Positions 1 through 64,000 are shown, counted from the stretch's first letter. The stretch: 64,000 bases of DNA from Fimbriimonadaceae bacterium (GCA_026129685.1 JAHCHO010000001.1:434001-498000); one strand, 5' to 3'. Program-made: numbers and translations. The notes: generated by a model from the sequence alone, not told the origin.

Positions 1-869
1 TGCTGCTCGGCGCGGTCGGCGGGCCGAAGTGGGACAGGCTCGAGCCCGTCGCGTTGCGCCCGGAAGTCGGCGCCCTCCTTCCCCTTCGCCGCGAACTGGG
101 GCTGTACGCCAACGTCCGTCCGGCGAAGACCCTCGCCCCTCTCGCCAAGGCGAGTCCATTGAAGGGCAAGCGCGCCCTTCTGGATCTCGTCGTCGTCCGC
201 GAACTGACCGGCGGCATCTACTTCGGCAGCCCTCGCGAGCGGCGCGCGAACGGCACTCTCGCCGTGGACACGTGCCTCTACCACGTCTACGAGGTCGAGC
301 GCATCGCCGAGGTCGCCTTCGCGGTCGCCAAGACCCGCCGATGCGAGGTCGTCAGCGTGGACAAGGCGAACGTCCTTGAAACGAGCCGGCTGTGGCGCGA
401 GACGGTGGACCGAATGACCCCGGCGCACCCCGAGTTGCGGATCGCTCACATGCTGGTGGACAACTGCGCGATGCAACTCGTCCGTGACCCGCGCCAGTTC
501 GACGTGATTCTGACGGAGAACATGTTTGGCGACATCCTGTCGGACGAGGCGTCCATGCTGACGGGGTCCCTCGGCCTGCTTCCGTCGGCCTCGCTCGGCG
601 AACCCAGGCAGGGTCGCCCTTTCGGCCTTTACGAACCGATTCACGGTTCGGCCCCGGATATCGCGGGGCAAGACCGGGCCAATCCGATCGCCGCCGTCCT
701 GAGCGCCGCGATGATGCTGCGTCACACGTTCGCGGAGTCGGAGGCGGCGGAGCGAATCGAGCGCGCGGTCGAACGCGCCTTGGCCGATGGCCTCCGCACC
801 GCCGACCTCGCGGGTCGCGACTCCATCGGAACGGCCGCGATGGGCGAGGCGATCCTCGCCCGACTCTGA
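1..869 (+). CDS. leuB: 3-isopropylmalate dehydrogenase, C-terminal part (5' end outside window)
   Basis: The reading frame is open from the window edge and starts in the middle of the enzyme with [11 protein letters not shown], so the N-terminus lies upstream. LeuB oxidatively decarboxylates 3-isopropylmalate to 2-oxoisocaproate in leucine synthesis, using NAD and a divalent metal. Visible family signatures are the substrate-binding arginine stretch in [10 protein letters not shown], the [15 protein letters not shown] block, the metal-binding aspartates in [16 protein letters not shown], and the NAD-binding [14 protein letters not shown] motif. The gene stands alone before a secreted glycosidase; no other leu gene is visible downstream. 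Family identity is clear; IMDH versus a close isocitrate dehydrogenase relative was judged from the YANVRP and [10 protein letters not shown] context. Confidence 0.93.
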
Positions 870-921
870 CCCAGGCCCGCGCGCGGAAGGGGGGTAAACA
901 CGAACGGTCGAGGTTCCACCG

Positions 922-2796
922 ATGCAACGTTCGCGACGCGCCCGCTTCGTATTGCCGATCTTGGCCCTGCTGGTTCTGACTGGCCCATCCCTCTCGCAGG
1001 TCGCGCCTCCGGCGGGCGGGACGCCCGTCTTCCCTATCAACGCGCACCTGACGACCCCGGTGAGCGGTCTCGAGCGAACCAAGGCCACCGGCAACGTGTT
1101 CGTCGTGAAGGGACCCGGTTTCCAGCGGGCGTTGCACGTCGCGATCGGGACGACCTCCCCCGACACCAACGTCACCCAACTCACGGTTCTGAACACCGTC
1201 GCCGTGAGCAAGGGCGACGCCCTCTTGGCGACGCTCTTCATTCGCGGCCGAACCGCCACCGGCAAGCCCGCCCGCGCCGAATTCCTGTTCGAGCGCAGCA
1301 CCGATCCGTGGACCAAGTCCGCGACGTTGCCGATCGAGGCGTACCCCGATCCGTTGCGATGGCGACAGGTTTGGGTCGCCTTCCGCTCCGTCGAGACCTA
1401 CTCGCCGGGAGAGGTCATGACGTCGGTTCGCCTCGCGTTCGGACCGCAAACCGTTGAACTCGGCGGACTCACCGTTCTCAACTACGGCAAGAGCCGATCG
1501 CTGGACGATCTCCAGGGATTCACCATGAACGCGAGCCCGCTCGGCAAGGCGACCGTCGTCCTGAACCCGCGCAAGACCAAGCAGACGATGCGGGGGTTCG
1601 GCGGAAACTTTTGCCAGCCCCGCTACGGCGCGAACGAGCCGTTCGATCCGGTCGGGCGCTACACCCTGAGTAACCTCAAGGTGGTCCACGCGCGGGTCGG
1701 GGTTCCCCTCGAGCGCTGGGCGCCCGAGCCCGGCGTGTACAAGGACGATGGCCCGGCGCGCGCGTCACTCCTTCAGCTCCAGGAGTTCGCGCGCCGGAAG
1801 ATTCCTACCGTGGCCTCGGTCTGGGAGGGTCCCGAGTGGATGTTGCCGGGACGGCGCGAGCAGAACGGTAAGGTGCTGCCGCTTAACCGCTACGAAGACT
1901 GCATCGAAGCGATCGCCCAATACCTGGTCACCGCCCGCGACAAGTACGGCGCACCGGTCGAATACTTCTCGTTCAACGAACCCGACTACGGGGTGAACTT
2001 CCGGTTCACCCCCGCCGCCATGAGGGCCTTCATCGCCAAGGCGGGTCCGAGGTTCGAATCCCTTGGCCTCAAGACCAAGTTCCTCGTCTCCGATACGGCC
2101 AACGGAAGCAACCTCTACGACCACGCCCGTCCGCTTCTCGAGGACAAGGCGATCGCACGCTACCTGGGCCCGATCTCGTTTCACTGCTGGGACGCCCTTG
2201 GCGCGAGCGAGGAAGCTTACCGGCGCATCGCCGAGTTGGCCCGCAAGCACGGCAAGGAGGTCTGGTGCCTCGAGGCGGGGCACGACGCCGCCCTGTGGCA
2301 GGCCGAGAACCCCTGGTCCGGTTGGGAGAACGCCCTCCGCACGGCCCTCGCCTATGCCCGTACCTTGCGCCTTACGGAAGCCAGCCTGATGGACTACTGG
2401 ACCTACCAGGACAATTACCCCCTCGTGACCAAGGACGGCGCGACGCCCTATCCGGTGTTCGAGGTCATGCGTCAGATGGAGGCCGTATTCGTTCCGGGTT
2501 CGAGAGTGATCGAGGCCATAGCGACCGAGTCGGACGTGCAGGCCCTGGCGACCATGGGACCCCTGAAAGGACGAACGGCGGTGCTTCTCGTCAACCCGGT
2601 CGGGACGGGAACGGTCACCGTTACGGGCCTCCCGAAGTCGGCGATCGTGGCGATCACCACCTCGCGATCGGGCAAGATCGGCGACCTGCGCAAGGCCAAA
2701 TCCGATGCGAAGGGCTCCCTGTCGTTGGAGGTGCCGGCTCGCTCGGTGGTGACGGTGGTGGCGGGTGACCACAAGGCCGCCGCTCGGGTTCCCTAG
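922..2796 (+). CDS. Secreted GH30-like glycoside hydrolase
   Basis: This 624-residue protein begins with an export signal (basic residues, then LPILALLVLTGPSLS). An N-terminal beta-sandwich-like region of about 190 residues precedes a TIM-barrel glycosidase domain starting at MRGFGGNFCQ near residue 220. Clan GH-A features are present: Glu353 in FSFNEPDYG is the probable acid/base and Glu451 in VWCLEAGHD the probable nucleophile. A small C-terminal beta domain follows, as in GH30 enzymes such as glucosylceramidase or endo-beta-1,6-galactanase families. The substrate is unknown. A GAGG ribosome site lies about 9 bases before the ATG. Its stop overlaps the stop of the convergent zinc-ribbon gene by 4 bp. 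Confidence 0.75.
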   Translation: MQRSRRARFVLPILALLVLTGPSLSQVAPPAGGTPVFPINAHLTTPVSGLERTKATGNVFVVKGPGFQRALHVAIGTTSPDTNVTQLTVLNTVAVSKGDALLATLFIRGRTATGKPARAEFLFERSTDPWTKSATLPIEAYPDPLRWRQVWVAFRSVETYSPGEVMTSVRLAFGPQTVELGGLTVLNYGKSRSLDDLQGFTMNASPLGKATVVLNPRKTKQTMRGFGGNFCQPRYGANEPFDPVGRYTLSNLKVVHARVGVPLERWAPEPGVYKDDGPARASLLQLQEFARRKIPTVASVWEGPEWMLPGRREQNGKVLPLNRYEDCIEAIAQYLVTARDKYGAPVEYFSFNEPDYGVNFRFTPAAMRAFIAKAGPRFESLGLKTKFLVSDTANGSNLYDHARPLLEDKAIARYLGPISFHCWDALGASEEAYRRIAELARKHGKEVWCLEAGHDAALWQAENPWSGWENALRTALAYARTLRLTEASLMDYWTYQDNYPLVTKDGATPYPVFEVMRQMEAVFVPGSRVIEAIATESDVQALATMGPLKGRTAVLLVNPVGTGTVTVTGLPKSAIVAITTSRSGKIGDLRKAKSDAKGSLSLEVPARSVVTVVAGDHKAAARVP

Positions 2797-3140
2797 GCGT
2801 CCAGGTCCACGGGGCCGGCTGGCGCGGAAGCCGAAGGACGGATCGCGTCCCGCGCCTCGATCAGCCGTCGCATCCGGATCATCTCCGCAAGGTCGGGGCA
2901 CCGGTCGAGCAGGCCGGAAAAGGCGGCGGTGACCCGACACGGGGTGTGGTCGAAGGCGCCGTGCCAACCGCACATCGCGCAACCCGCCGCGTGACGCGTG
3001 CTGAGCGATCCGCAGACCGGACAGAGACGCAGGTTTTCGACGAGAACCCGGCTCTTCGGGTCGTTCATGGGGTCCCAGAGGATGCGATCCACCACTGGGA
3101 ATCTCGGCGTGCGGACCCCCGTTTGGAGACTCGTTTGCAC
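2793..3140 (-). CDS. Small zinc-ribbon protein
   Basis: A 115-residue cytoplasmic protein of unknown function. The only clear feature is a four-cysteine zinc-binding motif, CPVCG near residue 39 and CAMCG about 16 residues later, followed by HGAFDHTPC. The start shown is a GTG 15 bases after the trpB stop; an in-frame ATG at 3068, giving 91 residues, is just as likely because the motif begins soon after it. It would be the last gene of a minus-strand run GNAT - trpB - zinc ribbon, which suggests co-transcription but not a role in tryptophan synthesis. Confidence 0.55.
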   Translation of the reverse strand: MQTSLQTGVRTPRFPVVDRILWDPMNDPKSRVLVENLRLCPVCGSLSTRHAAGCAMCGWHGAFDHTPCRVTAAFSGLLDRCPDLAEMIRMRRLIEARDAIRPSASAPAGPVDLDA

Positions 3141-3155
3141 CCTAAAGAAACCGCT

Positions 3156-4334
3156 TCATAGGTGCAGAATGCGCGACGCGGTTTCCATGTCCTTGTCGCC
3201 GCGTCCGCTGAGATTCACGAGGACGTGCTCGCCCGGCTCGAACAGGCCCTTGCGAAGCGCGGCAAGAGCGTGGGCCGACTCGAACGCGGGGATTAGCCCC
3301 TCGCATTGGGCGACCCACCGGAAGGCGTCGAGCGCCTCCGCGTCCGTTACCGACGTGTATTCGGCGCGTCCCGAGTCCTTGAGGAAGGAGTGTTCGGCCC
3401 CCACCCCTGGGTAGTCGAGCCCCGCCGATACGGAGTGCGTCCCGAGCACTTGCCCAAACTCGTCCTGCATCAGATAGCTGTACGATCCGTGCAACACTCC
3501 CGGGGAGCCGGCGGTCAAAGGGGCGGCGTGCCGACCCGTCTCGATGCCGTCTCCTCCCGCCTCGATGCCCACTAGGCGAACGCCAGAATCGGGGACGAAA
3601 GCGTGGAAGAAGCCGATCGCGTTCGAACCGCCCCCTACGCAGGCCACGCAAGCGTCGGGCAACCGGCCGTAGCGCTCAAGGTACTGGGACCGCGCCTCGA
3701 TTCCGATCACCGACTGCAACTCGCGAACCATGTACGGGTAGGGGTGGGGGCCGGCGGCGGTGCCGATGATGTAGTGGGTGTCGCCGACGTTCGTCACCCA
3801 GTCCCTCATCGCCTCGTTGAGGGCGTCCTTGAGGGTTTTCGTACCGCTTTCCACGGGCACGACCTCCGCGCCGAGGAGCTTCATCCGGAACACGTTGATC
3901 TTCTGCCGTTCGCAGTCCTCGACGCCCATGTAGACGACGCAACGGAGGCCGAACAGGGCGCACACTGTCGCGGTCGCCACCCCGTGCTGGCCCGCCCCCG
4001 TCTCGGCGATGATGCGCCGCTTGCCCATCCGGCGGGCGAGAAGGGCTTGGCCGAGCGCGTTGTTGATCTTGTGGGCGCCGGTATGGCAGAGGTCCTCCCT
4101 CTTGATCGAGACGTGCAGGCCGGTGTCTTCCGAAAGACGCCGCGCCTCGGTGACCGGGGTCGGTCGGCCCACGTATTCGCGGGAGAGACGCTCGAATTCG
4201 GCGCGAAAGTCGCGGTCGGCCCAAGCGCGTTCGAACTCGTCTCGAAGCTCGTCAAGGGCGGGAACGAGGGTTTCCGGCACATACCGGCCCCCGAAGGCGC
4301 CGAAGCGGCCGCGCGCGTCGGGTGAGGTGACCAT
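3156..4334 (-). CDS. trpB: Tryptophan synthase beta chain
   Basis: TrpB condenses indole with L-serine to make tryptophan in a PLP-dependent reaction, normally in an alpha2beta2 complex with TrpA. All family landmarks are present: the N-terminal [13 protein letters not shown], the PLP Schiff-base lysine Lys89 in [19 protein letters not shown], the phosphate-binding GGGSNAIG, and the C-terminal NLSGRGDKD. Its 392 residues match the usual length of the TrpB1 form that pairs with TrpA. No trpA is adjacent; the next gene downstream encodes a zinc-ribbon protein, so the trp pathway is dispersed here. Confidence 0.97.
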
Positions 4335-4372
4335 GGACGCCCTATTCTACGCGGTTGGCTTCTGACGGCGCG

Positions 4373-5158
4373 TCAGCGTGCGCATTCCTCGGCCTCTAAG
4401 GGTGTTCGCAGGTAGATTTGGACCTGGCCGTCGTCCTCGAATCCTAGGCGCCGGTAGGTCGGGTAGCCCATCTCGGACGCTTGCAGTACGCCGGTCTCGT
4501 ACCCGAGGTCGCGCGCCCGCAGGAGGGGCGCCGCCGTCAGAGCCGCCCCCAAACCTTTCCGCCGGTGGTCGGGGACCGTCGCCACGCAATAGATGCCGGC
4601 GAGTCCGTGGACCAGAACGAGGAGCGAAACCCCGACGACCTCGCCGTCCAAGCAGGCCTGGAAGTACTGGAGGGGCGAGTAGGGGTCGTTCGCGATCGAG
4701 GCGCATACCGGGCTCATGGAACGGGCCGCCATTGGCGCGACCGGGTAACCGAGCGACAGGGCTTCCGCCCATCGCTGCCCGTCCATGCCTGGGCGGAATC
4801 GCTCGATCCGGTAGCCCTCCGGCACGGGTCCTTCGGCCACGGATTCGAGCGGGACCGACATCGCCGGAATGGCGCCCGCGTGGAGGAACCCGCACCCTCC
4901 CGCCATCTCCTCAAAGCGCGGATCGCGGTCGCCGGGCCGCATCGTACACGCCGGGGCTCGCGCCGGGATGCGGGAAGCGGCCGAGGACCAGTCTTCCAAG
5001 GGCACATCGATCAGCACGTTGCCGAAGATGTCCGGCTCGCCCGTGGCGAGTACGAAGCCGCCGCTGGGATAGCGCGCCAGGTTTGGCGCCGAGTTGTCCG
5101 CATAGACGAGTTTGAGCGCCTCGATCAGATGCTCGGCGGCGGTCACCGGACGTCGCAT
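4373..5158 (-). CDS. GNAT-family N-acetyltransferase
   Basis: About 261 residues. The C-terminal half is a GNAT fold with the acetyl-CoA loop VATVPDHRRKGLGAAL and the following YETGVLQASEMGYPTYRRLGF, a common GNAT ending. The N-terminal half (PNLARYPSGG onward) resembles the divergent first domain of two-domain GNAT proteins. The substrate cannot be told. The start used is ATG 5158; a GTG at 5236 would add 26 residues of low-complexity character. It lies 38 bases upstream of trpB on the same strand. Confidence 0.75.
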   Translation of the reverse strand: MRRPVTAAEHLIEALKLVYADNSAPNLARYPSGGFVLATGEPDIFGNVLIDVPLEDWSSAASRIPARAPACTMRPGDRDPRFEEMAGGCGFLHAGAIPAMSVPLESVAEGPVPEGYRIERFRPGMDGQRWAEALSLGYPVAPMAARSMSPVCASIANDPYSPLQYFQACLDGEVVGVSLLVLVHGLAGIYCVATVPDHRRKGLGAALTAAPLLRARDLGYETGVLQASEMGYPTYRRLGFEDDGQVQIYLRTPLEAEECAR

Positions 5159-5373
5159 GCGGGCGAGGTTACCCAGGGCTCGCGCAAGCCAACCGTTCGT
5201 CGGATCGCGCCAACTCCCCTTCTCTCTTCCTGCCACATGTGCGATAATGCCGACCTAGGCGCATCGGGCGCCCCCGGGTCCGCGGAAAGGGTCTAACCCA
5301 CCGAACTGCTTCGGCCACGCACGACCTTTGTGCGGCCCATCTGCGGACCATGGGCGATCGCATGGAGGTTCGT

Positions 5374-6846
5374 ATGACGAAACAACTGCCCGAAAACGCC
5401 AACCTGGAGCACCTGCGCGCCCAGGCAAAGGCCCTTCTCCGCTCCCTTCGCGCCAACGATCCGGCCGCCTTGGACCAAGCGCGAGCGCTGAACCTGACTC
5501 CCCCGTTCCAACTGGCTCACGCCCACTTGGCGACCGCGCGCGCCTACGGATTCCCTAGTTGGACGAGACTCAAGTCGCACGTCTCCGGGTTGTCCAGACG
5601 TCGCGATGCCTTCTTCGACGCGATCCGCGCCGGCGACCGAATGACCGTTGCCCGATTGCTCGATCAGGATCCCGACCTTGTTCGGTCCTTGGACCCGCGC
5701 AACTTCATGGCGACGCCCCTCAACGCGGCCGCCCAACGCAACGACGTTGCGATGGCCGATCTCCTCCTGGAACACGGTGCCGACCCGAACGCCAGGTCGG
5801 GCTGGTGGGCGGGCGGTTTCACCCCCCTCGAACTCGGAGATGAGCGCTTTTGCACCCACCTCATCGAGCGGGGAGCGATCCTCGGCGCACACGCCTGCGC
5901 GCGCCTTGGGTGGGTGGATGAACTTCGCCGCCTCGTCTCGCAAGAGCCGGGCACGGTCCACGAGCGGGGAGGGGACGGGCAGACGCCCCTTCACTACGCG
6001 AAAACCCCGGATATCGTGGACATCCTACTCGACGCGGGCGCCGACACCGAGATTCGCGACCTCGACCACGAAGCAACCCCCGTGCAGACGCAAGTCCTGA
6101 ACGTGCCCGTCGTGAGACGGCTCGTCGAAAGGGGCACGGTGCCCGACGTCTACACGTCGATCACGCTGGACGATCCCGCTCTGCTCGGCACCATTCTCGA
6201 CGAAGACCCCGATGCGGTGGAGCGTCGGGTCAACGAACCCGGGGACCCGAAAATCCCGCCCGCGCCCGGCCGACACGCCTATGTGTACTCCCTGGGCTAC
6301 GTCCTTCCGTTCCAGGCGGCGAGCAAGTTGGGCCGACCGAACGCCCTTCGGGTGCTGTTTGAGCGGTCGTCCCAAGAGGTTCGACTCCTGCAAGCCTGCT
6401 GGGAGGGTGACCGACCGGTGGTGGATCGGCTCCTCGCGACGGAACCTGGGCTGGTGAGCCGGCTCACGCCACGGCACGCCGAGGTGCTCGGGGACGCGGC
6501 CTGGTTCCGGCGAACCGAGACGGTAAGGCTCATGCTGGACATCGGGGTCCCCCTGACCTCGCAGGATCGAGAGGGCTTCACCCCGCTGATGCGTTGCGCG
6601 TTCTTCGGCTATGCCGAGTTGGTGGAAGCGATGCTCGCGCACCGGCCGGACCTCACGCCCACGAACGTGTACGGCGGGACGGCCCTCAACACGTGCCTCT
6701 ACGGTTCTGAGAACGGCTGGCGACACGACGGCGACTTCCCGCGAACCATTCGACTCCTCCTCGAGGCGGGATCGCCCCGACCCGCGCGGGCGTTCGGCAG
6801 CGCCGAGGCACGGGCCGTCTTGAGGGAGTTCGGCGTACCGGCGTGA
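5374..6846 (+). CDS. Ankyrin-repeat protein
   Basis: About 490 residues. The N-terminal 60 residues (LEHLRAQAKALLRSL with GFPSWTRLK) match the short helical segment often fused ahead of bacterial ankyrin arrays. Then come repeated ankyrin units such as ATPLNAAAQRNDVAMADLL, GQTPLHYAKTPDIVDILLDAGAD and GFTPLMRCAFFGYAELVEAML. It is probably a cytoplasmic protein-binding scaffold; the partner is unknown. Start: ATG 5374 has GGAGG five bases upstream (5364-5368), which favours it over the in-frame ATG 5350. A strong hairpin follows the stop. Confidence 0.85.
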   Translation: MTKQLPENANLEHLRAQAKALLRSLRANDPAALDQARALNLTPPFQLAHAHLATARAYGFPSWTRLKSHVSGLSRRRDAFFDAIRAGDRMTVARLLDQDPDLVRSLDPRNFMATPLNAAAQRNDVAMADLLLEHGADPNARSGWWAGGFTPLELGDERFCTHLIERGAILGAHACARLGWVDELRRLVSQEPGTVHERGGDGQTPLHYAKTPDIVDILLDAGADTEIRDLDHEATPVQTQVLNVPVVRRLVERGTVPDVYTSITLDDPALLGTILDEDPDAVERRVNEPGDPKIPPAPGRHAYVYSLGYVLPFQAASKLGRPNALRVLFERSSQEVRLLQACWEGDRPVVDRLLATEPGLVSRLTPRHAEVLGDAAWFRRTETVRLMLDIGVPLTSQDREGFTPLMRCAFFGYAELVEAMLAHRPDLTPTNVYGGTALNTCLYGSENGWRHDGDFPRTIRLLLEAGSPRPARAFGSAEARAVLREFGVPA

Positions 6847-6859
6847 CTCGAATCGTTGG

Positions 6860-6886
6860 CCCGCCCAAGGCAACCGCCTGGGCGGG
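6860..6886. terminator. Bidirectional hairpin terminator between convergent genes
   Basis: Arms CCCGCCC and GGGCGGG with inner AGGC/GCCT pairs enclose a 4-base loop AACC; one A is bulged. It sits in the 47-base gap between the convergent ankyrin and DUF2339 genes, so it can serve both. No strong T-run follows. Confidence 0.7.
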
Positions 6887-6893
6887 TCTCGAG

Positions 6894-9413
6894 CTAAACA
6901 TTCGACGCTTCATCGGGGGCGGTCGATGGCGCGCGGGGCCGACTCCGCTCGCGGCGGATGTACCAGTAGCCTCCCCCAAGCATGACCAAGCCGAGGAAGA
7001 GCATCACGACCACTTTGATCGCCTGGTCGATCATCGCAAGGTCGAGCAATACGATCTTCCCGGCAGTGACGCCGAGAAGGAGCAATGCCGCGTACCGCAA
7101 CTCGGCGACCTCCCGCGCCAAACCCGTCGCGAGAAGCACGAGCGCCGTCGCCGTCCAACTCGTCGAGACGGACGCGGGAAGGCTCATCCCCAGCCCCACC
7201 GGCCCAAGCCAATGCTGGCCAAGTGCGCTCAGGTGCGCCCAGACCAAGGTCGACGCGACCCACACGGTGGCCGCGGTCGGACGGTGGGAGTGCATCGCCG
7301 AAAAGGCGGTCACGACCGTCGCAAGCGTGACGAGGATCGTCCAGGGTCCGAACCAAGGTAACGCCGGGAGCCGCTCGAGCCAGCGATCGAGCCAAGCGAG
7401 GGTGCCGAGGGTGGCGTACGCCGCCGCCACATTCGCCAGAACGGGCCGGCGACGCCAACGACCAACCCCCCACAACGCGAGCGCGGCCAGCGTCGGGCCC
7501 AGCGCGTACGCCGACGCCTCGCCGATCGGCGCGCGCAACAGGACGAGGTACAGGAAGCGGGCCACGAGCGCTCCCTCGAACACCCCGGCGAGCCCGAGAT
7601 GGAACGATCGGTCTTTCTCGGCGGAAACGCTTTGGCCAACGCGCCCCAGCAGACCGACCACCAGGGCGAAGTACGTCAAGAGCGGCCACTCGACGCGAAA
7701 CGGCAATCCCGATCCGGGAGCGACCGACGCCCACGTGCCGTCCTGCAGGTAGGTGTCTCCCGCCGCGAAGAGGAACGCCACCGCCCCGGCGGTGACGAGG
7801 ACCCACGCCGTGCCCAAGACGGTCATCTCGCCGCGCCGAAGGGTGACGACCGCGCCGACGGCGGCGTAGGTCGCGAGGCCGATCGCGAACGCCAACTCGC
7901 CGGACGCTCCCAAACCGGGACGGATCAACAGATAGGAGAAGCGGAGGAACAGGGGCAGAACGAGGAGGTAGGTCCCGAATCCGAGCGACCCGAGCGCCGA
8001 CCGCTGACGGTCCAATAGCGTCGCTTGGGAAAGCACCGCCAGCAGGAGCCCCGTCACCGTCGCCGCGTCTAGGTACCAGACGAGCGGAGTCCTCGACGAG
8101 GCGATCCCGAGGTACCCGATCACCGCGAGGACGAAGTCTCCCATGCCGAGCCAGAGCGCTCCGCCCGCGAGGCGAACGTACCGAAGACCGAGCAACGGGA
8201 GCACGAGGGCGAGGGCGGTGCAAACCCACAAGGACCAGGCGTCCGGGAGGCCCAACGGGGCGACGAGGAACGCCATGATCGAGGCCGCGACGTAGAACGG
8301 AGCCGACACGAGCCGTCTCGACAACGCGGAGCCGAAGAACGCGACGACCAAGCCGATGCCGAGGGCGATCCACCCGCCCGTCGAGGGGGTCTCGATCGAA
8401 AAGGCGGTGATTCCGCCGACGACGATCAGTCCGGGGACCGCCTCGCGAGCCCGGAGCGAACGCGGAACCTGCAGGGCCGGCGGGTCCTCGCCGCGCGCCT
8501 CGATCAGGGCGTGCACGACCGCCGCCATCACCGCCGCGACTCCGAAGCAAGGGGCGAGCATCGGCGAAGGGGTCGACGAGATGCCAAACGGCAGTCTCCC
8601 ATCGTGAAACGTGAGGAGCAGGCAGAGGTACGACGCCCCGTACCCCAGGTCCATCGCCGCCTTCCATCGATGCCGGTGGCAAAGCAGGGCCACCGGCACA
8701 AGAATCAGAAAGTGCAACCCGAGCGAGAGGTTCACCTTCCCTTCGTCGAGCGGCATCAGCGACGCCGCGAACCCGCCGATGAGTCCGATCGCGAGGAAGG
8801 CTTGGCTTGCCCGCCACCAAGCGTACGCGAGGTTGACCATGCTGAGGCCGACAAAGAGACCCACCAGCAGTTCCCCCTCGTAGAGGTGCTGAAACACGTG
8901 GCCCGCCGCGAAGTTCAGGTACAGGCCGCACGACCCGATCCCGATGAGAATCTGGCCGAACTGCTCCCGCTCTTCCTGCTTGGCCAAACCAACCCCGATG
9001 AACGCGAGGCAACCGGCGCAGACCCCGCCGAAGAGCATCGGCGGGGTGATCAACCCGCGCGAGAAGCCCAGGCTGACAAGGAAGCCGATCGCCCCCAAGA
9101 TGAACAGGGCCGCCACGACCGGCAACACTCGCGCCCCGATCTGGTATTCGAGGTCGGGGGCGGCCGCCTTGGCGACGGCGGGGGCTCCGAAAGCGGCACG
9201 CGTCGGGCGTCGGGCGTCAGGTTCCGGGACCGGCTCCCACCTCGGCAACTTAGCCGACTCGCGCTCCCTCTCTGGGGGTGCGGGGGTCACCAAGATCGGC
9301 GGGGGCGCAGGCGTCGGCAAGGGATCGAGAAAGCCGGACGCCCGGTCGAGCCGGTCGAGCCTTTCCTCGATCCGGGCCAAACGACGCACGATCTCGGCGC
9401 GATCTTCGTCCAC
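6894..9413 (-). CDS. DUF2339 multi-pass membrane protein
   Basis: About 839 residues. The N-terminal 110 residues are soluble, with a short coiled coil (RRLARIEERLDRLDR) and a proline-rich linker. They are followed by roughly twenty or more hydrophobic helices, starting with VLPVVAALFILGAIGFLV, and a tail ending in VVVMLFLGLVMLGGGYWYI and a basic end. This coiled coil, linker and many-helix layout is that of DUF2339 proteins, whose function is unknown. Start: GTG 9413 has GGGGGTGG just upstream and does not overlap the divergent gene at 9481. The longer frame to 9500 would overlap it and lacks support. Confidence 0.8.
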   Translation of the reverse strand: MDEDRAEIVRRLARIEERLDRLDRASGFLDPLPTPAPPPILVTPAPPERERESAKLPRWEPVPEPDARRPTRAAFGAPAVAKAAAPDLEYQIGARVLPVVAALFILGAIGFLVSLGFSRGLITPPMLFGGVCAGCLAFIGVGLAKQEEREQFGQILIGIGSCGLYLNFAAGHVFQHLYEGELLVGLFVGLSMVNLAYAWWRASQAFLAIGLIGGFAASLMPLDEGKVNLSLGLHFLILVPVALLCHRHRWKAAMDLGYGASYLCLLLTFHDGRLPFGISSTPSPMLAPCFGVAAVMAAVVHALIEARGEDPPALQVPRSLRAREAVPGLIVVGGITAFSIETPSTGGWIALGIGLVVAFFGSALSRRLVSAPFYVAASIMAFLVAPLGLPDAWSLWVCTALALVLPLLGLRYVRLAGGALWLGMGDFVLAVIGYLGIASSRTPLVWYLDAATVTGLLLAVLSQATLLDRQRSALGSLGFGTYLLVLPLFLRFSYLLIRPGLGASGELAFAIGLATYAAVGAVVTLRRGEMTVLGTAWVLVTAGAVAFLFAAGDTYLQDGTWASVAPGSGLPFRVEWPLLTYFALVVGLLGRVGQSVSAEKDRSFHLGLAGVFEGALVARFLYLVLLRAPIGEASAYALGPTLAALALWGVGRWRRRPVLANVAAAYATLGTLAWLDRWLERLPALPWFGPWTILVTLATVVTAFSAMHSHRPTAATVWVASTLVWAHLSALGQHWLGPVGLGMSLPASVSTSWTATALVLLATGLAREVAELRYAALLLLGVTAGKIVLLDLAMIDQAIKVVVMLFLGLVMLGGGYWYIRRERSRPRAPSTAPDEASNV

Positions 9414-9480
9414 GGTGCCACCCCCGACTTCATCGGGGCGAGACGGGTACCCTTTCGACGCCGCCGAGGCTCCTCCTGCC

Positions 9481-10767
9481 ATGAATCGTTCCGCCGACAT
9501 CGTGCTCTACGTGGGCCACATCGCGCGCGAACTCGATGTCTCCTGCGCGCTTCGGCACCTCTTACGGCGCGACCACGGCCTCGAACTGGCGATCCGCTCG
9601 ATCAATTTCGAACCCTACGCAACGATCATCGCCCACGCCCCGCGCGTGGTCGCCTTTCCCTGGTTCAACGAGGACCAGGACGTGGCGATCCGAAAGACAC
9701 GCAAGTACTGGCCACGCGCCCTCTACGCCAACTTGGCCTACGAGCAGGTGTTTCAGAACATCAACAAGGAGGTCAAGAAACCGCACGGCTCCTTCTCTCG
9801 CGACCTCGTGTTCCATCACGCCTGGGGAGAGTTCTACCGGGAATACCTTCTCGAGTTCGGCGTCACCGACGACCGGATTCGCGTCAACGGCAATCCCAGT
9901 TACGGCCTGTACCTCGAGCCCTACCGGCGCTACTTCGACGACCGCGAAACGGTGGCCAAGGAACACGGGCTCGACCCGGTCAAGCGCTGGCTGTTCATCC
10001 CCGAAAACTACGGCGCGGCGTTCTACCCCGACGCCTACATCGAGCAGATGGTGAAGTGGGGCGCCAAGCGGGAAGAGGCCCTCGAGTACCGCGCTTTTGC
10101 CCAGAGGAGCCTGAGCGCGATGTGCCGTTGGCTGAGAGACGCCGCCGACCCGGCGCGCCTCGAGATCGTCCTGCGACCCCGCCCGTACACCCGGTACGAG
10201 GCGTTTATGCAGAAGGTCTCGGAGGCGATCGATCCGTTGCCCGCCGGTCTGCGGGTGATCCAGAAGGGCACCGTCCGCGAGTGGATTCTCGCGAGCGATT
10301 GGGTGATGACCTCCTACAGCACGAGCCTGATCGAGGCGGCGATCGCCGAGAAGCCGATCCATATGATCGTGCCCGAACCCATCCCCGAGTTCGTCCACAA
10401 CCCTTGGTACGACCTGGTGCCAAAAGTGGAAAGCGCGGAAGCCCTGAAGAACGTTGTGGCGGCCGAGTCGACGGCGAACCACGGGGCTTTGCGGGCATGG
10501 GCGACGCGGGAGATGCTGCCCGCCGGCGACCCGATCGCCAACATGGCGAACTGGCTCGCCGACCTCCATCGGATCGCCTCCGAACGCCAGGGCGCGGCCC
10601 CCCTAACGACCGGCCGGGACCGCCTCGACGCCCGGTTGCACAAACTCCTCCGAGACGTTAAGGCCTTGTCGAAAGGGAACGTGGACAAGGCGGTCGCCCA
10701 CGACCGGTTTGGGCAGGACGAGGTAAACGCCCGCACCGCCCGCTGGTCGAAGGTACTAGGGCTCTAG
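9481..10767 (+). CDS. Surface-carbohydrate biosynthesis / GT-B-like protein
   Basis: A 428-residue cytoplasmic protein with two Rossmann-like halves. The first starts ADIVLYVGHIARELDVSCAL. The second carries ASDWVMTSYSTSLIEAAI, the sugar-nucleotide-binding type block of GT-B glycosyltransferases and of proteins annotated as surface carbohydrate biosynthesis proteins. Motifs such as DDRIRVNGNPSYGLYLEPYR (cf. VTGNPR.D) and the C-terminal region fit that group. A role in capsule or surface-glycan assembly is inferred. It starts at ATG 9481, 67 bases from the divergent DUF2339 start, and has no glycan cluster around it. Confidence 0.6.
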   Translation: MNRSADIVLYVGHIARELDVSCALRHLLRRDHGLELAIRSINFEPYATIIAHAPRVVAFPWFNEDQDVAIRKTRKYWPRALYANLAYEQVFQNINKEVKKPHGSFSRDLVFHHAWGEFYREYLLEFGVTDDRIRVNGNPSYGLYLEPYRRYFDDRETVAKEHGLDPVKRWLFIPENYGAAFYPDAYIEQMVKWGAKREEALEYRAFAQRSLSAMCRWLRDAADPARLEIVLRPRPYTRYEAFMQKVSEAIDPLPAGLRVIQKGTVREWILASDWVMTSYSTSLIEAAIAEKPIHMIVPEPIPEFVHNPWYDLVPKVESAEALKNVVAAESTANHGALRAWATREMLPAGDPIANMANWLADLHRIASERQGAAPLTTGRDRLDARLHKLLRDVKALSKGNVDKAVAHDRFGQDEVNARTARWSKVLGL

Positions 10768-10768
10768 A

Positions 10769-10935
10769 TCAGTCTGGCGGACGGATCCGGATACGGCGCG
10801 GTTCAACCGTCAGGATCGCCCCTTGCCCGATGCCCTCGTCGTCGCCAAAGTCCGCTACGCGCGACACATCGTGTCCTTAGCCGCGCAACTCGGACGCGAC
10901 TCCACCCCACACAAGGAGTCGAGCAGGAACCTCAT
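10769..10935 (-). pseudogene. Remnant of a DUF5615 (PIN-like) toxin gene
   Basis: An ATG at 10935 overlaps the DUF433 stop as ATGA and encodes MRFLLDS, the usual first residues of DUF5615 PIN-like toxins. That frame ends after 26 codons. In another frame the sequence continues with VASELRG, a TAA, then GHDVSRVADFGDDEG. A jump follows to GAILTVEPRRIRIRPPD and a TGA at 10769. These pieces match the start, the LRxxGHDVxxVxD block and the VVEPxRxRIRP end of DUF5615 proteins. About half of the usual 110-120 codons are missing. So the toxin carries a frameshift, a nonsense codon and an internal deletion, while its antitoxin is intact. Confidence 0.7.
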
Positions 10936-11180
10936 TGGACGGATATCATGGGAACGACCCGCTCGTGACCCACCACTCGCTGGGAGTACGCCAGGCAAGC
11001 AAGGATGTCCTCGAGTTCGAGCCGGTCGTGGCCCTCCAGGATCGTCTCGATCGAGTCTCCCGCCGCCAGCATGCCCAATACGTGCTCCACTGCCAGACGG
11101 CGACCGCGAATGATGGGCTTTCCACCAAAGATGGCGGTGTTCACCGTGATCCTCCTCAGGAGCGCGTCCGGTTCGTGCAT
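10932..11180 (-). CDS. DUF433 antitoxin-like protein
   Basis: An 82-residue protein matching DUF433: RITVNTAIFGGKPIIRGRRL near the start, then VEHVLGMLAAGDSIETILE and LELEDILACLAYSQR. DUF433 proteins have a winged or homeodomain-like DNA-binding fold and are usually the antitoxin in front of a DUF5615 PIN-like toxin, with a 4-bp overlap. The overlap is present here but the toxin gene is decayed. A perfect palindrome touches the start codon, consistent with self-repression; no Shine-Dalgarno sequence is visible. Confidence 0.85.
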   Translation of the reverse strand: MHEPDALLRRITVNTAIFGGKPIIRGRRLAVEHVLGMLAAGDSIETILEGHDRLELEDILACLAYSQRVVGHERVVPMISVQ

Positions 11181-11197
11181 CAGACCATTTTGGTCTG
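11181..11197. promoter_or_regulatory. Palindromic operator abutting the DUF433 start codon
   Basis: CAGACCATTTTGGTCTG, 7-bp perfect arms and a 3-base centre, ends one base before the ATG at 11180. It occupies the place of a ribosome site. The likely reading is an autoregulatory operator for the antitoxin; this is inferred from position and symmetry only. Confidence 0.55.
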
Positions 11198-11265
11198 ACG
11201 CACTACCTCGCCCGCGACGTGCCGATCAGGAACGACACAGGACTCGAACCGGGTGTGATATCACC

Positions 11266-12330
11266 TCAATACTGGGTTGGCTGGCTGACCCCGCGCGCGG
11301 CCTTCATCAGGGCCTTGAAGCAGGTTGCCGCCTCTTTCGCCTGGGCGCCCGTTTCCTCGCCTCGGTACGCCTTGAGGAAGCTGCCGAAATCGCACCAAGT
11401 CGTGTGCAGGACGCCCAGCATGCGGTCGGCGATCGTCTTCGCCCCGCCCATGCGCACCGCGATCACCTGCTCCAACTGGCTCAGCGCGAAGCGCTCGTTC
11501 CGCCATGGCGAGGCCACGACCCGAAAGCCCTGGGTCGCAAACCAAGCGGGGGTCGGCGGCGCGTTCTCGTAGTGCCAGTCGCAGATCACGACGTCCTTCG
11601 GCACCAGGTTGACGGCGGGGGCGGTGTCGTTCGTGCTCGCCTCCCATTCGCCCAGACCCGTAACCTTTCCGTCGAGGAAGCGGTCGCCCCACATCCACAT
11701 CTCGCGCCCCTTGCTCTTCAAGTGATCGCGAAGCTTGGTGACCTCGCCCGCGAACAACTCGGCCTTCGGCTTGCCCTTGCATCGGGGGCAGTCGTCGTCG
11801 CCCAGGATGAACACCTCGTCCATCCCGACGTGGAACGCGTCCGCCCCAAAGGCGTCCACCATCTCGTCGATCAGGTCGAACACGACCGCGTGGACGCCCG
11901 GATGCAACGGGCAGTAGCTTCGGCAGTATATGCCCTTGTTCTTCTCGTATTTGCCGGGCGTTTCGTCGAACTCGGGATGGACGGTCAACAGCTTGCCCGT
12001 GTTCTCGGCCCAGGATTGGTGCCCCAGGAGGTTGATCTGTGGGATCAGCCGAACCTTGGCCTCCTTGCACGCCGCGGCGATTTTTTGCGCGTCCGCGACG
12101 TCAAGCCCGCCCGGCTCCGCCATTTCGGGTCGCTTGGTGAACTTGAAGTTCCAGTCCACCTCGAGGACCAGCAGGTTCGTGCCCTCCTTCGGGAGGTCGT
12201 CGCGTATGAACGCGACCAGTTGGTCCACTTGGTCCTTGGAAGGTCCCATCAGGTGCAGGCCGCGAACGGGCACCACCGGCTGCTGAAACGTCGTCATCGT
12301 CATCACCGCCAACGCCATCGTGGTCGTCAT
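11266..12330 (-). CDS. GH20-like beta-hexosaminidase domain protein
   Basis: 354 residues forming one TIM-barrel domain of the GH20 type. The diagnostic Asp171-Glu172 pair lies in FHVGMDEVF, where Glu is the acid and the preceding Asp holds the substrate acetamido group. Upstream landmarks are LIPQINLLGHQSW and TVHPEF; downstream MWMWGDRFLDGK and the ASPWRNERF tryptophan region. A four-Cys CPRCK insertion follows the catalytic pair. The N-terminus (ALAVMTMTTF) is a weak signal sequence, so secretion is uncertain. The usual N-terminal GH20b domain is absent. It is downstream of and co-directional with the DUF503 gene. Confidence 0.7.
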   Translation of the reverse strand: MTTTMALAVMTMTTFQQPVVPVRGLHLMGPSKDQVDQLVAFIRDDLPKEGTNLLVLEVDWNFKFTKRPEMAEPGGLDVADAQKIAAACKEAKVRLIPQINLLGHQSWAENTGKLLTVHPEFDETPGKYEKNKGIYCRSYCPLHPGVHAVVFDLIDEMVDAFGADAFHVGMDEVFILGDDDCPRCKGKPKAELFAGEVTKLRDHLKSKGREMWMWGDRFLDGKVTGLGEWEASTNDTAPAVNLVPKDVVICDWHYENAPPTPAWFATQGFRVVASPWRNERFALSQLEQVIAVRMGGAKTIADRMLGVLHTTWCDFGSFLKAYRGEETGAQAKEAATCFKALMKAARGVSQPTQY

Positions 12331-12363
12331 GGTCCCTCCAGTCTACCGATGCCGCACGCGCCG

Positions 12364-12654
12364 TTAGGGGATCGCGAGGACCTCGGACTCCTCCGCTTCG
12401 ACGACGACCTCGCCGTCGCCCGCCACCATGTCCGCGAGTCGCCTCACCGACTGGACCGCCACCGGCCGCGAACCGCTCACCGCGCACGCACCCACGGTCG
12501 CGACGTTCCAAAGGTCGTGGTCGTCAACCTCCGCGACACTGAGATTGAGATCACGACGCGCCCGGTCGAGCACGCTCCGTAACACCCTCCGCTTGTCCTT
12601 CAGGCTGTGCGCGCCCTCGATGCGCAGATGGAGCTTCACGGCGGCGACGAACAT
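12364..12654 (-). CDS. DUF503 (YlxP-like) protein
   Basis: A 96-residue protein with the DUF503 opening FVAAVKLHLRIEGAHSLKDKR and the following RVLRSVLDRARRDLNLSVAEV. Relatives such as YlxP are small ferredoxin-like-fold proteins often found near rbfA/infB and thought to act in ribosome or RNA metabolism; a role here is not shown. It starts at ATG 12654, divergent from flhA by 77 bases, and lies 33 bases ahead of the GH20-like gene. Confidence 0.85.
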   Translation of the reverse strand: MFVAAVKLHLRIEGAHSLKDKRRVLRSVLDRARRDLNLSVAEVDDHDLWNVATVGACAVSGSRPVAVQSVRRLADMVAGDGEVVVEAEESEVLAIP

Positions 12655-12731
12655 GCCCCATCAAACCTCAAAGCCCTGGCAAAACTGCCGATACTTGCGG
12701 ATGCGGGACCTCCCGCACGGCGACACGATCG

Positions 12732-14801
12732 ATGACCGTTCTGCAGCGCGTCCTCAAGCACACCGACCTCATGTTGGGCCTCGGCCTGTTTGCCGTGGTC
12801 GCGATGTTGGTCTTGCCGATGCCGCACTGGCTCCTGGACCTTGGTCTGGTCGCGGCGATGGCCTCCGCGCTGATCATCCTCCTGGCCGCCACCAACGTCT
12901 CCGATCCGCTCGAGTTCAGCGTGTTCCCGAGCGTCCTGCTGCTGACCACGCTCTTCCGCCTCTCTCTCAGCATCGCCGCCACGAAACTGATCCTCGGCAC
13001 GGGGGCGGCCGGGCACGTCATCGAGACGTTCGGCCGCTTCGTGATGGGCGGCGACTTCGTGGTCGGGTTCGTCGCGTTCATCATCCTGATGATCGTCCAG
13101 TTCATCGTGATCACGAACGGCGCCGGGCGCGTCGCCGAGGTGGTGGCCCGGTTTACCTTGGACGCGATGCCCGGCAAGCAGATGGCGATCGACGCCGACC
13201 TCGGAGCCGGCCTTATCGACGAGGACCAAGCCCGCGAACGCCGGAAGCACATCAAGCGCGAGGCCGACTTCTACGGCGCGATGGACGGCGCCTCCAAGTT
13301 CATCAAGGGCGACGCTATCGCCAGTATCCTCATCACGATCGTCAACATCATCGGCGGTTTCGCGGTCGGTTTCATGCGCGGCCAAGGCGACCCGATGGTG
13401 GTGCTGAGCACCTACGCCCTCCTCGCCGTCGGCGAGGGCCTGGTGTCGCAGCTCCCCGCTCTCCTCATAAGCACCGCGAGCGGCCTGATGGTCACCCGGG
13501 CGGGCCAAGAACGGAGCATGGGGACGGAGGTCGCCGCCCAGATTCTGGGCCAGCCCAAAGCGATCGGAATGGCGGGCATCACGCTGAGCCTGATGGCGTT
13601 CGTTCCCGGCTTCCCCGCCACGATCTTCCTCGGCGCGGGCGGCCTGTGCTTCTTCGCCTACAAGGTCCTGAGCGTGAACCCGGGCAAGGTCCTGCCCAAG
13701 GACGGCAAGGACAAGTCCAAGCCGGGTCAGGAGACCAAGCCCTCGCCGCACGCCCCGGAGAGCCCCGTCGCCGTCCTGCCGCCGCTCAATCCGGTCGAGA
13801 TCGAGATCGGCCACGGCCTGACCCGGCTAGCCGACGTTCGGGTCGGCGGCGACCTTTCGGATCGCGTCAAGGCCACCCGCAGCCAGATCGCCGTCGAACT
13901 CGGCTACATCATGCCGACGGTCCGCATCCGCGACAGCGTCCACCTCGCTCCCCGCGAGTACGTCATCAAGGTGCGGGGCGAGGAGGTCGCCCGGGGAGAG
14001 ATCGTGCCCGACGGGTGCCTCGCGGTGGATTCGGGGGCCGTCCTCAACCCGGTCTCGGGAACGCCGACCAAGGATCCCGTGTTCGGCCTCGATGCCCTCT
14101 GGATTCCCGAGAACCGACGCGAGCAGGCCGAACGGTCCGGGTACACCGTGATCGAACCCAGTGCGGTCGTCTCGACGCACCTGAGCGAAATCGTCAAGCA
14201 GTACGCCGCCGAGCTTTTGAGCCGCCAGGACGTGCTCCTGCTCCTGGACAAGGCGAAGGAAGAGAACAAGGCGGTCGTCGAAGAACTCATCCCGAATGTC
14301 CTCAATCTGGGCGACGTCCAGAAGGTCCTTCAGCACCTCCTGCGCGAACGGGTGCCGATCCGCGACCTTGTCACCATTCTCGAGACGATGGCCGACTACG
14401 GCGCCCGGGTCAAGGACCCCGAACAACTCGGCGAACTCGTCCGCTCGGCGATCGCCCGCACCATCACTCGGCAGTTCATCGACCACGAGAACAAGATGTA
14501 CTGCGTGACCCTCGAGCCGACCTTGGAACGCGAACTCGTGGACGCGGTCAGCCTCACGACGGGCGGGTCCGTCCTGGTGCTCGACCCGGAACGACAGCGG
14601 GACTTCGTTCACAAGCTGACCGTCGAGACGGAACGGGCGATCGGGCAAGGCTACAACGCCGTCCTCCTCTGCTCTTCTCAGTTGCGGTTGCCGCTGCGTC
14701 GGCTTCTCGAGCGCTACCTACCTACCCTACACGTGCTGGCCTACAACGAGGTCGCGCCCAAGGCGGACGTGGAGTTCGTCGGTCAGGTCCGCGCGGCTTA
14801 G
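12732..14801 (+). CDS. flhA: Flagellar biosynthesis protein FlhA
   Basis: 689 residues, the normal FlhA length. The N-terminal half has eight predicted membrane helices with the strongly conserved LLLTTLFRLSLSIAATKLIL, the FHIPEP-type linker region (VEVVARFTLDAMPGKQMAID, DADLGAGLIDEDQA, FYGAMDGASKFIKGDAIA), and a cytoplasmic C-terminal domain that acts as the nonameric export-gate docking ring for chaperone-substrate complexes. Ends VLAYNEVAPKADVEFVGQV as in FlhA. No other flagellar gene is in the window. It converges on the amidase gene with a 4-bp stop overlap. Confidence 0.97.
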   Translation: MTVLQRVLKHTDLMLGLGLFAVVAMLVLPMPHWLLDLGLVAAMASALIILLAATNVSDPLEFSVFPSVLLLTTLFRLSLSIAATKLILGTGAAGHVIETFGRFVMGGDFVVGFVAFIILMIVQFIVITNGAGRVAEVVARFTLDAMPGKQMAIDADLGAGLIDEDQARERRKHIKREADFYGAMDGASKFIKGDAIASILITIVNIIGGFAVGFMRGQGDPMVVLSTYALLAVGEGLVSQLPALLISTASGLMVTRAGQERSMGTEVAAQILGQPKAIGMAGITLSLMAFVPGFPATIFLGAGGLCFFAYKVLSVNPGKVLPKDGKDKSKPGQETKPSPHAPESPVAVLPPLNPVEIEIGHGLTRLADVRVGGDLSDRVKATRSQIAVELGYIMPTVRIRDSVHLAPREYVIKVRGEEVARGEIVPDGCLAVDSGAVLNPVSGTPTKDPVFGLDALWIPENRREQAERSGYTVIEPSAVVSTHLSEIVKQYAAELLSRQDVLLLLDKAKEENKAVVEELIPNVLNLGDVQKVLQHLLRERVPIRDLVTILETMADYGARVKDPEQLGELVRSAIARTITRQFIDHENKMYCVTLEPTLERELVDAVSLTTGGSVLVLDPERQRDFVHKLTVETERAIGQGYNAVLLCSSQLRLPLRRLLERYLPTLHVLAYNEVAPKADVEFVGQVRAA

Positions 14802-16447
14802 GGCACCAGGTTGGGGTGAGACTTGTGGAACCCGGTCGCCTCTTGAACGACCCGGGCGCAGGCCAGGATCGTCGCTTCATCGTACAGCCTGCCGACGAAC
14901 GAGACGGACCGTTGCCTTCCCTGCGCGTCGAGCCCGAACGGGAGTAGGAGTTGCGGATGACCCGTTAGGTTGGTGACGAAGAGCGTCGCGCCTCCCCGCT
15001 CGGGAGCGACGAACAGGTCGAAGTCCCCGAATCGTTCTTCGAACGACCGCATCGCCAAGCGACGGCCACGCTGGGCTTGGAGGTACTCGACGGCCGGAAC
15101 GTAGCGGTTCGACCGATAGGTGAGGGGCCACGAGCTGTTGCGAAGCTGGTCGATCTCGTCGCCCCGGGTAAACGCGTCAAAGGCCGCCGCCGCCTCCACT
15201 CCGAGGATGACGCCCACCCCCTCCGGCAACGGATCGAACGCGATGGGAGCCAGTTTCGCCCCCGTCGCCCGAAGCGGGGCGAGGCACTCCTCGTAGACGT
15301 CGCCAAGGACCCCGATTCTCAGGCGCTTGAAGTCCGGGTCGGGGCGGTAGTGAAACGGCCGATCCACCGCGCTGATGTCTCGGGGGTCGCTCCCGTGCAG
15401 AGCGGCCAAGACCAGCGCGCAGTCCTCGACCTCCCGGCAGATCGTCCCCACCTTGTCCATGGTCCAACTCACCGCCATCGCCCCCGCTCGACTGATCCGG
15501 CCGTAGGTGGGCCTCAACCCTGTCACCCGGCACTGGTGCGAGGGCGAGACGATCGAACCCAACGTCTCGGTGCCGACCGAGAAGGCGCAGAGACCCGCCG
15601 CCGTCGCGCACGCGCTTCCCGCCGACGAACCGCTCGATCCCTGATCGAGGTTCCAAGGGTTGTTCGTTCGGCCCCTGAACCATACGTCTCCCATCGCGAG
15701 CGCGCCGAGGCTGAACTTGCCGAGCATGACGGCGCCGGCGCGGTCGAGACGGGTGACGACGGTGGCCTCGTCGTCGAGGATGCGCCCTTGATAGGGGTCG
15801 GCGCCCCACGTCGTGGGGACGCCCTTGGTGGCAAACAGGTCTTTGATGGCATAGGGCAGTCCGTGCAGAGGTCCGCGGTATTGGCCCTTGGCAATCTCGT
15901 TCTCCGCCGCGCGAGCCTGCCTCATGGCAAGCTCGGGCGTGAGGGTGACCACGCACCGGAGTTTCGGATCGTACCGTTCGAGCCGCTCCAGGTAGAGCCG
16001 GGTCAGATCGACCGGCGACAGACGCTTCGAACGAACCAGCGCGGCCACTTCGCGCGCCGAGAGGAAGGGCAACTTGTCCGCTTCGAGCGACAGCTTGCCG
16101 ACATCGACCCTGGTGGTGCGGACGCCGGTACCGGGACGCCCCCCGGGAACCCTCCCTTGCGGCACAAACGGCAGGGGTGGCTCGACCGTGTAGTCGATCG
16201 GGAGCGAGCGCACGTTGGCGAATCCGCGACCCAAGCCCTGGACGCTCCGGAGGATGGCCCGACGCTCATCGTCCGTGAACTCAACGCCGGCGATCCGCTC
16301 GGCCCCCTTCAGGTCGTCCAAGGTGAGCGCACGGTCGGCGGGAGGGTCCTGAAGCGCCATGGCTGCCGAGGGGAAAGGAGCAAGGGCGCCCACCGCCAGC
16401 GCGGCGCGGAGGAACTCCTTTCGAGAAAGATCGCCGTCGAAACCCAT
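14798..16447 (-). CDS. Amidase signature family enzyme, probably exported
   Basis: 549 residues. The amidase signature core runs from about residue 125 with the Ser-cisSer-Lys triad: Lys202 in YAIKDLF, the Gly/Ser-rich loop GSSGSSAGSA at 270-279 carrying the cis-Ser, and Ser298 in GTETLGSI as nucleophile. It hydrolyses C-N bonds; the substrate is unknown. The N-terminus LSRKEFLRAALAVGALAP resembles a twin-arginine-like 'SRKEFLRA' anchor although only one Arg precedes the Lys. An extra 60-residue segment precedes the core. GatA is unlikely because of this leader and the lack of gatB/gatC. Confidence 0.85.
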   Translation of the reverse strand: MGFDGDLSRKEFLRAALAVGALAPFPSAAMALQDPPADRALTLDDLKGAERIAGVEFTDDERRAILRSVQGLGRGFANVRSLPIDYTVEPPLPFVPQGRVPGGRPGTGVRTTRVDVGKLSLEADKLPFLSAREVAALVRSKRLSPVDLTRLYLERLERYDPKLRCVVTLTPELAMRQARAAENEIAKGQYRGPLHGLPYAIKDLFATKGVPTTWGADPYQGRILDDEATVVTRLDRAGAVMLGKFSLGALAMGDVWFRGRTNNPWNLDQGSSGSSAGSACATAAGLCAFSVGTETLGSIVSPSHQCRVTGLRPTYGRISRAGAMAVSWTMDKVGTICREVEDCALVLAALHGSDPRDISAVDRPFHYRPDPDFKRLRIGVLGDVYEECLAPLRATGAKLAPIAFDPLPEGVGVILGVEAAAAFDAFTRGDEIDQLRNSSWPLTYRSNRYVPAVEYLQAQRGRRLAMRSFEERFGDFDLFVAPERGGATLFVTNLTGHPQLLLPFGLDAQGRQRSVSFVGRLYDEATILACARVVQEATGFHKSHPNLVP

Positions 16448-16491
16448 GTCCCAGAGGTTTCGCGGCGGGACGGCGTGGTCCCTGCCCCGCC

Positions 16492-16668
16492 CTACTCGGA
16501 CAACGACTCTTCCATCCGGGCTTCGAGTTCGTCGAGCCGGTCGTCCACGCGCCGCTGCAACCGATCCGGCTCCTGCGCCTCACGAATCTCCATGACGCGG
16601 CGGAACAGGACCACCGAGAGGAACGTGGTGAGGCCCGTCAAGAACAGGAGCTTCGGCGTAAGCTTCAC
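16492..16668 (-). CDS. Small single-pass membrane protein with coiled-coil tail
   Basis: A 58-codon frame starting at GTG 16668: VKLTPKLLFLTGLTTFLSVV forms one membrane helix, followed by a charged coiled coil ending DELEARMEESLSE and TAG. The hydrophobic-then-heptad pattern and its fit between the terminator and the amidase gene (45 bases upstream of it, same strand) suggest a real gene. The ribosome site is weak (AGGA directly before the start). The function is unknown. Confidence 0.45.
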   Translation of the reverse strand: MKLTPKLLFLTGLTTFLSVVLFRRVMEIREAQEPDRLQRRVDDRLDELEARMEESLSE

Positions 16669-16731
16669 GTCCTGCGTTGTACCCCTTCCGGGGCCGAGCG
16701 TGAAAGCGTGGGTGGGACCCCGGACGCGAAG

Positions 16732-16761
16732 AGGGGGCGTCGGCCTGAGCCGACACCCCCT
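16732..16761 (-). terminator. Hairpin terminator after the giant SBBP-repeat gene
   Basis: Plus-strand AGGGGGCGTCGGC pairs with GCCGACACCCCCT (one C/A mismatch) around a 4-base loop, 21 bases past the stop at 16783. A long T-run is absent, so the strength is uncertain. Confidence 0.65.
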
Positions 16762-16782
16762 CCGTCTGCGAGATGATTTTCG

Positions 16783-19700
16783 CTAGATGCGCCGTACTGC
16801 CAGCAAGGCCGAGGCCACGCTGTCCTTGTACCGCGCCGTCAGGCGAACCGTCAGGTTTCGCGAGACGCGCCCGGTGGTGACGGCGAAGGTCACCGACCGC
16901 TGCCCGGCGGGGATCGTGACCGCTCCGTCGACCGGTAGCACGCGCTCGTTGCTCGATTCCAGTTCGATTCGCAGACCGCCCGCCGGGGCGCCCGCGTCGA
17001 TGGTGATCGTGCAGTTCACGACCGACCCGCCAAGCACGGTTCGCCGGTCGAACGTGACGCCGGTGATCTCGAACGGGTACTGGGCGAGCAGGTTGAACGT
17101 GGTCTGGGCGGTGAGTTGACCCGACGTCGCGGTGATGGTCACCGTGGCGTCCACCGTCGCCGCCGTGGTACGGACGACGAAGGTCGCGGAGCGTTGGCCC
17201 GCCGGGATGGTCACCGTCGCCGGGACCGTCGCCGAAGCGTTGTTGCTCTGCAGGTTCACCACGAGGCCGCCCGCCGGCGCGGGATGCGCCAGCGACACGG
17301 TGCCGGTGGCCGTGTTCCCAGCGACCACGATGAAGGGATCGACCGTGACCCCCATCGTCGTGCGCCGGACCGTCAGGTCCCGGGTCAGCGTGATCGGGCC
17401 GCGAGTCGCGGACAGGGTGGCCGTGGTATCGGTGTTCAGGGCGGTCGCCACCGTCGAAACGGTGAAGCTCACTTCCGTGAGGCCCGTCGGCACGAACACC
17501 GTGGCGGGCACCGTGACGACGCCGGGCTTGTTGCTGGAAAGCGCGATCGTCACGCCTCCCTGGCCCGCGGGCTTACCGATCGTGACCTTGCCGGTGGCCG
17601 TCTCACCGATCGCGACCGACGTCTTGTCGAGCGTGAAGGTGGTGAGGTCCACCGCGTCGATGAAGAGCACCCCACTGACCGTCTGCGCCGTCAGCGCGCC
17701 CTGGGCCGGGCGGTTTGCGGTGATGCGGCGCTGGGTGTCCTGCGTCTCGTACACGGTCGTCACCGTGAACTCCTTGAACGTATCGCCTTGGGCGAACGTC
17801 AGGACGTTCGGCGTGAGCACGTACCCCGCCGTTCCGGGGTCGATCGAGAGGTTGACGGTGAAGTTCCCGCCCGCCTTGCCGTTCAGGGTCAAGCGTCCGA
17901 CCGAGGCGGTGCCGCCGGAGACGCGGCTCGGGGTGAAGGTCAGGGTCGAGAGATCGGGCGGGGTCACCGACAGATTCTCCGTACGACCGACTCCGAGAAG
18001 GCTCGCCGTCACCGTATAGGTGACCGGGGCGACCACGCCCTCCGTGTTGATCGCGAAGGTGGTGGTCTCCTGACCGGCCGGAACCGTGACGGTGGTGGGG
18101 ACCTTGACGATGGCCGCGTTGTTCGTGGTGAGGTTCACGGTGACGCCACCGGGAGGCGCGGCCTGGAACAGCCGCACACGACCCGTCGCGGCGTTGCCAC
18201 CGACGACCGAGGGCGGGCTGATCGCGATCGAAGTGAGCCAGGGCGCCACGGTGACGACGCCGATCTGGAAGTTCCCCTCCGCCGAGGCCTTGACCTGGAC
18301 CGGGGTGAGGCTGGTGACGGCCTTTCCGTAGATCGTGAAGGTCGCCGTGGTGGCGCCCTCCGGAATCTGGATGACCGCCGTTGTGACGTCCGTCGAAGGC
18401 GAGAACGAGGCCGCCGCGCCGTTAAGGATGTTGAGGGTCACGTCGAGACCGCCCGCCGGGGAGGCTTGGGTCAACGTGACCGTTCCCGTCGCAAAGTTGC
18501 CGAAGCCACCCGCGATCTGAGTTGGGTTGAACGTGACGTCCTGGATCGAGGCCAGCCCGAACCGAAGCTTCACCAGGAATCCGTCGTGCTTGACGGAAGC
18601 GTTGATCGTGGCCGGGGCGGTGAAGGGGCTTTCTTTCAGGCCGTACAGTTTCGTCACCGTCGTGAAGCCGGCGGCGTCGGCCACCGTCTTGAAGGCGGTG
18701 GCGGAGATCCACTGCGACGGCAACGAGGCGCTGTTGCTGATCCGGTAGTTCGTGACCGCGCCGGTGGTCGACACCCGCTGGTACTCGCGGTAGTTCTCGG
18801 TGTAGCCCATCAGCCACACGTCGCCGAACTTGTCCGTGTACGGCGCGTACACCTCGTCGTCCAGGATGCCGCCGATGTAGGTGCCGTGCACGAGGTTCCG
18901 CGCGTTCGGGCTGAGGACCATGAGGCCGCCCTCGAGCGAACCCATGTCGGTGGTGGCCGGCTGAGCGTTCGCCGGTTGGATGGCGTCCGGCGACGTCGGG
19001 ATCGTTCCCGGCGTGATCGCGTTCGGCTGGTTCGGGTCGCCGGCCGGAACCGGGAACGTCATCGAAAAGTCGACGAGCAGACTGACGAACGCGCGCCCCG
19101 CCTGGTCCACCGCGATACCGCGGGGCGACACGGGGCCGCCCGTGTTCAGGTGGGTGCTGTACAGGATTTGGCTCGCGTCCTGGTTGATCTTCGTCACGTA
19201 CACGACGTTGCTCGCGGTGAAGTTCTCACCGTACACGTCGCGGGTGCGTGGGAAGTTGAACGAGCGGGCGATGCCCGTGACGTAGGCGTTCTTCGAACGA
19301 TCGACCGCAACGCCGCCCGCCGAGTCGGAACCGTTTCCGCCGAGCAGGGCCGAGTAGAGCAACGTGCCCGAGCGGTCGTACTTGCGGATCCAAGCGTCGA
19401 AGAAGCGGAGCAGGCGACCGTTCTCATAGACGCCCGGGGTCGTCTGGAACACCGGATTGAGGGACGTGTCGATCACGCTCGTGGACGCGACGGTGCCGAC
19501 GACGTAGGCGTTGCCCTCGTCGTCCACGTCGAGTCCGGTGGCCTGGTTGACGGCCGAGCTGCCCATGTAGCGGGTCGCGCCCGGCATCACCGTGAAGGCG
19601 TCGTTCGCAAAGTTGACGCGCATCATCCATCCGTCCGTTCCCAGCGGCGAGCCGCTGATCTCGGGCAAAGGGTTATTGGCCGAGGTGTAGCCCGAGAACA

Positions 19701-21855
19701 CGAGTTCAACCGGGTCGGTTGCCGCTGGATTCTCCTTGGGCACGATCTTGAAGCCGGTGAGCGTCTCGTTGCGCTCGCCGCCAAAGATGAACGAGCGAGT
19801 GGGCAAGGGGTCGAGCACGGTGCTCGTGCTCTGGGCGAAGCGGATCACGAACAGGTCGTGGGGCTTCACCAGGGTGTAGGTCGGGTTGGGTCCGAGGCCG
19901 GCGCTATCGATCACGATCCGCGGTTGCGGACCGATGAAGGTCCCGCCGAAGATCATGTACATGCCAGGTTGGGCGAGGAACCCCCGCGCGAACACGTTGT
20001 TCTGACCGATGTTGGTCAAGCCTTGAAGGGCCGTCTGGTAGGCCGCCGCGGCCACGTTCCAGGCGAGGGCTGCCGTCGTTTGGTCGATGAACCGAGCGGT
20101 GAACGTACCGTTCGTCGGAATCGACTGACGGGTCGTGTCGGCGAACATGAATTGGTTCGAGACCACGTCCGCGAGCAACGTGCCGGTCAGGAGGGTTCCG
20201 TCGACGGTCAACGGCTGGGGATTGGCCTCAAGGTCGTTCAGGAAGCGGACGATGACGGGAACCGTCCCGTTGACCGGGCCGTTGATGGCGGCCACGTTGC
20301 CGAAGCCGACCGAAGGCAGGGCGGCGAGCGCGTTCGCGACCTGCGCCGCCGTCGCGTTGAAGTTGATCGGCGCGGTGGTGTCGCCGTTGTAGCTCAGGGT
20401 GAAGGTGCCCGCCGTCACGTTCGCCGGCGTCAACTGGACCGCCGAGCCGGCCGGCATTTCGATCACCGAATAGCCACCCTTCATCCCGGCGCTGTTGAGG
20501 GTGATGCGCAACGGGCGCGAATTGTCGAGCACCACGCGGACCTCGGCGTCCGGCAGCGGTCCACCCGTGACCTCCACCACGAACCCGGTTAGCGCAGGGA
20601 TGGAGTCGAGCGCGGCGAAGATGTCGTCGGCGGTGGCGTTGAACGGAAGCGTCCTCTGCGTCCCACCGTAGCCGATGCGGAAGGTTCCACCCGTCGGCGT
20701 GTCTCCCGTGCTCTGAATGAACTGGATGTTGTTCCGGCTGTTGCCCGGGAAGTCGGAGGAGAAGGTGCGACCCGCGACCCACACGTTGCCGAACGGATCG
20801 AGTTGGATGAAGTCGCCCACCTCTTCGAGCGATCCCGTGATGTAGGTCGCGAAGTCGTGGCTGTAGGCGTCGCCCTGGAACTTCGTCACGAAGCCGTCCT
20901 GGGCGCCGGTCAAGTTGAAGCTATACGAGCCTTGGATCGCCGGGAAGTCGGTCGCGGCGGTGAGGCCGGTCAGGTACACCGCGTTCGCCTCGGAGACCAC
21001 GGCGCGAACCTCGTCGAAGCCGCTGTCGCCGCCGTAGTAGCTGCCATAGACGACCGGGTCGATGACTAAGGGCTTGGTGGGATCGTAGACGCCCAGCCGG
21101 AACCGGACCGAGCCGTTCGCGTTGAGTCCAAAGCGCGAGGGCACCGTCACCTTCTTACCGTCGATCTCCTGGTACACGTGAAGATCGTTGTGCCGGAGGC
21201 CACCCATCGAGGTGCCGATGGCCAGGGCGCCCTGCGGGTCCACGTCCACCGACGTGGCTCCGTCGAACCGCATGGCGATAATCCCCGGATCGATTCCCGG
21301 TTCGACCACGAGGTCGTACCGCGGCCGGCCCTCGTCGAAATAGTGTCGAGCGGAGACGCCCGGATACACCCGGTTCGTCCATACCTCGCCGAAGCTGCGC
21401 GCTCCGTCCACCGTCTTGTTCGAATCGACGTTCACGAACGACGTCCGCGCCGTTTTCTGGTCGCGACCAACCGAACCGGTTGCTCCGACCGAACCCTCGA
21501 ACCGCATCTTGATCACGTGGCCCGTCTTGGTCCGCTCGTCGCCTTTGCCGTCGATCCGGTACTGGTCCAGAACGACGCCGTCGCGCGTCACCCAGTAGTC
21601 CAGGTTCCGCGCGCGACCAAGGTACTGCGCCTCGGCCGGCCACTGCCCCTTGTTCTCGAGGAATCGACCCCGATCGCGCTTCGCAAAGCCTTCGATCTCA
21701 ACCTTCGAAGCCGCGCGAGCCTTTCCCGCGACGTTGGCCGACGGCTTGGAGACCTTCTGAGGCCCCGGCCCCGCCCATGCGGACACGGTGAGGACGGTTG
21801 CCGCAAGGACCCCCGTTAGGGCCGTTAGCGTTCGTGTGAATCCGGTCACTGACAC
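16783..21855 (-). CDS. Secreted giant SBBP beta-propeller / Calx-like repeat protein
   Basis: About 1,690 residues. A signal peptide (LTALTGVLAATVLTVSAWA) is followed by an N-terminal domain with FLENKGQWPAEAQYLGR and VWTNRVYPGVSARHYFDEG, typical of bacterial proteins carrying SBBP repeats. Then come SBBP propeller units (YLTGLTAATDFPAIQGSY, VAGRTFSSDFPGN, YVTGIARSFNFPRTRDVY). Three related about 90-residue domains are inserted between propeller units. The C-terminal third holds six tandem Ig/Calx-like domains with the recurring motif TVTIPAGQRSATFVV. It is probably a cell-surface or extracellular adhesion protein. Start: GTG 21855 with GAGG five bases upstream; the frame runs open further to 22002 without support. 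Confidence 0.8.
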   Translation of the reverse strand: MSVTGFTRTLTALTGVLAATVLTVSAWAGPGPQKVSKPSANVAGKARAASKVEIEGFAKRDRGRFLENKGQWPAEAQYLGRARNLDYWVTRDGVVLDQYRIDGKGDERTKTGHVIKMRFEGSVGATGSVGRDQKTARTSFVNVDSNKTVDGARSFGEVWTNRVYPGVSARHYFDEGRPRYDLVVEPGIDPGIIAMRFDGATSVDVDPQGALAIGTSMGGLRHNDLHVYQEIDGKKVTVPSRFGLNANGSVRFRLGVYDPTKPLVIDPVVYGSYYGGDSGFDEVRAVVSEANAVYLTGLTAATDFPAIQGSYSFNLTGAQDGFVTKFQGDAYSHDFATYITGSLEEVGDFIQLDPFGNVWVAGRTFSSDFPGNSRNNIQFIQSTGDTPTGGTFRIGYGGTQRTLPFNATADDIFAALDSIPALTGFVVEVTGGPLPDAEVRVVLDNSRPLRITLNSAGMKGGYSVIEMPAGSAVQLTPANVTAGTFTLSYNGDTTAPINFNATAAQVANALAALPSVGFGNVAAINGPVNGTVPVIVRFLNDLEANPQPLTVDGTLLTGTLLADVVSNQFMFADTTRQSIPTNGTFTARFIDQTTAALAWNVAAAAYQTALQGLTNIGQNNVFARGFLAQPGMYMIFGGTFIGPQPRIVIDSAGLGPNPTYTLVKPHDLFVIRFAQSTSTVLDPLPTRSFIFGGERNETLTGFKIVPKENPAATDPVELVFSGYTSANNPLPEISGSPLGTDGWMMRVNFANDAFTVMPGATRYMGSSAVNQATGLDVDDEGNAYVVGTVASTSVIDTSLNPVFQTTPGVYENGRLLRFFDAWIRKYDRSGTLLYSALLGGNGSDSAGGVAVDRSKNAYVTGIARSFNFPRTRDVYGENFTASNVVYVTKINQDASQILYSTHLNTGGPVSPRGIAVDQAGRAFVSLLVDFSMTFPVPAGDPNQPNAITPGTIPTSPDAIQPANAQPATTDMGSLEGGLMVLSPNARNLVHGTYIGGILDDEVYAPYTDKFGDVWLMGYTENYREYQRVSTTGAVTNYRISNSASLPSQWISATAFKTVADAAGFTTVTKLYGLKESPFTAPATINASVKHDGFLVKLRFGLASIQDVTFNPTQIAGGFGNFATGTVTLTQASPAGGLDVTLNILNGAAASFSPSTDVTTAVIQIPEGATTATFTIYGKAVTSLTPVQVKASAEGNFQIGVVTVAPWLTSIAISPPSVVGGNAATGRVRLFQAAPPGGVTVNLTTNNAAIVKVPTTVTVPAGQETTTFAINTEGVVAPVTYTVTASLLGVGRTENLSVTPPDLSTLTFTPSRVSGGTASVGRLTLNGKAGGNFTVNLSIDPGTAGYVLTPNVLTFAQGDTFKEFTVTTVYETQDTQRRITANRPAQGALTAQTVSGVLFIDAVDLTTFTLDKTSVAIGETATGKVTIGKPAGQGGVTIALSSNKPGVVTVPATVFVPTGLTEVSFTVSTVATALNTDTTATLSATRGPITLTRDLTVRRTTMGVTVDPFIVVAGNTATGTVSLAHPAPAGGLVVNLQSNNASATVPATVTIPAGQRSATFVVRTTAATVDATVTITATSGQLTAQTTFNLLAQYPFEITGVTFDRRTVLGGSVVNCTITIDAGAPAGGLRIELESSNERVLPVDGAVTIPAGQRSVTFAVTTGRVSRNLTVRLTARYKDSVASALLAVRRI

Positions 21856-22017
21856 ATACACCTCGTTGCGCAAGCATACAGGCAGACTGGAAGGGATGTC
21901 AAGGAAGCGACGCGCGCCGCACCCCTGCGACCAACGTGGGTCGCCGACCAGGTTCGCCTTCTCCGAACGAATTAGACGCGCCGCTCGACGGTCGCGATTC
22001 ACTCATTTTGCCGGTCG

Positions 22018-22767
22018 TCACAGGCCGCCGAACTTGCGCCGGCGCGCCTGAAACTGCCGCACCGCGTCGAGGAGGACGGTCAGATCGAACTCCGGCCACG
22101 CGACCTGGGTCACGGCGAGTTCGCAGTAGGCCGACTGCCAGATCAGGAAGTTGCTCCAGCGCATCTCTCCCGCCGTTCGGATCATCAAGTCGGGGTCGGG
22201 GATATCCGGGTTGTAGAGGTGCGAGGCGACGGTGGCCTCGTCGATTTGGTCGGCCGGAATCCCTTCCCGGGTGATCGACCGGATGGCGTCCACGAGCTCC
22301 GCCCTCCCTCCGTAGTTGATCGCGAGGGTGAAAGTGATGCCCGTGTTGTCGCGGGTCGTCTCGATCCCGTCGCGCAAGGCTTCTTGGAGCGACGGGGGCA
22401 CCTCGTCGATGCGACCCGCGACCCGCACCCGGACGTTGTTCCGGTGCATCAGGCGCAGTTCGTCGCGCGCGGCCCGCTCGATGAGCTTCATCAGACCCTC
22501 GACCTCGGTTGCGGGCCGTCGCCAGTTCTCCGCGCTGAAGGCGTACACGGTGAGGTAACGGACGCCGAGCTCGCTGCAGTCGAGGAGGACGGTTCGGAGC
22601 GTTCGATACCCCTCGCGGTGACCCAGAAGGCGCTGGAGGCCCCGTGCGGTGGCCCAGCGTCCGTTGCCGTCCATGATGACGGCGATGTGCTCGGGAAGGC
22701 CGCCAAGGTCGATACCGGCCTCGGTCGCCTTGCGGCGGGTCTCGTTCAGCGCGGGGGGGGCGCTCAA
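22018..22767 (-). CDS. uppS: Isoprenyl transferase (undecaprenyl diphosphate synthase)
   Basis: 249 residues. UppS adds eight cis-isoprene units to farnesyl diphosphate to give the C55 lipid carrier for peptidoglycan. Conserved blocks are present: HIAVIMDGNGRWA with catalytic Asp33, GHREGYRTLR, YAFSAENWRRP, AINYGGRAELVDA, and DLMIRTAGEMRWSNFLIWQ with SAYCEL. It lies 7 bases after frr, completing the common rpsB-tsf-pyrH-frr-uppS order. Confidence 0.97.
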   Translation of the reverse strand: MSAPPALNETRRKATEAGIDLGGLPEHIAVIMDGNGRWATARGLQRLLGHREGYRTLRTVLLDCSELGVRYLTVYAFSAENWRRPATEVEGLMKLIERAARDELRLMHRNNVRVRVAGRIDEVPPSLQEALRDGIETTRDNTGITFTLAINYGGRAELVDAIRSITREGIPADQIDEATVASHLYNPDIPDPDLMIRTAGEMRWSNFLIWQSAYCELAVTQVAWPEFDLTVLLDAVRQFQARRRKFGGL

Positions 22768-22774
22768 GGCCGCG

Positions 22775-23335
22775 TCACACCTCCATCAATTCGGCTTCCT
22801 TCTTCTTTCCCAACTCGTGCGCCCGAGCCACGAACTTGTCGGTCAGCTTTTGGACGTCGGTCTCGAGGTGCTTCAGTTCGTCCTCGGTGATCGTCTTGGC
22901 GTCTTTGGCCGCCTTGAGGTGATCGTTGCCGTGCTTGCGCACGTTGCGCAGGGCCACGCACGCCTGCTCGACGCGAGTATGGACCTGCTTGACCATATCG
23001 CGGCGCCGTTCCTCGGTCATCGCCGGGAAGGTCAGGCGAATGCCGCTGCCATCGGTGATCGGATTGATGCCAAGGTCGCTCTTGAGGATCGCCTTCTCGA
23101 TCACCGGCGTCATGTTCTTCTCGTACGGTTGGATCAGAAGTTGGCGCGGTTCCGGGATCGAAACGTTGGCGATCTGGTTGAGGGGCGTTTCCGTTCCGTA
23201 GTATTCGACGTGAACGCGTTCGAGAACCGCGGGAGAGGCGCGCCCGGTGCGGTACGTCGAAAAGTCGTGCACCATCGCCTCGATGGCGCCTTCCATCTTG
23301 TGTTCGCTGTCCTTTACGATTTCCTGAGCTGTCAT
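22775..23335 (-). CDS. frr: Ribosome recycling factor
   Basis: 186 residues, the normal RRF length. With EF-G it splits post-termination ribosomes. Seen: FSTYRTGRASPAVLERVHVEYYG, PLNQIANVSIPEPRQLLIQPYE, NPITDGSGIRLTFPAMTEERR and the C-terminal helix ITEDELKHLETDVQKLTDKF. The start is ATG 23335, which overlaps the pyrH stop as ATGA, implying translational coupling. Confidence 0.98.
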   Translation of the reverse strand: MTAQEIVKDSEHKMEGAIEAMVHDFSTYRTGRASPAVLERVHVEYYGTETPLNQIANVSIPEPRQLLIQPYEKNMTPVIEKAILKSDLGINPITDGSGIRLTFPAMTEERRRDMVKQVHTRVEQACVALRNVRKHGNDHLKAAKDAKTITEDELKHLETDVQKLTDKFVARAHELGKKKEAELMEV

Positions 23336-24063
23336 GTCGTTTCGCCTCCTACCAGGGTTCCCACCGCTTCGCCCTTCACCGCGCGCAGCAGAGCCCCGGA
23401 CTCGTTGAAGTCGAGCACCACGATCGGCAGGCCGTTTTCCTGGCACATCGTGAAGGCCGTCTGATCCATCACCGCCAGACGCTTGCCGATGGCCTCGTCG
23501 TAACCCACTTCGCGGTAACGCACCGCGTCCGCGTGCTTGCGCGGGTCTTTGTCGTACACGCCGTCCACTTTGGTCGCCTTGATCAGACACTCCGCCTTGA
23601 TTTCGAGGGCGCGCAAGACGGCGGCGGTATCGGTCGTGAAGTACGGGTTTCCCGTGCCCGCCGCGAACACCACGACGCGGCCTTTCTCCAAGTGCCTCGC
23701 CGCCCGGCGGCTGATGAAGCTCTCCGAGACCTCGGAAACGTCGATGGCGCTCTGCACGCGAACCGCCACCCCCTGTCGTTCGATCGCCGATTGGAGCGCG
23801 AGCGCGTTCATGAGGGTGCCGAGCATCCCCATCTGGTCCGCCACGACCCGATCGATCCCGCCTTGCGCCGAAAACGCCTCGCCTCGGATGAAGTTACCGC
23901 CCCCGACCACCATCGCGATTTCGCACCCGTGATCGTGAAGCGACTTGACTTCCCGCGCGATGTAGGCCAGGACGTCCATATCGAGCCCAAAGCCGACCCC
24001 GCCCGCGAGGGCTTCCCCGCTGAGTTTGAGCAGAATGCGCCGATACGGACGTCGTTTCGCCAT
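23332..24063 (-). CDS. pyrH: UMP kinase
   Basis: 243 residues of the bacterial amino-acid-kinase-fold UMP kinase, which phosphorylates UMP to UDP. Seen: RILLKLSGEAL phosphate loop, MVVGGGNFIRGE, DRVVADQMGMLGTLMNALAL, FAAGTGNPYFTTDTAA and LIKATKVDGVYDKDP. It lies 3 bases after tsf and is coupled by ATGA to frr. Confidence 0.98.
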   Translation of the reverse strand: MAKRRPYRRILLKLSGEALAGGVGFGLDMDVLAYIAREVKSLHDHGCEIAMVVGGGNFIRGEAFSAQGGIDRVVADQMGMLGTLMNALALQSAIERQGVAVRVQSAIDVSEVSESFISRRAARHLEKGRVVVFAAGTGNPYFTTDTAAVLRALEIKAECLIKATKVDGVYDKDPRKHADAVRYREVGYDEAIGKRLAVMDQTAFTMCQENGLPIVVLDFNESGALLRAVKGEAVGTLVGGETT

Positions 24064-24066
24064 TGA

Positions 24067-24900
24067 TTAGGAACCGACCGCCAGCCGGACGAACCGAGTC
24101 ACGCTCGCCCCGCCGCCGTCCTGCTTGAGGTACGCGCCCACCGTCTCGGCCTGGTTCCTATAGAGCGCCTGCTCGAGCAAGACGGACGACTTGACGAACT
24201 CCTTGTTGACCCGTCCACGGGCGATGTTCGCCGCCATTTCGGGCGTCTTGCCCTCGTTGACCGCGCGGTGAGTCTCGATTTCGATCTCCTTGTCGAGGAT
24301 CTCTTGAGAAAGGTCTTCCTTCCGGACGACCTGGGCGTTCATCGCGACCACCTGGACGGCGATCGTCTTGGCGACATCGCCCGCCCGGTCGCCTCCGCCC
24401 TCGACCCCCGCGACCGCGCCTTTGGTGCGGTCATGGTGGACGTAAACGCCCTTGAGATCGTCCCCCGTGAGCCGAATCGCGGACGCGAGGCGGATGTTTT
24501 CGCGAATCTTCGCCACCGCTTCCTCGATCATCTGCTTCACCGACTTGCCGCCGTGCGCGACCGAGGTCGGGTCCTCGCCCGGTTCGTGGTGCAGGAACAC
24601 GTTGGCGATCGCTTGCGCCATCGCCACGAACTCCTCGTTGCGGGCCACGAAGTCGGTCTCGCACTCGAGCACGATCCCGCCAACGGTCTTGGCGTCGTCC
24701 GATACGGCGAAGGCGACCACCCCTGCCGCCGTGCTCCGGTCGACGCGCTTGGCCGCCGCCGCTTTGCCCTTCTCGCGAAGAATCTCCTTCGCCTTGTCGA
24801 AATCGCCGTTCGCTTCGTCGAGCGCGGCCTTGCACTCCATCATGGGTGCGTCGGTGTCGGCGCGCAGTCGCGCCACGTCCTTTGCGGTGTAACCGGCCAT
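24067..24900 (-). CDS. tsf: Translation elongation factor Ts
   Basis: 277 residues. EF-Ts exchanges GDP on EF-Tu. The N-terminal UBA-like helix bundle with DVARLRADTDAPMMECKAAL and the core motif VLECETDFVARNEEF are clear, as is the C-terminal VNKEFVKSSVLLEQALYRN region. It lies 27 bases downstream of rpsB. The length is close to the usual 280-300 residues. Confidence 0.98.
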   Translation of the reverse strand: MAGYTAKDVARLRADTDAPMMECKAALDEANGDFDKAKEILREKGKAAAAKRVDRSTAAGVVAFAVSDDAKTVGGIVLECETDFVARNEEFVAMAQAIANVFLHHEPGEDPTSVAHGGKSVKQMIEEAVAKIRENIRLASAIRLTGDDLKGVYVHHDRTKGAVAGVEGGGDRAGDVAKTIAVQVVAMNAQVVRKEDLSQEILDKEIEIETHRAVNEGKTPEMAANIARGRVNKEFVKSSVLLEQALYRNQAETVGAYLKQDGGGASVTRFVRLAVGS

Positions 24901-24927
24901 GGTTCTTGTTCCTCCGTAATGAGTGGG

Positions 24928-25845
24928 TCAGGCGATCGCGTCGGTCTCGTCGGCCGGGACTTCCATTGCGGTCACCGGAGCGGGTTCGACGACGGTTTCC
25001 GGCGCCGCTTCGGCGGCGGGCGCTGGGGTCGGCGCGGCTTCGGCGAGGCCGAAGGCCAACGCCATTTCGCGGTCGATGAGCACTTCGCCGCCATCGTCCG
25101 CCAGATCGCCGGACGAGGTCAGGATGCCCTCCGAAAGCGCCTCGCTGACCGGACGCGCTTCGATGATCGCATCGCTGATCTTGTTGAGGACGAGACGGAT
25201 CGCCCGGATCGCGTCGTCGTTGCCGGGGATGACGTAATCCACCACGTCCGGATCGCAGTTGGTATCGACGATCGCGACGATCGGCAGACCGAGAATCTTG
25301 GCCTCCTTAACCGCGATGTCCTCCTTGTTGACGTCGACGATGAAGAGGCAATCCGGAGGGCCGTCCATGCTGCGGATGCCCTCAAAGTAGCGGTTGAGCT
25401 TCTCGCGCTCCTCAAGGCGTTTCAGGCGCTCCTTCTTCGGGAGTCGCTCCAGATAGCCTTCCTCGTTCATCCGATCCAGTTCCTTGAGTCGACCGACTCG
25501 AAGCTGGATCGTCTTCCAGTTCGTGAGCGTTCCGCCGAGCCATCGTTCAGCGATAAAGAACTGGCCCGCGCGCAAGGCCGCTTCCTTGATCGCGGACTGC
25601 GCCTGCTTCTTCGTCCCGACGAACAGAATCCGCTTACCGTCCGTGGCCAGTTGCTTGATGAAAGCGACGGCCTTCTCGAACTCCGCGAGGGTCTGGTGCA
25701 GGTCGACAATGTAGATGCCGTTCCGCGCGCCGTAGATGTACCGCTTCATCTTCGGGTTCCAGCGCCGCGTCTGGTGCCCGAAATGCACGCCGGCTTCGAG
25801 CAGCTCCTTCATGGAGAGCTGTGAGTTGACTTCGATTGTTTCCAG
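24928..25845 (-). CDS. rpsB: 30S ribosomal protein S2, probable CTG start
   Basis: Core S2 motifs are clear: [68 protein letters not shown]. The last about 60 residues are a low-complexity Ala/Pro/Glu tail. Start choice: the first in-frame ATG (25812) has no ribosome site, whereas a perfect GGAGGAG (25854-25860) lies 8 bases before an in-frame CTG at 25845. Initiation there gives 305 residues with 12 residues between it and the MKELLEAG start. Start certainty is moderate; gene identity is not in doubt. First gene of the rpsB-tsf-pyrH-frr-uppS operon. Confidence 0.93.
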
Positions 25846-25932
25846 GGTTGTGGCTCCTCCGGGCCTGGGTTGCGCGTTCCCAAATCGGGACCCTGGCGCT
25901 TGGCGGCCCGTGTGTCGTTCGTAACGGGCGGC

Positions 25933-25938
25933 AGTATA
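25933..25938 (-). promoter_or_regulatory. Probable -10 element of the rpsB operon
   Basis: TATACT on the minus strand, about 88 bases before the rpsB start and just past the toxin gene end. No convincing -35 box is seen at 17 bases. The leader that follows contains a GGGTCCC/GGGAAC stem-loop that could take part in S2 autoregulation; that is speculative. Confidence 0.4.
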
Positions 25939-25964
25939 CCCGGAGCCCCGAACCGGGCCCAGCG

Positions 25965-26399
25965 TCAATCCTCGATCACGATCAGGTCCGCGTACCGTTC
26001 GAAGTCCGCCCGGTTGAACGACGACACTCTGGCAACACCGTGAGCGATGGCGGTTGAGACCAGACGAGCGTCGTGCGCGCTCTTGCCGAGGACGGCCATT
26101 TGGCTGACCAAGCGACGCCAAATCGGTACGGCTTCGGGAAGGTCGTGCAACATCTGGAACGCCGCGAGCCAGTCGCCGATCTGGGCGGAAGCTTCTGACG
26201 GATCAAGCCCCATGCCGTTCACCGTCGTCGGTCGCGTGGCAACCACCCAGAACTCATACACCACTTGGGGGCAGATCGCCAACGCGCATCCCCCCGTTGA
26301 CAAGCGGAGCAGCAGGTGCTGAGCTCGCTGCCGGAGCCCAGGGTCTGGGTCACAGAGGCGGGCCAGTACGCTGGTGTCAAGGAGCACCCTCTCACTCAT
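25965..26399 (-). CDS. PIN-domain toxin (VapC/FitB-like ribonuclease)
   Basis: 144 residues. The PIN active-site acids are present: Asp8 in [11 protein letters not shown], Glu49 in [12 protein letters not shown], Asp110 in [11 protein letters not shown], and Asp132 in [10 protein letters not shown]. Such toxins cleave tRNA or rRNA and are blocked by the partner antitoxin. The ATG at 26399 (or the adjacent ATG 26402) overlaps the antitoxin stop by several bases, the usual vapBC arrangement. It is intact by motif. Confidence 0.88.
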
Positions 26400-26634
26400 C
26401 ATCAGGCCCGTAGAGCGCCTCGCGCCGAAGCGACTCCGCGTCGAGACTGGCCCGGCCGAGCCGAGCCCGGTCGAAGAGCCGAGTGAGGTCCAGCCGTTCG
26501 ACCGGCCAGGGACGTTCCTCCGACAATAGGCGCCGGAGAAACTCCGATCGACTCGCCGCCCCTGACGCGGCAACCCGTTCGTCCAACCGCTTGAGGACCT
26601 CGTCGCTGACGCCCGTGATCTTCACCGTGTGCAT
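26392..26634 (-). CDS. Ribbon-helix-helix antitoxin (FitA/VapB-like)
   Basis: About 80 residues from ATG 26634. The N-terminal VKITGVSDEVLKRLDERVAA and SRSEFLRRLLSEE form a CopG-type ribbon-helix-helix DNA-binding domain; the acidic C-terminus (ALYGPDDE) would wrap the toxin. In-frame starts at 26643 and 26658 exist, but the palindrome at 26637-26651 overlaps them and would be part of the operator. No Shine-Dalgarno precedes 26634. Confidence 0.8.
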   Translation of the reverse strand: MHTVKITGVSDEVLKRLDERVAASGAASRSEFLRRLLSEERPWPVERLDLTRLFDRARLGRASLDAESLRREALYGPDDE

Positions 26635-26636
26635 AC

Positions 26637-26651
26637 GGCCCATTATGGGCC
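26637..26651. promoter_or_regulatory. Palindromic operator at the antitoxin start
   Basis: GGCCCATTATGGGCC, a perfect inverted repeat centred on one base, ends 2 bases before ATG 26634 and includes the alternative ATG 26643. Flanking GGGCC repeats at about 10-base spacing suggest cooperative binding of RHH dimers. On the minus strand it contains CATAAT, so promoter and operator may coincide. Confidence 0.55.
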
Positions 26652-26679
26652 CTATCACGGCCCTAACCGGTCCCAGGAC

Positions 26680-28029
26680 TCATCGCTCGTACACCAAGGG
26701 CTGGGCGCTCGCCTCGATCACCGACGATAGCTCGGCGAAATCGCCGAGCAGTCCCGTCGCTAAAAACTGCATCGCCAGATTCCCCAGGACGGTCGCCTCG
26801 GCGGGCCCTGCAAGGACCGGCAACCCCGTCGCCGAGGCTAGCCGTCGACAGAAGGCCGGACTCTGCGACCCGCCTCCTCCGACCCGAATCCGCGCCACGC
26901 GCCGACCGGTCACGCCCTCCAACTCCGCCGGCACGGCCGCGATCGCGTCCACCAGGCTCGAGAGCGCCAGGCCCGCCCAGTCCTCCCCCGATGTCGGGGA
27001 TTCCGACGAACGCGCCAGGCACGTTTCGACCATCGAGGCGGGGTTGAAGAACGCCTCGTCCAGCACGTCGATCCGTCCCCGGAAATCGAGGTTCGCCGAC
27101 GCCAGCCAACTCGGAACGGAGATCCCAATGCCCAACTCCTCGTGCAACCGGTTGATCACGTAGAAGCCGGGCACGTTCTTCAGCAACCTCACCCTTCCGT
27201 CCACCGTTCGTTCGTTCGTCAGGTTTGCCGCCCGCGACGCCTCGGTCACGATGGGGCGATCCACAACGACCCCCACGAGAGACCAGGTGCCGACGTTCAC
27301 AAAGAGGGTCTGGTGGTCGAGCGCCCCCAGACCGCACACCGCGCTCGCGGTATCGTGCGTGCCCACCGACACCAACTCGACCCGGTCGCCGACCTGTGCC
27401 AGGATCCGACCCGGCAGGGTGGGAGGAAACGCCGGGATCGGCCACCCGGCGATCGCGAACGCCTCGTCGCACCAATCGCCGTCCAGGCCCATCAACTGCG
27501 TCGTCGAGGCCTGGGAGAACTCGTAGTGCTCCGGCCCGCCCAAGCGCTGCCCCAAGTGGTCGGACAAGAGGAGCCACGTTGCGCGTTCCGGCAACGAGGG
27601 ATCTTCCGCACCGCGCGCCGCCAACTGGTAGACCGTATTGAAGGGCTGGCGTTGGATGCCCGTCAGTTCGTACAAGCGATCCCAGTCCGAACTCCGCGCC
27701 TCCATCGCCCGGGCGTGGGAGAGGTCGCGGTAGCAGACCGGGTTGCCGAGGGTCGCCCCGGTGTCCAAGTCGTGGAACCCGTGGTCCACCCCCCACGAGT
27801 CGATTCCCAGGCTTGCGCACTCGAACGTCGCCTCGGCGAAGCGCACCGCGTCCCGGCAGAAGTCGAACAGCCGGTCCCCGTCCCACTCGAGCCGTCCGTT
27901 CCGCTCGGTCGCCTGGTGAGCCACTTGCCGTACGATCTCGAACTCGATCCTCCCGTCCCGAAGGCGTCCTGCCGCAAAACGCGCCGAAGAAGCGCCCAGG
28001 TCCACCGCAACCGCACCGATGCCGCTCAT
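26680..28029 (-). CDS. rhaB: Rhamnulokinase-like FGGY sugar kinase
   Basis: About 449 residues of the FGGY kinase family, closest in pattern to L-rhamnulose kinase. N-terminal ATP/sugar lobe starts AVAVDLGASSARFAAG; GIDSWGVDHGF is the RhaB-type sugar-contact motif, with NPVCYRD and TGIQRQPFNTVYQL after it. The C-terminal lobe has VSVGTHDTASAV (catalytic Asp), NVGTWSLVGV and RVGGGGSQSP. It phosphorylates rhamnulose or a similar ketose. Start ATG 28029; the longer frame to 28155 is unsupported. It is divergent from a sugar isomerase/epimerase, a likely functional partner. Confidence 0.85.
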   Translation of the reverse strand: MSGIGAVAVDLGASSARFAAGRLRDGRIEFEIVRQVAHQATERNGRLEWDGDRLFDFCRDAVRFAEATFECASLGIDSWGVDHGFHDLDTGATLGNPVCYRDLSHARAMEARSSDWDRLYELTGIQRQPFNTVYQLAARGAEDPSLPERATWLLLSDHLGQRLGGPEHYEFSQASTTQLMGLDGDWCDEAFAIAGWPIPAFPPTLPGRILAQVGDRVELVSVGTHDTASAVCGLGALDHQTLFVNVGTWSLVGVVVDRPIVTEASRAANLTNERTVDGRVRLLKNVPGFYVINRLHEELGIGISVPSWLASANLDFRGRIDVLDEAFFNPASMVETCLARSSESPTSGEDWAGLALSSLVDAIAAVPAELEGVTGRRVARIRVGGGGSQSPAFCRRLASATGLPVLAGPAEATVLGNLAMQFLATGLLGDFAELSSVIEASAQPLVYER

Positions 28030-28184
28030 TAAGCTCAGGATTCGTTGCGACCCGACCGAACTCCTAGGTCCTCGGGCCGGAGAGTCGCCGCACGACCCAG
28101 AACGGCCCACCGAGATGCCGCACGATTGGCCGGAAAGCGTAAACTCGGGCGGCATTCCACCCTCACGGAGACAGGAGCGAACCC

Positions 28185-29168
28185 ATGAAAATCGGAATAT
28201 TCACCGCTCTGTTCGGCGACAAGACGCTGACAGAAACGCTGGACATCGTCAAGGACAACGGCATCGAGGCCGTCGAGTTCGGAGTCGGGGCGTACCCCGG
28301 CGCGGCGCATCTGGCGGTCGACAAGTTGCTCGAGAGCAAGCAGGAGCGCGAGAAGCTCCTGAAGGAGGTCGAGAAACGCGGGCTGATGATCAGCGCTCTC
28401 AGTTGCCACGGCAACCCCTTGCACCCGGTCTCTTCGATCGCCGCCGACCACCACTGGGCGTTCGTGAACGCCGTCAAGCTCGCCGCCCTCCTGGGCGTTC
28501 CCTGCGTCAACGGATTCAGCGGATGCCCCGGCGACGGCCCCCGGGCGAAGAACCCGAACTGGGTGACCTGTGCCTGGCCGGACGAGTTCCGCGACGTCCT
28601 GAACTGGCAGTGGAACCGCCGCGTGCTTCCCTATTGGCGCAAGCAGGCCGCCTTCCTGAAGGAGCACAACGTCAAGTTCTGCATCGAAATGCACCCCGGA
28701 TTCGTGTGCTACTCGAACGACACCCTGCTCAAGCTGCGCAACGGAGTGGGCAAGAACGGGGACGCGATCGGCGCCAACTTCGACCCTTCGCACCTATGGT
28801 GGCAGGGCATCGACCCGATCGCGGCGGTGCGGGAACTCGGCGCCGAAGGCGCCCTCTACCACGTTCACGCCAAGGACACGAAGGTGGATCCCTACAACTC
28901 CGCTCGAAACGGCAACCTTGACACCAAGTCCTACGGCGACATCCTGAACCGCTCCTGGGTGTTCCGATCCTGCGGCTACGGCCACGGCATCGAGTGGTGG
29001 AAGGACTTCTGCTCGAACCTGCGCATGGTCGGCTACGACTACGTGTTGAGCATCGAGCACGAGGACGGCCTCATGTCTTCGATGGAGGGTCTGCAGAAGG
29101 CGCTCGAGACCCTGAAGCAGGCGGTCATCTCGCAGAGCGCGGGCCCCATGTTCTGGGCCAAGGACTGA
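28185..29168 (+). CDS. Sugar phosphate isomerase/epimerase, TIM barrel
   Basis: 327 residues of the AP-endonuclease-2-like xylose-isomerase-like TIM-barrel family. It starts KIGIFTALFGDKTLTETLDI and contains metal-ligand strands VKFCIEMHPGF, GANFDPSHLWWQG, ALYHVHAKDTKVD and VLSIEHEDG. The usual role is isomerising or epimerising a sugar or inositol derivative with a divalent metal. AGGAG lies 8 bases before ATG 28185. It is divergent from rhaB, 155 bases away, so a shared rhamnose-type pathway is plausible but not shown. A strong terminator follows. Confidence 0.85.
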   Translation: MKIGIFTALFGDKTLTETLDIVKDNGIEAVEFGVGAYPGAAHLAVDKLLESKQEREKLLKEVEKRGLMISALSCHGNPLHPVSSIAADHHWAFVNAVKLAALLGVPCVNGFSGCPGDGPRAKNPNWVTCAWPDEFRDVLNWQWNRRVLPYWRKQAAFLKEHNVKFCIEMHPGFVCYSNDTLLKLRNGVGKNGDAIGANFDPSHLWWQGIDPIAAVRELGAEGALYHVHAKDTKVDPYNSARNGNLDTKSYGDILNRSWVFRSCGYGHGIEWWKDFCSNLRMVGYDYVLSIEHEDGLMSSMEGLQKALETLKQAVISQSAGPMFWAKD

Positions 29169-29184
29169 TCGGGCGAGGACCATG

Positions 29185-29223
29185 TCAAAGCCCCGGCCGG
29201 CGATGCCGGTCGGGGCTTTGACT
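29185..29223. terminator. Bidirectional intrinsic terminator
   Basis: An 18-bp stem with one G:T position and a 3-base loop GAT; its outer arms are GTCAAAGCCCCG and CGGGGCTTTGAC, so A/T tracts flank the stem on both strands. It sits between the convergent isomerase and anti-sigma genes. Confidence 0.88.
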
Positions 29224-29241
29224 CGATCAAGCGACGGTTCC

Positions 29242-30075
29242 CTAGCGATCCTGCAGGGAGATCACGCCCGAAGACATTTCGGTGACGGTCACGTTGCCTC
29301 CCTCCACCACCGACTTGCCGGGACCACCCGCCGAGAACTCCCAAGAAACCCGCGCGTCCGGGTCGCCCGAAGTCAACTGAACGGCGCGTCGGTAGAAACC
29401 GGCCATCGCCCTCGCCATCTCGGCGATCGTGCCTTGACCCTTGGCGTCGCGGTTCCGCGCGGAGCCCGGTAGGGCCACGATCGTCCGATCCGCCTTGCCG
29501 AGGACGGAGATCGTGACGAGCGCCGCCTCCTTCGAGGGGTTCTCGAGCGGGCTGTTCAGCCGTTCGCCGTCCAAGCGGAAGCGCGACAGTTCCGGCCCGT
29601 CGAGGCCCGACTGAACGACCACCACCTCGGGCGACGAGGGGGCGTAGTCGAGGGTGACGGTTCCTTGGACGTCCCGAATCGTGATCGCGTCCGCCGACGG
29701 ACCGGGGAGGACTCCGCCCGTGGCGAGGGGTCCGCTCGATTTCAGCGAAAGAAAGGCGCCGACAAGGGCGACCATGGCCACCCCGCCGAGCGCGACCGAG
29801 CGCCAGAGCCCGAACAAGCCCGGCTTCTGCGCTCGTTTCTGCTCCCAAACGTGGCGATCCACCCGCGCGGTGATCCGGTCGTGAAGATCCGGGGGAACCG
29901 GAACCTCGATGTGCTTCAGCCGATCGAGGCTGTCCATCGTCGCCGCGAAGGCGCGGTACTCCGCCTGAGTCTGGGCGTCGCTCGCGAGCGCGCGCTCGAA
30001 CGCCTCCCGAAGTCCGGGTTCGAGTTCGCCCAGGTGATAGGCGGAGAAGTGGTCGCGTGCTTTCGTCTCGTTCAT
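29242..30075 (-). CDS. Anti-sigma factor-like membrane protein
   Basis: 277 residues. The N-terminal about 80 residues (DHFSAYHLGELEPGLREAFE) resemble the helical anti-sigma domain but lack the zinc-binding HxxxCxxC. One membrane helix follows at about 90-112 (SVALGGVAMVALVGAFLSL), then an extracytoplasmic domain of about 165 residues. It starts 37 bases after the end of the sigma factor gene on the same strand, so it probably holds that sigma factor inactive at the membrane until an envelope signal. Confidence 0.75.
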   Translation of the reverse strand: MNETKARDHFSAYHLGELEPGLREAFERALASDAQTQAEYRAFAATMDSLDRLKHIEVPVPPDLHDRITARVDRHVWEQKRAQKPGLFGLWRSVALGGVAMVALVGAFLSLKSSGPLATGGVLPGPSADAITIRDVQGTVTLDYAPSSPEVVVVQSGLDGPELSRFRLDGERLNSPLENPSKEAALVTISVLGKADRTIVALPGSARNRDAKGQGTIAEMARAMAGFYRRAVQLTSGDPDARVSWEFSAGGPGKSVVEGGNVTVTEMSSGVISLQDR

Positions 30076-30112
30076 CGAACGCTCAAATCCTAGAGTGTCT
30101 TCCAGAATTGAC

Positions 30113-30703
30113 TCAGCCGAGCCGGAAAAGTTCCTCGTCGCCGGACAGAATCTCGCGCAGGGAAAGCCTCGCCCGGTTCAGGCGGCTCTTCACCGTGCCG
30201 ATGGGTAGGTCCAAAGCCTCCGCGATTTCCTCGTACGACAGCATCTCCACATGGAACATCGTGATCATCGAACGCTGGTACTCGGGCAGCTGCCCCACCG
30301 CTTCGACCACCCGGTCCTCTCGGGAGTTCCGTTCCGCCTCTTCGTAGGGGTTGCGGTCGGGGTCCTCGATCTGGCGCGTGACGTCTCCCTCGGGCGTCTG
30401 CAGGACCGCCTCGAGGCTCGTCGTCTGACGGTTCTTCTCCTTCTTTCGCAGGTCGAGGAAGCAGTTGGTCAGGATGCGATAGAGCCAGGTGGAGAACGCG
30501 CTTTGGCCCTTGAAGTTCTTGAGAGCGCTGTAGACCCTCACAAAAGCGTCGCCGACCACGTCGCAAGCTTCCTCCGTGTTGCCCGTCAGACGAAACGCGT
30601 ACTTGTACGCCCGGTCCTGGTGACGACCGATCAGTTCGTCGAACGCGCTTCGGTCGCCCTTCTGGCACCGCTCGATCAGAACCGCATCGTCCAAATACGC
30701 CAT
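30113..30703 (-). CDS. ECF RNA polymerase sigma factor (sigma-70 family)
   Basis: 196 residues. Region 2 is visible as VLIERCQKGDRSAFDELIGR, DVVGDAFVRVYSALKNFKG and AFSTWLYRILTNCFLDL; region 4 as LPEYQRSMITMFHVEMLSYEEIAEALDLPIGTVKSRLNRAR in two parts. Start ATG 30703; the frame is open further upstream but overlaps DUF4446. It is followed by its likely anti-sigma factor. The -10/-35 sequence it recognises is not evident here. Confidence 0.93.
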   Translation of the reverse strand: MAYLDDAVLIERCQKGDRSAFDELIGRHQDRAYKYAFRLTGNTEEACDVVGDAFVRVYSALKNFKGQSAFSTWLYRILTNCFLDLRKKEKNRQTTSLEAVLQTPEGDVTRQIEDPDRNPYEEAERNSREDRVVEAVGQLPEYQRSMITMFHVEMLSYEEIAEALDLPIGTVKSRLNRARLSLREILSGDEELFRLG

Positions 30704-30716
30704 GGTTCGAACCGCC

Positions 30717-31235
30717 TTACCGGCGCACCGCCACCCGGTCCTGGTCCCGCGCCCGACGAATCGCCTCCGCCTCTTCGGGCGCCAAGCCGCGCTCGCTTTC
30801 GCCGCGCACCAGGTTCTTGCAGAACACGCGCACGTCGGACCGACCGACCACCCCGTTGACGACGGCTCCGTCGCCCTTGTCGTCGAGAACGGCAAGGGCA
30901 AAGCTCTGGTGCCCGCCGACGTCGTCGAACGCGTCGTAGCGCACCACGCCCAGGTGACGCTTCGAACGACCCATTTCGTGCTCGACGACCCCGAGTCGAC
31001 CCTCGACCCCCTCGAGGCGACCCTCGAGCCGAACCTGTTCGCGGAGGTGGCGATCCATCATCTCCTCAAGGTTCTCGCCGCTCACGTTCCGAAGCAGCGT
31101 CCCCCGAGCGCCCTCGATCCGCCTCAAACGCGAACCCGTCCGCCAAAGCGCACCGCAGAGCGCCAGGATAATGGCGGACTGGACGACGAGGATCGTCGGC
31201 GCTTCGCTCCTGATCTGGTCCATCAAGTCCTGCAT
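30717..31235 (-). CDS. DUF4446 membrane-anchored protein
   Basis: About 172 residues. One N-terminal membrane helix (ILVVQSAIILALCGALW), then a coiled coil (REQVRLEGRLEGVEGRLGVV) and the DUF4446 core HLGVVRYDAFDDVGGHQSFA with LAVLDDKGDGAVVNGVVGR and a C-terminal LAPEEAEAIRRAR. Function unknown. Start: ATG 31235 puts the helix at the N-terminus; ATG 31274 has GGAGGGAGG directly upstream and adds 13 residues, so the start is unsettled. It is 13 bases ahead of the sigma gene, on the same strand. Confidence 0.8.
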   Translation of the reverse strand: MQDLMDQIRSEAPTILVVQSAIILALCGALWRTGSRLRRIEGARGTLLRNVSGENLEEMMDRHLREQVRLEGRLEGVEGRLGVVEHEMGRSKRHLGVVRYDAFDDVGGHQSFALAVLDDKGDGAVVNGVVGRSDVRVFCKNLVRGESERGLAPEEAEAIRRARDQDRVAVRR

Positions 31236-31313
31236 AGGCGATACGGCGGGCTTCGTTAGTATAGTCCCCCGCATCCTCCCTCCGTTACGCGACCGATGGT
31301 TCACAATGGCCCC

Positions 31314-33122
31314 ATGCGCCGTCTGGTCTCCTTGCTCCTACTCCTCGTGGCGACCACCGTGGCTTTCGGCCAAGGGTACGTGATCGAACGGTACGACACG
31401 ACGATCACCTTGGGCAAGACCGACACGATGAGCGTCGAGGAGCGGCTCCAGGTGTTGTTCCAGGACACCCGGCGGGGAATCTACCGCCTGATCCCTCGCG
31501 ACTATGAGACTGGCAAGGCGATCGGCAACCGACGCGTGGACATCGAGGGCATCGAGGTCACGGACGACGCCGGCAACCGCCTCACGACCAAGATCTCGAC
31601 CGAGGGAGCCGACCTCAACATCCGAATCGGCGACGCCGATGTCTGGCTGCCCGCCGGGTCTCGGAAGACCTACGTCATCCGGTACCGAGCCACCGGGATG
31701 CTGAACTGGTTCGACCACGCCGAGAACTGGAACGCCCCCAAGTCCGGCGGCGTCGTCGAACTCTATTGGAACCTGATCGGCGACCGGTGGGACACCTCCA
31801 TCCTTTCCAGCAGCTTTCGCGTCGTGTTCCCCGCTCCGGTCGCCAAGGGTGTCACCCGCGCCCGGGTCTACGCCGGGCCGTATGGCTCGCGCGACTACGA
31901 CGAGGTCGACCTTGGCGCGCCGAGCAGTCTGGGCGAGCAAACGGGGGTTGCCCTACGGATCACGGATCAGGAGGTCGTCGGGGAACGCACGACCCCCCTC
32001 GGACCCTACTCCGCGCTGTCGCTGGTCCTCGACCTGCCCGAGGACTCGATCGCCAAACCGGACGCGACGACGATCTTCCTGCGCATCCTCAAGGCCAACC
32101 TCGGGTTGACCATTCCCCTCTGGATCGGTCTGCTCCTGTTCGCGGCGTGGCTTCGGTACGGGCGAGACCCCAAAGCCGGACCCCTCGTCGTGACTTTCGA
32201 ACCGCCGGACAACCTCACGGGATCGGAAGCGGGCACCCTCCTCGACGAGAAGGTGGACACCCGCGACATCGTGGCCGGATTGGTCAGCCTCGCGGTCAAG
32301 GGCTATCTCGAGTTCCATCCAAAGGAGACGGGCCTCGTGTTCAAGAAGCGCTCTGCCGACATCCGGCTCACCGGGAAGGCACAGGACGTGGACCTCAGCC
32401 CGTTCGAGTCGGACCTCCTGCGGCACCTTCAAAAGGGCGGAGACCTGATCACCGAATCCGATCTGCGCGATACCGTGGCCCCCAACATCACGAGCCTCAA
32501 GGCGACGCTGTACCAATCGCTGGTGGACCGCGGCTACTATCGCGGCAACCCAAATTCTGTTCGCGCCGCCTGGATCGCCGGCGGCGTCGCCGTCCTGGTG
32601 CTGATGGGGTTCGTTTCCATCGCAATCTCACCGTTCAGCGGGGTCGCGCCCGCCGTCGTCGGCGGCATCGTCGGGCTTATCCTCGTGATCGCGTTCGGCA
32701 TGCAGATGCCCAAGCGCACGATCGAGGGCGCGCTGGCCCATCGGCGCGTTCAAGGGTTCGAGGAGTTTGTCCGGCGCGCGAAGGGCAAGGAACTGGACTG
32801 GGCGCAGCGTCGCCAGCCAGACGCCCTGATGTTCGAGGAGTATCTTCCCCATGCCGTCGCCTTCGGACTCGTGGCTCAGTGGGCCTCCGCGTTCGACGGG
32901 ATCGTGACCGAACCGCCTCGCTGGTACGTCACCCCCTACGGCTACGGCGGCCCGTTCTACATGCACTCGTTCGCGAGCGACCTGAACGACATCGGAAGCG
33001 CCGTCGGCTCGGCGGCGGTAACCCCGCCGCGTTCGTCGGGGGCGTCCGGTGGTTCGTCTGGCTTCGGCGGCGGCGGATTCTCGGGTGGTGGTTTCGGCGG
33101 CGGCGGCGGCGGCAGTTGGTAA
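31314..33122 (+). CDS. DUF2207 secreted/membrane protein with Gly-rich tail
   Basis: About 602 residues. Signal peptide RRLVSLLLLLVATTVAFGQG, then the DUF2207 beta domain (VEERLQVLFQDTRRGIYRLI), a membrane helix near 264 (GLTIPLWIGLLLFAAWL), a cytoplasmic part, two more helices (AAWIAGGVAVLVLMGFVSIA and VVGGIVGLILVIAFGM) and the characteristic glycine/serine-rich C-terminus after residue 570. Known DUF2207 proteins are predicted membrane proteins of unknown role. ATG 31314 is preferred because it starts the signal sequence; ATG 31296 adds six residues. Confidence 0.82.
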   Translation: MRRLVSLLLLLVATTVAFGQGYVIERYDTTITLGKTDTMSVEERLQVLFQDTRRGIYRLIPRDYETGKAIGNRRVDIEGIEVTDDAGNRLTTKISTEGADLNIRIGDADVWLPAGSRKTYVIRYRATGMLNWFDHAENWNAPKSGGVVELYWNLIGDRWDTSILSSSFRVVFPAPVAKGVTRARVYAGPYGSRDYDEVDLGAPSSLGEQTGVALRITDQEVVGERTTPLGPYSALSLVLDLPEDSIAKPDATTIFLRILKANLGLTIPLWIGLLLFAAWLRYGRDPKAGPLVVTFEPPDNLTGSEAGTLLDEKVDTRDIVAGLVSLAVKGYLEFHPKETGLVFKKRSADIRLTGKAQDVDLSPFESDLLRHLQKGGDLITESDLRDTVAPNITSLKATLYQSLVDRGYYRGNPNSVRAAWIAGGVAVLVLMGFVSIAISPFSGVAPAVVGGIVGLILVIAFGMQMPKRTIEGALAHRRVQGFEEFVRRAKGKELDWAQRRQPDALMFEEYLPHAVAFGLVAQWASAFDGIVTEPPRWYVTPYGYGGPFYMHSFASDLNDIGSAVGSAAVTPPRSSGASGGSSGFGGGGFSGGGFGGGGGGSW

Positions 33123-33132
33123 GGGGACGCCG

Positions 33133-34524
33133 CTAGCCGGCCAGCGCGGAGCGCCACCGGTCGAACGCTTCGCTCGCGGCCGCCAACTTGGCTTCTTGAC
33201 GACGGCGCTTGTCCTTAATGAACGGTTCCGGCATCGGGAACAGTCCCCAGTTCACGTTCATGGGCGCGAAGTCGCGGGGGGTCGGGTCCGTCAGGTGGGC
33301 GATCAGCGAACCGAACGCGCAGGCCGGGGGCGGCGCGATATCCGGCAAGTTCGCGAGTCTTCGCGCCACGCTCAACCCCGCGTAGATTCCCATCGCCGCG
33401 CTTTCGACATACCCTTCGACCCCCGTCAACTGCCCGGCGATGTAGAGGCCGTCCACCCCGCGCAAGGCGAGGCTCGCTTCGAGGACGCGGGGTGCGTCCA
33501 GGTACGTGTTTCGGTGGATGACCCCGTAACGGACGAACTCCGCGCGCTCCAATCCCGGCACCATCCGAAACACCCGCTTCTGCTCACCCCATTTCAGGCG
33601 AGTCTGGCACGCCACCAGCGAGTAGAGACTCCGTTCGCGGTTTTCGGGACGCAGCTGGAGCGCGGCCCACGGACGCCGGCCCGTGCGCGGGTCGAGCAGG
33701 CCGACGGGCTTGAAGTTGCTGAACGCCAGACTACGCGCGCCCTTCTCCGCGATCGCCTCGATCGGCGTACAGCCGGCGAAGTAGCGAATCTTCTCCAGGA
33801 ACGCCGATTCGACCTCGACGGCGGGCGCGTCGCGCTTCCCTCCCGCCTCGAAGGCATGGATCGGGGCACGCTCCGCCGAAACGAGCGCCGCCACGAACGC
33901 CTCGTAGGTGTCGCGGTCGAACGGGCAGTTGAGGTAGTCGTCGCCCCCCTTGTCGTACCGACTCTGGGCAAACACCACGTCCCGATCCAAGGACGACGCC
34001 TCGACCGTCGGGCTGACGGCGTCGTAGAAGTAGAGGTGCTGCCGCCCCGTGAGGCGCGCGAGCCACTCGGCGATCGGGGGACTGGTGAGCGGCCCGGTGG
34101 CGAGGACCACAAGTTCGCCGCGACCGAGGCACGACTCCAACTCGGCCGGCTCGAACGCGCGGCGCTCGAGCGCAATGTTGGGGTGCGCCCCGATCGCCGT
34201 CGTCACCGCCTCCCCGAATCGTTCCCGATCCACGGCGAGCGCTTCGCCACCGGGGACGGCGTGCTCCTCCGCGAGTCGGATCACGACCGACCCGAGGGCG
34301 CGCATCTCGTCCTTCAAACGCCCCGCCGGCGTTGTCGGCAACTTCGATTTGAACGAGTTCGAGCAGACCAACTCGGCGAGGTGGGGGGTCGTGTGGGCCG
34401 GCGTTGTCGCGACCGGCCGCATCTCGACCAATCGCACCACGACGCCACGCTCGGCGAGCGCCCAGGCGGCTTCGACTCCGGCGAAGCCGCCGCCGACCAC
34501 CGTCACCCGGGGCGGGGTCACCAA
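33133..34524 (-). CDS. trmFO: tRNA (uracil-54-C5)-methyltransferase, folate/FAD-dependent
   Basis: 463 residues. TrmFO makes ribothymidine at position 54 of tRNA using methylene-tetrahydrofolate and FADH2. Seen: the FAD dinucleotide loop VTVVGGGFAGVEAAWALAE, VRLVEMRP, AELVCSNSFKS, the cysteine in YFAGCTPIEAIAEKG, LFPMPEP and the GLYIAGQLTGVEGYVESAA ending. Length and motif order are normal. It lies 3 bases after the DUF4097 gene. Confidence 0.96.
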   Translation of the reverse strand: MVTPPRVTVVGGGFAGVEAAWALAERGVVVRLVEMRPVATTPAHTTPHLAELVCSNSFKSKLPTTPAGRLKDEMRALGSVVIRLAEEHAVPGGEALAVDRERFGEAVTTAIGAHPNIALERRAFEPAELESCLGRGELVVLATGPLTSPPIAEWLARLTGRQHLYFYDAVSPTVEASSLDRDVVFAQSRYDKGGDDYLNCPFDRDTYEAFVAALVSAERAPIHAFEAGGKRDAPAVEVESAFLEKIRYFAGCTPIEAIAEKGARSLAFSNFKPVGLLDPRTGRRPWAALQLRPENRERSLYSLVACQTRLKWGEQKRVFRMVPGLERAEFVRYGVIHRNTYLDAPRVLEASLALRGVDGLYIAGQLTGVEGYVESAAMGIYAGLSVARRLANLPDIAPPPACAFGSLIAHLTDPTPRDFAPMNVNWGLFPMPEPFIKDKRRRQEAKLAAASEAFDRWRSALAG

Positions 34525-34527
34525 ACC

Positions 34528-35802
34528 CTAGGCGTCGACCGTCGTCTGGCCGTGGTCGCGTTGCCGCAGGACAATGTCGCCGTTGACGGCGCTCACGTCG
34601 ATCGATCCGCTCCCGTCGCCAAGCCGACCCGTCACCCGCTGATCGACCCTCGAATCGTCCTTCAATTCGAGGTCGCAGGACACGGAGCCTCGGAGGGTCG
34701 AAAGCGACACGCGGCAATCGCTGCCGTCCTCGACCGTTACCGTCGCGTTGCCGTTGACGGTCCGGACCGAAACCGACCCGGAAACCGCTTGCGCGAGATC
34801 CAAGAACACGTTGCCCGAGACCGACTCGATCGACACCGTCTTGCCCGTGCAGTTCCGCATCGAGAACAAGCCGCTCGCGCTCCGAGCATTGACGTTGGCG
34901 TCCACGTTCTTCAGCAGGATGTCGCCCGTCTTGTTCTCGATGCTCAAGGTCGGCGACTTGACGTCCACGATCTCCAGATCGCCGCTATGGAGGTTGATCT
35001 CGATCGGTCCGTTCAAGCCCTTCACGCGCACGTCGCCGGACTGGCCGTTGGCCTTGAGACTCCCGCCCGTGTCCGTGACCGACACGTCGCCGGACTGGGT
35101 CTTGATCTCGACCGGCGTGTCCGAGGTCACCCAGACGTCCAGGTCCACGCTCAGTCCGCCCATGTCGGGTTGGCGGATCAGCACCAGACTGTCGCTCTCC
35201 TCGACGACAAGAGTGTAGGCCTCGGCCTTCTTCTTGGCGTCCTCGGCGTCCCGGCCCCGGATTCGCGCGGTGGCCTTGACACGCCCGACCGCCTGCTTGC
35301 CCGCAACCCGAACGGTCCCGGTCGGATTCTCGATGCGCAAGGTCTTGCCCTCGATCGTGAGCGGCAACTCGATCTCCTTGGTCTCTTGCGAGGAAAAGAG
35401 GCCCCAGTTGCCCTTGGCGATCTTCTCGATCTCCGCTTTGACGCCCTTCGCCGCGTCTTTGGCGGCCTTCGAGAGCTCGTCCCAAGGGACGTTCTCAAAT
35501 TGCTTCTGGATGGTGTCGATGATGCTACGGAGGGGGTCCTTGTCCGGGTCCGCCGTGCCCGGTTCCCTGGTCTCGTTTCCGGATTCGCAAGTCGGCTCCT
35601 CGACGGGCGGGGGAGGCGGAACGGACGGCTCCTCGACCATGGGGGGCGGTTCGGGGATCGGAGCGGCGTGCCCGTTCGCGTCGGCGTTCGGCTTGGCGCC
35701 ACCCGCCTTCGTAAACGCCTCGATCAGTTCCGCGGCGTCCTCCGGGCTGAGCTTGCCTTCTTTGACCAAATTGGTAATCTTGCGAATCTCGTCTTTCACC
35801 AT
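34528..35802 (-). CDS. DUF4097 beta-solenoid protein with SHOCT-like N-terminus
   Basis: About 424 residues. The first 40 residues (DEIRKITNLVKEGKLSPEDAAELIEA split by a turn) form a SHOCT-like two-helix module. A Pro/Glu linker follows, then a long array of short beta repeats (SGDVSVTDTGGSLKANG, SGDVRVKGLNGPIEIN, SGDLEIVDVKSPTLSIEN) of the DUF4097 type, as in the Firmicutes envelope-stress proteins YvlB and LiaX. No signal peptide is visible. The start is ATG 35802; ATG 35820 is also possible. It probably shares a transcript with trmFO; a link in function is not expected. Confidence 0.8.
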   Translation of the reverse strand: MVKDEIRKITNLVKEGKLSPEDAAELIEAFTKAGGAKPNADANGHAAPIPEPPPMVEEPSVPPPPPVEEPTCESGNETREPGTADPDKDPLRSIIDTIQKQFENVPWDELSKAAKDAAKGVKAEIEKIAKGNWGLFSSQETKEIELPLTIEGKTLRIENPTGTVRVAGKQAVGRVKATARIRGRDAEDAKKKAEAYTLVVEESDSLVLIRQPDMGGLSVDLDVWVTSDTPVEIKTQSGDVSVTDTGGSLKANGQSGDVRVKGLNGPIEINLHSGDLEIVDVKSPTLSIENKTGDILLKNVDANVNARSASGLFSMRNCTGKTVSIESVSGNVFLDLAQAVSGSVSVRTVNGNATVTVEDGSDCRVSLSTLRGSVSCDLELKDDSRVDQRVTGRLGDGSGSIDVSAVNGDIVLRQRDHGQTTVDA

Positions 35803-35929
35803 CGGGACCTCACGTACCATTAAAGCGGCGATCCTCGGACTGTACCGATTTTTGGGTCGAAGGGACCCTTGGCACAGTTGTCGCCGGGACTTTGTGAACA
35901 GGAACTACGGTTTGGTACACCAATAGGCC

Positions 35930-36547
35930 ATGGAAGTTCCTCAAGTTGGGCCCGATGCCCCACGAGATTGGGTCGGCAAGCCCACGCTCCAAGGTCGGGT
36001 AGTCCGTTTGGTCCCCCTCGCCGAAGCGCGTTTCGCCGAGCTGTGGTCGGTCACCGCCCCGGACACCTTCGCCTTCTACCCGAGCCTTCGACCCCGGGAC
36101 GCCTCCGAATCCGCCTTCCGCGACTTCGCGGACCGAGTCTCGGCGCTTCCCGACAACGTGGCGTTCCTCGTCGAGGACGCGGCGACCGGACGAGCGTTGG
36201 GTTGCACGTCGCTCATGGACGTTCGACCGGGCGACCGGGGCCTCGAGATCGGGCGCACTTGGTACGCCGAGCCCGCACGGGGAACCGCCGTCAACCCCGA
36301 GTCCAAACTTCTGCTGCTGAGCCACGCCTTCGACACGATGGGGGCCGTCCGGGTGCAACTCAAGACGGACGCGCGCAACGAGCGAAGCCGCCGCGCCATC
36401 CTGGGCATCGGGGCGAAGTTCGAGGGCATCCTGCGGAAGCACATGGTGTGCTTCGACGGCTACGTCCGGGACACGGCGATGTACAGCGTGATCGCCGAGG
36501 AGTGGCCCGTCGTGCGGGCCATGCTCCTTGCGCGTCTCGCGCGCTGA
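35930..36547 (+). CDS. GNAT acetyltransferase (RimJ/RimL-like)
   Basis: 205 residues with the RimJ/RimL pattern: TLQGRVVRLVPLAEARFAEL at the start, ALGCTSLMDVRPGDRGLEIG, TWYAEPARGTAVNPESKLLL (the acetyl-CoA segment, with the usual Gly loop replaced by GTAVNPE), and VQLKTDARNERSRRAILGIG near the end. The target may be a protein N-terminus or a small amine. It converges on rpsT with a 6-base gap. Confidence 0.85.
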   Translation: MEVPQVGPDAPRDWVGKPTLQGRVVRLVPLAEARFAELWSVTAPDTFAFYPSLRPRDASESAFRDFADRVSALPDNVAFLVEDAATGRALGCTSLMDVRPGDRGLEIGRTWYAEPARGTAVNPESKLLLLSHAFDTMGAVRVQLKTDARNERSRRAILGIGAKFEGILRKHMVCFDGYVRDTAMYSVIAEEWPVVRAMLLARLAR

Positions 36548-36553
36548 GCGGCG

Positions 36554-36817
36554 CTAGGCCGGGGTCTTCGCCTTGGCGACGGCCTTCATGAGCCGGGACT
36601 TGCGTCGCGCGGCCTGGTTCTTGTGGATGACGCCACGCTGAGCGGCCTTGTCCAAGGCCTTCACGGCCACGATCAGCGCCGGGGACTCGGTTTCCGTCCC
36701 GGCGGCGACGCGCGCCTTCTTCACGAAGGTCTTGAGCGCGCTCTTGGTGCTCAGGTTCCGCGCCCGCCGTTTGGCAATGCGGCGGAGGTCCTTCTTGCTG
36801 GATTTCAGATTCGCCAT
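36554..36817 (-). CDS. rpsT: 30S ribosomal protein S20
   Basis: 87 residues, rich in Lys/Arg/Ala, with the S20 pattern: ANLKSSKKDLRRIAKRRARN, a three-helix bundle, and the conserved GVIHKNQAARRKSRLMK near the end. It binds 16S rRNA early in assembly. It follows the unknown 604-residue gene by 42 bases on the same strand. Confidence 0.97.
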   Translation of the reverse strand: MANLKSSKKDLRRIAKRRARNLSTKSALKTFVKKARVAAGTETESPALIVAVKALDKAAQRGVIHKNQAARRKSRLMKAVAKAKTPA

Positions 36818-36859
36818 AGGTTTGGTCTCGTAGCGTTCGCGAGGGGTGAATGTACCCGA

Positions 36860-38674
36860 TTACTTGCGGATGAACCGCTTCTTGGTCTTGTCGAAGCCCA
36901 GGTCCACCTTCTTGGCGTCGAAGTGCCAGACGGGCGAACCGGAGCGCTGGTAGAAGCACTGGTAGCTGCTGAGCAAGGACGCGATGAGCCGACGCGAACT
37001 CCGCCTCACCACGTTCACCTGCGCCAGGATGCTCAGGAAGTCGGCGCCCTTGGGCCAGTGCCCCATCACATCGATCAGCACCTGGAGCGTGGATTTCCCT
37101 TCGCTCGCCGCTTGGAGCTCGCGCAGTTCCTCCATGCGTTGCGTCGTGACGAACACGACCGGATCCGCCTGATCGAGCCACGCGAATTCGAACACGTTCG
37201 GCCGCGACGTCCGGTTCAGCGTGAACACCGCGCCGCTTTCGACCGGCTGCTCGTAGAACCAGTCGATCAGGTTAAAGAGCAACCGCGCCTCGTGGTTCGC
37301 CCACACCTGCAGTTCGCGACCGCTCGGGTCGACGAAGATCAACTCCTGCACGCTCGGCTTGGTGTCCAGCCAATTCGTGGGAATCTGACACATCGGGAAG
37401 GTCCCCAGTTCGCGGTGCAACGACTTGAGCACCAGCCGAATCTGCTCCGGCAACTGCTTCGACGCCGGCACCGGGTCCTCGTCGAGCACGTCCGTCGCCA
37501 GCGGGTGGACGAGCAGCTTCCGAAGCGAACTCGACAGACCATCGTCGTCGAGTTCGACGTCGATCCGTTCGCCCTCTTCGTCCACCACCGTCGTCGGCAC
37601 GAACTGGAACGGCTCCGGCACGCCGTAGATAAAGTCCGGCGCCGAGTTCGGTTTGCGCAGACGGTCGCCGCCGACCCACCAAACGTCCGACCGGGTCCGT
37701 AGCGCGTCCAGCACGTTGGCAAGGTCGTCCGGGAACGTTCGATTCGCGGGCGTGATCTCGTAGAACTCCTCGAGAATGCGGGTGGCCGTCACCGTCTTCT
37801 CGCTGCCGACGATCCGGGCGACCATTCGCTCCACGTCCTCGTCCTTGACGTCGATCGGCGCCGCGTCTTCGACCTCGATCTCCGGCGAAAGCTTCTCCGC
37901 GATCCGAATCGCCGCCGCGACCCACTTCTCCGAGTCGGACCTCGGATGAACCTCGCCTTCCACCAGCAGGTAGCCCGGCAAGGAGACCAACTCGGCGAAG
38001 AACGCCCGGTCGTCGAACATCAGAATCGCGCGCGGGTCCTGTGGGTTCAGGGCCTTCCACGCCGCCGCCCCCAGCACCTTCGCCGAAACCGGGGCGACCT
38101 TGGCCAGCGCCGCGCCGATCGCGTTGGGCTGGCGCCAGTCGAACGCCCCCAGCTTCTTCTCGAGGGCCGCGACCTCCTCCGGCTTGACGCCGTTCAGCGC
38201 GAGTCCCCGCTCGATCGTCTCGTCGGTCCCGAAAAACGCCCACTCCGTCAGGCAGACGTGCTCGTCCGGCGTCACGATGAAGCTCTCGTCGTGCGCCAGA
38301 ATCTGCCGCACCACTCCGTCCACCCGCTCGACCGACTCCTCGCGAACCTTCACCAGTTCCGCGACCAAAGTCGCCATCGGCAAAGGACCGCCGTACTTGC
38401 CCACCAACAGCCGGATCGCTTCCGCCATCGGACGGCCCGCCGACTCCAGCCGCGCCGCCGGAATCCATCGACGCTCGTGGTAGGCGAATCGCTCCGGATT
38501 CGAGGCCAACAGCGAGCGTACGGTCGCCAAGCCGATGCCCTGGGGCGACAGGCGATGGGCCAACTCGCCCAGCTTGACCACCGCTTCCAGTTCGGTCATC
38601 TGGTCCAGGAGCAGTCGGTCCACGTAGGCTCGGCCACGGGCTTCATCGGGCTTGACGGTAACTTGTGTCGACAA
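36860..38674 (-). CDS. Unknown 604-residue cytoplasmic protein
   Basis: I do not recognise this family. The protein is soluble, acidic in the middle, and has several helix-rich segments that look like winged-helix modules, for example GIGLATVRSLLASNPERFAYHERRW, split by acidic linkers, and GPLPMATLVAELVKV. The C-terminus is basic (DKTKKRFIRK). There is no signal, membrane helix or catalytic motif. The start is TTG 38674 with AAAGGTGA seven bases upstream. It may be lineage-restricted and to share a transcript with rpsT downstream, which hints at housekeeping rather than accessory use. Confidence 0.65.
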   Translation of the reverse strand: MSTQVTVKPDEARGRAYVDRLLLDQMTELEAVVKLGELAHRLSPQGIGLATVRSLLASNPERFAYHERRWIPAARLESAGRPMAEAIRLLVGKYGGPLPMATLVAELVKVREESVERVDGVVRQILAHDESFIVTPDEHVCLTEWAFFGTDETIERGLALNGVKPEEVAALEKKLGAFDWRQPNAIGAALAKVAPVSAKVLGAAAWKALNPQDPRAILMFDDRAFFAELVSLPGYLLVEGEVHPRSDSEKWVAAAIRIAEKLSPEIEVEDAAPIDVKDEDVERMVARIVGSEKTVTATRILEEFYEITPANRTFPDDLANVLDALRTRSDVWWVGGDRLRKPNSAPDFIYGVPEPFQFVPTTVVDEEGERIDVELDDDGLSSSLRKLLVHPLATDVLDEDPVPASKQLPEQIRLVLKSLHRELGTFPMCQIPTNWLDTKPSVQELIFVDPSGRELQVWANHEARLLFNLIDWFYEQPVESGAVFTLNRTSRPNVFEFAWLDQADPVVFVTTQRMEELRELQAASEGKSTLQVLIDVMGHWPKGADFLSILAQVNVVRRSSRRLIASLLSSYQCFYQRSGSPVWHFDAKKVDLGFDKTKKRFIRK

Positions 38675-38793
38675 TACGGTTCACCTTTGGGGACGCTTGA
38701 CGCGCAACCGCGTATTATGGCAGAACGCGGGTGGAATGCGCCCGCCCAAGTCCGGGAGAGTTCCCGGCGGTTCGCGACGTATACCAAGTGGAC

Positions 38794-39462
38794 ATGAAGC
38801 GAGGCTTCACGCTGATCGAGGTTCTCACCGCCATCGCGATCATCGCGGTGCTGGCGGGGATTCTCTTTCCCGTCCTCAGCCGTGCCCGGGACGGAGGTCG
38901 CCAAACCACCTGCCTCTCCAACCTCGGCCAGGTCGGACGGGCGATCGGCCTCTACATGGCCGACTACGACGACGTCTTTCCCTACGCCATCGACCCCTCC
39001 GACCGGGATCGCCCCGAGATTTGGTCCCGCTACCCCGAGTTTCAGGCCCAGATTCCCTTCATGCCCTTCCTCCACGACGCCCTCTTTCCCTATGTGAAAG
39101 CGAGGGACGTGTTCCGTTGCCCCGCCGACTCCGGCGCCAAGGTCCTCGACTCCAACTTCGGGATCCCCTTCGATACCCAGGGTCCCATGTTCGACAAGTA
39201 CGGCACCAGCTACTTCTTCCGAACCGAGATCGCCTTCCGCTACTACACCCAGGACCGCTTCGAACTTCCCTCCCAGACGAACGTGCTCTTCGACGGAGCC
39301 GGCCATTGGCACGGGGGCGGCAAGCCGATGGAGATCGAAGACAGCTTTGACGCCATCAAGGACCTCCGTCGAGGCTACCGCTACAACGTCCTTTACGGCG
39401 ACTTCCACGCCAAAACCGCCACCGCCGACCAACTCGACGTCGCCTGGCAGACCCGCCTGTGA
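38794..39462 (+). CDS. Prepilin-type N-terminal cleavage/methylation protein
   Basis: 222 residues beginning MKRGFTLIEVLTAIAIIAVL: a short basic leader, the Gly/Phe cleavage site and Glu+5 of type IV pilins and type II secretion pseudopilins. The mature protein continues LFPVLSRARDGGRQTTCLSN and YMADYDDVFPYAID, the form very common in Armatimonadota and Planctomycetota surface pseudopilin-like proteins, where many copies occur per genome. It ends in a small C-terminal domain with a YNVLYGDFHAK motif. Its stop overlaps the next start as GTGA. Confidence 0.92.
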   Translation: MKRGFTLIEVLTAIAIIAVLAGILFPVLSRARDGGRQTTCLSNLGQVGRAIGLYMADYDDVFPYAIDPSDRDRPEIWSRYPEFQAQIPFMPFLHDALFPYVKARDVFRCPADSGAKVLDSNFGIPFDTQGPMFDKYGTSYFFRTEIAFRYYTQDRFELPSQTNVLFDGAGHWHGGGKPMEIEDSFDAIKDLRRGYRYNVLYGDFHAKTATADQLDVAWQTRL

Positions 39463-40613
39463 TCCTCCGTCCCCGCGCCATTGTGCGAGACGGAGAACTC
39501 TTCGAGGGACTAGAGGTCGAGTACGCGGAGGGTGTCGTGCGCGACGTCCGACCCTTTCGAGGGACACCCGACGGCACGATTCTCAGCCCCGCCTTCGTCA
39601 ACGCCCACAGCCACCTCGAGTACCGTGGCCTTCAGGGAGTCGTTCCTGCCCGTGACTACTGGACTTGGATTCGTGAACTCACCCGCCTCAAGACGCTTCA
39701 GGTCCCAGCGCAAGTTCGGGAGGACGCCCACCTCGCCGCCCGGGAGAACCGCGCCGCCGGCGTCGGCTACGTCGCCGAGCATTCGGACCTTCCCGTTGCG
39801 GGCGAGGCGATGCGCGCGGCCGGCCTCATGGGCATCGTGTTCCAGGAGGTGATCACGTTCAACGAACGCGACGACCCCGACTCCAAGTGGCGCCTCGTCG
39901 AGGAGCGCGCCGCCATCAACCGGGCCGCCTTCGGTGGTCCGGTCGTCCCCAGTCCCCACGCGCCCTACACCGTGGACCAGGTCACCCTTCGTCGCTGGGC
40001 CGACGCTCCGCAAAACTCGCCCCTGTTCCGCGCGAGCATCCACGTGGCGGAAACCTCTTTCGAGAGCGCCTTCTTTCGCGACGGGGACGGCCCGATCGCC
40101 GACTTCTATCGTCGCCAAGGGGCGCCGTTCGAAGCCACCGGGCTTCGGGTGGTGGCCTGGCTGGACGCGCTCGGCCTCGTGCGGCCCGGGATGCAGTTCG
40201 TCCATGCGTGCGCGGTGGAAGCGGAGGACGTCGGGTTGTTGGCGCGCCGCAGGGTGAGCGTCGCCCACTGTCCCCGCTCGAACGAGGCGCTCGGTTGCCC
40301 GGTCGCCCCCGTTCGTCGGATGCTCGATGCCGGGGTCCGCGTCGGCCTCGGTCTGGATTCTGCCGCGAGTTCGGGTCCGATCGACGTGTTCGCCGAGATG
40401 CGCGCCGCCGTCCGTTCCGCCATCGCCCTGGGGGAGCCGCTGGACGAACGCGAGGTCTGGCATATGGCGACGACGGGCGGGGCGGCCTCCCTCGGAATAG
40501 AGGACTGGCGCATCGCCCCCGACGCCCGTGTCCCGCTCCTTCGCCTCCCCGACCGCCCCTCGCTCGCCGCCCTGATCCGCGACGGGTCGCCCGACGATGC
40601 CGTTTGGCTCTGA
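39459..40613 (+). CDS. Amidohydrolase (ATZ/TRZ-type metal-dependent deaminase)
   Basis: 384 residues of the amidohydrolase superfamily. Metal and catalytic residues: NAHSHLEY (HxH), IHVAETSFE, FVHACAVE, VAHCPRSNEALG and GLDSAASSG with the catalytic Asp. This pattern matches cytosine/aminofutalosine/S-adenosylhomocysteine deaminase-like enzymes; aminodeoxyfutalosine deaminase of the menaquinone pathway is a reasonable guess but no mqn gene is near. The GTG start at 39459 overlaps the pseudopilin stop, so translation is coupled even though the two products look unrelated. Confidence 0.82.
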   Translation: MILRPRAIVRDGELFEGLEVEYAEGVVRDVRPFRGTPDGTILSPAFVNAHSHLEYRGLQGVVPARDYWTWIRELTRLKTLQVPAQVREDAHLAARENRAAGVGYVAEHSDLPVAGEAMRAAGLMGIVFQEVITFNERDDPDSKWRLVEERAAINRAAFGGPVVPSPHAPYTVDQVTLRRWADAPQNSPLFRASIHVAETSFESAFFRDGDGPIADFYRRQGAPFEATGLRVVAWLDALGLVRPGMQFVHACAVEAEDVGLLARRRVSVAHCPRSNEALGCPVAPVRRMLDAGVRVGLGLDSAASSGPIDVFAEMRAAVRSAIALGEPLDEREVWHMATTGGAASLGIEDWRIAPDARVPLLRLPDRPSLAALIRDGSPDDAVWL

Positions 40614-40832
40614 ACCGTGCCGACTCGCTGGACGGGCCCGGACATCGGTGACCTTTGACGGCAAACGCCCCTCGCGATCCACGGTCTGTCGGTTGACGAA
40701 CTCGCCCGATGTCCCCCATGACATCGCGCATGCCGGGACCTTCGCCTCCGCGACAAGGTCGGGCCCTCGCCGCCCGTCGTCGAGCGTGCGCCCAAGCCAT
40801 GGCGGGGTCCGGACCCGGAGGTGTTAGCATCC
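40614..40832. other. Intergenic, no gene seen
   Basis: GC-rich sequence between the amidohydrolase gene and the tandem repeat. No frame with gene-like composition on either strand. GGACCCGGAGGTG near 40813 recurs in similar form as GGACCCGGAGAGTG after the array near 41201, so the array is flanked by related short sequences. Confidence 0.5.
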
Positions 40833-41200
40833 CAAGTGGCGGGAATGACGGACCCGACCACGGTGCGAGAAAACACAAGTGACGGGAATGACGGGAACCC
40901 GACCACGGTGCGAGAAACTCAAGTGACAGGAATGACGGGAACCCGACCACGACGCGAGAAACTCAAGTGACGGGAATGGCGGGACCCGACCACGGTGCGA
41001 GAAGCTCAAGTGACGGGAATGGCGGGACGCGACCACGGCGCGAGAAAACGCAAGTGACGGGAATGACGGGACCCGACCAAGGTGCGAGAAGACACAGGTG
41101 ACGGGAATGACGGGAAGCGGACCACTGGGCGAGAAAACACACGTGACGGGAATGACGGGAACCCAACCACGGTAGCGAGAAGCACGGGATGGCGGGAACC
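40833..41200. repeat. Tandem repeat array, eight 43-45 bp units plus a degenerate one
   Basis: Each unit has the consensus AAGTGACGGGAATGACGGGA followed by ACCCGACCACGGTGCGAGAA and a variable 4-5 base end (CTC, ACAC, ACGC). Units are head to tail with no unique spacers, differ at a few positions and vary in length by 1-2 bases, which breaks every reading frame. It is therefore a non-coding minisatellite and not a CRISPR array. The frames that run through it on the minus strand (repeated FSHRGRVPVIPVT) are artefacts. Confidence 0.9.
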
Positions 41201-41302
41201 GGACCCGGAGAGTGAGAGGAGCACCGGCGCGCGCCGCCACCGTTCGCCAAACGACCGCGCGACAGGACGGTGGCCCCCCCTGTCGAAAGGGGTTCCCCGA
41301 AG

Positions 41303-41632
41303 ATGACGGCCCGCGAGGAGCTCTACCGGTTGGTCCGAACGATCCCGCCCGGACGCCTGGCCACCTACGGCGACCTGGGCCGCAGCCTCTCGCGCCCCGT
41401 GAGCGGCCTGATCGTCGGCGGTTGGATGGCCTCCTGCCCGGCGGACGCCCCATGGTGGCGCGTGGTGGGCCGCGACGGCACCCTCCTCCTCGCCAAGCGC
41501 TCGCCCCACTTCGCCGCCGACCAGCAGTCCCGCCTCGAGGCGGAAGGAGTCCCGTTCCGCGACGGACGAGCGCTCGGTGACGGCCGCTGGTTCCTGCCGG
41601 AGGTCTTGACGGACCTCCCACCCTCACCCTGA
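41303..41632 (+). CDS. Alkyltransferase-like protein (MGMT C-terminal domain family)
   Basis: 109 residues with the O6-alkylguanine transferase DNA-binding fold: ELYRLVRTIPPGRLATYGDL, the Arg-finger helix region and VGGWMASCPADAPWWRVVGR. Where true transferases have PCHRVV with the acceptor Cys, this protein has PWWRVV, as in ATL proteins. These bind alkylated guanine without repairing it and hand it to nucleotide excision repair. GGGG lies upstream of ATG 41303. The end, GRWFLPEVLTDLP, fits the family. Confidence 0.85.
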   Translation: MTAREELYRLVRTIPPGRLATYGDLGRSLSRPVSGLIVGGWMASCPADAPWWRVVGRDGTLLLAKRSPHFAADQQSRLEAEGVPFRDGRALGDGRWFLPEVLTDLPPSP

Positions 41633-41908
41633 TCACTCGACTCTGCCGCCAGCGATTCCAGCGCCTGCACCCTCGCATGCGACCGCTCGGAGTACGGGAA
41701 GCCAAGTTCCCAGCATCGGTGGTGCGATGGAACGGTAGTCCGAATCCGCAGCAAGCCTGCAGTGGGTGCGACCTCGGAGCTGGTTCCGCGAATTTGCGCA
41801 AGGTCGGCGCCTCGGGCTCATTGTCGATTCGCTGCAGGAAGCCCTTGTCGGCACGTCGCGTCAACCACGAGTCTCCGGCACCGAATGCCCTCGTAACGCT
41901 TTCACAGT

Positions 41909-41956
41909 TGGAGCCGACGACAGGATTCGAACCTGCGACCCGCTGTTTACAAAATG
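41909..41956 (-). pseudogene. 3' half of a tRNA-Thr(TGT), probable attachment-site remnant
   Basis: The minus strand reads from the anticodon loop (TTTGTAA, anticodon TGT) through AGCGGGTCGC, a paired T-arm GCAGG-TTCGAAT-CCTGT, the acceptor 3' strand CGTCGGC, T and encoded CCA. The 5' half (acceptor 5' strand, D-arm) is missing; the sequence beyond 41957 is unrelated to tRNA. Such 3' tRNA fragments are left at one end of elements that integrate into tRNA genes. It marks the left edge of the island. Confidence 0.82.
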
Positions 41957-42059
41957 GACGCGAATGGTGTTTTCGGGTGTTTTGGCGTGCTCGCAAGTGT
42001 CGTTTTGAACCTGACGGTGTGACGTCGCGCACGTTCGGTACCGTCTCGTATCGCGGTGC

Positions 42060-42079
42060 ATGCCTGCAAAATGCCTGCA
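42060..42079. repeat. Direct repeat ATGCCTGCA x2, 11-bp period
   Basis: ATGCCTGCA occurs at 42060-42068 and 42071-42079, one helical turn apart, about 100 bases from the tRNA-Thr fragment. The spacing suggests binding of a dimeric or arm-type recombinase protein; no direct evidence. Confidence 0.4.
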
Positions 42080-42647
42080 GGAAATCCACCGTTTGCGACT
42101 CCCTCGCCGCGACCGGATCGTCCAATCGAGTCGTCGCGCTGACATCGTCTCATCGTCCGATTCCGACTCGCGCTCGCCCGGTGGTAAGGACGTTCGCCGG
42201 CGCTCGACGGTATCGCGGTCCGCACGGCACGGGGGGCCAACCAGAGGCTAGAGGACGAGTCCCCGCAAATCCGGGTTCGACGTCGCGACGCGCGGTTGCG
42301 CCGATGCCAGTTCCCCGACCGTTCCGCCTCGAAAGGGCGAAAGATCGGCCAAGAATCGCCGTGGATCGCCGACGAATGACCTCGGATTCTGCCCACGACG
42401 AGCGTTCGGTCGCACTGGGCGACCCTGGGAGCGCACACGGCGCGCCCCGTCGAGTCCGGCCCGGTACCGGGTGACATCCCGCACGGACCGGGGGGGACCG
42501 ATATATTGACCCCCGGTGTCCGCCCAAGGGGGACGTCGCCTCCTCCGGGAGTTTCACGCTTCGGGAGTTCCACGGCCCGCGACGTTTCCGGAGGGGGTCC
42601 GCCTCCTGCGGAGTCGCCCGGTCGCGCACGCGGGAGTTCGGGACCAC

Positions 42648-42743
42648 CGGCGTCATAAGGCGATTATCGGCAAGCCCTTCGGGAACGCTCCGGCACGAAC
42701 CATCCGGAGTCGTTCAACGATAATCGGTCCTTATGACGCCGGG
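42648..42743. repeat. Large imperfect inverted repeat with two internal hairpins
   Basis: The left arm CCGGCGTCATAAGG plus CGATTATCG (42648-42670) pairs with the right arm CGATAATCG plus GTCCTTATGACGCCGG (42719-42743); a 2-base insertion is the only interruption in 23 pairs. The 48-base interior can itself form CCC-TTC-GGG and CTCCGG...CCGGAG stems, so the whole would fold as a three-way junction. It is non-coding, 290 bases upstream of ardC. Confidence 0.75.
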
Positions 42744-43033
42744 ACGACCCGGGTCCCGCGCGAGAGGCGCCGTCCGCTGGACGCTCCCGGCATCGGAGGC
42801 GCGGACGGTCCGACCGGTGTCGGATTCGGGGAGTCGGACCGGCGGAGATCCAGGGCCGCCGACTCCGTCGTCGCTCGGATCGAGCCCGCCTTTCCGCGAA
42901 GGCGTATCCCCAACTTCCCGACTCGTCGTCTTGGCATCGCGCCGTTCCAACGTCCTCCTCGTTCGGCCTTGTTCCTCGTCGCTTCCCGTCGGCTCTCGGG
43001 GGTGAGCCATTCGGAGCTCACGAGGACAAGTCA

Positions 43034-43876
43034 TTGAACGAAGAACGCAAGAACAAAGCGCACCTTCTGGTCAAGAAGGCTCTCGACGACCTGGCCGACT
43101 CTCTGGAGTCCGGCCGCTCCCAGAACCTGGAGGAGTTCCTCCGCGCGATGGGACGCTTCCACCGCTACTCCCTGCACAACGTCGCGCTCATCACGGCCCA
43201 GAACCCCGAGGCCACCCGGGTCGCCGGTTATCGAACCTGGCAGTCCCTGGGTCGCCAGGTCAGGAAGGGCGAGCGCGGCATCGTGATCCTCGTGCCGATG
43301 GTCTTCCGGAAGAACCCGGACGACCCGAACGACTCGGACGAGTCCCGCGAACGGCGGGCGAGCCGCCGCGAGAACCGCGAGAACGAGTCCGCCCTGGGGT
43401 TCGGCACTGGCACCGTCTTCGACGAGGCCCAGACCGAAGGGAGTCCGCTCCCCGAGATCGGGAAGGTGCGGGGCGATCCCGGCCGTGCCCTGGCGCGGCT
43501 CCGGCTCTTCTACGAGAAGCTCGGCATCGCCCTGACGGAGGTCGCCTCGCTCGGCGGCGCGGTCGGGGTGTCTCGCGGCGGACGGGTCGAGATCGTCTCG
43601 GGTCTGCCGCCCGCCCAGGAGTTCGCCGTGCTGGTGCACGAGCTCGCCCACGAGACCATGCACCGAAACGGTCGGAGCGAGAACCTCACCCGCAAGCTCG
43701 CCGAGCTCGAGGCCGAGGCCGTCTCGTACGCCGTCTGCCGAGGGATCGGTCTCGATCCCGGCACGGCCTCGGCGGACTACATCCAACTGTACCGAGGCGA
43801 CGTCGCGTCCCTCGCCGACTCTCTCGCGGCGATCCAACGCGCCGCCTCCGACGTTCTGACCTGGCTCGATCGCTGA
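43034..43876 (+). CDS. ArdC-like antirestriction protein
   Basis: 280 residues. The N-terminal ssDNA-binding domain of ArdC is seen as RFHRYSLHNVALITAQNP, VAGYRTWQSLGRQVRKGERG and IVILVP. The C-terminal zinc metallopeptidase domain has His-Glu-x-x-His at 202-206 (VHELAHETMH) and a downstream acid in ELEAEAVSYAVC. ArdC proteins bind incoming single-stranded DNA and shield it from restriction during conjugation. Start is TTG 43034 with GAGG eight bases upstream. A strong terminator follows, so it ends a transcript. Confidence 0.85.
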   Translation: MNEERKNKAHLLVKKALDDLADSLESGRSQNLEEFLRAMGRFHRYSLHNVALITAQNPEATRVAGYRTWQSLGRQVRKGERGIVILVPMVFRKNPDDPNDSDESRERRASRRENRENESALGFGTGTVFDEAQTEGSPLPEIGKVRGDPGRALARLRLFYEKLGIALTEVASLGGAVGVSRGGRVEIVSGLPPAQEFAVLVHELAHETMHRNGRSENLTRKLAELEAEAVSYAVCRGIGLDPGTASADYIQLYRGDVASLADSLAAIQRAASDVLTWLDR

Positions 43877-43899
43877 GCCCCCGACCCTTCGTTTCCACC

Positions 43900-43933
43900 G
43901 GGCCGGACTCCCGCAAGGGGGTCCGGCCCTTTT
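43900..43933 (+). terminator. Intrinsic terminator after ardC
   Basis: GGGCCGGACTCCC, loop GCAA, GGGGGTCCGGCCC, then TTTT. The stem has 13 pairs with one mismatch and a GNRA-type loop. Position: 24 bases after the ardC stop. Confidence 0.9.
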
Positions 43934-43949
43934 CGCATTGGAGAACCAC

Positions 43950-44507
43950 ATGAAGTCAATCGCGACCCTCGCCTCCGAGTGGCACGGCGGTCAGAGCACC
44001 GCCCTGTACTCCCTGGCCAGCACCGGTCAAGTGTGCTCCGTCTCCCACGCCCGTCTGCTCGTCGCCGAGTGCTCCGGCGTGCGGCAGCTTCGCCCCGTTC
44101 TGATCAAGGCCGAATCGGTCCTGGCCGCCTTCGAATCGAGGTGGTTCGGGACCGACGAGCTTCCGATCCCCGCCCTGCTTCGGCGCTGCCGTCTGATCGC
44201 CGCCGACCGGTCCCTCGCCGAGGAGGTGTGCGACCGTCTCGGAATGTGGGACGTCCTGGTTCGCCTTCGTCTGCCCCGCGTGGACGTTGCGCTTGAGTAC
44301 GCGGCCCATTGCCTTGCGGCTCACGGCGTCGAGTCCATCGACGGGAACTACAACGATCCGTACTGGCAGAACGCCCAGTACCTGTACGTCAACCGGGGCG
44401 ATCCGTACGACCCCACCGTGCTCTACGACTGCACCCGCGAGCGGTTCTTCTCCGGCTGCTGGGGCGACGTCGTGGAAAAGCACGGCCGCCGACGCGGCAT
44501 CGTCTGA
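43950..44507 (+). CDS. Unknown island protein, 185 residues
   Basis: I do not recognise the family. The protein is soluble, mixed alpha/beta, with a notable C-terminal region NGNYNDPYWQNAQYLYVNR, then YDPTVLYDCTRERFFSGCWG. It has no membrane or signal segment. GGAG lies six bases before ATG 43950. The gene is bracketed by terminators, so it is a single-gene transcript behind the ArdC gene; small proteins of this kind are common beside plasmid and ICE antirestriction genes. Confidence 0.65.
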   Translation: MKSIATLASEWHGGQSTALYSLASTGQVCSVSHARLLVAECSGVRQLRPVLIKAESVLAAFESRWFGTDELPIPALLRRCRLIAADRSLAEEVCDRLGMWDVLVRLRLPRVDVALEYAAHCLAAHGVESIDGNYNDPYWQNAQYLYVNRGDPYDPTVLYDCTRERFFSGCWGDVVEKHGRRRGIV

Positions 44508-44514
44508 TCGTCCG

Positions 44515-44539
44515 GCCGGGGAAGGGGAGAGCCCCCGGC
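44515..44539 (+). terminator. Hairpin after the 185-residue gene
   Basis: GCCGGGG and CCCCGGC arms separated by 11 bases, 8 bases past the stop. No T-run follows, so it is a weaker candidate than the terminator after ardC. Confidence 0.5.
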
Positions 44540-44703
44540 ATACACTCTGGGCGACGTGTTCCAGGAAGGAGGTCACCACGCCGACGAGGAACCTGACGGT
44601 CCAACACCGATCCACACCCAAGTGTTCTGGTGTCCACCTAACTCTTCCATCGAGTGAAGCAACCTGGCGAACGACAAACCCATGGAGCTTTGTCCTTAAT
44701 CGA

Positions 44704-45324
44704 ATGAGCTCGAGCGATCACGACCTGTTTCGGCTCTCCATGCGGCGCGGTAACACCACCGTGCTCGCTCGCAACCGGTTTGACGTCCACGCAACGCAGT
44801 TGTCACTCCAGGCACATCGAATGGCCGATGCCCTCTGCAGCTACAGACGGTTTGGCCAACTGCCGCAGCCTTCCGAACCGTCCCTGATATTCGGGGCTAG
44901 CGCGTGGTCCGACCGGCACGACGCCCTGTGGCGCCACGTTGACGCGGAGACGCATCTCTACTGCGTCGCCGCACGCTGTCTGTCCCGGATGTGCACCGAA
45001 CTGCAGCGAGATCCCGTCTTCGACACCGCCGTGCCGGCACTCGAAGACCTGAAGGCGTTGCTTCAGCCCTACAAAGCTCTCCGTGACCACTTTGAGCACT
45101 TCGACGAACGGCTCCCAGGCAACAGAGGGGAGAGTCGAGTCGCACCGAAACAGGAGAAGGACGCCGGACCTAGGCGAGTATATGCCGGCCTGCAAGGTGA
45201 CCGGTACCTCTTCAGCGATCAGGAAGTCGACATCTCCGTCGACGTCGTTCAGCGCATTGCGCATGCCGTCCACGAAGCAGTGAAGGCAATGGAAGCCGCC
45301 TTATCGCCCGCACGGGAGCCCTGA
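44704..45324 (+). CDS. Unknown island protein, 206 residues
   Basis: No family recognised. A soluble, largely helical protein rich in His, Arg and Asp (FDVHATQLSLQAHRMADALC, LWRHVDAETHLYCVAARCLS, LLQPYKALRDHFEHFDERLP). The C-terminal half resembles helical proteins of the HEPN/AbiV type in general character only, without a clear RxxxxH motif; LRDHFEHFD is the nearest. Base composition is visibly lower in GC than in its neighbours, suggesting a separate origin. No ribosome site precedes ATG 44704; the same frame is open back to 44578, just after a perfect AAGGAGGT (44566-44573), where an ACG stands at the expected start. Confidence 0.6.
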   Translation: MSSSDHDLFRLSMRRGNTTVLARNRFDVHATQLSLQAHRMADALCSYRRFGQLPQPSEPSLIFGASAWSDRHDALWRHVDAETHLYCVAARCLSRMCTELQRDPVFDTAVPALEDLKALLQPYKALRDHFEHFDERLPGNRGESRVAPKQEKDAGPRRVYAGLQGDRYLFSDQEVDISVDVVQRIAHAVHEAVKAMEAALSPAREP

Positions 45325-45730
45325 GTGCCGCCAAGGTCCCAGTTCCCGACCCCGAATCGAATCGCGGCACGCCGGGGAGCTCGCGGAACCGAAATCGGTA
45401 CCCGAAACCCCGGGGCCGCACCCGCGAGCCGCCCTCGGACGTCCGCGACGATGATCCGGGGTCTCGCGTCGTGATCCCCGCGAACCGCCGACCGGACTTG
45501 GCTCCGAGCGCGTCTGCCTCCGCCCCGACCCGGACCACTCGGCCCCCGGTCGCCTGATCGAGCCCTTCGGGCAATGATCGCCCGCTGCGCGGCCACGGCG
45601 GGGGTCCGGCGGTCCGGGTCCGGTGCCCCCCGCCGCGCTCTCCGGATCCGGTTCGGCAGGTTCGCTGATGTCGAGGAGGGCGAACACCTCCCGCCGGCCG
45701 TCCGACTCGAAAGTGCGGCACCGGCTCGGC
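45325..45730. other. GC-rich gap, no supported gene
   Basis: Over 400 bases, very GC rich. A minus-strand frame (45744-45301) starting VATAEPSRCRTFESDGRREV is open throughout and overlaps the end of the next gene, but its later part is Arg/Gly/Pro-rich and looks non-coding. No RNA gene or clear hairpin was seen. Confidence 0.4.
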
Positions 45731-46105
45731 TCAGCCGTCGCCACCCGCCCGATCCCAGTTCGCCAAGTCCTCTTCGAACTTCCTGTACAGCGCGGAGAGG
45801 ATTTCGTCCGCCGCCCTCTGCTTGCCGTAGTAACCTCGGTCGCTCCCGGGGTCCACTCCGGACAAGTACCGTTGGACCATTTCCCGCTCGAATCGTTCGC
45901 TCAGAGCTTCCGCATCGGCCAGCACGACGCGGAGCGCGTCCTCTTCCCAGTCTTGGCGTGTCGCCATTCCCTTTAGCGACCGCTCAACATATTCGTAGAA
46001 CCCCTCCCTCTTCCCCGAATGGGCTTTGGTCCTATCCAGGCTGGTCGTCGTGTGGTTGTTCCGTCGCCGCCCTCTGGCCGGCTTGCTCACTGATTCTTGT
46101 TTCAT
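45731..46105 (-). CDS. Unknown charged island protein, 124 residues
   Basis: No family recognised. The N-terminus is basic and unstructured (SKPARGRRRNNHTTT); the rest is a charged helical domain (DWEEDALRVVLADAEALSER, GKQRAADEILSALYRKFEED). Codon use and amino-acid balance look coding, unlike the opposite-strand frames. An AGGA site is about 11 bases before ATG 46105, inside an AT-rich leader. It is divergent from the polymerase-like gene, sharing the 500-base AT-richer region. Confidence 0.55.
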   Translation of the reverse strand: MKQESVSKPARGRRRNNHTTTSLDRTKAHSGKREGFYEYVERSLKGMATRQDWEEDALRVVLADAEALSERFEREMVQRYLSGVDPGSDRGYYGKQRAADEILSALYRKFEEDLANWDRAGGDG

Positions 46106-46608
46106 AATGATTATCTTCCTTTTCGCAATTTGCGTGGATAATCTGCTAGAGGAAAGTCAGACCAGCCGATACCGCCGGCGGAGACAACAGTCGCAGGATC
46201 GTCGCGCCCGAACTGTACCGACGATGTGTCCCACGCACTGACGCCGGACGCAGCAAGTCAGATCGCGACACAACTCCGCGAATCACCGAATCTTCTGAAC
46301 GCGGCGACCGGGACCAAAGTCCGATACCCATCCGGGAGAAGTCTTCGGGCGTACACTAGTATAGGGAGCCAGAACTACGCGGTCGATCGTGAGTCCGGGT
46401 CGACCGCAGAACGGCCAGCGGCAACCCGCCGAACCCGGTCCGGTTCGGGCCAAGAACGGCCTTAGACCTTCACCAGCTCACCCCCCTGATCACCCTCTAG
46501 ACTCCTTAGATTACACCTCCTCTATATAGGTAGTGAGTCTATAAGTACCAGGTCCAGGTTCAAGTATTCCTCAGTCAACAGAGAATATCCGCATGGAGAT
46601 CAATCGAA
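46106..46608. promoter_or_regulatory. Divergent control region, locally AT-rich
   Basis: No supported gene. Two AT-rich patches stand out against the high GC: 46100-46150, with TTATCCACG on the minus strand (one mismatch to a DnaA box), and 46500-46600, with CTATATAGG and CTATAAG that could be -10 elements for the polymerase-like gene. A 79-codon frame from GTG 46226 (SHALTPDAASQIATQLRES) is the only mildly gene-like stretch. Confidence 0.4.
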
Positions 46609-48066
46609 TTGTCCACCGCCGAATCCCCCACCGTTCCGTCGTCCTTCGACGACGATGTTCTTCTCCTTTCCACCGGCGTCCGCGATCGGATCCTTGAGCG
46701 GTACCCGGCGCTGGCCGACGTCGCCCTCCGTCGTCTGTTCGCGCACCTGCTCGGCTCGACCTACCGCGACGACGACACCGGTCGGGTCGTCGTGCCGAGC
46801 CGGGTTCTGCAGTCGCTGCGCACCGGTTCGCCGCAGACCCGGCCGCCGTACACCGGGATCGTCCGACGCTTTCGCGCCGACGTGTTCGACTTCGTCCTCA
46901 CGTCGGAGTCCGAGGGACGCTGCCGGTGCCTCGAGAGCCACGCGTGCCCCGCAAGCCTCCTGCGCCGCGTCCGGAGCTCGGCATTCGAGGCCGGCGTCGT
47001 CTCGTTCGTCACGGGCGAACCGCCGAACCCCGTTCCTCGCAACACCCCGGTTCGGCCCGAGAGCGCCGAGGCCCTCGCGTACCTCGAATCGGTGCCGCTC
47101 GAAGCGTACGCCCCGATGGTCGGGCGCCTCGGCTCGATCGTCCGGGATCCCGACCTCGGCGATCACGACCGCCGCGTCCTGGCGCAGATCGCCCGCGATC
47201 CCCGTTCGCGCTACTCCGCCGTCGAGCGCTCCCTCCGCCTGTTTCCGCACCACGGGGCGATGCTGTTGACCCGTGAAGCACGCAAGCGTCTGCTGGCTCC
47301 GTACGGTTCGCTCGACCTGCGGCAGGCTCAACTCGCCATCGTCTCGCGCCTCTGGGACCTTCCGACGCTTCGCTCCCGGCTCGACGATCCGAAGTGGTCG
47401 GTGTGGCGGTACCTTGCCAGAACCCTCCGACGGGACCTCCAGCTTTCCAAGCCCGCCCTGAAGGCCGCCGTCTACACCGTGCTGTTCGGAGGCGGGAACA
47501 AGCGCATCCGCGACGGCCTCTCCAGGGCCGGCTTCACCCGGACCGAAACGAGCCGGTTCCTCGCCGACCCGCTGATCGCCGAGCTGATCGATCGGCGCGA
47601 CCGCGCTCTCGAATCCTTGGTTCGGGGCGAACCCGTCCGCGACGCCTACGGCAACGAGCTCAGCGTCACCGAGGGGGGAAAGCGGGAGCGCCAAGCCCAG
47701 GCCCGATCCGCTCTCGCCTGCCAGGTCCAGTCGTTCGAGTTCCGCGTGATGGACGAGGCCGTGGTCCGGTACTGCTCCGAAACCGACGGTCTCGACATCG
47801 TCGGCATGCTCCACGACGGGGCGTACTTCCGAGCCGAGTCCGTCCCGGCGATGCGTCGGCACCTCCGGGCGATGGAGTCCCGGGTCGCCGAGACTTCCGA
47901 CGCGCTGCTCGGAGTCCGGCTCCGCGTCGAGACCGACCCGGGCGAGCGCCGTGGGCGGACGGCGGGGGTGACGGAGCGACCCTCGATCCTTCCACACCAA
48001 ACCAACGCGAACGATGCGGGAGGAAACGACGCAAAAGCGGCGAATTGTGTCGCCCAAGGTCTGTAA
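46609..48066 (+). CDS. Family A DNA polymerase-like palm protein
   Basis: 485 residues. I see the three DNA polymerase I palm/fingers motifs in the right order. Motif A is around Asp236 ([16 protein letters not shown]). Motif B is Lys281-x3-Lys285-x3-Tyr289-x3-Phe293-Gly294 ([16 protein letters not shown]), which lines up with R754/K758/F762/Y766/G767 of E. coli Pol I. Motif C is His402-Asp403 (GMLHDGAYF). [20 protein letters not shown] helix matches the QGTAADI region. There is no exonuclease domain and the N-terminal 220 residues are unassigned. TTG 46609 has GGAG 10 bases upstream. It ends 2 bases before hsdM. Confidence 0.65.
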
Positions 48067-48068
48067 CC

Positions 48069-49626
<1,558 letters not shown>

Positions 49627-49637
<11 letters not shown>

Positions 49638-50946
49638 CCTGCCGCACGGCACCACGGCGCCCCGCGGACTCTCGCCCACTGAGCAGATCCACTGGCCCCT
49701 CGTCGCGAGTCGAGACCTGTTTGAACTCAAGTATGGGAGGGCACTCGTGGAGTCAATGCGTCGCCCAGGCTCGGTCCCCGTGTACGGGACCAATGGCCGG
49801 TGCGGTAGCCACGATGAAGCGCTCTTCGAGGGGCCGGGCGTCATCATTGGCCGGAAGGGCCAAGGGCCGCTAGGCGTCGAGTGGTCTGAAGATGACTATT
49901 GGGTGATTGACACCGCCTACTCGCTGACTCCTCGTCGGCCGGACCTCGATCTCCGGTACGCGTACTTCCTAATCAAGCACATCGGCCTAAATCACCTCAA
50001 AGACGGCACCTCCAACCCGACGCTGAGCCGGGATACCTTTGGCGCCCAAGCGCTTCCATTGCCACCGCTCGATCAGCAGCGCTGCATCGCCCACATCCTC
50101 GGCACGCTGGACGAGAAGATCGAGCTGAACCGGCAGATGAACGAGACGCTGGAGGCGATGGCGCGTGCGCTCTTCAAGTCGTGGTTCGTGGACTTCGACC
50201 CCGTCCGCGCCAAAGCCGAAGGCCGCGACCCCGGCCTCCCCAAGCCCCTCGCCGACCTCTTCCCCGCCCGCCTCGTCGATTCCGAGCTCGGCGAGATTCC
50301 GGAAGGGTGGGAGGTGGGCACGCTCGGCGAATTGATCGACACGATCAAGGGCCGCTCATACAAGAGCGAGGAACTCGTTGAATCCGATACGGCGCTCGTG
50401 ACGCTGAAGTCCTTTGCCAGGGGCGGTGGCTACCGCCCGGACGGTCTGAAGTCTTTCGCAGGGACCTACAAGCCGGAACAGGTCGTCCAACCTGGTGAAC
50501 TCGTGATCGCATGCACTGATGTGACGCAGGCCGCCGACGTCATTGGGCGCCCAGCGATCGTTCGGGGTACCGGCACCTACCGAAGATTGGTTGCCTCTCT
50601 GGATACGCTGATCGTCCGCCCGCGGGATTCAAGCATGGCTCGGTCGTTCCTCTACTTCCTAGCTGGAACTGAAACGTTCGTTGCCCACACCTATGCGCAC
50701 ACGACAGGCACAACAGTCCTGCATCTGGCGAAAGAGGCCGTGCCTTCCTATAGGTTTGCTCTACCTTCCCCACGACTCGTTCACCAGTTTGACTCGCTAG
50801 CCAGTCCGGCACTTGGCCGCGTACAAGCCTTGGAAGAGGAGTCGGACACAATCGGCGCTCTGCGCAACGCGCTGCTGCCGAAGCTGATCTCCGGTGAGCT
50901 GCGGGTGAAGGATCCAGGCACGTTTATGGAACGGGGGGCGCTATAA
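49627..50946 (+). CDS. hsdS: Type I restriction-modification specificity subunit
   Basis: 439 residues with the two-target-domain layout of HsdS. First target domain about 1-135, then the conserved helix [20 protein letters not shown] followed by [20 protein letters not shown]. The second target domain begins [20 protein letters not shown] and ends with a second helix, [20 protein letters not shown], and [12 protein letters not shown]. It determines the bipartite DNA site. ATG 49627 overlaps the hsdM end. Its TAA stop (50944-50946) overlaps the presumed ancestral start of the next gene. Confidence 0.93.
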
Positions 50947-50996
50947 CCGGGCGCGCTGCCAGCACGCACCGCGAAGGGCTCAAGGCGGCCCGGCTG

Positions 50997-51518
50997 TTGA
51001 TGGTGCTCAGCAGCATCTCGCCGCTCTTCATCCTGTGGGCGATCCGAGGGAACAGCCTCATCCCCGATCGCTGGTTCATCGGTTTCTGCGCCCTGATTGT
51101 CGTCATTCCGAATGCGTTCCTATGGTTGCGCATTTGGACCGCGAAGCAGCAGGCGGACAAGCGCGACCTCGCCGTCGGCACCGCCGACGACCACCGCGAT
51201 CACATCCTCGTCTATCTGTTCGCAATGTTGCTGCCGTTTTACTCGGAGGCCATCGGCACCTGGCGGGACCTGGGCGCGACGTTCGCCGCGTTGGCGTTCA
51301 TCGTATTCCTGTTCTGGCACCTGAACCTGCACTACATGAACCTGCTGTTCGCGGCGCTCGGCTTCCGGGTCTTCACGGTCTATCCGCCGGCCGACGGCAA
51401 CCCGCTTTCCGGCAAGACCCGCCAGGCCCTCATCACCCGCCGCGTGAGCCTGGCCTCCGGCGACCGGATCGTCGCATACCGGCTGAGCGACACGGTGTAT
51501 CTGGAGGCCGAGACATGA
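50997..51518 (+). CDS. kwaA: KwaA-like four-helix membrane protein (Kiwa system)
   Basis: 173 residues as started here, with four membrane helices: LLMVLSSISPLFILWAI, FIGFCALIVVIPNAFLWLRI, HILVYLFAMLLPFYS and FAALAFIVFLFWHLN. A C-terminal soluble part ends IVAYRLSDTVYLEAE. Size, topology and position directly before a DUF4868 gene match KwaA of the Kiwa anti-phage system, in which the membrane protein senses infection. The frame has protein-like sequence upstream (THREGLKAARL) back to an ATA at 50943 that overlaps the hsdS stop; the standard starts are TTG 50997 and ATG 51000. It is coupled to the next gene by ATGA. Confidence 0.7.
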   Translation: MMVLSSISPLFILWAIRGNSLIPDRWFIGFCALIVVIPNAFLWLRIWTAKQQADKRDLAVGTADDHRDHILVYLFAMLLPFYSEAIGTWRDLGATFAALAFIVFLFWHLNLHYMNLLFAALGFRVFTVYPPADGNPLSGKTRQALITRRVSLASGDRIVAYRLSDTVYLEAET

Positions 51519-52420
51519 CGCTGGAGTTCGACCTTGCGAGCGTGACGGTCACGGAGTTTGGCGTGGGCCGGGACGACGGCAACGGGCAGACGTTCGTCGC
51601 CGTGCCGGTCGATACGGACGTGCAAGGCGCGCTGCGCGAGATGGTGCAGGCAACCTGGAAGGCCACGCAGAACGTCGAGGACGGGCCGGCGAAGTACGAA
51701 CCGTCCGAGAAACACGGGAGCACGGAGTACCTCTATCTGCCCCTGGCGGATGAAATGGCGTCCTCCGTGCGGGGGCTGCACGAGGCGACGAATCTGGCGA
51801 TCCAAGGCAGTGCGCTTGATGAACCGGCCGACGTGTTCTGCTACTTCGTGCGGCTGACCGACAAGAAGAATCGGCGCCTGACCGCGCTGCGTCGCGCGTC
51901 GCAGTTCAAGGGGGTTCTGAAGAAGCGCCTGGTCCGCTTCGTCTCCGACGCGCTGAAGCTGATTCCCGACGACGTCTTCAAGCTGGACAGCGACTTCGAC
52001 CTCCTCGTCGACTCGGCCAACGTCCACATCCTGCGGCCCAGCGGTTTCGAGTTCGCGGGCAAACTGCAGCAGGCGATCCTGGAGGCGGTTCCCGAGAACA
52101 TCAAGGCGATCCGAAAGGACCTCGCGTTCGTTGAGTTCGACGGCATCGAGGCCTACGCTGGCCAACGCCCGCGCGCGGCGCGCTATCTCGCCTCGATCCG
52201 GGGGCAGGAAGAAACCAAGAACATCGACAAAGCCTTGCTGAAGAAGCTCTGCAAGCAGACGGGCGTCGAGATCACCGAGTCGAAGGGCAAGGTCGTCATC
52301 ACAGACGGCCACGAGATGGGTTTTCTGGAGGTCCTCGACCGGCGCCGGTACGAGGTGAGCCTCGTGAAGGCGAAGCCCGAACAGTACCGCGCCGCGAGCC
52401 GGAGGAAGATCAATGGCTAG
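51515..52420 (+). CDS. kwaB: DUF4868 protein (KwaB-like)
   Basis: 301 residues. The C-terminal half carries the DUF4868 pattern: LLVDSANVHILRPSGFEFAG, AIRKDLAFVEFDGIEAYA, RAARYLASIRGQEETKNIDK and GHEMGFLEVLDRRRYEVSL. KwaB is the effector of Kiwa and binds DNA or blocks phage replication together with KwaA. The ATG at 51515 overlaps the kwaA stop by 4 bases, and the stop overlaps the next start, so translation is coupled through the operon. Cytoplasmic. Confidence 0.8.
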   Translation: MTLEFDLASVTVTEFGVGRDDGNGQTFVAVPVDTDVQGALREMVQATWKATQNVEDGPAKYEPSEKHGSTEYLYLPLADEMASSVRGLHEATNLAIQGSALDEPADVFCYFVRLTDKKNRRLTALRRASQFKGVLKKRLVRFVSDALKLIPDDVFKLDSDFDLLVDSANVHILRPSGFEFAGKLQQAILEAVPENIKAIRKDLAFVEFDGIEAYAGQRPRAARYLASIRGQEETKNIDKALLKKLCKQTGVEITESKGKVVITDGHEMGFLEVLDRRRYEVSLVKAKPEQYRAASRRKING

Positions 52421-53153
52421 CGCCAGCACGGAAATGGCGCAGAGCGCCGGGGGCAATACCTCGCCCTTCGTCATGCACGGGGCGCGTGACGCAGTGGCCT
52501 CGGGGCTCGTGCACATCGAGCAACAGGTCCGTGCGCTTGAGCTGGCGGTCGCGGAGAACCCCGCGCTCGCATTCGACCTCGCCAAGACGCTGGTGGAGAG
52601 CGTGTGCCGGGTGGTGCTGGGCGAGCGGTCGGTCGCGTTCGACGAGGCGGATGACCTGCCCAAGCTGTTCAAGACGGCGTCGAACCATCTGCCGCTCCTT
52701 CCGGCCTCCGCAAGCAGCGTTGCCGAAACGCGCAGGAGTCTGGCGCAGACGCTGAATGGTCTGAGCACCGCGATTCAGGGCATTTGCGAGTTGCGCAACC
52801 AGTGCGGCTTCGCGTCGCACGGGGCGGGTGTGCCCCGGCCGGCGATGGAGAGCGTGCAGGCGTTGCTGGCCGCCGAGGCCGCCGACACGATCGTCGGGTT
52901 CCTCCATCGCGTGCACCGCCAGGACCGCACGCCGCCGCCGTCGCCGCGCGCGCTGTACGACGCGAACCAGGCCTTCAACGACTCCGTGGACGACACGCAT
53001 GGGCCGATCCGCGTCTTCGAGATCGAGCTTCGGGCCAGCGAGGTCCTGTTCCAGATGGAGCCGGAGAGCTACCGCATCTACGCGGCGGAGTTCGACGAAG
53101 GAGCCGAGGGTATTGAGGGTCACGCAGGCGGCGTGCCGGAGGCCGCACCATGA
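52413..53153 (+). CDS. Abi_C-like (abortive infection C-terminal) protein
   Basis: 246 residues. The central part fits the Abi_C domain: a helix with [20 protein letters not shown], an [15 protein letters not shown] segment, [28 protein letters not shown] and a last helix [18 protein letters not shown]. The RN...HG pattern is typical of HEPN-related abortive infection proteins found inside Type I restriction operons. GGAGGA lies 6 bases before the ATG. The 50-residue C-terminal extension ([20 protein letters not shown]) is acidic. It overlaps kwaB and hsdR by a few bases, making it part of one transcript. Confidence 0.72.
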
Positions 53154-56100
53154 CTGCGCACGGCATCACGGAGTCCGTCGTCGAAGAAGCCGCCCTGGCC
53201 TGGCTGGAATCCGCCGGCTGGCAGGTGGCGCATGGCCCCGACATCGCGCCGGACATACTCAGCGCCGAGCGCCGTGATTACGGCGAAGTGGTGCTTGGCA
53301 CAAGGCTGCGTGACGCGCTCGCGCGGCTCAATCCCGCTCTGCCCGCCGAAGCGCTGGGGGACGCCTTCCGCAAGCTGACGCGTCCCGAAGGCGCGGACCT
53401 GATCCAGCGCAACCGCGCTGTGCACCGGCTGCTGGTGAACGGCGTGACCGTGGAGTACCGCACGCACGAGGGCGAACTCCGCGCGGCGCAGGCGCGGGTT
53501 CTCGATTTCGAAGACCCGTCCACCAACGACTGGCTGGCGGTCAACCAGTTCAGCGTCGTCGAGAACAAGCGAACGAGACGGGCGGACATCGTGCTCTTCG
53601 TCAACGGCTTGCCGTTGGCGGTCATCGAGCTGAAGAACGCCGCCGACGACAAGGCGACCGTCCAGACCGCCTTCCAGCAGTTGCGGACTTACCAGTCCGA
53701 ACTGCCGACGCTCTTCGCGACGAACGTCGTCCTGGTCGCGTCCGATGGGGTCGAGGCGCGAGTCGGCGTCATCGGCGCCGGGCGCGAGTGGTTCAAGCCG
53801 TGGCGCACGGTCTCCGGCGAAGCGCTCGCCGACGCTCACGCGCCGGAGCTTCAGGTCGTCATCGAGGGAGTCTGCGCGCCGGACCGGTTTCTCGATCTGG
53901 CGCGCGACTTCATCGTGTTCGAGGACGACGGCGGCCGCATCGCTAAGAAGATGGCCGGCTACCACCAGTTCCACGCCGTCCGGGTCGCGGTGGAAGAGAC
54001 GCTTCGCGCCACGGAACTCGCTCGGCCAACGAGAGCGGCGGAGGATCGCGGGCGGTACGAGGCTGTCCGAAGGCCGGGCGGCCGACCGGGCGACCGACGC
54101 GTCGGCGTGGTCTGGCACACACAGGGCTCCGGCAAGAGCCTTACGATGGCGTTCTACGCCGGACGGATCGTCCGCGAACCAGCGATGGGGAACCCGACGC
54201 TCGTGGTTCTTACGGATCGCAACGATCTCGACGACCAGCTCTTCGGGACCTTCTCGCGCTGCCAGGACATTCTGCGCCAGCCGCCGGTGCAAGCCGAGAG
54301 CCGACCGCACCTGCGCCAGTTGCTGAGCGTCGCTTCCGGAGGGGTCGTGTTCACCACGATCCACAAGTTCTTCCCCGAGGAGAAGGGCGACCGCCACCCC
54401 TTGCTCTCCGACCGTCGCAACGTCGTCGTGATCGCCGACGAGGCGCACCGAAGCCAATACGACTTCGTGGACGGCTACGCCCGCCACATGCGCGACGCCC
54501 TGCCGCACGCGTCGTTCATCGGATTCACCGGCACGCCGATCGAGTTACAGGACGCGAGCACCCGCGCCGTGTTCGGGGACTACATCAGCGTCTACGACAT
54601 CCAGCGCGCCGTGCAGGACGGGGCCACGGTGCCGATCTACTACGAGAGCCGCCTTGCCAAGCTCGCGCTCGACGAAGCCGAGCGGCCGAGAATCGACCCC
54701 GGGTTCGAGGAGGCGACCGAGGGCGAGGAGGTCGAGCGCAAGGAGCGGCTCAAGTCCAAATGGGCGCAGCTCGAAGCGGTCGTCGGTGCGGAGAAGCGGC
54801 TGAAGCAGATCGCGCAGGACATCGTCGAACACTACGAGGCACGTCAAGAGGCGCAGGACGGCAAGGCGATGCTCGTCTGCATGAGCCGACGCATCTGCGT
54901 CGAGTTATACGGCGAGATCGCGAGGCTACGGCCCGAATGGGACGGCGACGGCGACGAAGCCGGCGCTCTCAAGGTTGTGATGACGGGCTCAGCCTCCGAC
55001 CCACCCGACTGGCAGCGTCACATTCGCAACAAGCCTCGGCGCGAGGAACTCGCCAAACGGTTCCGCAATCCGAAGGACCCCTTCAGGCTCGTGATCGTGC
55101 GCGACATGTGGCTCACCGGGTTCGACGCGCCCAGCCTGCACACGATGTACGTGGACAAACCCATGCACGGCCACGGGCTGATGCAGGCGATCGCCCGCGT
55201 GAATCGCGTGTTCAGGGACAAGCCTGGCGGACTCGTCGTGGACTACCTTGGGCTGGCGCAAGAGCTCAAACAGGCGCTCGCCACCTACACCGAGAGCGGC
55301 GGCACCGGACGCACGGCGCTCGACCAAACCGAGGCCGTCGCGGTGATGCTCGAAAAGCACGAGGTCTGTTGCGGGCTGTTCCACGGCTTCGACCGATCGA
55401 AGTGGACCTCCGGATCGCCGCCCGAGCGTCTCGGGCTGCTCGCACCGGCTCAGGAGCACGTCTTGCGCCAAGAGAACGGGAAGGACCGGTTCGTCCAAGC
55501 GGTCCGAGAGCTGTCCCAGGCGTTCGCGTTGGCGGTGCCGCACGAAGAGGCGATGCGCGTACGCGACGACGTCGGGTTCTTTCAGGCCGTGCGCGCCGTG
55601 CTTTCGAAGCGGGCGCCCGGCGACCAGCGACCTGAGGAAGACCTCGACCACGCGGTGCGCCAGATCATCTCGCGAGCGGTTGCTCCCGAGGGAGTGGTGG
55701 ACGTGTTCGCCGCCGCCGGACTTGAGCGACCCGACATCTCGATCCTGTCCGAAGAGTTCCTCGCCGACGTGAGAGGCATGCCTCACAAGAACCTCGCGGT
55801 CGAGTTGCTGCAGAAGCTGCTACGGGGAGAAATGCGCGCGCGCGGGCTGAAGAACCTGGTTCAGGCGAGGTCGTTCGCCGAAATGCTCGAACAGACCATC
55901 CGCCGGTACCAAAACCGGTCCATCGAGGCGGCCCAGGTGATCGAGGAACTGATCGCGCTGGCCAAGGAGATGCGCGCCGCCGGTGAACGCGGCTCGGAGC
56001 TGGGCCTGTCCGAGGACGAAATCGCTTTCTACGACGCTCTCGAGACGAACGACAGCGCGGTCAAGGTCCTGGGCGACGGGACGCTCCGATTGATCGCGCG

Positions 56101-56287
56101 CGAGCTCGTCGCGACGGTGCGCGGCAACCTCACGATCGACTGGACCCTGCGCGAGAACGTCCGGGCGCACCTTCGGGTCCTTGTCAAGCGCGTTCTGCGC
56201 AAGCACGGTTACCCGCCGGACAAGCAGGAGAAGGCCACCGAGACCGTGTTGGCGCAGGCTTCGCTGCTCTGTGACCAGTGGACGTAG
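53150..56287 (+). CDS. hsdR: Type I restriction endonuclease subunit R
   Basis: 1,045 residues. The N-terminal PD-(D/E)xK nuclease is visible at about 140-165 ([20 protein letters not shown]). A superfamily 2 translocase follows: Walker [14 protein letters not shown] near 322, [19 protein letters not shown] box [13 protein letters not shown] near 427, [11 protein letters not shown], and motif region [17 protein letters not shown] near 655. A C-terminal helical domain contacts the methylase core. Length and motifs are normal and the gene looks intact, unlike hsdM. If the methylase is inactive, this enzyme would lack protection, so either hsdM is rescued or the nuclease is inactive in complex. 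Confidence 0.95.
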
Positions 56288-56290
56288 CCG

Positions 56291-57433
56291 TTGCGTCTCA
56301 GCGGGGTTCCTTTCTTCACGGACTCCTACCATGACCCCGCAGGGACCGGAGCGATCAAGCCGAAGACAGACTCCATGTCTGGTTCCAACCTTTCCTTCGG
56401 GCTTCTGCGCGCCCTTCTCGCCACGAAAAAGAGCGACCCGCCGAGCTCGCCGGCTCCCTCCGAAGTCCTGATGCGCCGAGTCTGGGCCCAATTCAGCGAA
56501 AGACTGCTCGATCCCCCCTGGCACGAGTTCGTCGCCTCCCAGTACTGCATCGCGTACTTCTTCACGGGCGAGGACGGCGAGTTCGAGAACGTCCCCAACC
56601 CGGCTCAGGTACAAGCGCTCGACGAGCTTCGAACGACCGACCGCCAGGGCACCGCAGGCTCGTGCCATCCAAGGTTCAAGCCCATGACCACGGCGGAGCT
56701 GACCTATGCGGCGACCTGCTTCATGAGCTTCCTTACGCTCTGGCTTCTCCGCACAACGAGCAGCCCCGCGATGCCGCCGCCGGATCACGACGCTTGGAAA
56801 CCCGAGTCCGAGACCAAGCCCTTGTCGGCCGCAGACCCCGCATACGCCGCGCGGCTCGCCAACGATCGCACCCTTCTTCACCTGCTGTCCTTCAACATGG
56901 AAGAGGTCGAGCGAAGCCAGGAATGGGGCACCACGCCACGGTTCGAGCGGTACCTGTCCGATATCGAGCGCGCGCGATTCGCCGAATCCTCGTTAGGCTG
57001 GGCGAAGATCGAAACCGCGCTCAGGGACGCGGTTGTAATGATTGAGTCCGTTAAGACTCAGCCGCCTCTCGACGGCCTCGTCACCCTGTTGTCCGCTCGC
57101 GAGCTGCTCGACCGAGCTTGCGACGCCCTTATCGGCGACATCCACGAAGCCGCCGGCCTTGGCTCGCGCTCAGGCAAGAAACCTGTCAGAGACTGGGCCC
57201 TTGAACGGGCTCGCGCGGTGTTCATCGACCGAGTCCTCCAGAAGCCGGTGCCGACTGTAAATGTGAGGAAACTGCTGAAGAATGGCGCGCTGAAGGCACG
57301 CAAGGAGGCTTTCGACGAGGCCGTTCTTCCCACGGACACTCTGGCCCTAGGCCGGCTATCGTCGTTGTTGTTCGACCCGAGGTTCCACCCGACGATCGTG
57401 GCATTTCTGGACACGCGGTTCCCGGTCAAATGA
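56291..57433 (+). CDS. Unknown protein downstream of hsdR, 380 residues
   Basis: I do not recognise the family. A soluble, mostly helical protein with one moderately hydrophobic stretch (CFMSFLTLWLLRTTSSP) that could be buried rather than membrane. Other segments: LLDPPWHEFVASQYCIAYFF, LGWAKIETALRDAVVMIESV, LFDPRFHPTIVAFLDTRFPV. It starts 3 bases after hsdR (TTG 56291; ATG 56375 is an alternative) and may be the last gene of the defence operon, so a defence-associated role is a fair guess. Confidence 0.6.
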   Translation: MRLSGVPFFTDSYHDPAGTGAIKPKTDSMSGSNLSFGLLRALLATKKSDPPSSPAPSEVLMRRVWAQFSERLLDPPWHEFVASQYCIAYFFTGEDGEFENVPNPAQVQALDELRTTDRQGTAGSCHPRFKPMTTAELTYAATCFMSFLTLWLLRTTSSPAMPPPDHDAWKPESETKPLSAADPAYAARLANDRTLLHLLSFNMEEVERSQEWGTTPRFERYLSDIERARFAESSLGWAKIETALRDAVVMIESVKTQPPLDGLVTLLSARELLDRACDALIGDIHEAAGLGSRSGKKPVRDWALERARAVFIDRVLQKPVPTVNVRKLLKNGALKARKEAFDEAVLPTDTLALGRLSSLLFDPRFHPTIVAFLDTRFPVK

Positions 57434-57644
57434 GGAAGCGCAAAGGCGGGGAAGCAGAGGTCCATGCAAGGCGACCGAGCGCCGAGCCGCCCGCGTCCTG
57501 AGCGATCCGCGCGTTCCCTACCAAGTTTTAGATTCCAATAGTCCGCTCCTAAGGGCACAACAAGGCGGTTTTAGAGCACCCCCCTAAAGTGCTAGGACCG
57601 TCTATTGCGCCCTGGCATTAACTCGGCAATAATCAGCTTGCCAG

Positions 57645-57920
57645 ATGAACACCATACCATCGCCCACGCTTGAATCGGTTCTCGCGAGCGCCGAGCAGAA
57701 CGCTAAGGAATCCGGAGACGGATTCCTCGTGCTCCCCGCCTTCTTCGGCGCGAACCGAGTACAGGCCGAGGTTTCGCTCGCCGATCTCCTCGCGATCGGC
57801 ACCGACGTCCAGCTCCAGGACGGCACCAAAGGCAAGCCGCACCTTCGTCGGACTCTCGCCAACGTGCATAGGGGCATTGGGCCGGCCGGCCCGAATCCTC
57901 GCCAAAGAAGGAAACCATGA
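57645..57920 (+). CDS. Partial N-terminal paralogue of the DGQHR-like protein
   Basis: 91 residues. It aligns with residues about 118-190 of the next gene product: ESVLASAEQNAKESGDGFLV with EKAVALAEAAGKGRLVLELL, then VSLADLLAIGTDVQLQDGTK with VPVSALLRVGTDTLRQEKQQ, after which the basic segments RRTLANVHRGI and KRFLAMLAKGEDI correspond. It stops before the DGASR motif, so it is a truncated duplicate or a small stand-alone regulator. ATG 57645 starts the frame. The stop overlaps the next ATG as ATGA. A TAGAGCAC/GTGCTA repeat at 57572-57594 upstream may be an operator. Confidence 0.6.
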   Translation: MNTIPSPTLESVLASAEQNAKESGDGFLVLPAFFGANRVQAEVSLADLLAIGTDVQLQDGTKGKPHLRRTLANVHRGIGPAGPNPRQRRKP

Positions 57921-59431
57921 AGCTCGACGACACGTTCGCGACGAACCACGACCAGACCCACGGCCCGGTCCTCGACCACCTCGCCTCGCGAGAGGCCACG
58001 ACAGCACCAGTGGTGCGCTTGACGCAAATGAAATTCTCCGACGGCGGGTCCGACCAGGACTCGATCACAAAAATCAACTCCGTCGCCGATGCGGCGACTC
58101 CTCCGATCCACGTGGCGGACAATCAGCCCCCCGACGAGCTCGAACACAAGCTTCGGGCATGCACAGAGGGCAGCGGTTCTGGCGTGCTTGACATCCCGGG
58201 CATCGAAGGTCCGGCGTTCGCCGTCCAGCCGGAGCAACCGGCCGTGTCCGCGACCTGGGTCGAGGCCAATGAGAAAGCGGTGGCTCTCGCCGAGGCTGCC
58301 GGCAAGGGTCGCCTGGTTCTTGAGCTCCTGTTCGCCGGGGGACGGACCGTCGTCAGCGTTCCGGTGAGCGCTCTTCTGCGCGTCGGTACCGATACCCTCA
58401 GGCAAGAGAAGCAGCAGATCAAGGGCTCGGTTCGCGCTCCGCGCGACGCTGCCGCCAAGAGGTTCCTCGCGATGCTCGCCAAGGGCGAGGATATCGGCGA
58501 GCTGACGGTGGAGGCCGAGCCGCAGATCTTCCGGGTCGAGAACTCGAATATCGGCTTCGCGGTCCTTCGAATCGAAGACTCCGTCTTGATCGACGGGGCG
58601 TCGCGCCTTCAGGCTCTCAAATGGCGCGAGGTCGAGTCCAAAGGCTCTCACGCCGACGAGACCGTCGCCGTTTGTCTTCGCCAACCATCGGCTGCCAGCC
58701 GCAACGAGGTCGCCATCGCGATCAACCGAGGCAAGCCCTACTCCAGAGCCGACAGCCCTCCGAGCCCGTCGGTGCCGGGAGCGGAGGCGGTTCACGCCCT
58801 TCTCAAGGACAAGGCCATCGGCCCGCGCATCCGACCCTTCTCCGGCGGTCCCGCGCGAGACGCGCTAGGACCGCGCTGGTCTCGTCCAACACTGGAAGAC
58901 GCATACGCGCGGCTCAAAGGCGAGGGCGTGCGGGAGGACGCCTGGCCGAGATTCCAGGAGCTGCTCGGCCAGACCGTTAAGCTCCTTGGGGCGAGCGAGA
59001 AGGGCAAGAACGTCTTGGACGGCACGAAGGGCCTTCTCATCCTTGAGCGAGTAGCCGGAACTAAGGGTGAGTTGCCCAAGCTGGCCGACTGGGACCTCGA
59101 TCCGCAAGGGGGAGTCTGGAACGGCATCGTTCGGCCGGCCTTCGACCTCGCAGCCGGCGTCGACGCGGCGATCGCCACGCTCTCCCAAACGACCGCTCCC
59201 ACCGAGCCGAGCCCGGACGCGCAGACCGCGCTCGATTCGTCCGCCACCATGGCGGAGGTCGCCGCCGACGGGATCCAACTCACGTTCCGGCCAACCCAAA
59301 CACGCGAGATCGAACGACCGGTGGGTCGCCCGAACTCGCGCCACGATTCTGGCGGCTCATCAGCCGTCGCAACGATTCGCCCATCAGATCGAGACACGGT
59401 TCCGACAGCCGGGCGAAGGTCATCACTATGA
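57917..59431 (+). CDS. DndB/DGQHR-like (ParB-related) protein
   Basis: 504 residues. The core at about 170-275 follows the DGQHR/DndB plan: a basic helix (APRDAAAKRFLAMLAKG), a strand VLRIEDSVLIDGASRLQALK where DGASR (226-230) replaces DGQHR, a strand DETVAVCLRQPSA, and a helix with the conserved Asn-Arg of AIAINRGKPYS. DndB represses or tunes DNA phosphorothioation genes; DGQHR proteins occur in several DNA-modification loci. The 110-residue N-terminus is low complexity and the C-terminus after 450 is disordered. It is coupled by ATGA on both sides. Confidence 0.5.
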   Translation: MKLDDTFATNHDQTHGPVLDHLASREATTAPVVRLTQMKFSDGGSDQDSITKINSVADAATPPIHVADNQPPDELEHKLRACTEGSGSGVLDIPGIEGPAFAVQPEQPAVSATWVEANEKAVALAEAAGKGRLVLELLFAGGRTVVSVPVSALLRVGTDTLRQEKQQIKGSVRAPRDAAAKRFLAMLAKGEDIGELTVEAEPQIFRVENSNIGFAVLRIEDSVLIDGASRLQALKWREVESKGSHADETVAVCLRQPSAASRNEVAIAINRGKPYSRADSPPSPSVPGAEAVHALLKDKAIGPRIRPFSGGPARDALGPRWSRPTLEDAYARLKGEGVREDAWPRFQELLGQTVKLLGASEKGKNVLDGTKGLLILERVAGTKGELPKLADWDLDPQGGVWNGIVRPAFDLAAGVDAAIATLSQTTAPTEPSPDAQTALDSSATMAEVAADGIQLTFRPTQTREIERPVGRPNSRHDSGGSSAVATIRPSDRDTVPTAGRRSSL

Positions 59432-60468
59432 TTGAGAATCTCAATCCAATCAATTCGGGGCGTTTCGCTCCCAACGGCGGGCGTCCGTTAACCAAATCGC
59501 TCACTCGCGCGCTCGACGTTGCCGTCGAACCCGTTCCCGACAAGAAGCCGAAGACGAGCAAGGGCGCCATGTACCGGTCAAAGGTGGACTGGTGCGACTG
59601 CACCTGGTCGCCGATCGTCGGCTGCATATGGTGCTGTCCGGAGTGCTGGCGGTGTTTCGCCACGCGCCTCCAGGTCAGAGGCGACCGCAAGCGCACGATA
59701 AAACTCACTTCAAAGCAACTGCTTCGCTTGACGGACGGCCAGGGAGTCTCCAGCATAGAGCGGTTCACTGGCTGGACCGGCGCGGTCAAACTCCGCCGCG
59801 ATCGTCTCCGGGCGCCCTTGCGGGACAAGGCTCCCAAGCTTATCTTCGTGAACTTGGTGAGCGACATCGCCTACGGTCCCGAATTCGAAGAGAAGAACTA
59901 CGAGGGTTTCCTCTCGGAGTTCGAAGGCTTCCGACGCGAGATCTTCGGCGTGATCGAGAAGGCTCACTGGCACACGTTCCAGATTCTGACGAAGAGGCCG
60001 CAGCTCTTCCTCGAGCCCACCATCGCGGACCCGGGCAAGACCGTCGCGGAAAGCCTGCCGTGGCCGCAGAACCTCTGGTTCGGCGTCTCGGTCGGCACGA
60101 AGAAGTCGGTCTCGAAGATCGACGATCTCAGGAAGATTCCGGCGAAGATCCGGTGGATTTCGTTCGAGCCTCTCTTGGAGGACCTCCTCAAACTCGATCT
60201 GACCGGGATCGACTGGGTCGTGATCGGCGGGGAATCGGGCAAGTCCGCCCGCGAGTTTCCGCTCGACGCGGCGCGCTCGATCGTCGCCCAATGCCGGGAG
60301 CAGGGCGTCCCGGTCTACGTGAAACAGCTCGGAGACGACTGGGCGTCTCGCCTCCAACTCGGCCGCAAGGCCCATGTCCTGGATGAATGGCCGTCCGACT
60401 TGGACGACCTCAAAATCCGGGAATGGCCGAACGGCTTCGACCGCTCCAACAACGGGTACATGAAGTGA
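59428..60468 (+). CDS. DUF5131 (phage Gp37/Gp68-like) Fe-S protein
   Basis: 346 residues. The key motif TWSPIVGCIWCCPECWRCFA carries Cys66, Cys73 and Cys76 with the same spacing as the DUF5131 signature GC-x6-C-x2-C, thought to hold a radical-SAM-type iron-sulfur cluster. Further family blocks are FVNLVSDIAYGPEFEE, HTFQILTKRPQLF, LWFGVSVG, RWISFEPLLEDL, DWVVIGGESGKSAREF and VPVYVKQLGDDW. A 50-residue N-terminal extension is extra. The reaction is unknown; base or DNA modification is a guess from the DndB-like neighbour. ATG 59428 overlaps the previous stop. Confidence 0.85.
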   Translation: MIENLNPINSGRFAPNGGRPLTKSLTRALDVAVEPVPDKKPKTSKGAMYRSKVDWCDCTWSPIVGCIWCCPECWRCFATRLQVRGDRKRTIKLTSKQLLRLTDGQGVSSIERFTGWTGAVKLRRDRLRAPLRDKAPKLIFVNLVSDIAYGPEFEEKNYEGFLSEFEGFRREIFGVIEKAHWHTFQILTKRPQLFLEPTIADPGKTVAESLPWPQNLWFGVSVGTKKSVSKIDDLRKIPAKIRWISFEPLLEDLLKLDLTGIDWVVIGGESGKSAREFPLDAARSIVAQCREQGVPVYVKQLGDDWASRLQLGRKAHVLDEWPSDLDDLKIREWPNGFDRSNNGYMK

Positions 60469-60659
60469 ACAACACGGACGACTGTGTCAACAAAATCATC
60501 TCTCCCCTGATGACCGCGACCGAAGCGGCGGAGTACCTCCGCATCGGCCGAACGAAAATCTACGGACTCCTTGAATCCAAGGCGATCCGATGCAAACGCA
60601 TAGGAAAGTCCATTCGGATCCTGCGGTCCGATCTCGAGAAATTCCTCGAGAAAGGGTGA
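60465..60659 (+). CDS. Excisionase-type helix-turn-helix protein
   Basis: 64 residues from GTG 60465 overlapping the DUF5131 stop as GTGA. The sequence MTATEAAEYLRIGRTKIYGL then KAIRCKRIGKSIRILRSDLE is a textbook MerR-like HTH_17/AlpA domain. Such proteins act as recombination directionality factors or as small regulators on integrative elements. Its place right before the convergent integrase supports an Xis role; its coupling to the DUF5131 cluster also allows a regulatory role there. ATG 60510 is an alternative start. Confidence 0.85.
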   Translation: MNNTDDCVNKIISPLMTATEAAEYLRIGRTKIYGLLESKAIRCKRIGKSIRILRSDLEKFLEKG

Positions 60660-60679
60660 TGATTCTCTGTCAGAACGAC

Positions 60680-60711
60680 GAGGGGGCGAGTCCGCAAGGG
60701 CTCGCCCCCTC
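60680..60711. terminator. Bidirectional hairpin between the HTH and integrase genes
   Basis: GAGGGGGCGAGTCC and GGGCTCGCCCCCTC around a GCAA loop, 14 stem pairs including one G:T. It overlaps the integrase stop and follows the HTH stop by 20 bases. The loop and its closing CC/GG pairs resemble the terminator after ardC. Confidence 0.85.
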
Positions 60712-61954
60712 ACTCTATGAGGGCCATGGCGTCCTTCAGGTTGCCCTCCGTCGCCTCGGAGTAGTAAGTCAGGGTCGTCTGAATCTGCGCGTGGCCGGCC
60801 AATCGGCTCACCACGGTCACGGGCACCTTCAGGTCGTTCAGCAGGTGGGAGGTCCAGAAGAACCGCAGGCTGTGGCTGGTCGGGTCGGGTTGTCCCGGAA
60901 CCCCGCAGAGTCCCGCCTTTTCGAAAGCGGCCCTCAACTCTCTCTGCCCCCTGCGAGGTTCCATCCATCCTCCTTCGACCGTACGAACGACCGGTTGCTT
61001 CGGCTTCAGCGTCGCGGCGAAGTGGCGCACCGATTCCGGCATCGGTATCTCCCGCCGCGCGTTCTTCGTCTTGAGTTCGACAGGGGCCAAGCGGGACGGC
61101 TCACCAAGGGTTTCAATCCGCTGCAGCTGCCTTCGGACGCGCACCACGTTACCGGACAGATCGAGATCCTCCGTTCTGAGCCCAAGAGCCTCACCGATCC
61201 GCAAACCCAGTTTCGTCTGCATCAGCACCAATGGGTAGGCGATCGTGCCCTTGGAGACTTCCAGGAGCCTCTCGACCTCAGTTGTCGACAAGAGCCTCTT
61301 TTCGGGCTCGTCCTCGCTGTTTTCAGCCGAGGCCAGCTCTCTCTTGCGACCCGACTCGATGGCCTCCCAGCGCATCTTCAGTCCGATCGCAGGGTTCGAC
61401 GCTATCAGGCCGCACTCGACGGCAATGCTGAGCCCAGAACTGAGCGCGGTCAGGATTCGCTTCACGCTGAGCACCGCCAGCTTCGCAGGACGATTCGCCG
61501 ACCCCCCTCCGCCTGAACGCGCGACCTCCTTGTCAGCCAGCGCATACAGGAACTTGCGCAGCGTGTTCGCGGTCAAGTTCGTGAGCCTGATCTCGCCGAG
61601 CTCGGGGATGATGTGTCGCTTGACCACCTGGGCGTAGTCGGCGGCCGTCGCCGGGACGCGCTTGGGCCAGTGCGTCGAAACGCACTCCTCAAGCCACGCG
61701 CCAAGGGTGTAGCCAGTCTCGACGACCACCAAGCTCTCGCGGAACTCGGCGCCGCCTTCCAAGATGTTGAACTCCTCGTAGAACTCGTTCCGCTTCTTCC
61801 GCGCTTCAGCCTTCGCGTGGCACCGCGCCTGCTTTCGGAACTCCTCGCCGGATTCGCGTCTCAGGCGGACGTTGACCAGATACAGGCCCTTGTGGGGGAC
61901 GATGTCGGCGTCCTGCGTCTTGGGGCGGCGAGGCCTAAAAACACTGCTCGGCAT
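60710..61954 (-). CDS. int: Tyrosine recombinase / integrase
   Basis: 414 residues. An N-terminal arm-binding basic region and a core-binding domain (TLGAWLEECVSTHWPKRVPA) precede the catalytic domain. Catalytic residues are seen at Arg252 (GLRIGEALGLR), His361-x-x-Arg364 (HSLRFFWTSHLL), His388 (LAGHAQIQTT) and the nucleophile Tyr397 or 398 (TLTYYSE). A Lys near 295-297 (ELKTKNARREI) completes the set. The gene starts 55 bases from the tRNA-Thr 3' end, the normal place for an integrase acting on that site, and appears intact. Confidence 0.95.
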   Translation of the reverse strand: MPSSVFRPRRPKTQDADIVPHKGLYLVNVRLRRESGEEFRKQARCHAKAEARKKRNEFYEEFNILEGGAEFRESLVVVETGYTLGAWLEECVSTHWPKRVPATAADYAQVVKRHIIPELGEIRLTNLTANTLRKFLYALADKEVARSGGGGSANRPAKLAVLSVKRILTALSSGLSIAVECGLIASNPAIGLKMRWEAIESGRKRELASAENSEDEPEKRLLSTTEVERLLEVSKGTIAYPLVLMQTKLGLRIGEALGLRTEDLDLSGNVVRVRRQLQRIETLGEPSRLAPVELKTKNARREIPMPESVRHFAATLKPKQPVVRTVEGGWMEPRRGQRELRAAFEKAGLCGVPGQPDPTSHSLRFFWTSHLLNDLKVPVTVVSRLAGHAQIQTTLTYYSEATEGNLKDAMALIE

Positions 61955-61982
61955 ATCGCGTCACCAACGCGACTCTACCACG

Positions 61983-62004
61983 AAATGACTTCAAAATGAC
62001 TTCA
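61983..62004. repeat. Perfect 11-bp tandem repeat next to tRNA-Thr
   Basis: AAATGACTTCA occurs twice without a gap (61983-61993, 61994-62004), ending 5 bases from the encoded CCA of tRNA-Thr. Position suggests integrase or Xis binding at the attachment site. Confidence 0.6.
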
Positions 62005-62008
62005 AAAC

Positions 62009-62083
62009 TGGAGCCCTCGACGGGAATCGAACCCGTGACCTCCTCTTTACCAAAGAGGTGCTCTACCTCTGAGCTACGAGGGC
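62009..62083 (-). tRNA. tRNA-Thr (anticodon GGT)
   Basis: The minus strand folds as a cloverleaf: acceptor GCCCTCG/CGAGGGC, D-arm GCTC-AGAGGTA-GAGC, anticodon stem CCTCT/AGAGG around TTGGTAA, T-arm CGGGTTCGATTCCCG, then T and an encoded CCA. The gene is intact and serves as the likely integration target; its 3' end faces the island. Confidence 0.95.
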
Positions 62084-62100
62084 CCGCCGGGGAGAAAGAG

Positions 62101-62186
62101 TGGTGGTGAGTGTAGGATTCGAACCTACGTAGGCGTCAGCCGGCAGATTTACAGTCTGCTCCCATTGTCCACTCGGGCAACTCACC
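62101..62186 (-). tRNA. tRNA-Tyr (anticodon GTA)
   Basis: Minus strand: acceptor GGTGAG/CTCACC, anticodon loop CTGTAAA (GTA), a long variable arm as in class II bacterial tRNA-Tyr, T-arm GTAGGTTCGAATCCTAC, and encoded CCA. It lies 17 bases upstream of tRNA-Thr; the pair is probably co-transcribed, as in many bacterial Tyr-Thr tRNA clusters. Confidence 0.95.
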
Positions 62187-62247
62187 AGAGCATCGAAAAT
62201 TGTACCACAGCCCACTCCCGGGTCAAGGCGCACCGTGGCGCCGGGCC

Positions 62248-63315
62248 TTACTGCGGAGGGTGGACGGTCACCGAGCCGGCCTCGCCTTCGCGCCCGCGCA
62301 CGGTGATGTGGATCGGAACGAATCGCTTGATCACCCAGGCCGTCGTCAGCAGGCGGGGAGTGATCCGGTTGGTGGTGAACGCCGACGGCCCGTCCGCCAG
62401 CACCGCCGCGATCAGCAACTGGTCGACGAGGTGCGGGTCGCAGGTCGCCGTCGATTCGAACCACTCGGCGAAGCCCTGGTAGGCGCGCTGGACCACCGAC
62501 TCCATCCGGACGCCCTTCTGGCCCATCGCCGTCGCGCCTCCCAGTCCGTGCTCGAACTCGGCGGACAGGGTGACGAACGCGCCCGGGCCCCGCGCCCGCA
62601 CTTCCGTAGTCTCGATATCGAAGGGCACGTGGGCGCTCCGCGCGATCTCGCGGAGGTGCTCCTCCGCTCGCTCCGCGATCGTTCGGATCAGGTGCGAGGT
62701 CACGATCTGGGCGCGGCACGCGACGAGACGACCCCTCTTCGACCAGTCGACCCCGTTGAGGGCGCTGGGTTCGACCTCGAACTCGAGCGTGCCGACCGCG
62801 CCCCACCCGAACGCCGCCTCCTCGACCCGGAGCGTCGTGTAGAGCCCAAAGCGGCGCATCGCCCGAAGGGTGACGTGTTCGTAGTAGTCGACGCTCAGGT
62901 TGTGGTGCGCGTAGGTTTCGCCCCGGAGTTGAAGAGCCGAGAACGTCCCGGTGCGGGCGAGCACCGGCAGAAGCGCGTGTCCGACGACCAGGGCGTTGGC
63001 GAAGCCGGGTCCGTCGGCGCCTTCGGCGATATCGACTCGGGAGTTCAGGTTTCGGGCGCGGCGGCGGGGAACGAACAACAGGCTCGAACTGCCCGGCTCG
63101 GCATGGTGGACCTCCGCCTCGCAACAGACCGCCAGGGCCCGCACAACCGTCAGGTCCTCGGGGTTCAGGCCGGGGAACTTGGTCGCTTCACGGATCGCGG
63201 TGACGTGGACCGGCAACTGGGTGAGAGCGGACATCGTAAGCGCCGTTCGGAGCAACACGCCCCCGCCCTCGCCGTAGCTCCCGTCGATCTCGATCAGGGT
63301 TTCCGGGCTCGCCAT
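62248..63315 (-). CDS. rtcA: RtcA-family RNA 3'-phosphate cyclase homologue, catalytic His replaced
   Basis: 355 residues with the full RtcA fold: IEIDGSYGEGGGVLLRTAL, LPVHVTAIREATKFPGLNPE, GFANALVVGHALLPVL, and the C-terminal FEHGLGGATAMGQKGVR. RtcA converts RNA 3'-phosphate to a 2',3'-cyclic phosphate through adenylation of a His (309 in E. coli, within CHLLTNIAVVERFLP). The aligned segment here is PRLLTTAWVIKRFVP, placing Arg321 where the His should be. So the enzyme may be inactive, like eukaryotic Rcl1, or use another residue. It lies 3 bases after a membrane protein gene. Confidence 0.85.
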   Translation of the reverse strand: MASPETLIEIDGSYGEGGGVLLRTALTMSALTQLPVHVTAIREATKFPGLNPEDLTVVRALAVCCEAEVHHAEPGSSSLLFVPRRRARNLNSRVDIAEGADGPGFANALVVGHALLPVLARTGTFSALQLRGETYAHHNLSVDYYEHVTLRAMRRFGLYTTLRVEEAAFGWGAVGTLEFEVEPSALNGVDWSKRGRLVACRAQIVTSHLIRTIAERAEEHLREIARSAHVPFDIETTEVRARGPGAFVTLSAEFEHGLGGATAMGQKGVRMESVVQRAYQGFAEWFESTATCDPHLVDQLLIAAVLADGPSAFTTNRITPRLLTTAWVIKRFVPIHITVRGREGEAGSVTVHPPQ

Positions 63316-63318
63316 GCG

Positions 63319-64000
63319 CTAGATCTTGAGCTTGAAGATCGCGAACTCCACGAACTTGAGGGTGTAGACGAAAGCGAGCAGAAAGAACGAGGCCAGCATC
63401 AGCTCGTTGAGGGGGATGACGCTCGTCCGCGCCTTCTCCGCAATGCCCGAAGGCCCTTGCTGCAAAAGCACGTTGGCGACCATTCGGTCCACGCGGTTGA
63501 CCATTTCCGTCGTGGTGCCGAGGAACACGGCGCGTCCGCCGATGTACAGCCCCACGAAGGCCAAGATCGTCAGCGGCACGAGGAGGCGGTATTTGTGCTT
63601 CTGGTGCTCGTTGTAGATGACGCACTGCCGGCAACGCTCCCTCTTCTGCTCCTCCGTCAGCTTGAAGTTCCTGGGAATGAACTTGGCGGCGGCGAGGGCG
63701 TCCTTCGAGATCGTGCCCTCGAGTTGGCCCGCCATGGCACGGCGGATGACTTCCTCCTCGCACATGCAACCGACCCGCTCTTTCCAGCAGGTTCGCTGAG
63801 CGTGGAAGATCGGGCAGAGCTGGCGAACGAACTTGCGGCAGAACGGCATCTGCCAGCACTTGCCAAGGAAGACGTTCTGGTACTCCTTCTCCTCGCGAAG
63901 TCCCTTGCCGTACTTGAGATGGTCGGCCTTGATCCCGATGGTGGATCGCTGGCGGACGCGTTGCGTCACGTCCACCACCAGCACGCCGAGGGCCAGGATG
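63319..64000 (-). CDS. Cys-rich membrane protein, N-terminus outside window
   Basis: The frame is open to the window edge; the residues before GTG 63984 (ILALGVLVV) continue a membrane helix, so the true start lies beyond 64000. A cytoplasmic segment with nine Cys (KCWQMPFCRKFVRQLC, TCWKERVGCMCEEEV) and later RCRQCVIYNE suggests a metal- or Fe-S-binding module. Two further membrane helices follow (YRLLVPLTILAFVGLYIG and LMLASFFLLAFVYTLKFVEF). The family is not recognised. It ends 3 bases before rtcA, so the two are probably one transcript. Confidence 0.7.
   Translation of the reverse strand, partial: ILALGVLVVDVTQRVRQRSTIGIKADHLKYGKGLREEKEYQNVFLGKCWQMPFCRKFVRQLCPIFHAQRTCWKERVGCMCEEEVIRRAMAGQLEGTISKDALAAAKFIPRNFKLTEEQKRERCRQCVIYNEHQKHKYRLLVPLTILAFVGLYIGGRAVFLGTTTEMVNRVDRMVANVLLQQGPSGIAEKARTSVIPLNELMLASFFLLAFVYTLKFVEFAIFKLKI

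Follow-up and report, generated by a model that had tools for sequence, protein, structure and literature searches.

Proteins of the DUF5131 family are found widely in phages, plasmids and genomes, and to our knowledge neither they, nor TcmP, nor a pair formed by a DndB-like protein and a DUF5131 protein have a known substrate, activity or phenotype. DUF5131 is half of two candidate defence systems of the PADLOC collection, PDC-M30 and PDC-M41, in which a TcmP-type protein is component A and DUF5131 is component B; the two genes are often adjacent or overlapping and are carried on plasmids and phages. PDC systems are mostly unvalidated (PMC12988326). The locus described here is like these systems in its DUF5131 component B, its overlapping pair of genes and its place on mobile DNA. 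It is unlike them in that a DndB/DGQHR-like protein fills the A slot instead of TcmP and in that the pair is joined to the excisionase-integrase (xis-int) end of an element. Proteins of the DndB type have been placed in the ParB superfamily (PMC10853773), one DndB-like protein bound ATP and GTP (PMC12704722), and DndB of Salmonella is a regulator of dndBCDE that binds its own promoter (PMC4507180). In contrast to the dnd setting of that family (PF14072, TIGR03187), no dnd operon is present here. The full member of the family is encoded on another element of this genome (the second element below), and the 504-aa protein of the locus, which carries DGASR and lies below all cut-offs, aligns with the family at its core motif region.

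The window, by which we mean the whole stretch of DNA analysed, is 64,000 nucleotides from a Fimbriimonadaceae bacterium (GCA_026129685.1 JAHCHO010000001.1:434001-498000). Its plus strand contains at positions 57645-60659 four open reading frames, each consecutive pair overlapping by exactly 4 bp (in order ATGA, ATGA and GTGA), just as an earlier note on this sequence had described (Table 1). The fourth gene, xis, has a GTG start within its overlap with the DUF5131 gene. The earlier note was right to call its product an HTH protein and missed its specific identity, which is the excisionase of an element (TIGR01764, E 6e-14; PF12728, 7e-15; Tn916-Xis, 8e-5) beside an integrase and a tRNA-Thr gene. 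A generic regulator was dropped as the identity of gene 4 in favour of an excisionase on these matches. A promoter scan found none. We infer that the DUF5131 and DndB-like pair is co-translated with the excisionase, and because of this coupling the pair would be made when the element is regulated or excised.

Table 1. Features of the window and, in the last two rows, of the second element of the same genome.
Feature	Position	Strand	Evidence or remark
46-nt fragment identical to the 3' end of tRNA-Thr(TGT) of the genome	41909-41954	-	tRNA 3' motif search
ArdC N-terminal-domain (anti-restriction) protein	43034-43876	+	PF08401 4e-12
hsdM	48180-49637	+	profile/PADLOC
hsdS	49621-50946	+	profile/PADLOC
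KwaA	50997-51518	+	PADLOC 4e-92
KwaB	51518-52420	+	PADLOC 4e-143
Abi_C/AbiJ-like	52413-53153	+	profile/PADLOC
hsdR	53150-56287	+	profile/PADLOC
Gene X, 380 aa (TTG start uncertain)	56291-57433	+	related to 656-aa gene of second element
91-aa ORF (gene 1)	57645-57920	+	without family match; 4-bp ATGA overlap with gene 2
504-aa divergent DndB/DGQHR-like protein (gene 2)	57917-59431	+	hhalign to DGQHR profile
DUF5131 (Gp37/Gp68-type) protein (gene 3)	59428-60468	+	PF07505
Excisionase-type HTH_17 protein, Xis (gene 4)	60465-60659	+	TIGR01764, PF12728
Tyrosine integrase, convergent with cluster	60710-61954	-	PF00589 4e-14; PHROG integrase 3e-41
tRNA-Thr(GGT), integration site at int end	62009-62083	-	ARAGORN
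DGQHR/DndB protein of second element	L005 11641-12825		PF14072 5.6e-26, 91.8 bits vs cut-off 29.1
Gene X relative, 656 aa, apparent internal repeat	L005 12872-14842		

Two more copies of the window's integrase exist in the genome, at 58-60% identity; the window copy abuts tRNA-Thr(GGT). A simple direct-repeat search for attachment ends gave nothing, and the far end came up only via the tRNA 3' motif, as a 46-nt fragment in the same orientation as tRNA-Thr(GGT). This fragment matches tRNA-Thr(TGT), not GGT, and shares too little with the GGT tRNA for a simple direct repeat. Judged from its sequence it is the probable far attachment site, and its match suggests that this end of the element was derived from a different tRNA-Thr isoacceptor. 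Taken with the genes at the other end, this points to an integrative element of roughly 20 kb at a tRNA-Thr gene, with the cluster as its xis-int (excision) end. That an element residing at tRNA-Thr(GGT) should have a TGT fragment at its other end also suggests a jump between isoacceptor sites.

The cluster is placed between the defence cargo of the element and its xis-int end. The mobile-element and defence setting proposed earlier is thus borne out, as xis, integrase, tRNA-Thr(GGT) and defence cargo are all present. The Kiwa pair (KwaA, KwaB) and then an Abi_C/AbiJ-like gene, at 50997-53153, lie inside the type I restriction-modification operon, between its hsdS and hsdR genes. Elsewhere in the window, at 46609-48066, a 485-aa protein without a confident family has parts that resemble family A DNA polymerase by eye. 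Gene X had no family match in the profile libraries, and in the 291 genomes of the phylum it matched its own genome only.

By its profile match (PF07505, E 6e-55, 186.8 bits against a cut-off of 28.9), gene 3 is certainly a DUF5131 gene, and its product also matches PADLOC PDC-M41B (8e-52) and PDC-M30B. The three-cysteine signature noticed earlier reads C66-X6-C73-X2-C76, and all three cysteines are invariant in an alignment of 19 sequences. The canonical radical-SAM motif CX3CX2C is absent from the protein, the spacing here being CX6CX2C. Divergent gut homologues (L087-L124, rSAM_mob_pairA-like) have the canonical CX3CX2C at the same aligned cysteine positions, which links DUF5131 to the radical-SAM superfamily. 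The DUF5131 protein is homologous over its C-terminal half to rSAM_mob_pairA itself (TIGR04471, a mobile-element radical-SAM pair protein), with 72 bits, which is well short of the 355 bits of the equivalog cut-off.

An AF2 model of the DUF5131 protein made from the 19-sequence alignment (pLDDT 73.8) has a partial TIM-barrel, radical-SAM-like fold. With VIA-align its best match was spore photoproduct lyase (SPL; Z 11.9, rmsd 3.0 Å over 194 residues), and the top 19 rows were all radical-SAM enzymes, including lipoyl synthase (LIAS) and viperin (Z 9.8), in agreement with the likeness to radical-SAM enzymes that the earlier note had mentioned. The model shares with SPL, viperin and lipoyl synthase a barrel fold with three cysteines close to the barrel's N-terminal end, and differs from them in cysteine spacing (CX6CX2C versus CX3CX2C) and in having about 9% identity. 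Plain Foldseek of the model against the PDB gave no hit that reached E 0.001, and a sequence search of the PDB with both alignments gave nothing significant. Because the plain Foldseek search was not significant, we base the fold assignment on the aligner together with the three invariant cysteines, and because of the CX6CX2C spacing we call the protein radical-SAM-like and not a canonical member.

The earlier note had read the product of gene 2 as a DndB/DGQHR-like core with a variant DGASR motif. The 504-aa reading frame has a coding-like codon-position GC (0.69/0.51/0.77), and the antisense ORF fits no better. DGASR is found at residues 226-230 (about 58592-58606) with INRGKP downstream; DGQHR itself is absent, its Q and H having been lost. 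A distant relationship to DndB/DGQHR proteins held up, but a match in family libraries did not: the protein had no match in Pfam, NCBIfam, PHROGs or PADLOC and was below every family cut-off. For profile-profile comparison we built a DGQHR profile from 12 DGQHR proteins, against which hhalign gave the 504-aa protein a score of 36.0 (P 5e-4), as compared with 25.0 for the best of 200 shuffles and 27.2 for the best of 220 unrelated proteins. The score was 32.6 once the DGQHR protein of the same genome was left out of the profile. The alignment pairs LIDGASRLQAL of the 504-aa protein with VVDGQHRL, and INRGKPYSRADSP with the INR/K region that follows the DGQHR motif. An N-terminal block of 23 residues (IHVADNxPPDExExKL) has 74% identity between the 504-aa protein and the DGQHR protein of the second element. 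Scores against the TcmP and DUF5131 profiles were 18.7 and 13.1, and the former ruled out TcmP as the identity of the protein. Single-sequence AF2 gave a pLDDT of 34, too low to speak for or against a ParB/Srx-type fold. On the strength of these comparisons we take the 504-aa protein as a very divergent DndB/DGQHR relative in the DndB slot, and as no member of the family by profile or motif. The 91-aa ORF also had no family match in the profile libraries. A stretch of 49 aa in it shares 35% identity with residues 125-173 of the longer protein (E 9e-6, a single comparison), and the ORF is probably a truncated partial duplicate of that part.

The same arrangement is found in another, diverged element of this genome (the second element; contig G000:C4, L005). 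Its integrase, 58% identical to that of the window, abuts tRNA-Thr(TGT), and facing it are xis (61% identical), a DUF5131 gene (35%), a DGQHR gene and the 656-aa relative of gene X (BLASTP E 8e-7 over 76 aa, a single comparison), beyond which lies a type I HsdM-like gene. The order X, DndB-like, DUF5131 and excisionase, facing the integrase, is therefore common to both elements. The DGQHR protein of the second element is by profile a true DndB-family member, with DGQHR intact (TIGR03187, 5e-20, 72.3 bits against a cut-off of 58.9; Table 1). Its stop overlaps the DUF5131 start by 1 bp, and DUF5131 and xis overlap by 4 bp in both elements. The 3.9-Mb genome has one PF14072 gene only and two DUF5131 genes only, both in this slot. 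A DUF5131 tree placed the two copies on long branches and did not unite them as sister sequences, which means that the slot may have been refilled. Beside the HsdM-like gene of the second element, at L005 16339-17995, a DUF4411 PIN-domain gene overlaps an HTH/IrrE-domain gene, a probable toxin-antitoxin pair.

Among the 291 genomes of the phylum, 78 have DUF5131 and 22 have DGQHR, and the two adjoin in this genome only. The search beyond the phylum consisted of one genome scan with two sequence patterns and of plasmid, phage and viral collections, and adjacency of DndB and DUF5131 was not found in other genomes by any of these routes. Conserved adjacency, which the earlier note had named as a check on its proposal, was thus not seen in the other genomes searched but recurs within this one, since the second element has a true DndB gene overlapping DUF5131, then xis and integrase. 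Relatives of the 504-aa protein or of the second-element DGQHR protein gave no match in viral contigs and plasmids, and the same search among phages gave one weak Salmonella DGQHR match. In all, 336 plasmid and 151 phage records match the DUF5131 protein of the second element. The commonest partner of DUF5131 found elsewhere is TcmP, which was 19 of the 34 DUF5131 neighbours scanned and lay 500 bp or less from DUF5131 in 38 of 131 loci from all sources. Eight of 14 annotated plasmid and phage DUF5131 loci have TcmP, and two more have a gene annotated as 'methyltransferase' that fits either PDC-M30A, a TcmP-type model, or the TcmP profile itself. In this genome TcmP (TIGR04474) had no match; a DndB-type partner in its place suggests that DUF5131 works with interchangeable partners. 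We found no description of the DndB and DUF5131 pairing in the open-access literature searched, and no paper on DUF5131 function in the literature searched. Within that literature, the earlier proposal of a module that has not been described stands for the pairing and not for its DUF5131 half, which is already in PDC-M30 and PDC-M41 with TcmP.

The reading to which we incline, tentatively, is that the cluster is a DndB-partnered variant of the TcmP/DUF5131-type candidate module at the excision end of the element, its purpose most likely being defence or self-protection. Defence is favoured because of the cargo of the element and the PDC assignment of DUF5131. The DUF5131 protein would be a radical-SAM enzyme with a predicted [4Fe-4S] cluster on the three invariant cysteines, acting on a nucleic-acid or nucleotide substrate, and the DndB-like protein would be its NTP-binding partner with a ParB/Srx fold, taking the place that TcmP has in pairs of the PDC-M30/M41 type. 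Element and host would be defended, or would protect themselves, against phage or competing DNA. Recurrence of the slot in the second element (integrase 58%, xis 61%, DUF5131 35%, a true DndB, gene X E 8e-7) supports this reading, as do the radical-SAM-like model, the absence of TcmP from the genome and the ATP and GTP binding of a DndB-like protein. Several points count against it: the pairing occurs in one genome only among those searched, the 504-aa protein is without the Q and H of DGQHR and below every cut-off, the two DUF5131 copies do not group in the tree, plain Foldseek gave no significant PDB match, and PDC systems are mostly unvalidated. A more specific proposal, that an SPL-like radical-SAM enzyme modifies or repairs DNA or nucleotides under a DndB-like nucleotide switch, is made with the excisionase and protects the extrachromosomal DNA of the element, seems distinctly unlikely. 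The likeness of the model to SPL does not establish DNA as the substrate. Still, the structure nearest to the DUF5131 model is a DNA-acting radical-SAM enzyme, and this makes for a biochemical hypothesis that is concrete and testable.

The main rival, because of the coupling to xis, is that the pair works in the excision, maintenance or transfer of the element, for example by protecting or processing the excised circle, and not in anti-phage defence. In both elements DUF5131 has its 4-bp overlap with xis and an adjacent integrase, while the flanking defence cargo differs. The survey of 131 DUF5131 loci bears on this role from both sides: this xis was matched in the two loci of the same genome only and an integrase within 4 kb in only 6, a restriction that fits a mobility role here, but it also means that DUF5131 usually has neither this xis nor an integrase close by. 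The pair is missing, too, at a third integrase of this clade, although so is xis. We regard a mobility role as possible but on the whole unlikely. By analogy with Salmonella, where DndB represses dnd, the DndB-like protein might instead be a nucleotide-responsive repressor or activator of the xis operon, with DUF5131 as a co-regulated passenger enzyme. Promoter binding by Salmonella DndB (PMC4507180) fits this, and in both elements the DndB-like gene is upstream of xis in one overlapping gene string. The DGQHR motif is, however, only partly kept in the 504-aa protein and neither DndB-like protein has a recognised DNA-binding domain, and we consider such a regulatory unit unlikely.

Loss of Q and H, the partial 91-aa duplicate and the lack of a family profile match would also be expected if the DndB-like gene of the window had been duplicated and had degenerated, leaving only DUF5131, xis and int functional. 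Such decay appears quite unlikely, as the frame of 504 codons is intact with coding-like codon-position GC, the 4-bp overlaps are kept and the N-terminal block is strongly conserved. That the locus makes a DNA phosphorothioate or 7-deazaguanine (Dpd) modification is very improbable. The DndB and DpdB profiles weakly match the DGQHR protein of the second element, but with scores of 30 and 24 against equivalog cut-offs of 328 and 300, respectively. The genome, which is 99% complete, had no match to DndC and no DndD over the cut-off, with one weak sub-cut-off DndD match far off on the contig. Phosphorothioation is unlikely for this reason, and a Dnd or Dpd modification locus was rejected.

The tentatively favoured module of DndB-like protein and DUF5131 is not found at the third integrase, which sits at tRNA-Thr(CGT) (G000:C11, L073 14350-18854) with no xis, DUF5131 or DndB-like gene beside it. 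Near this integrase we observed an IS256-like transposase and, at about L073 14350-15950, a CRISPR array with the repeat GTTTCCGGCGTGTGCCGGGGGCTATGGATTGAAAC. The three integrases of this clade sit at three tRNA-Thr isoacceptor genes (GGT, TGT and CGT).
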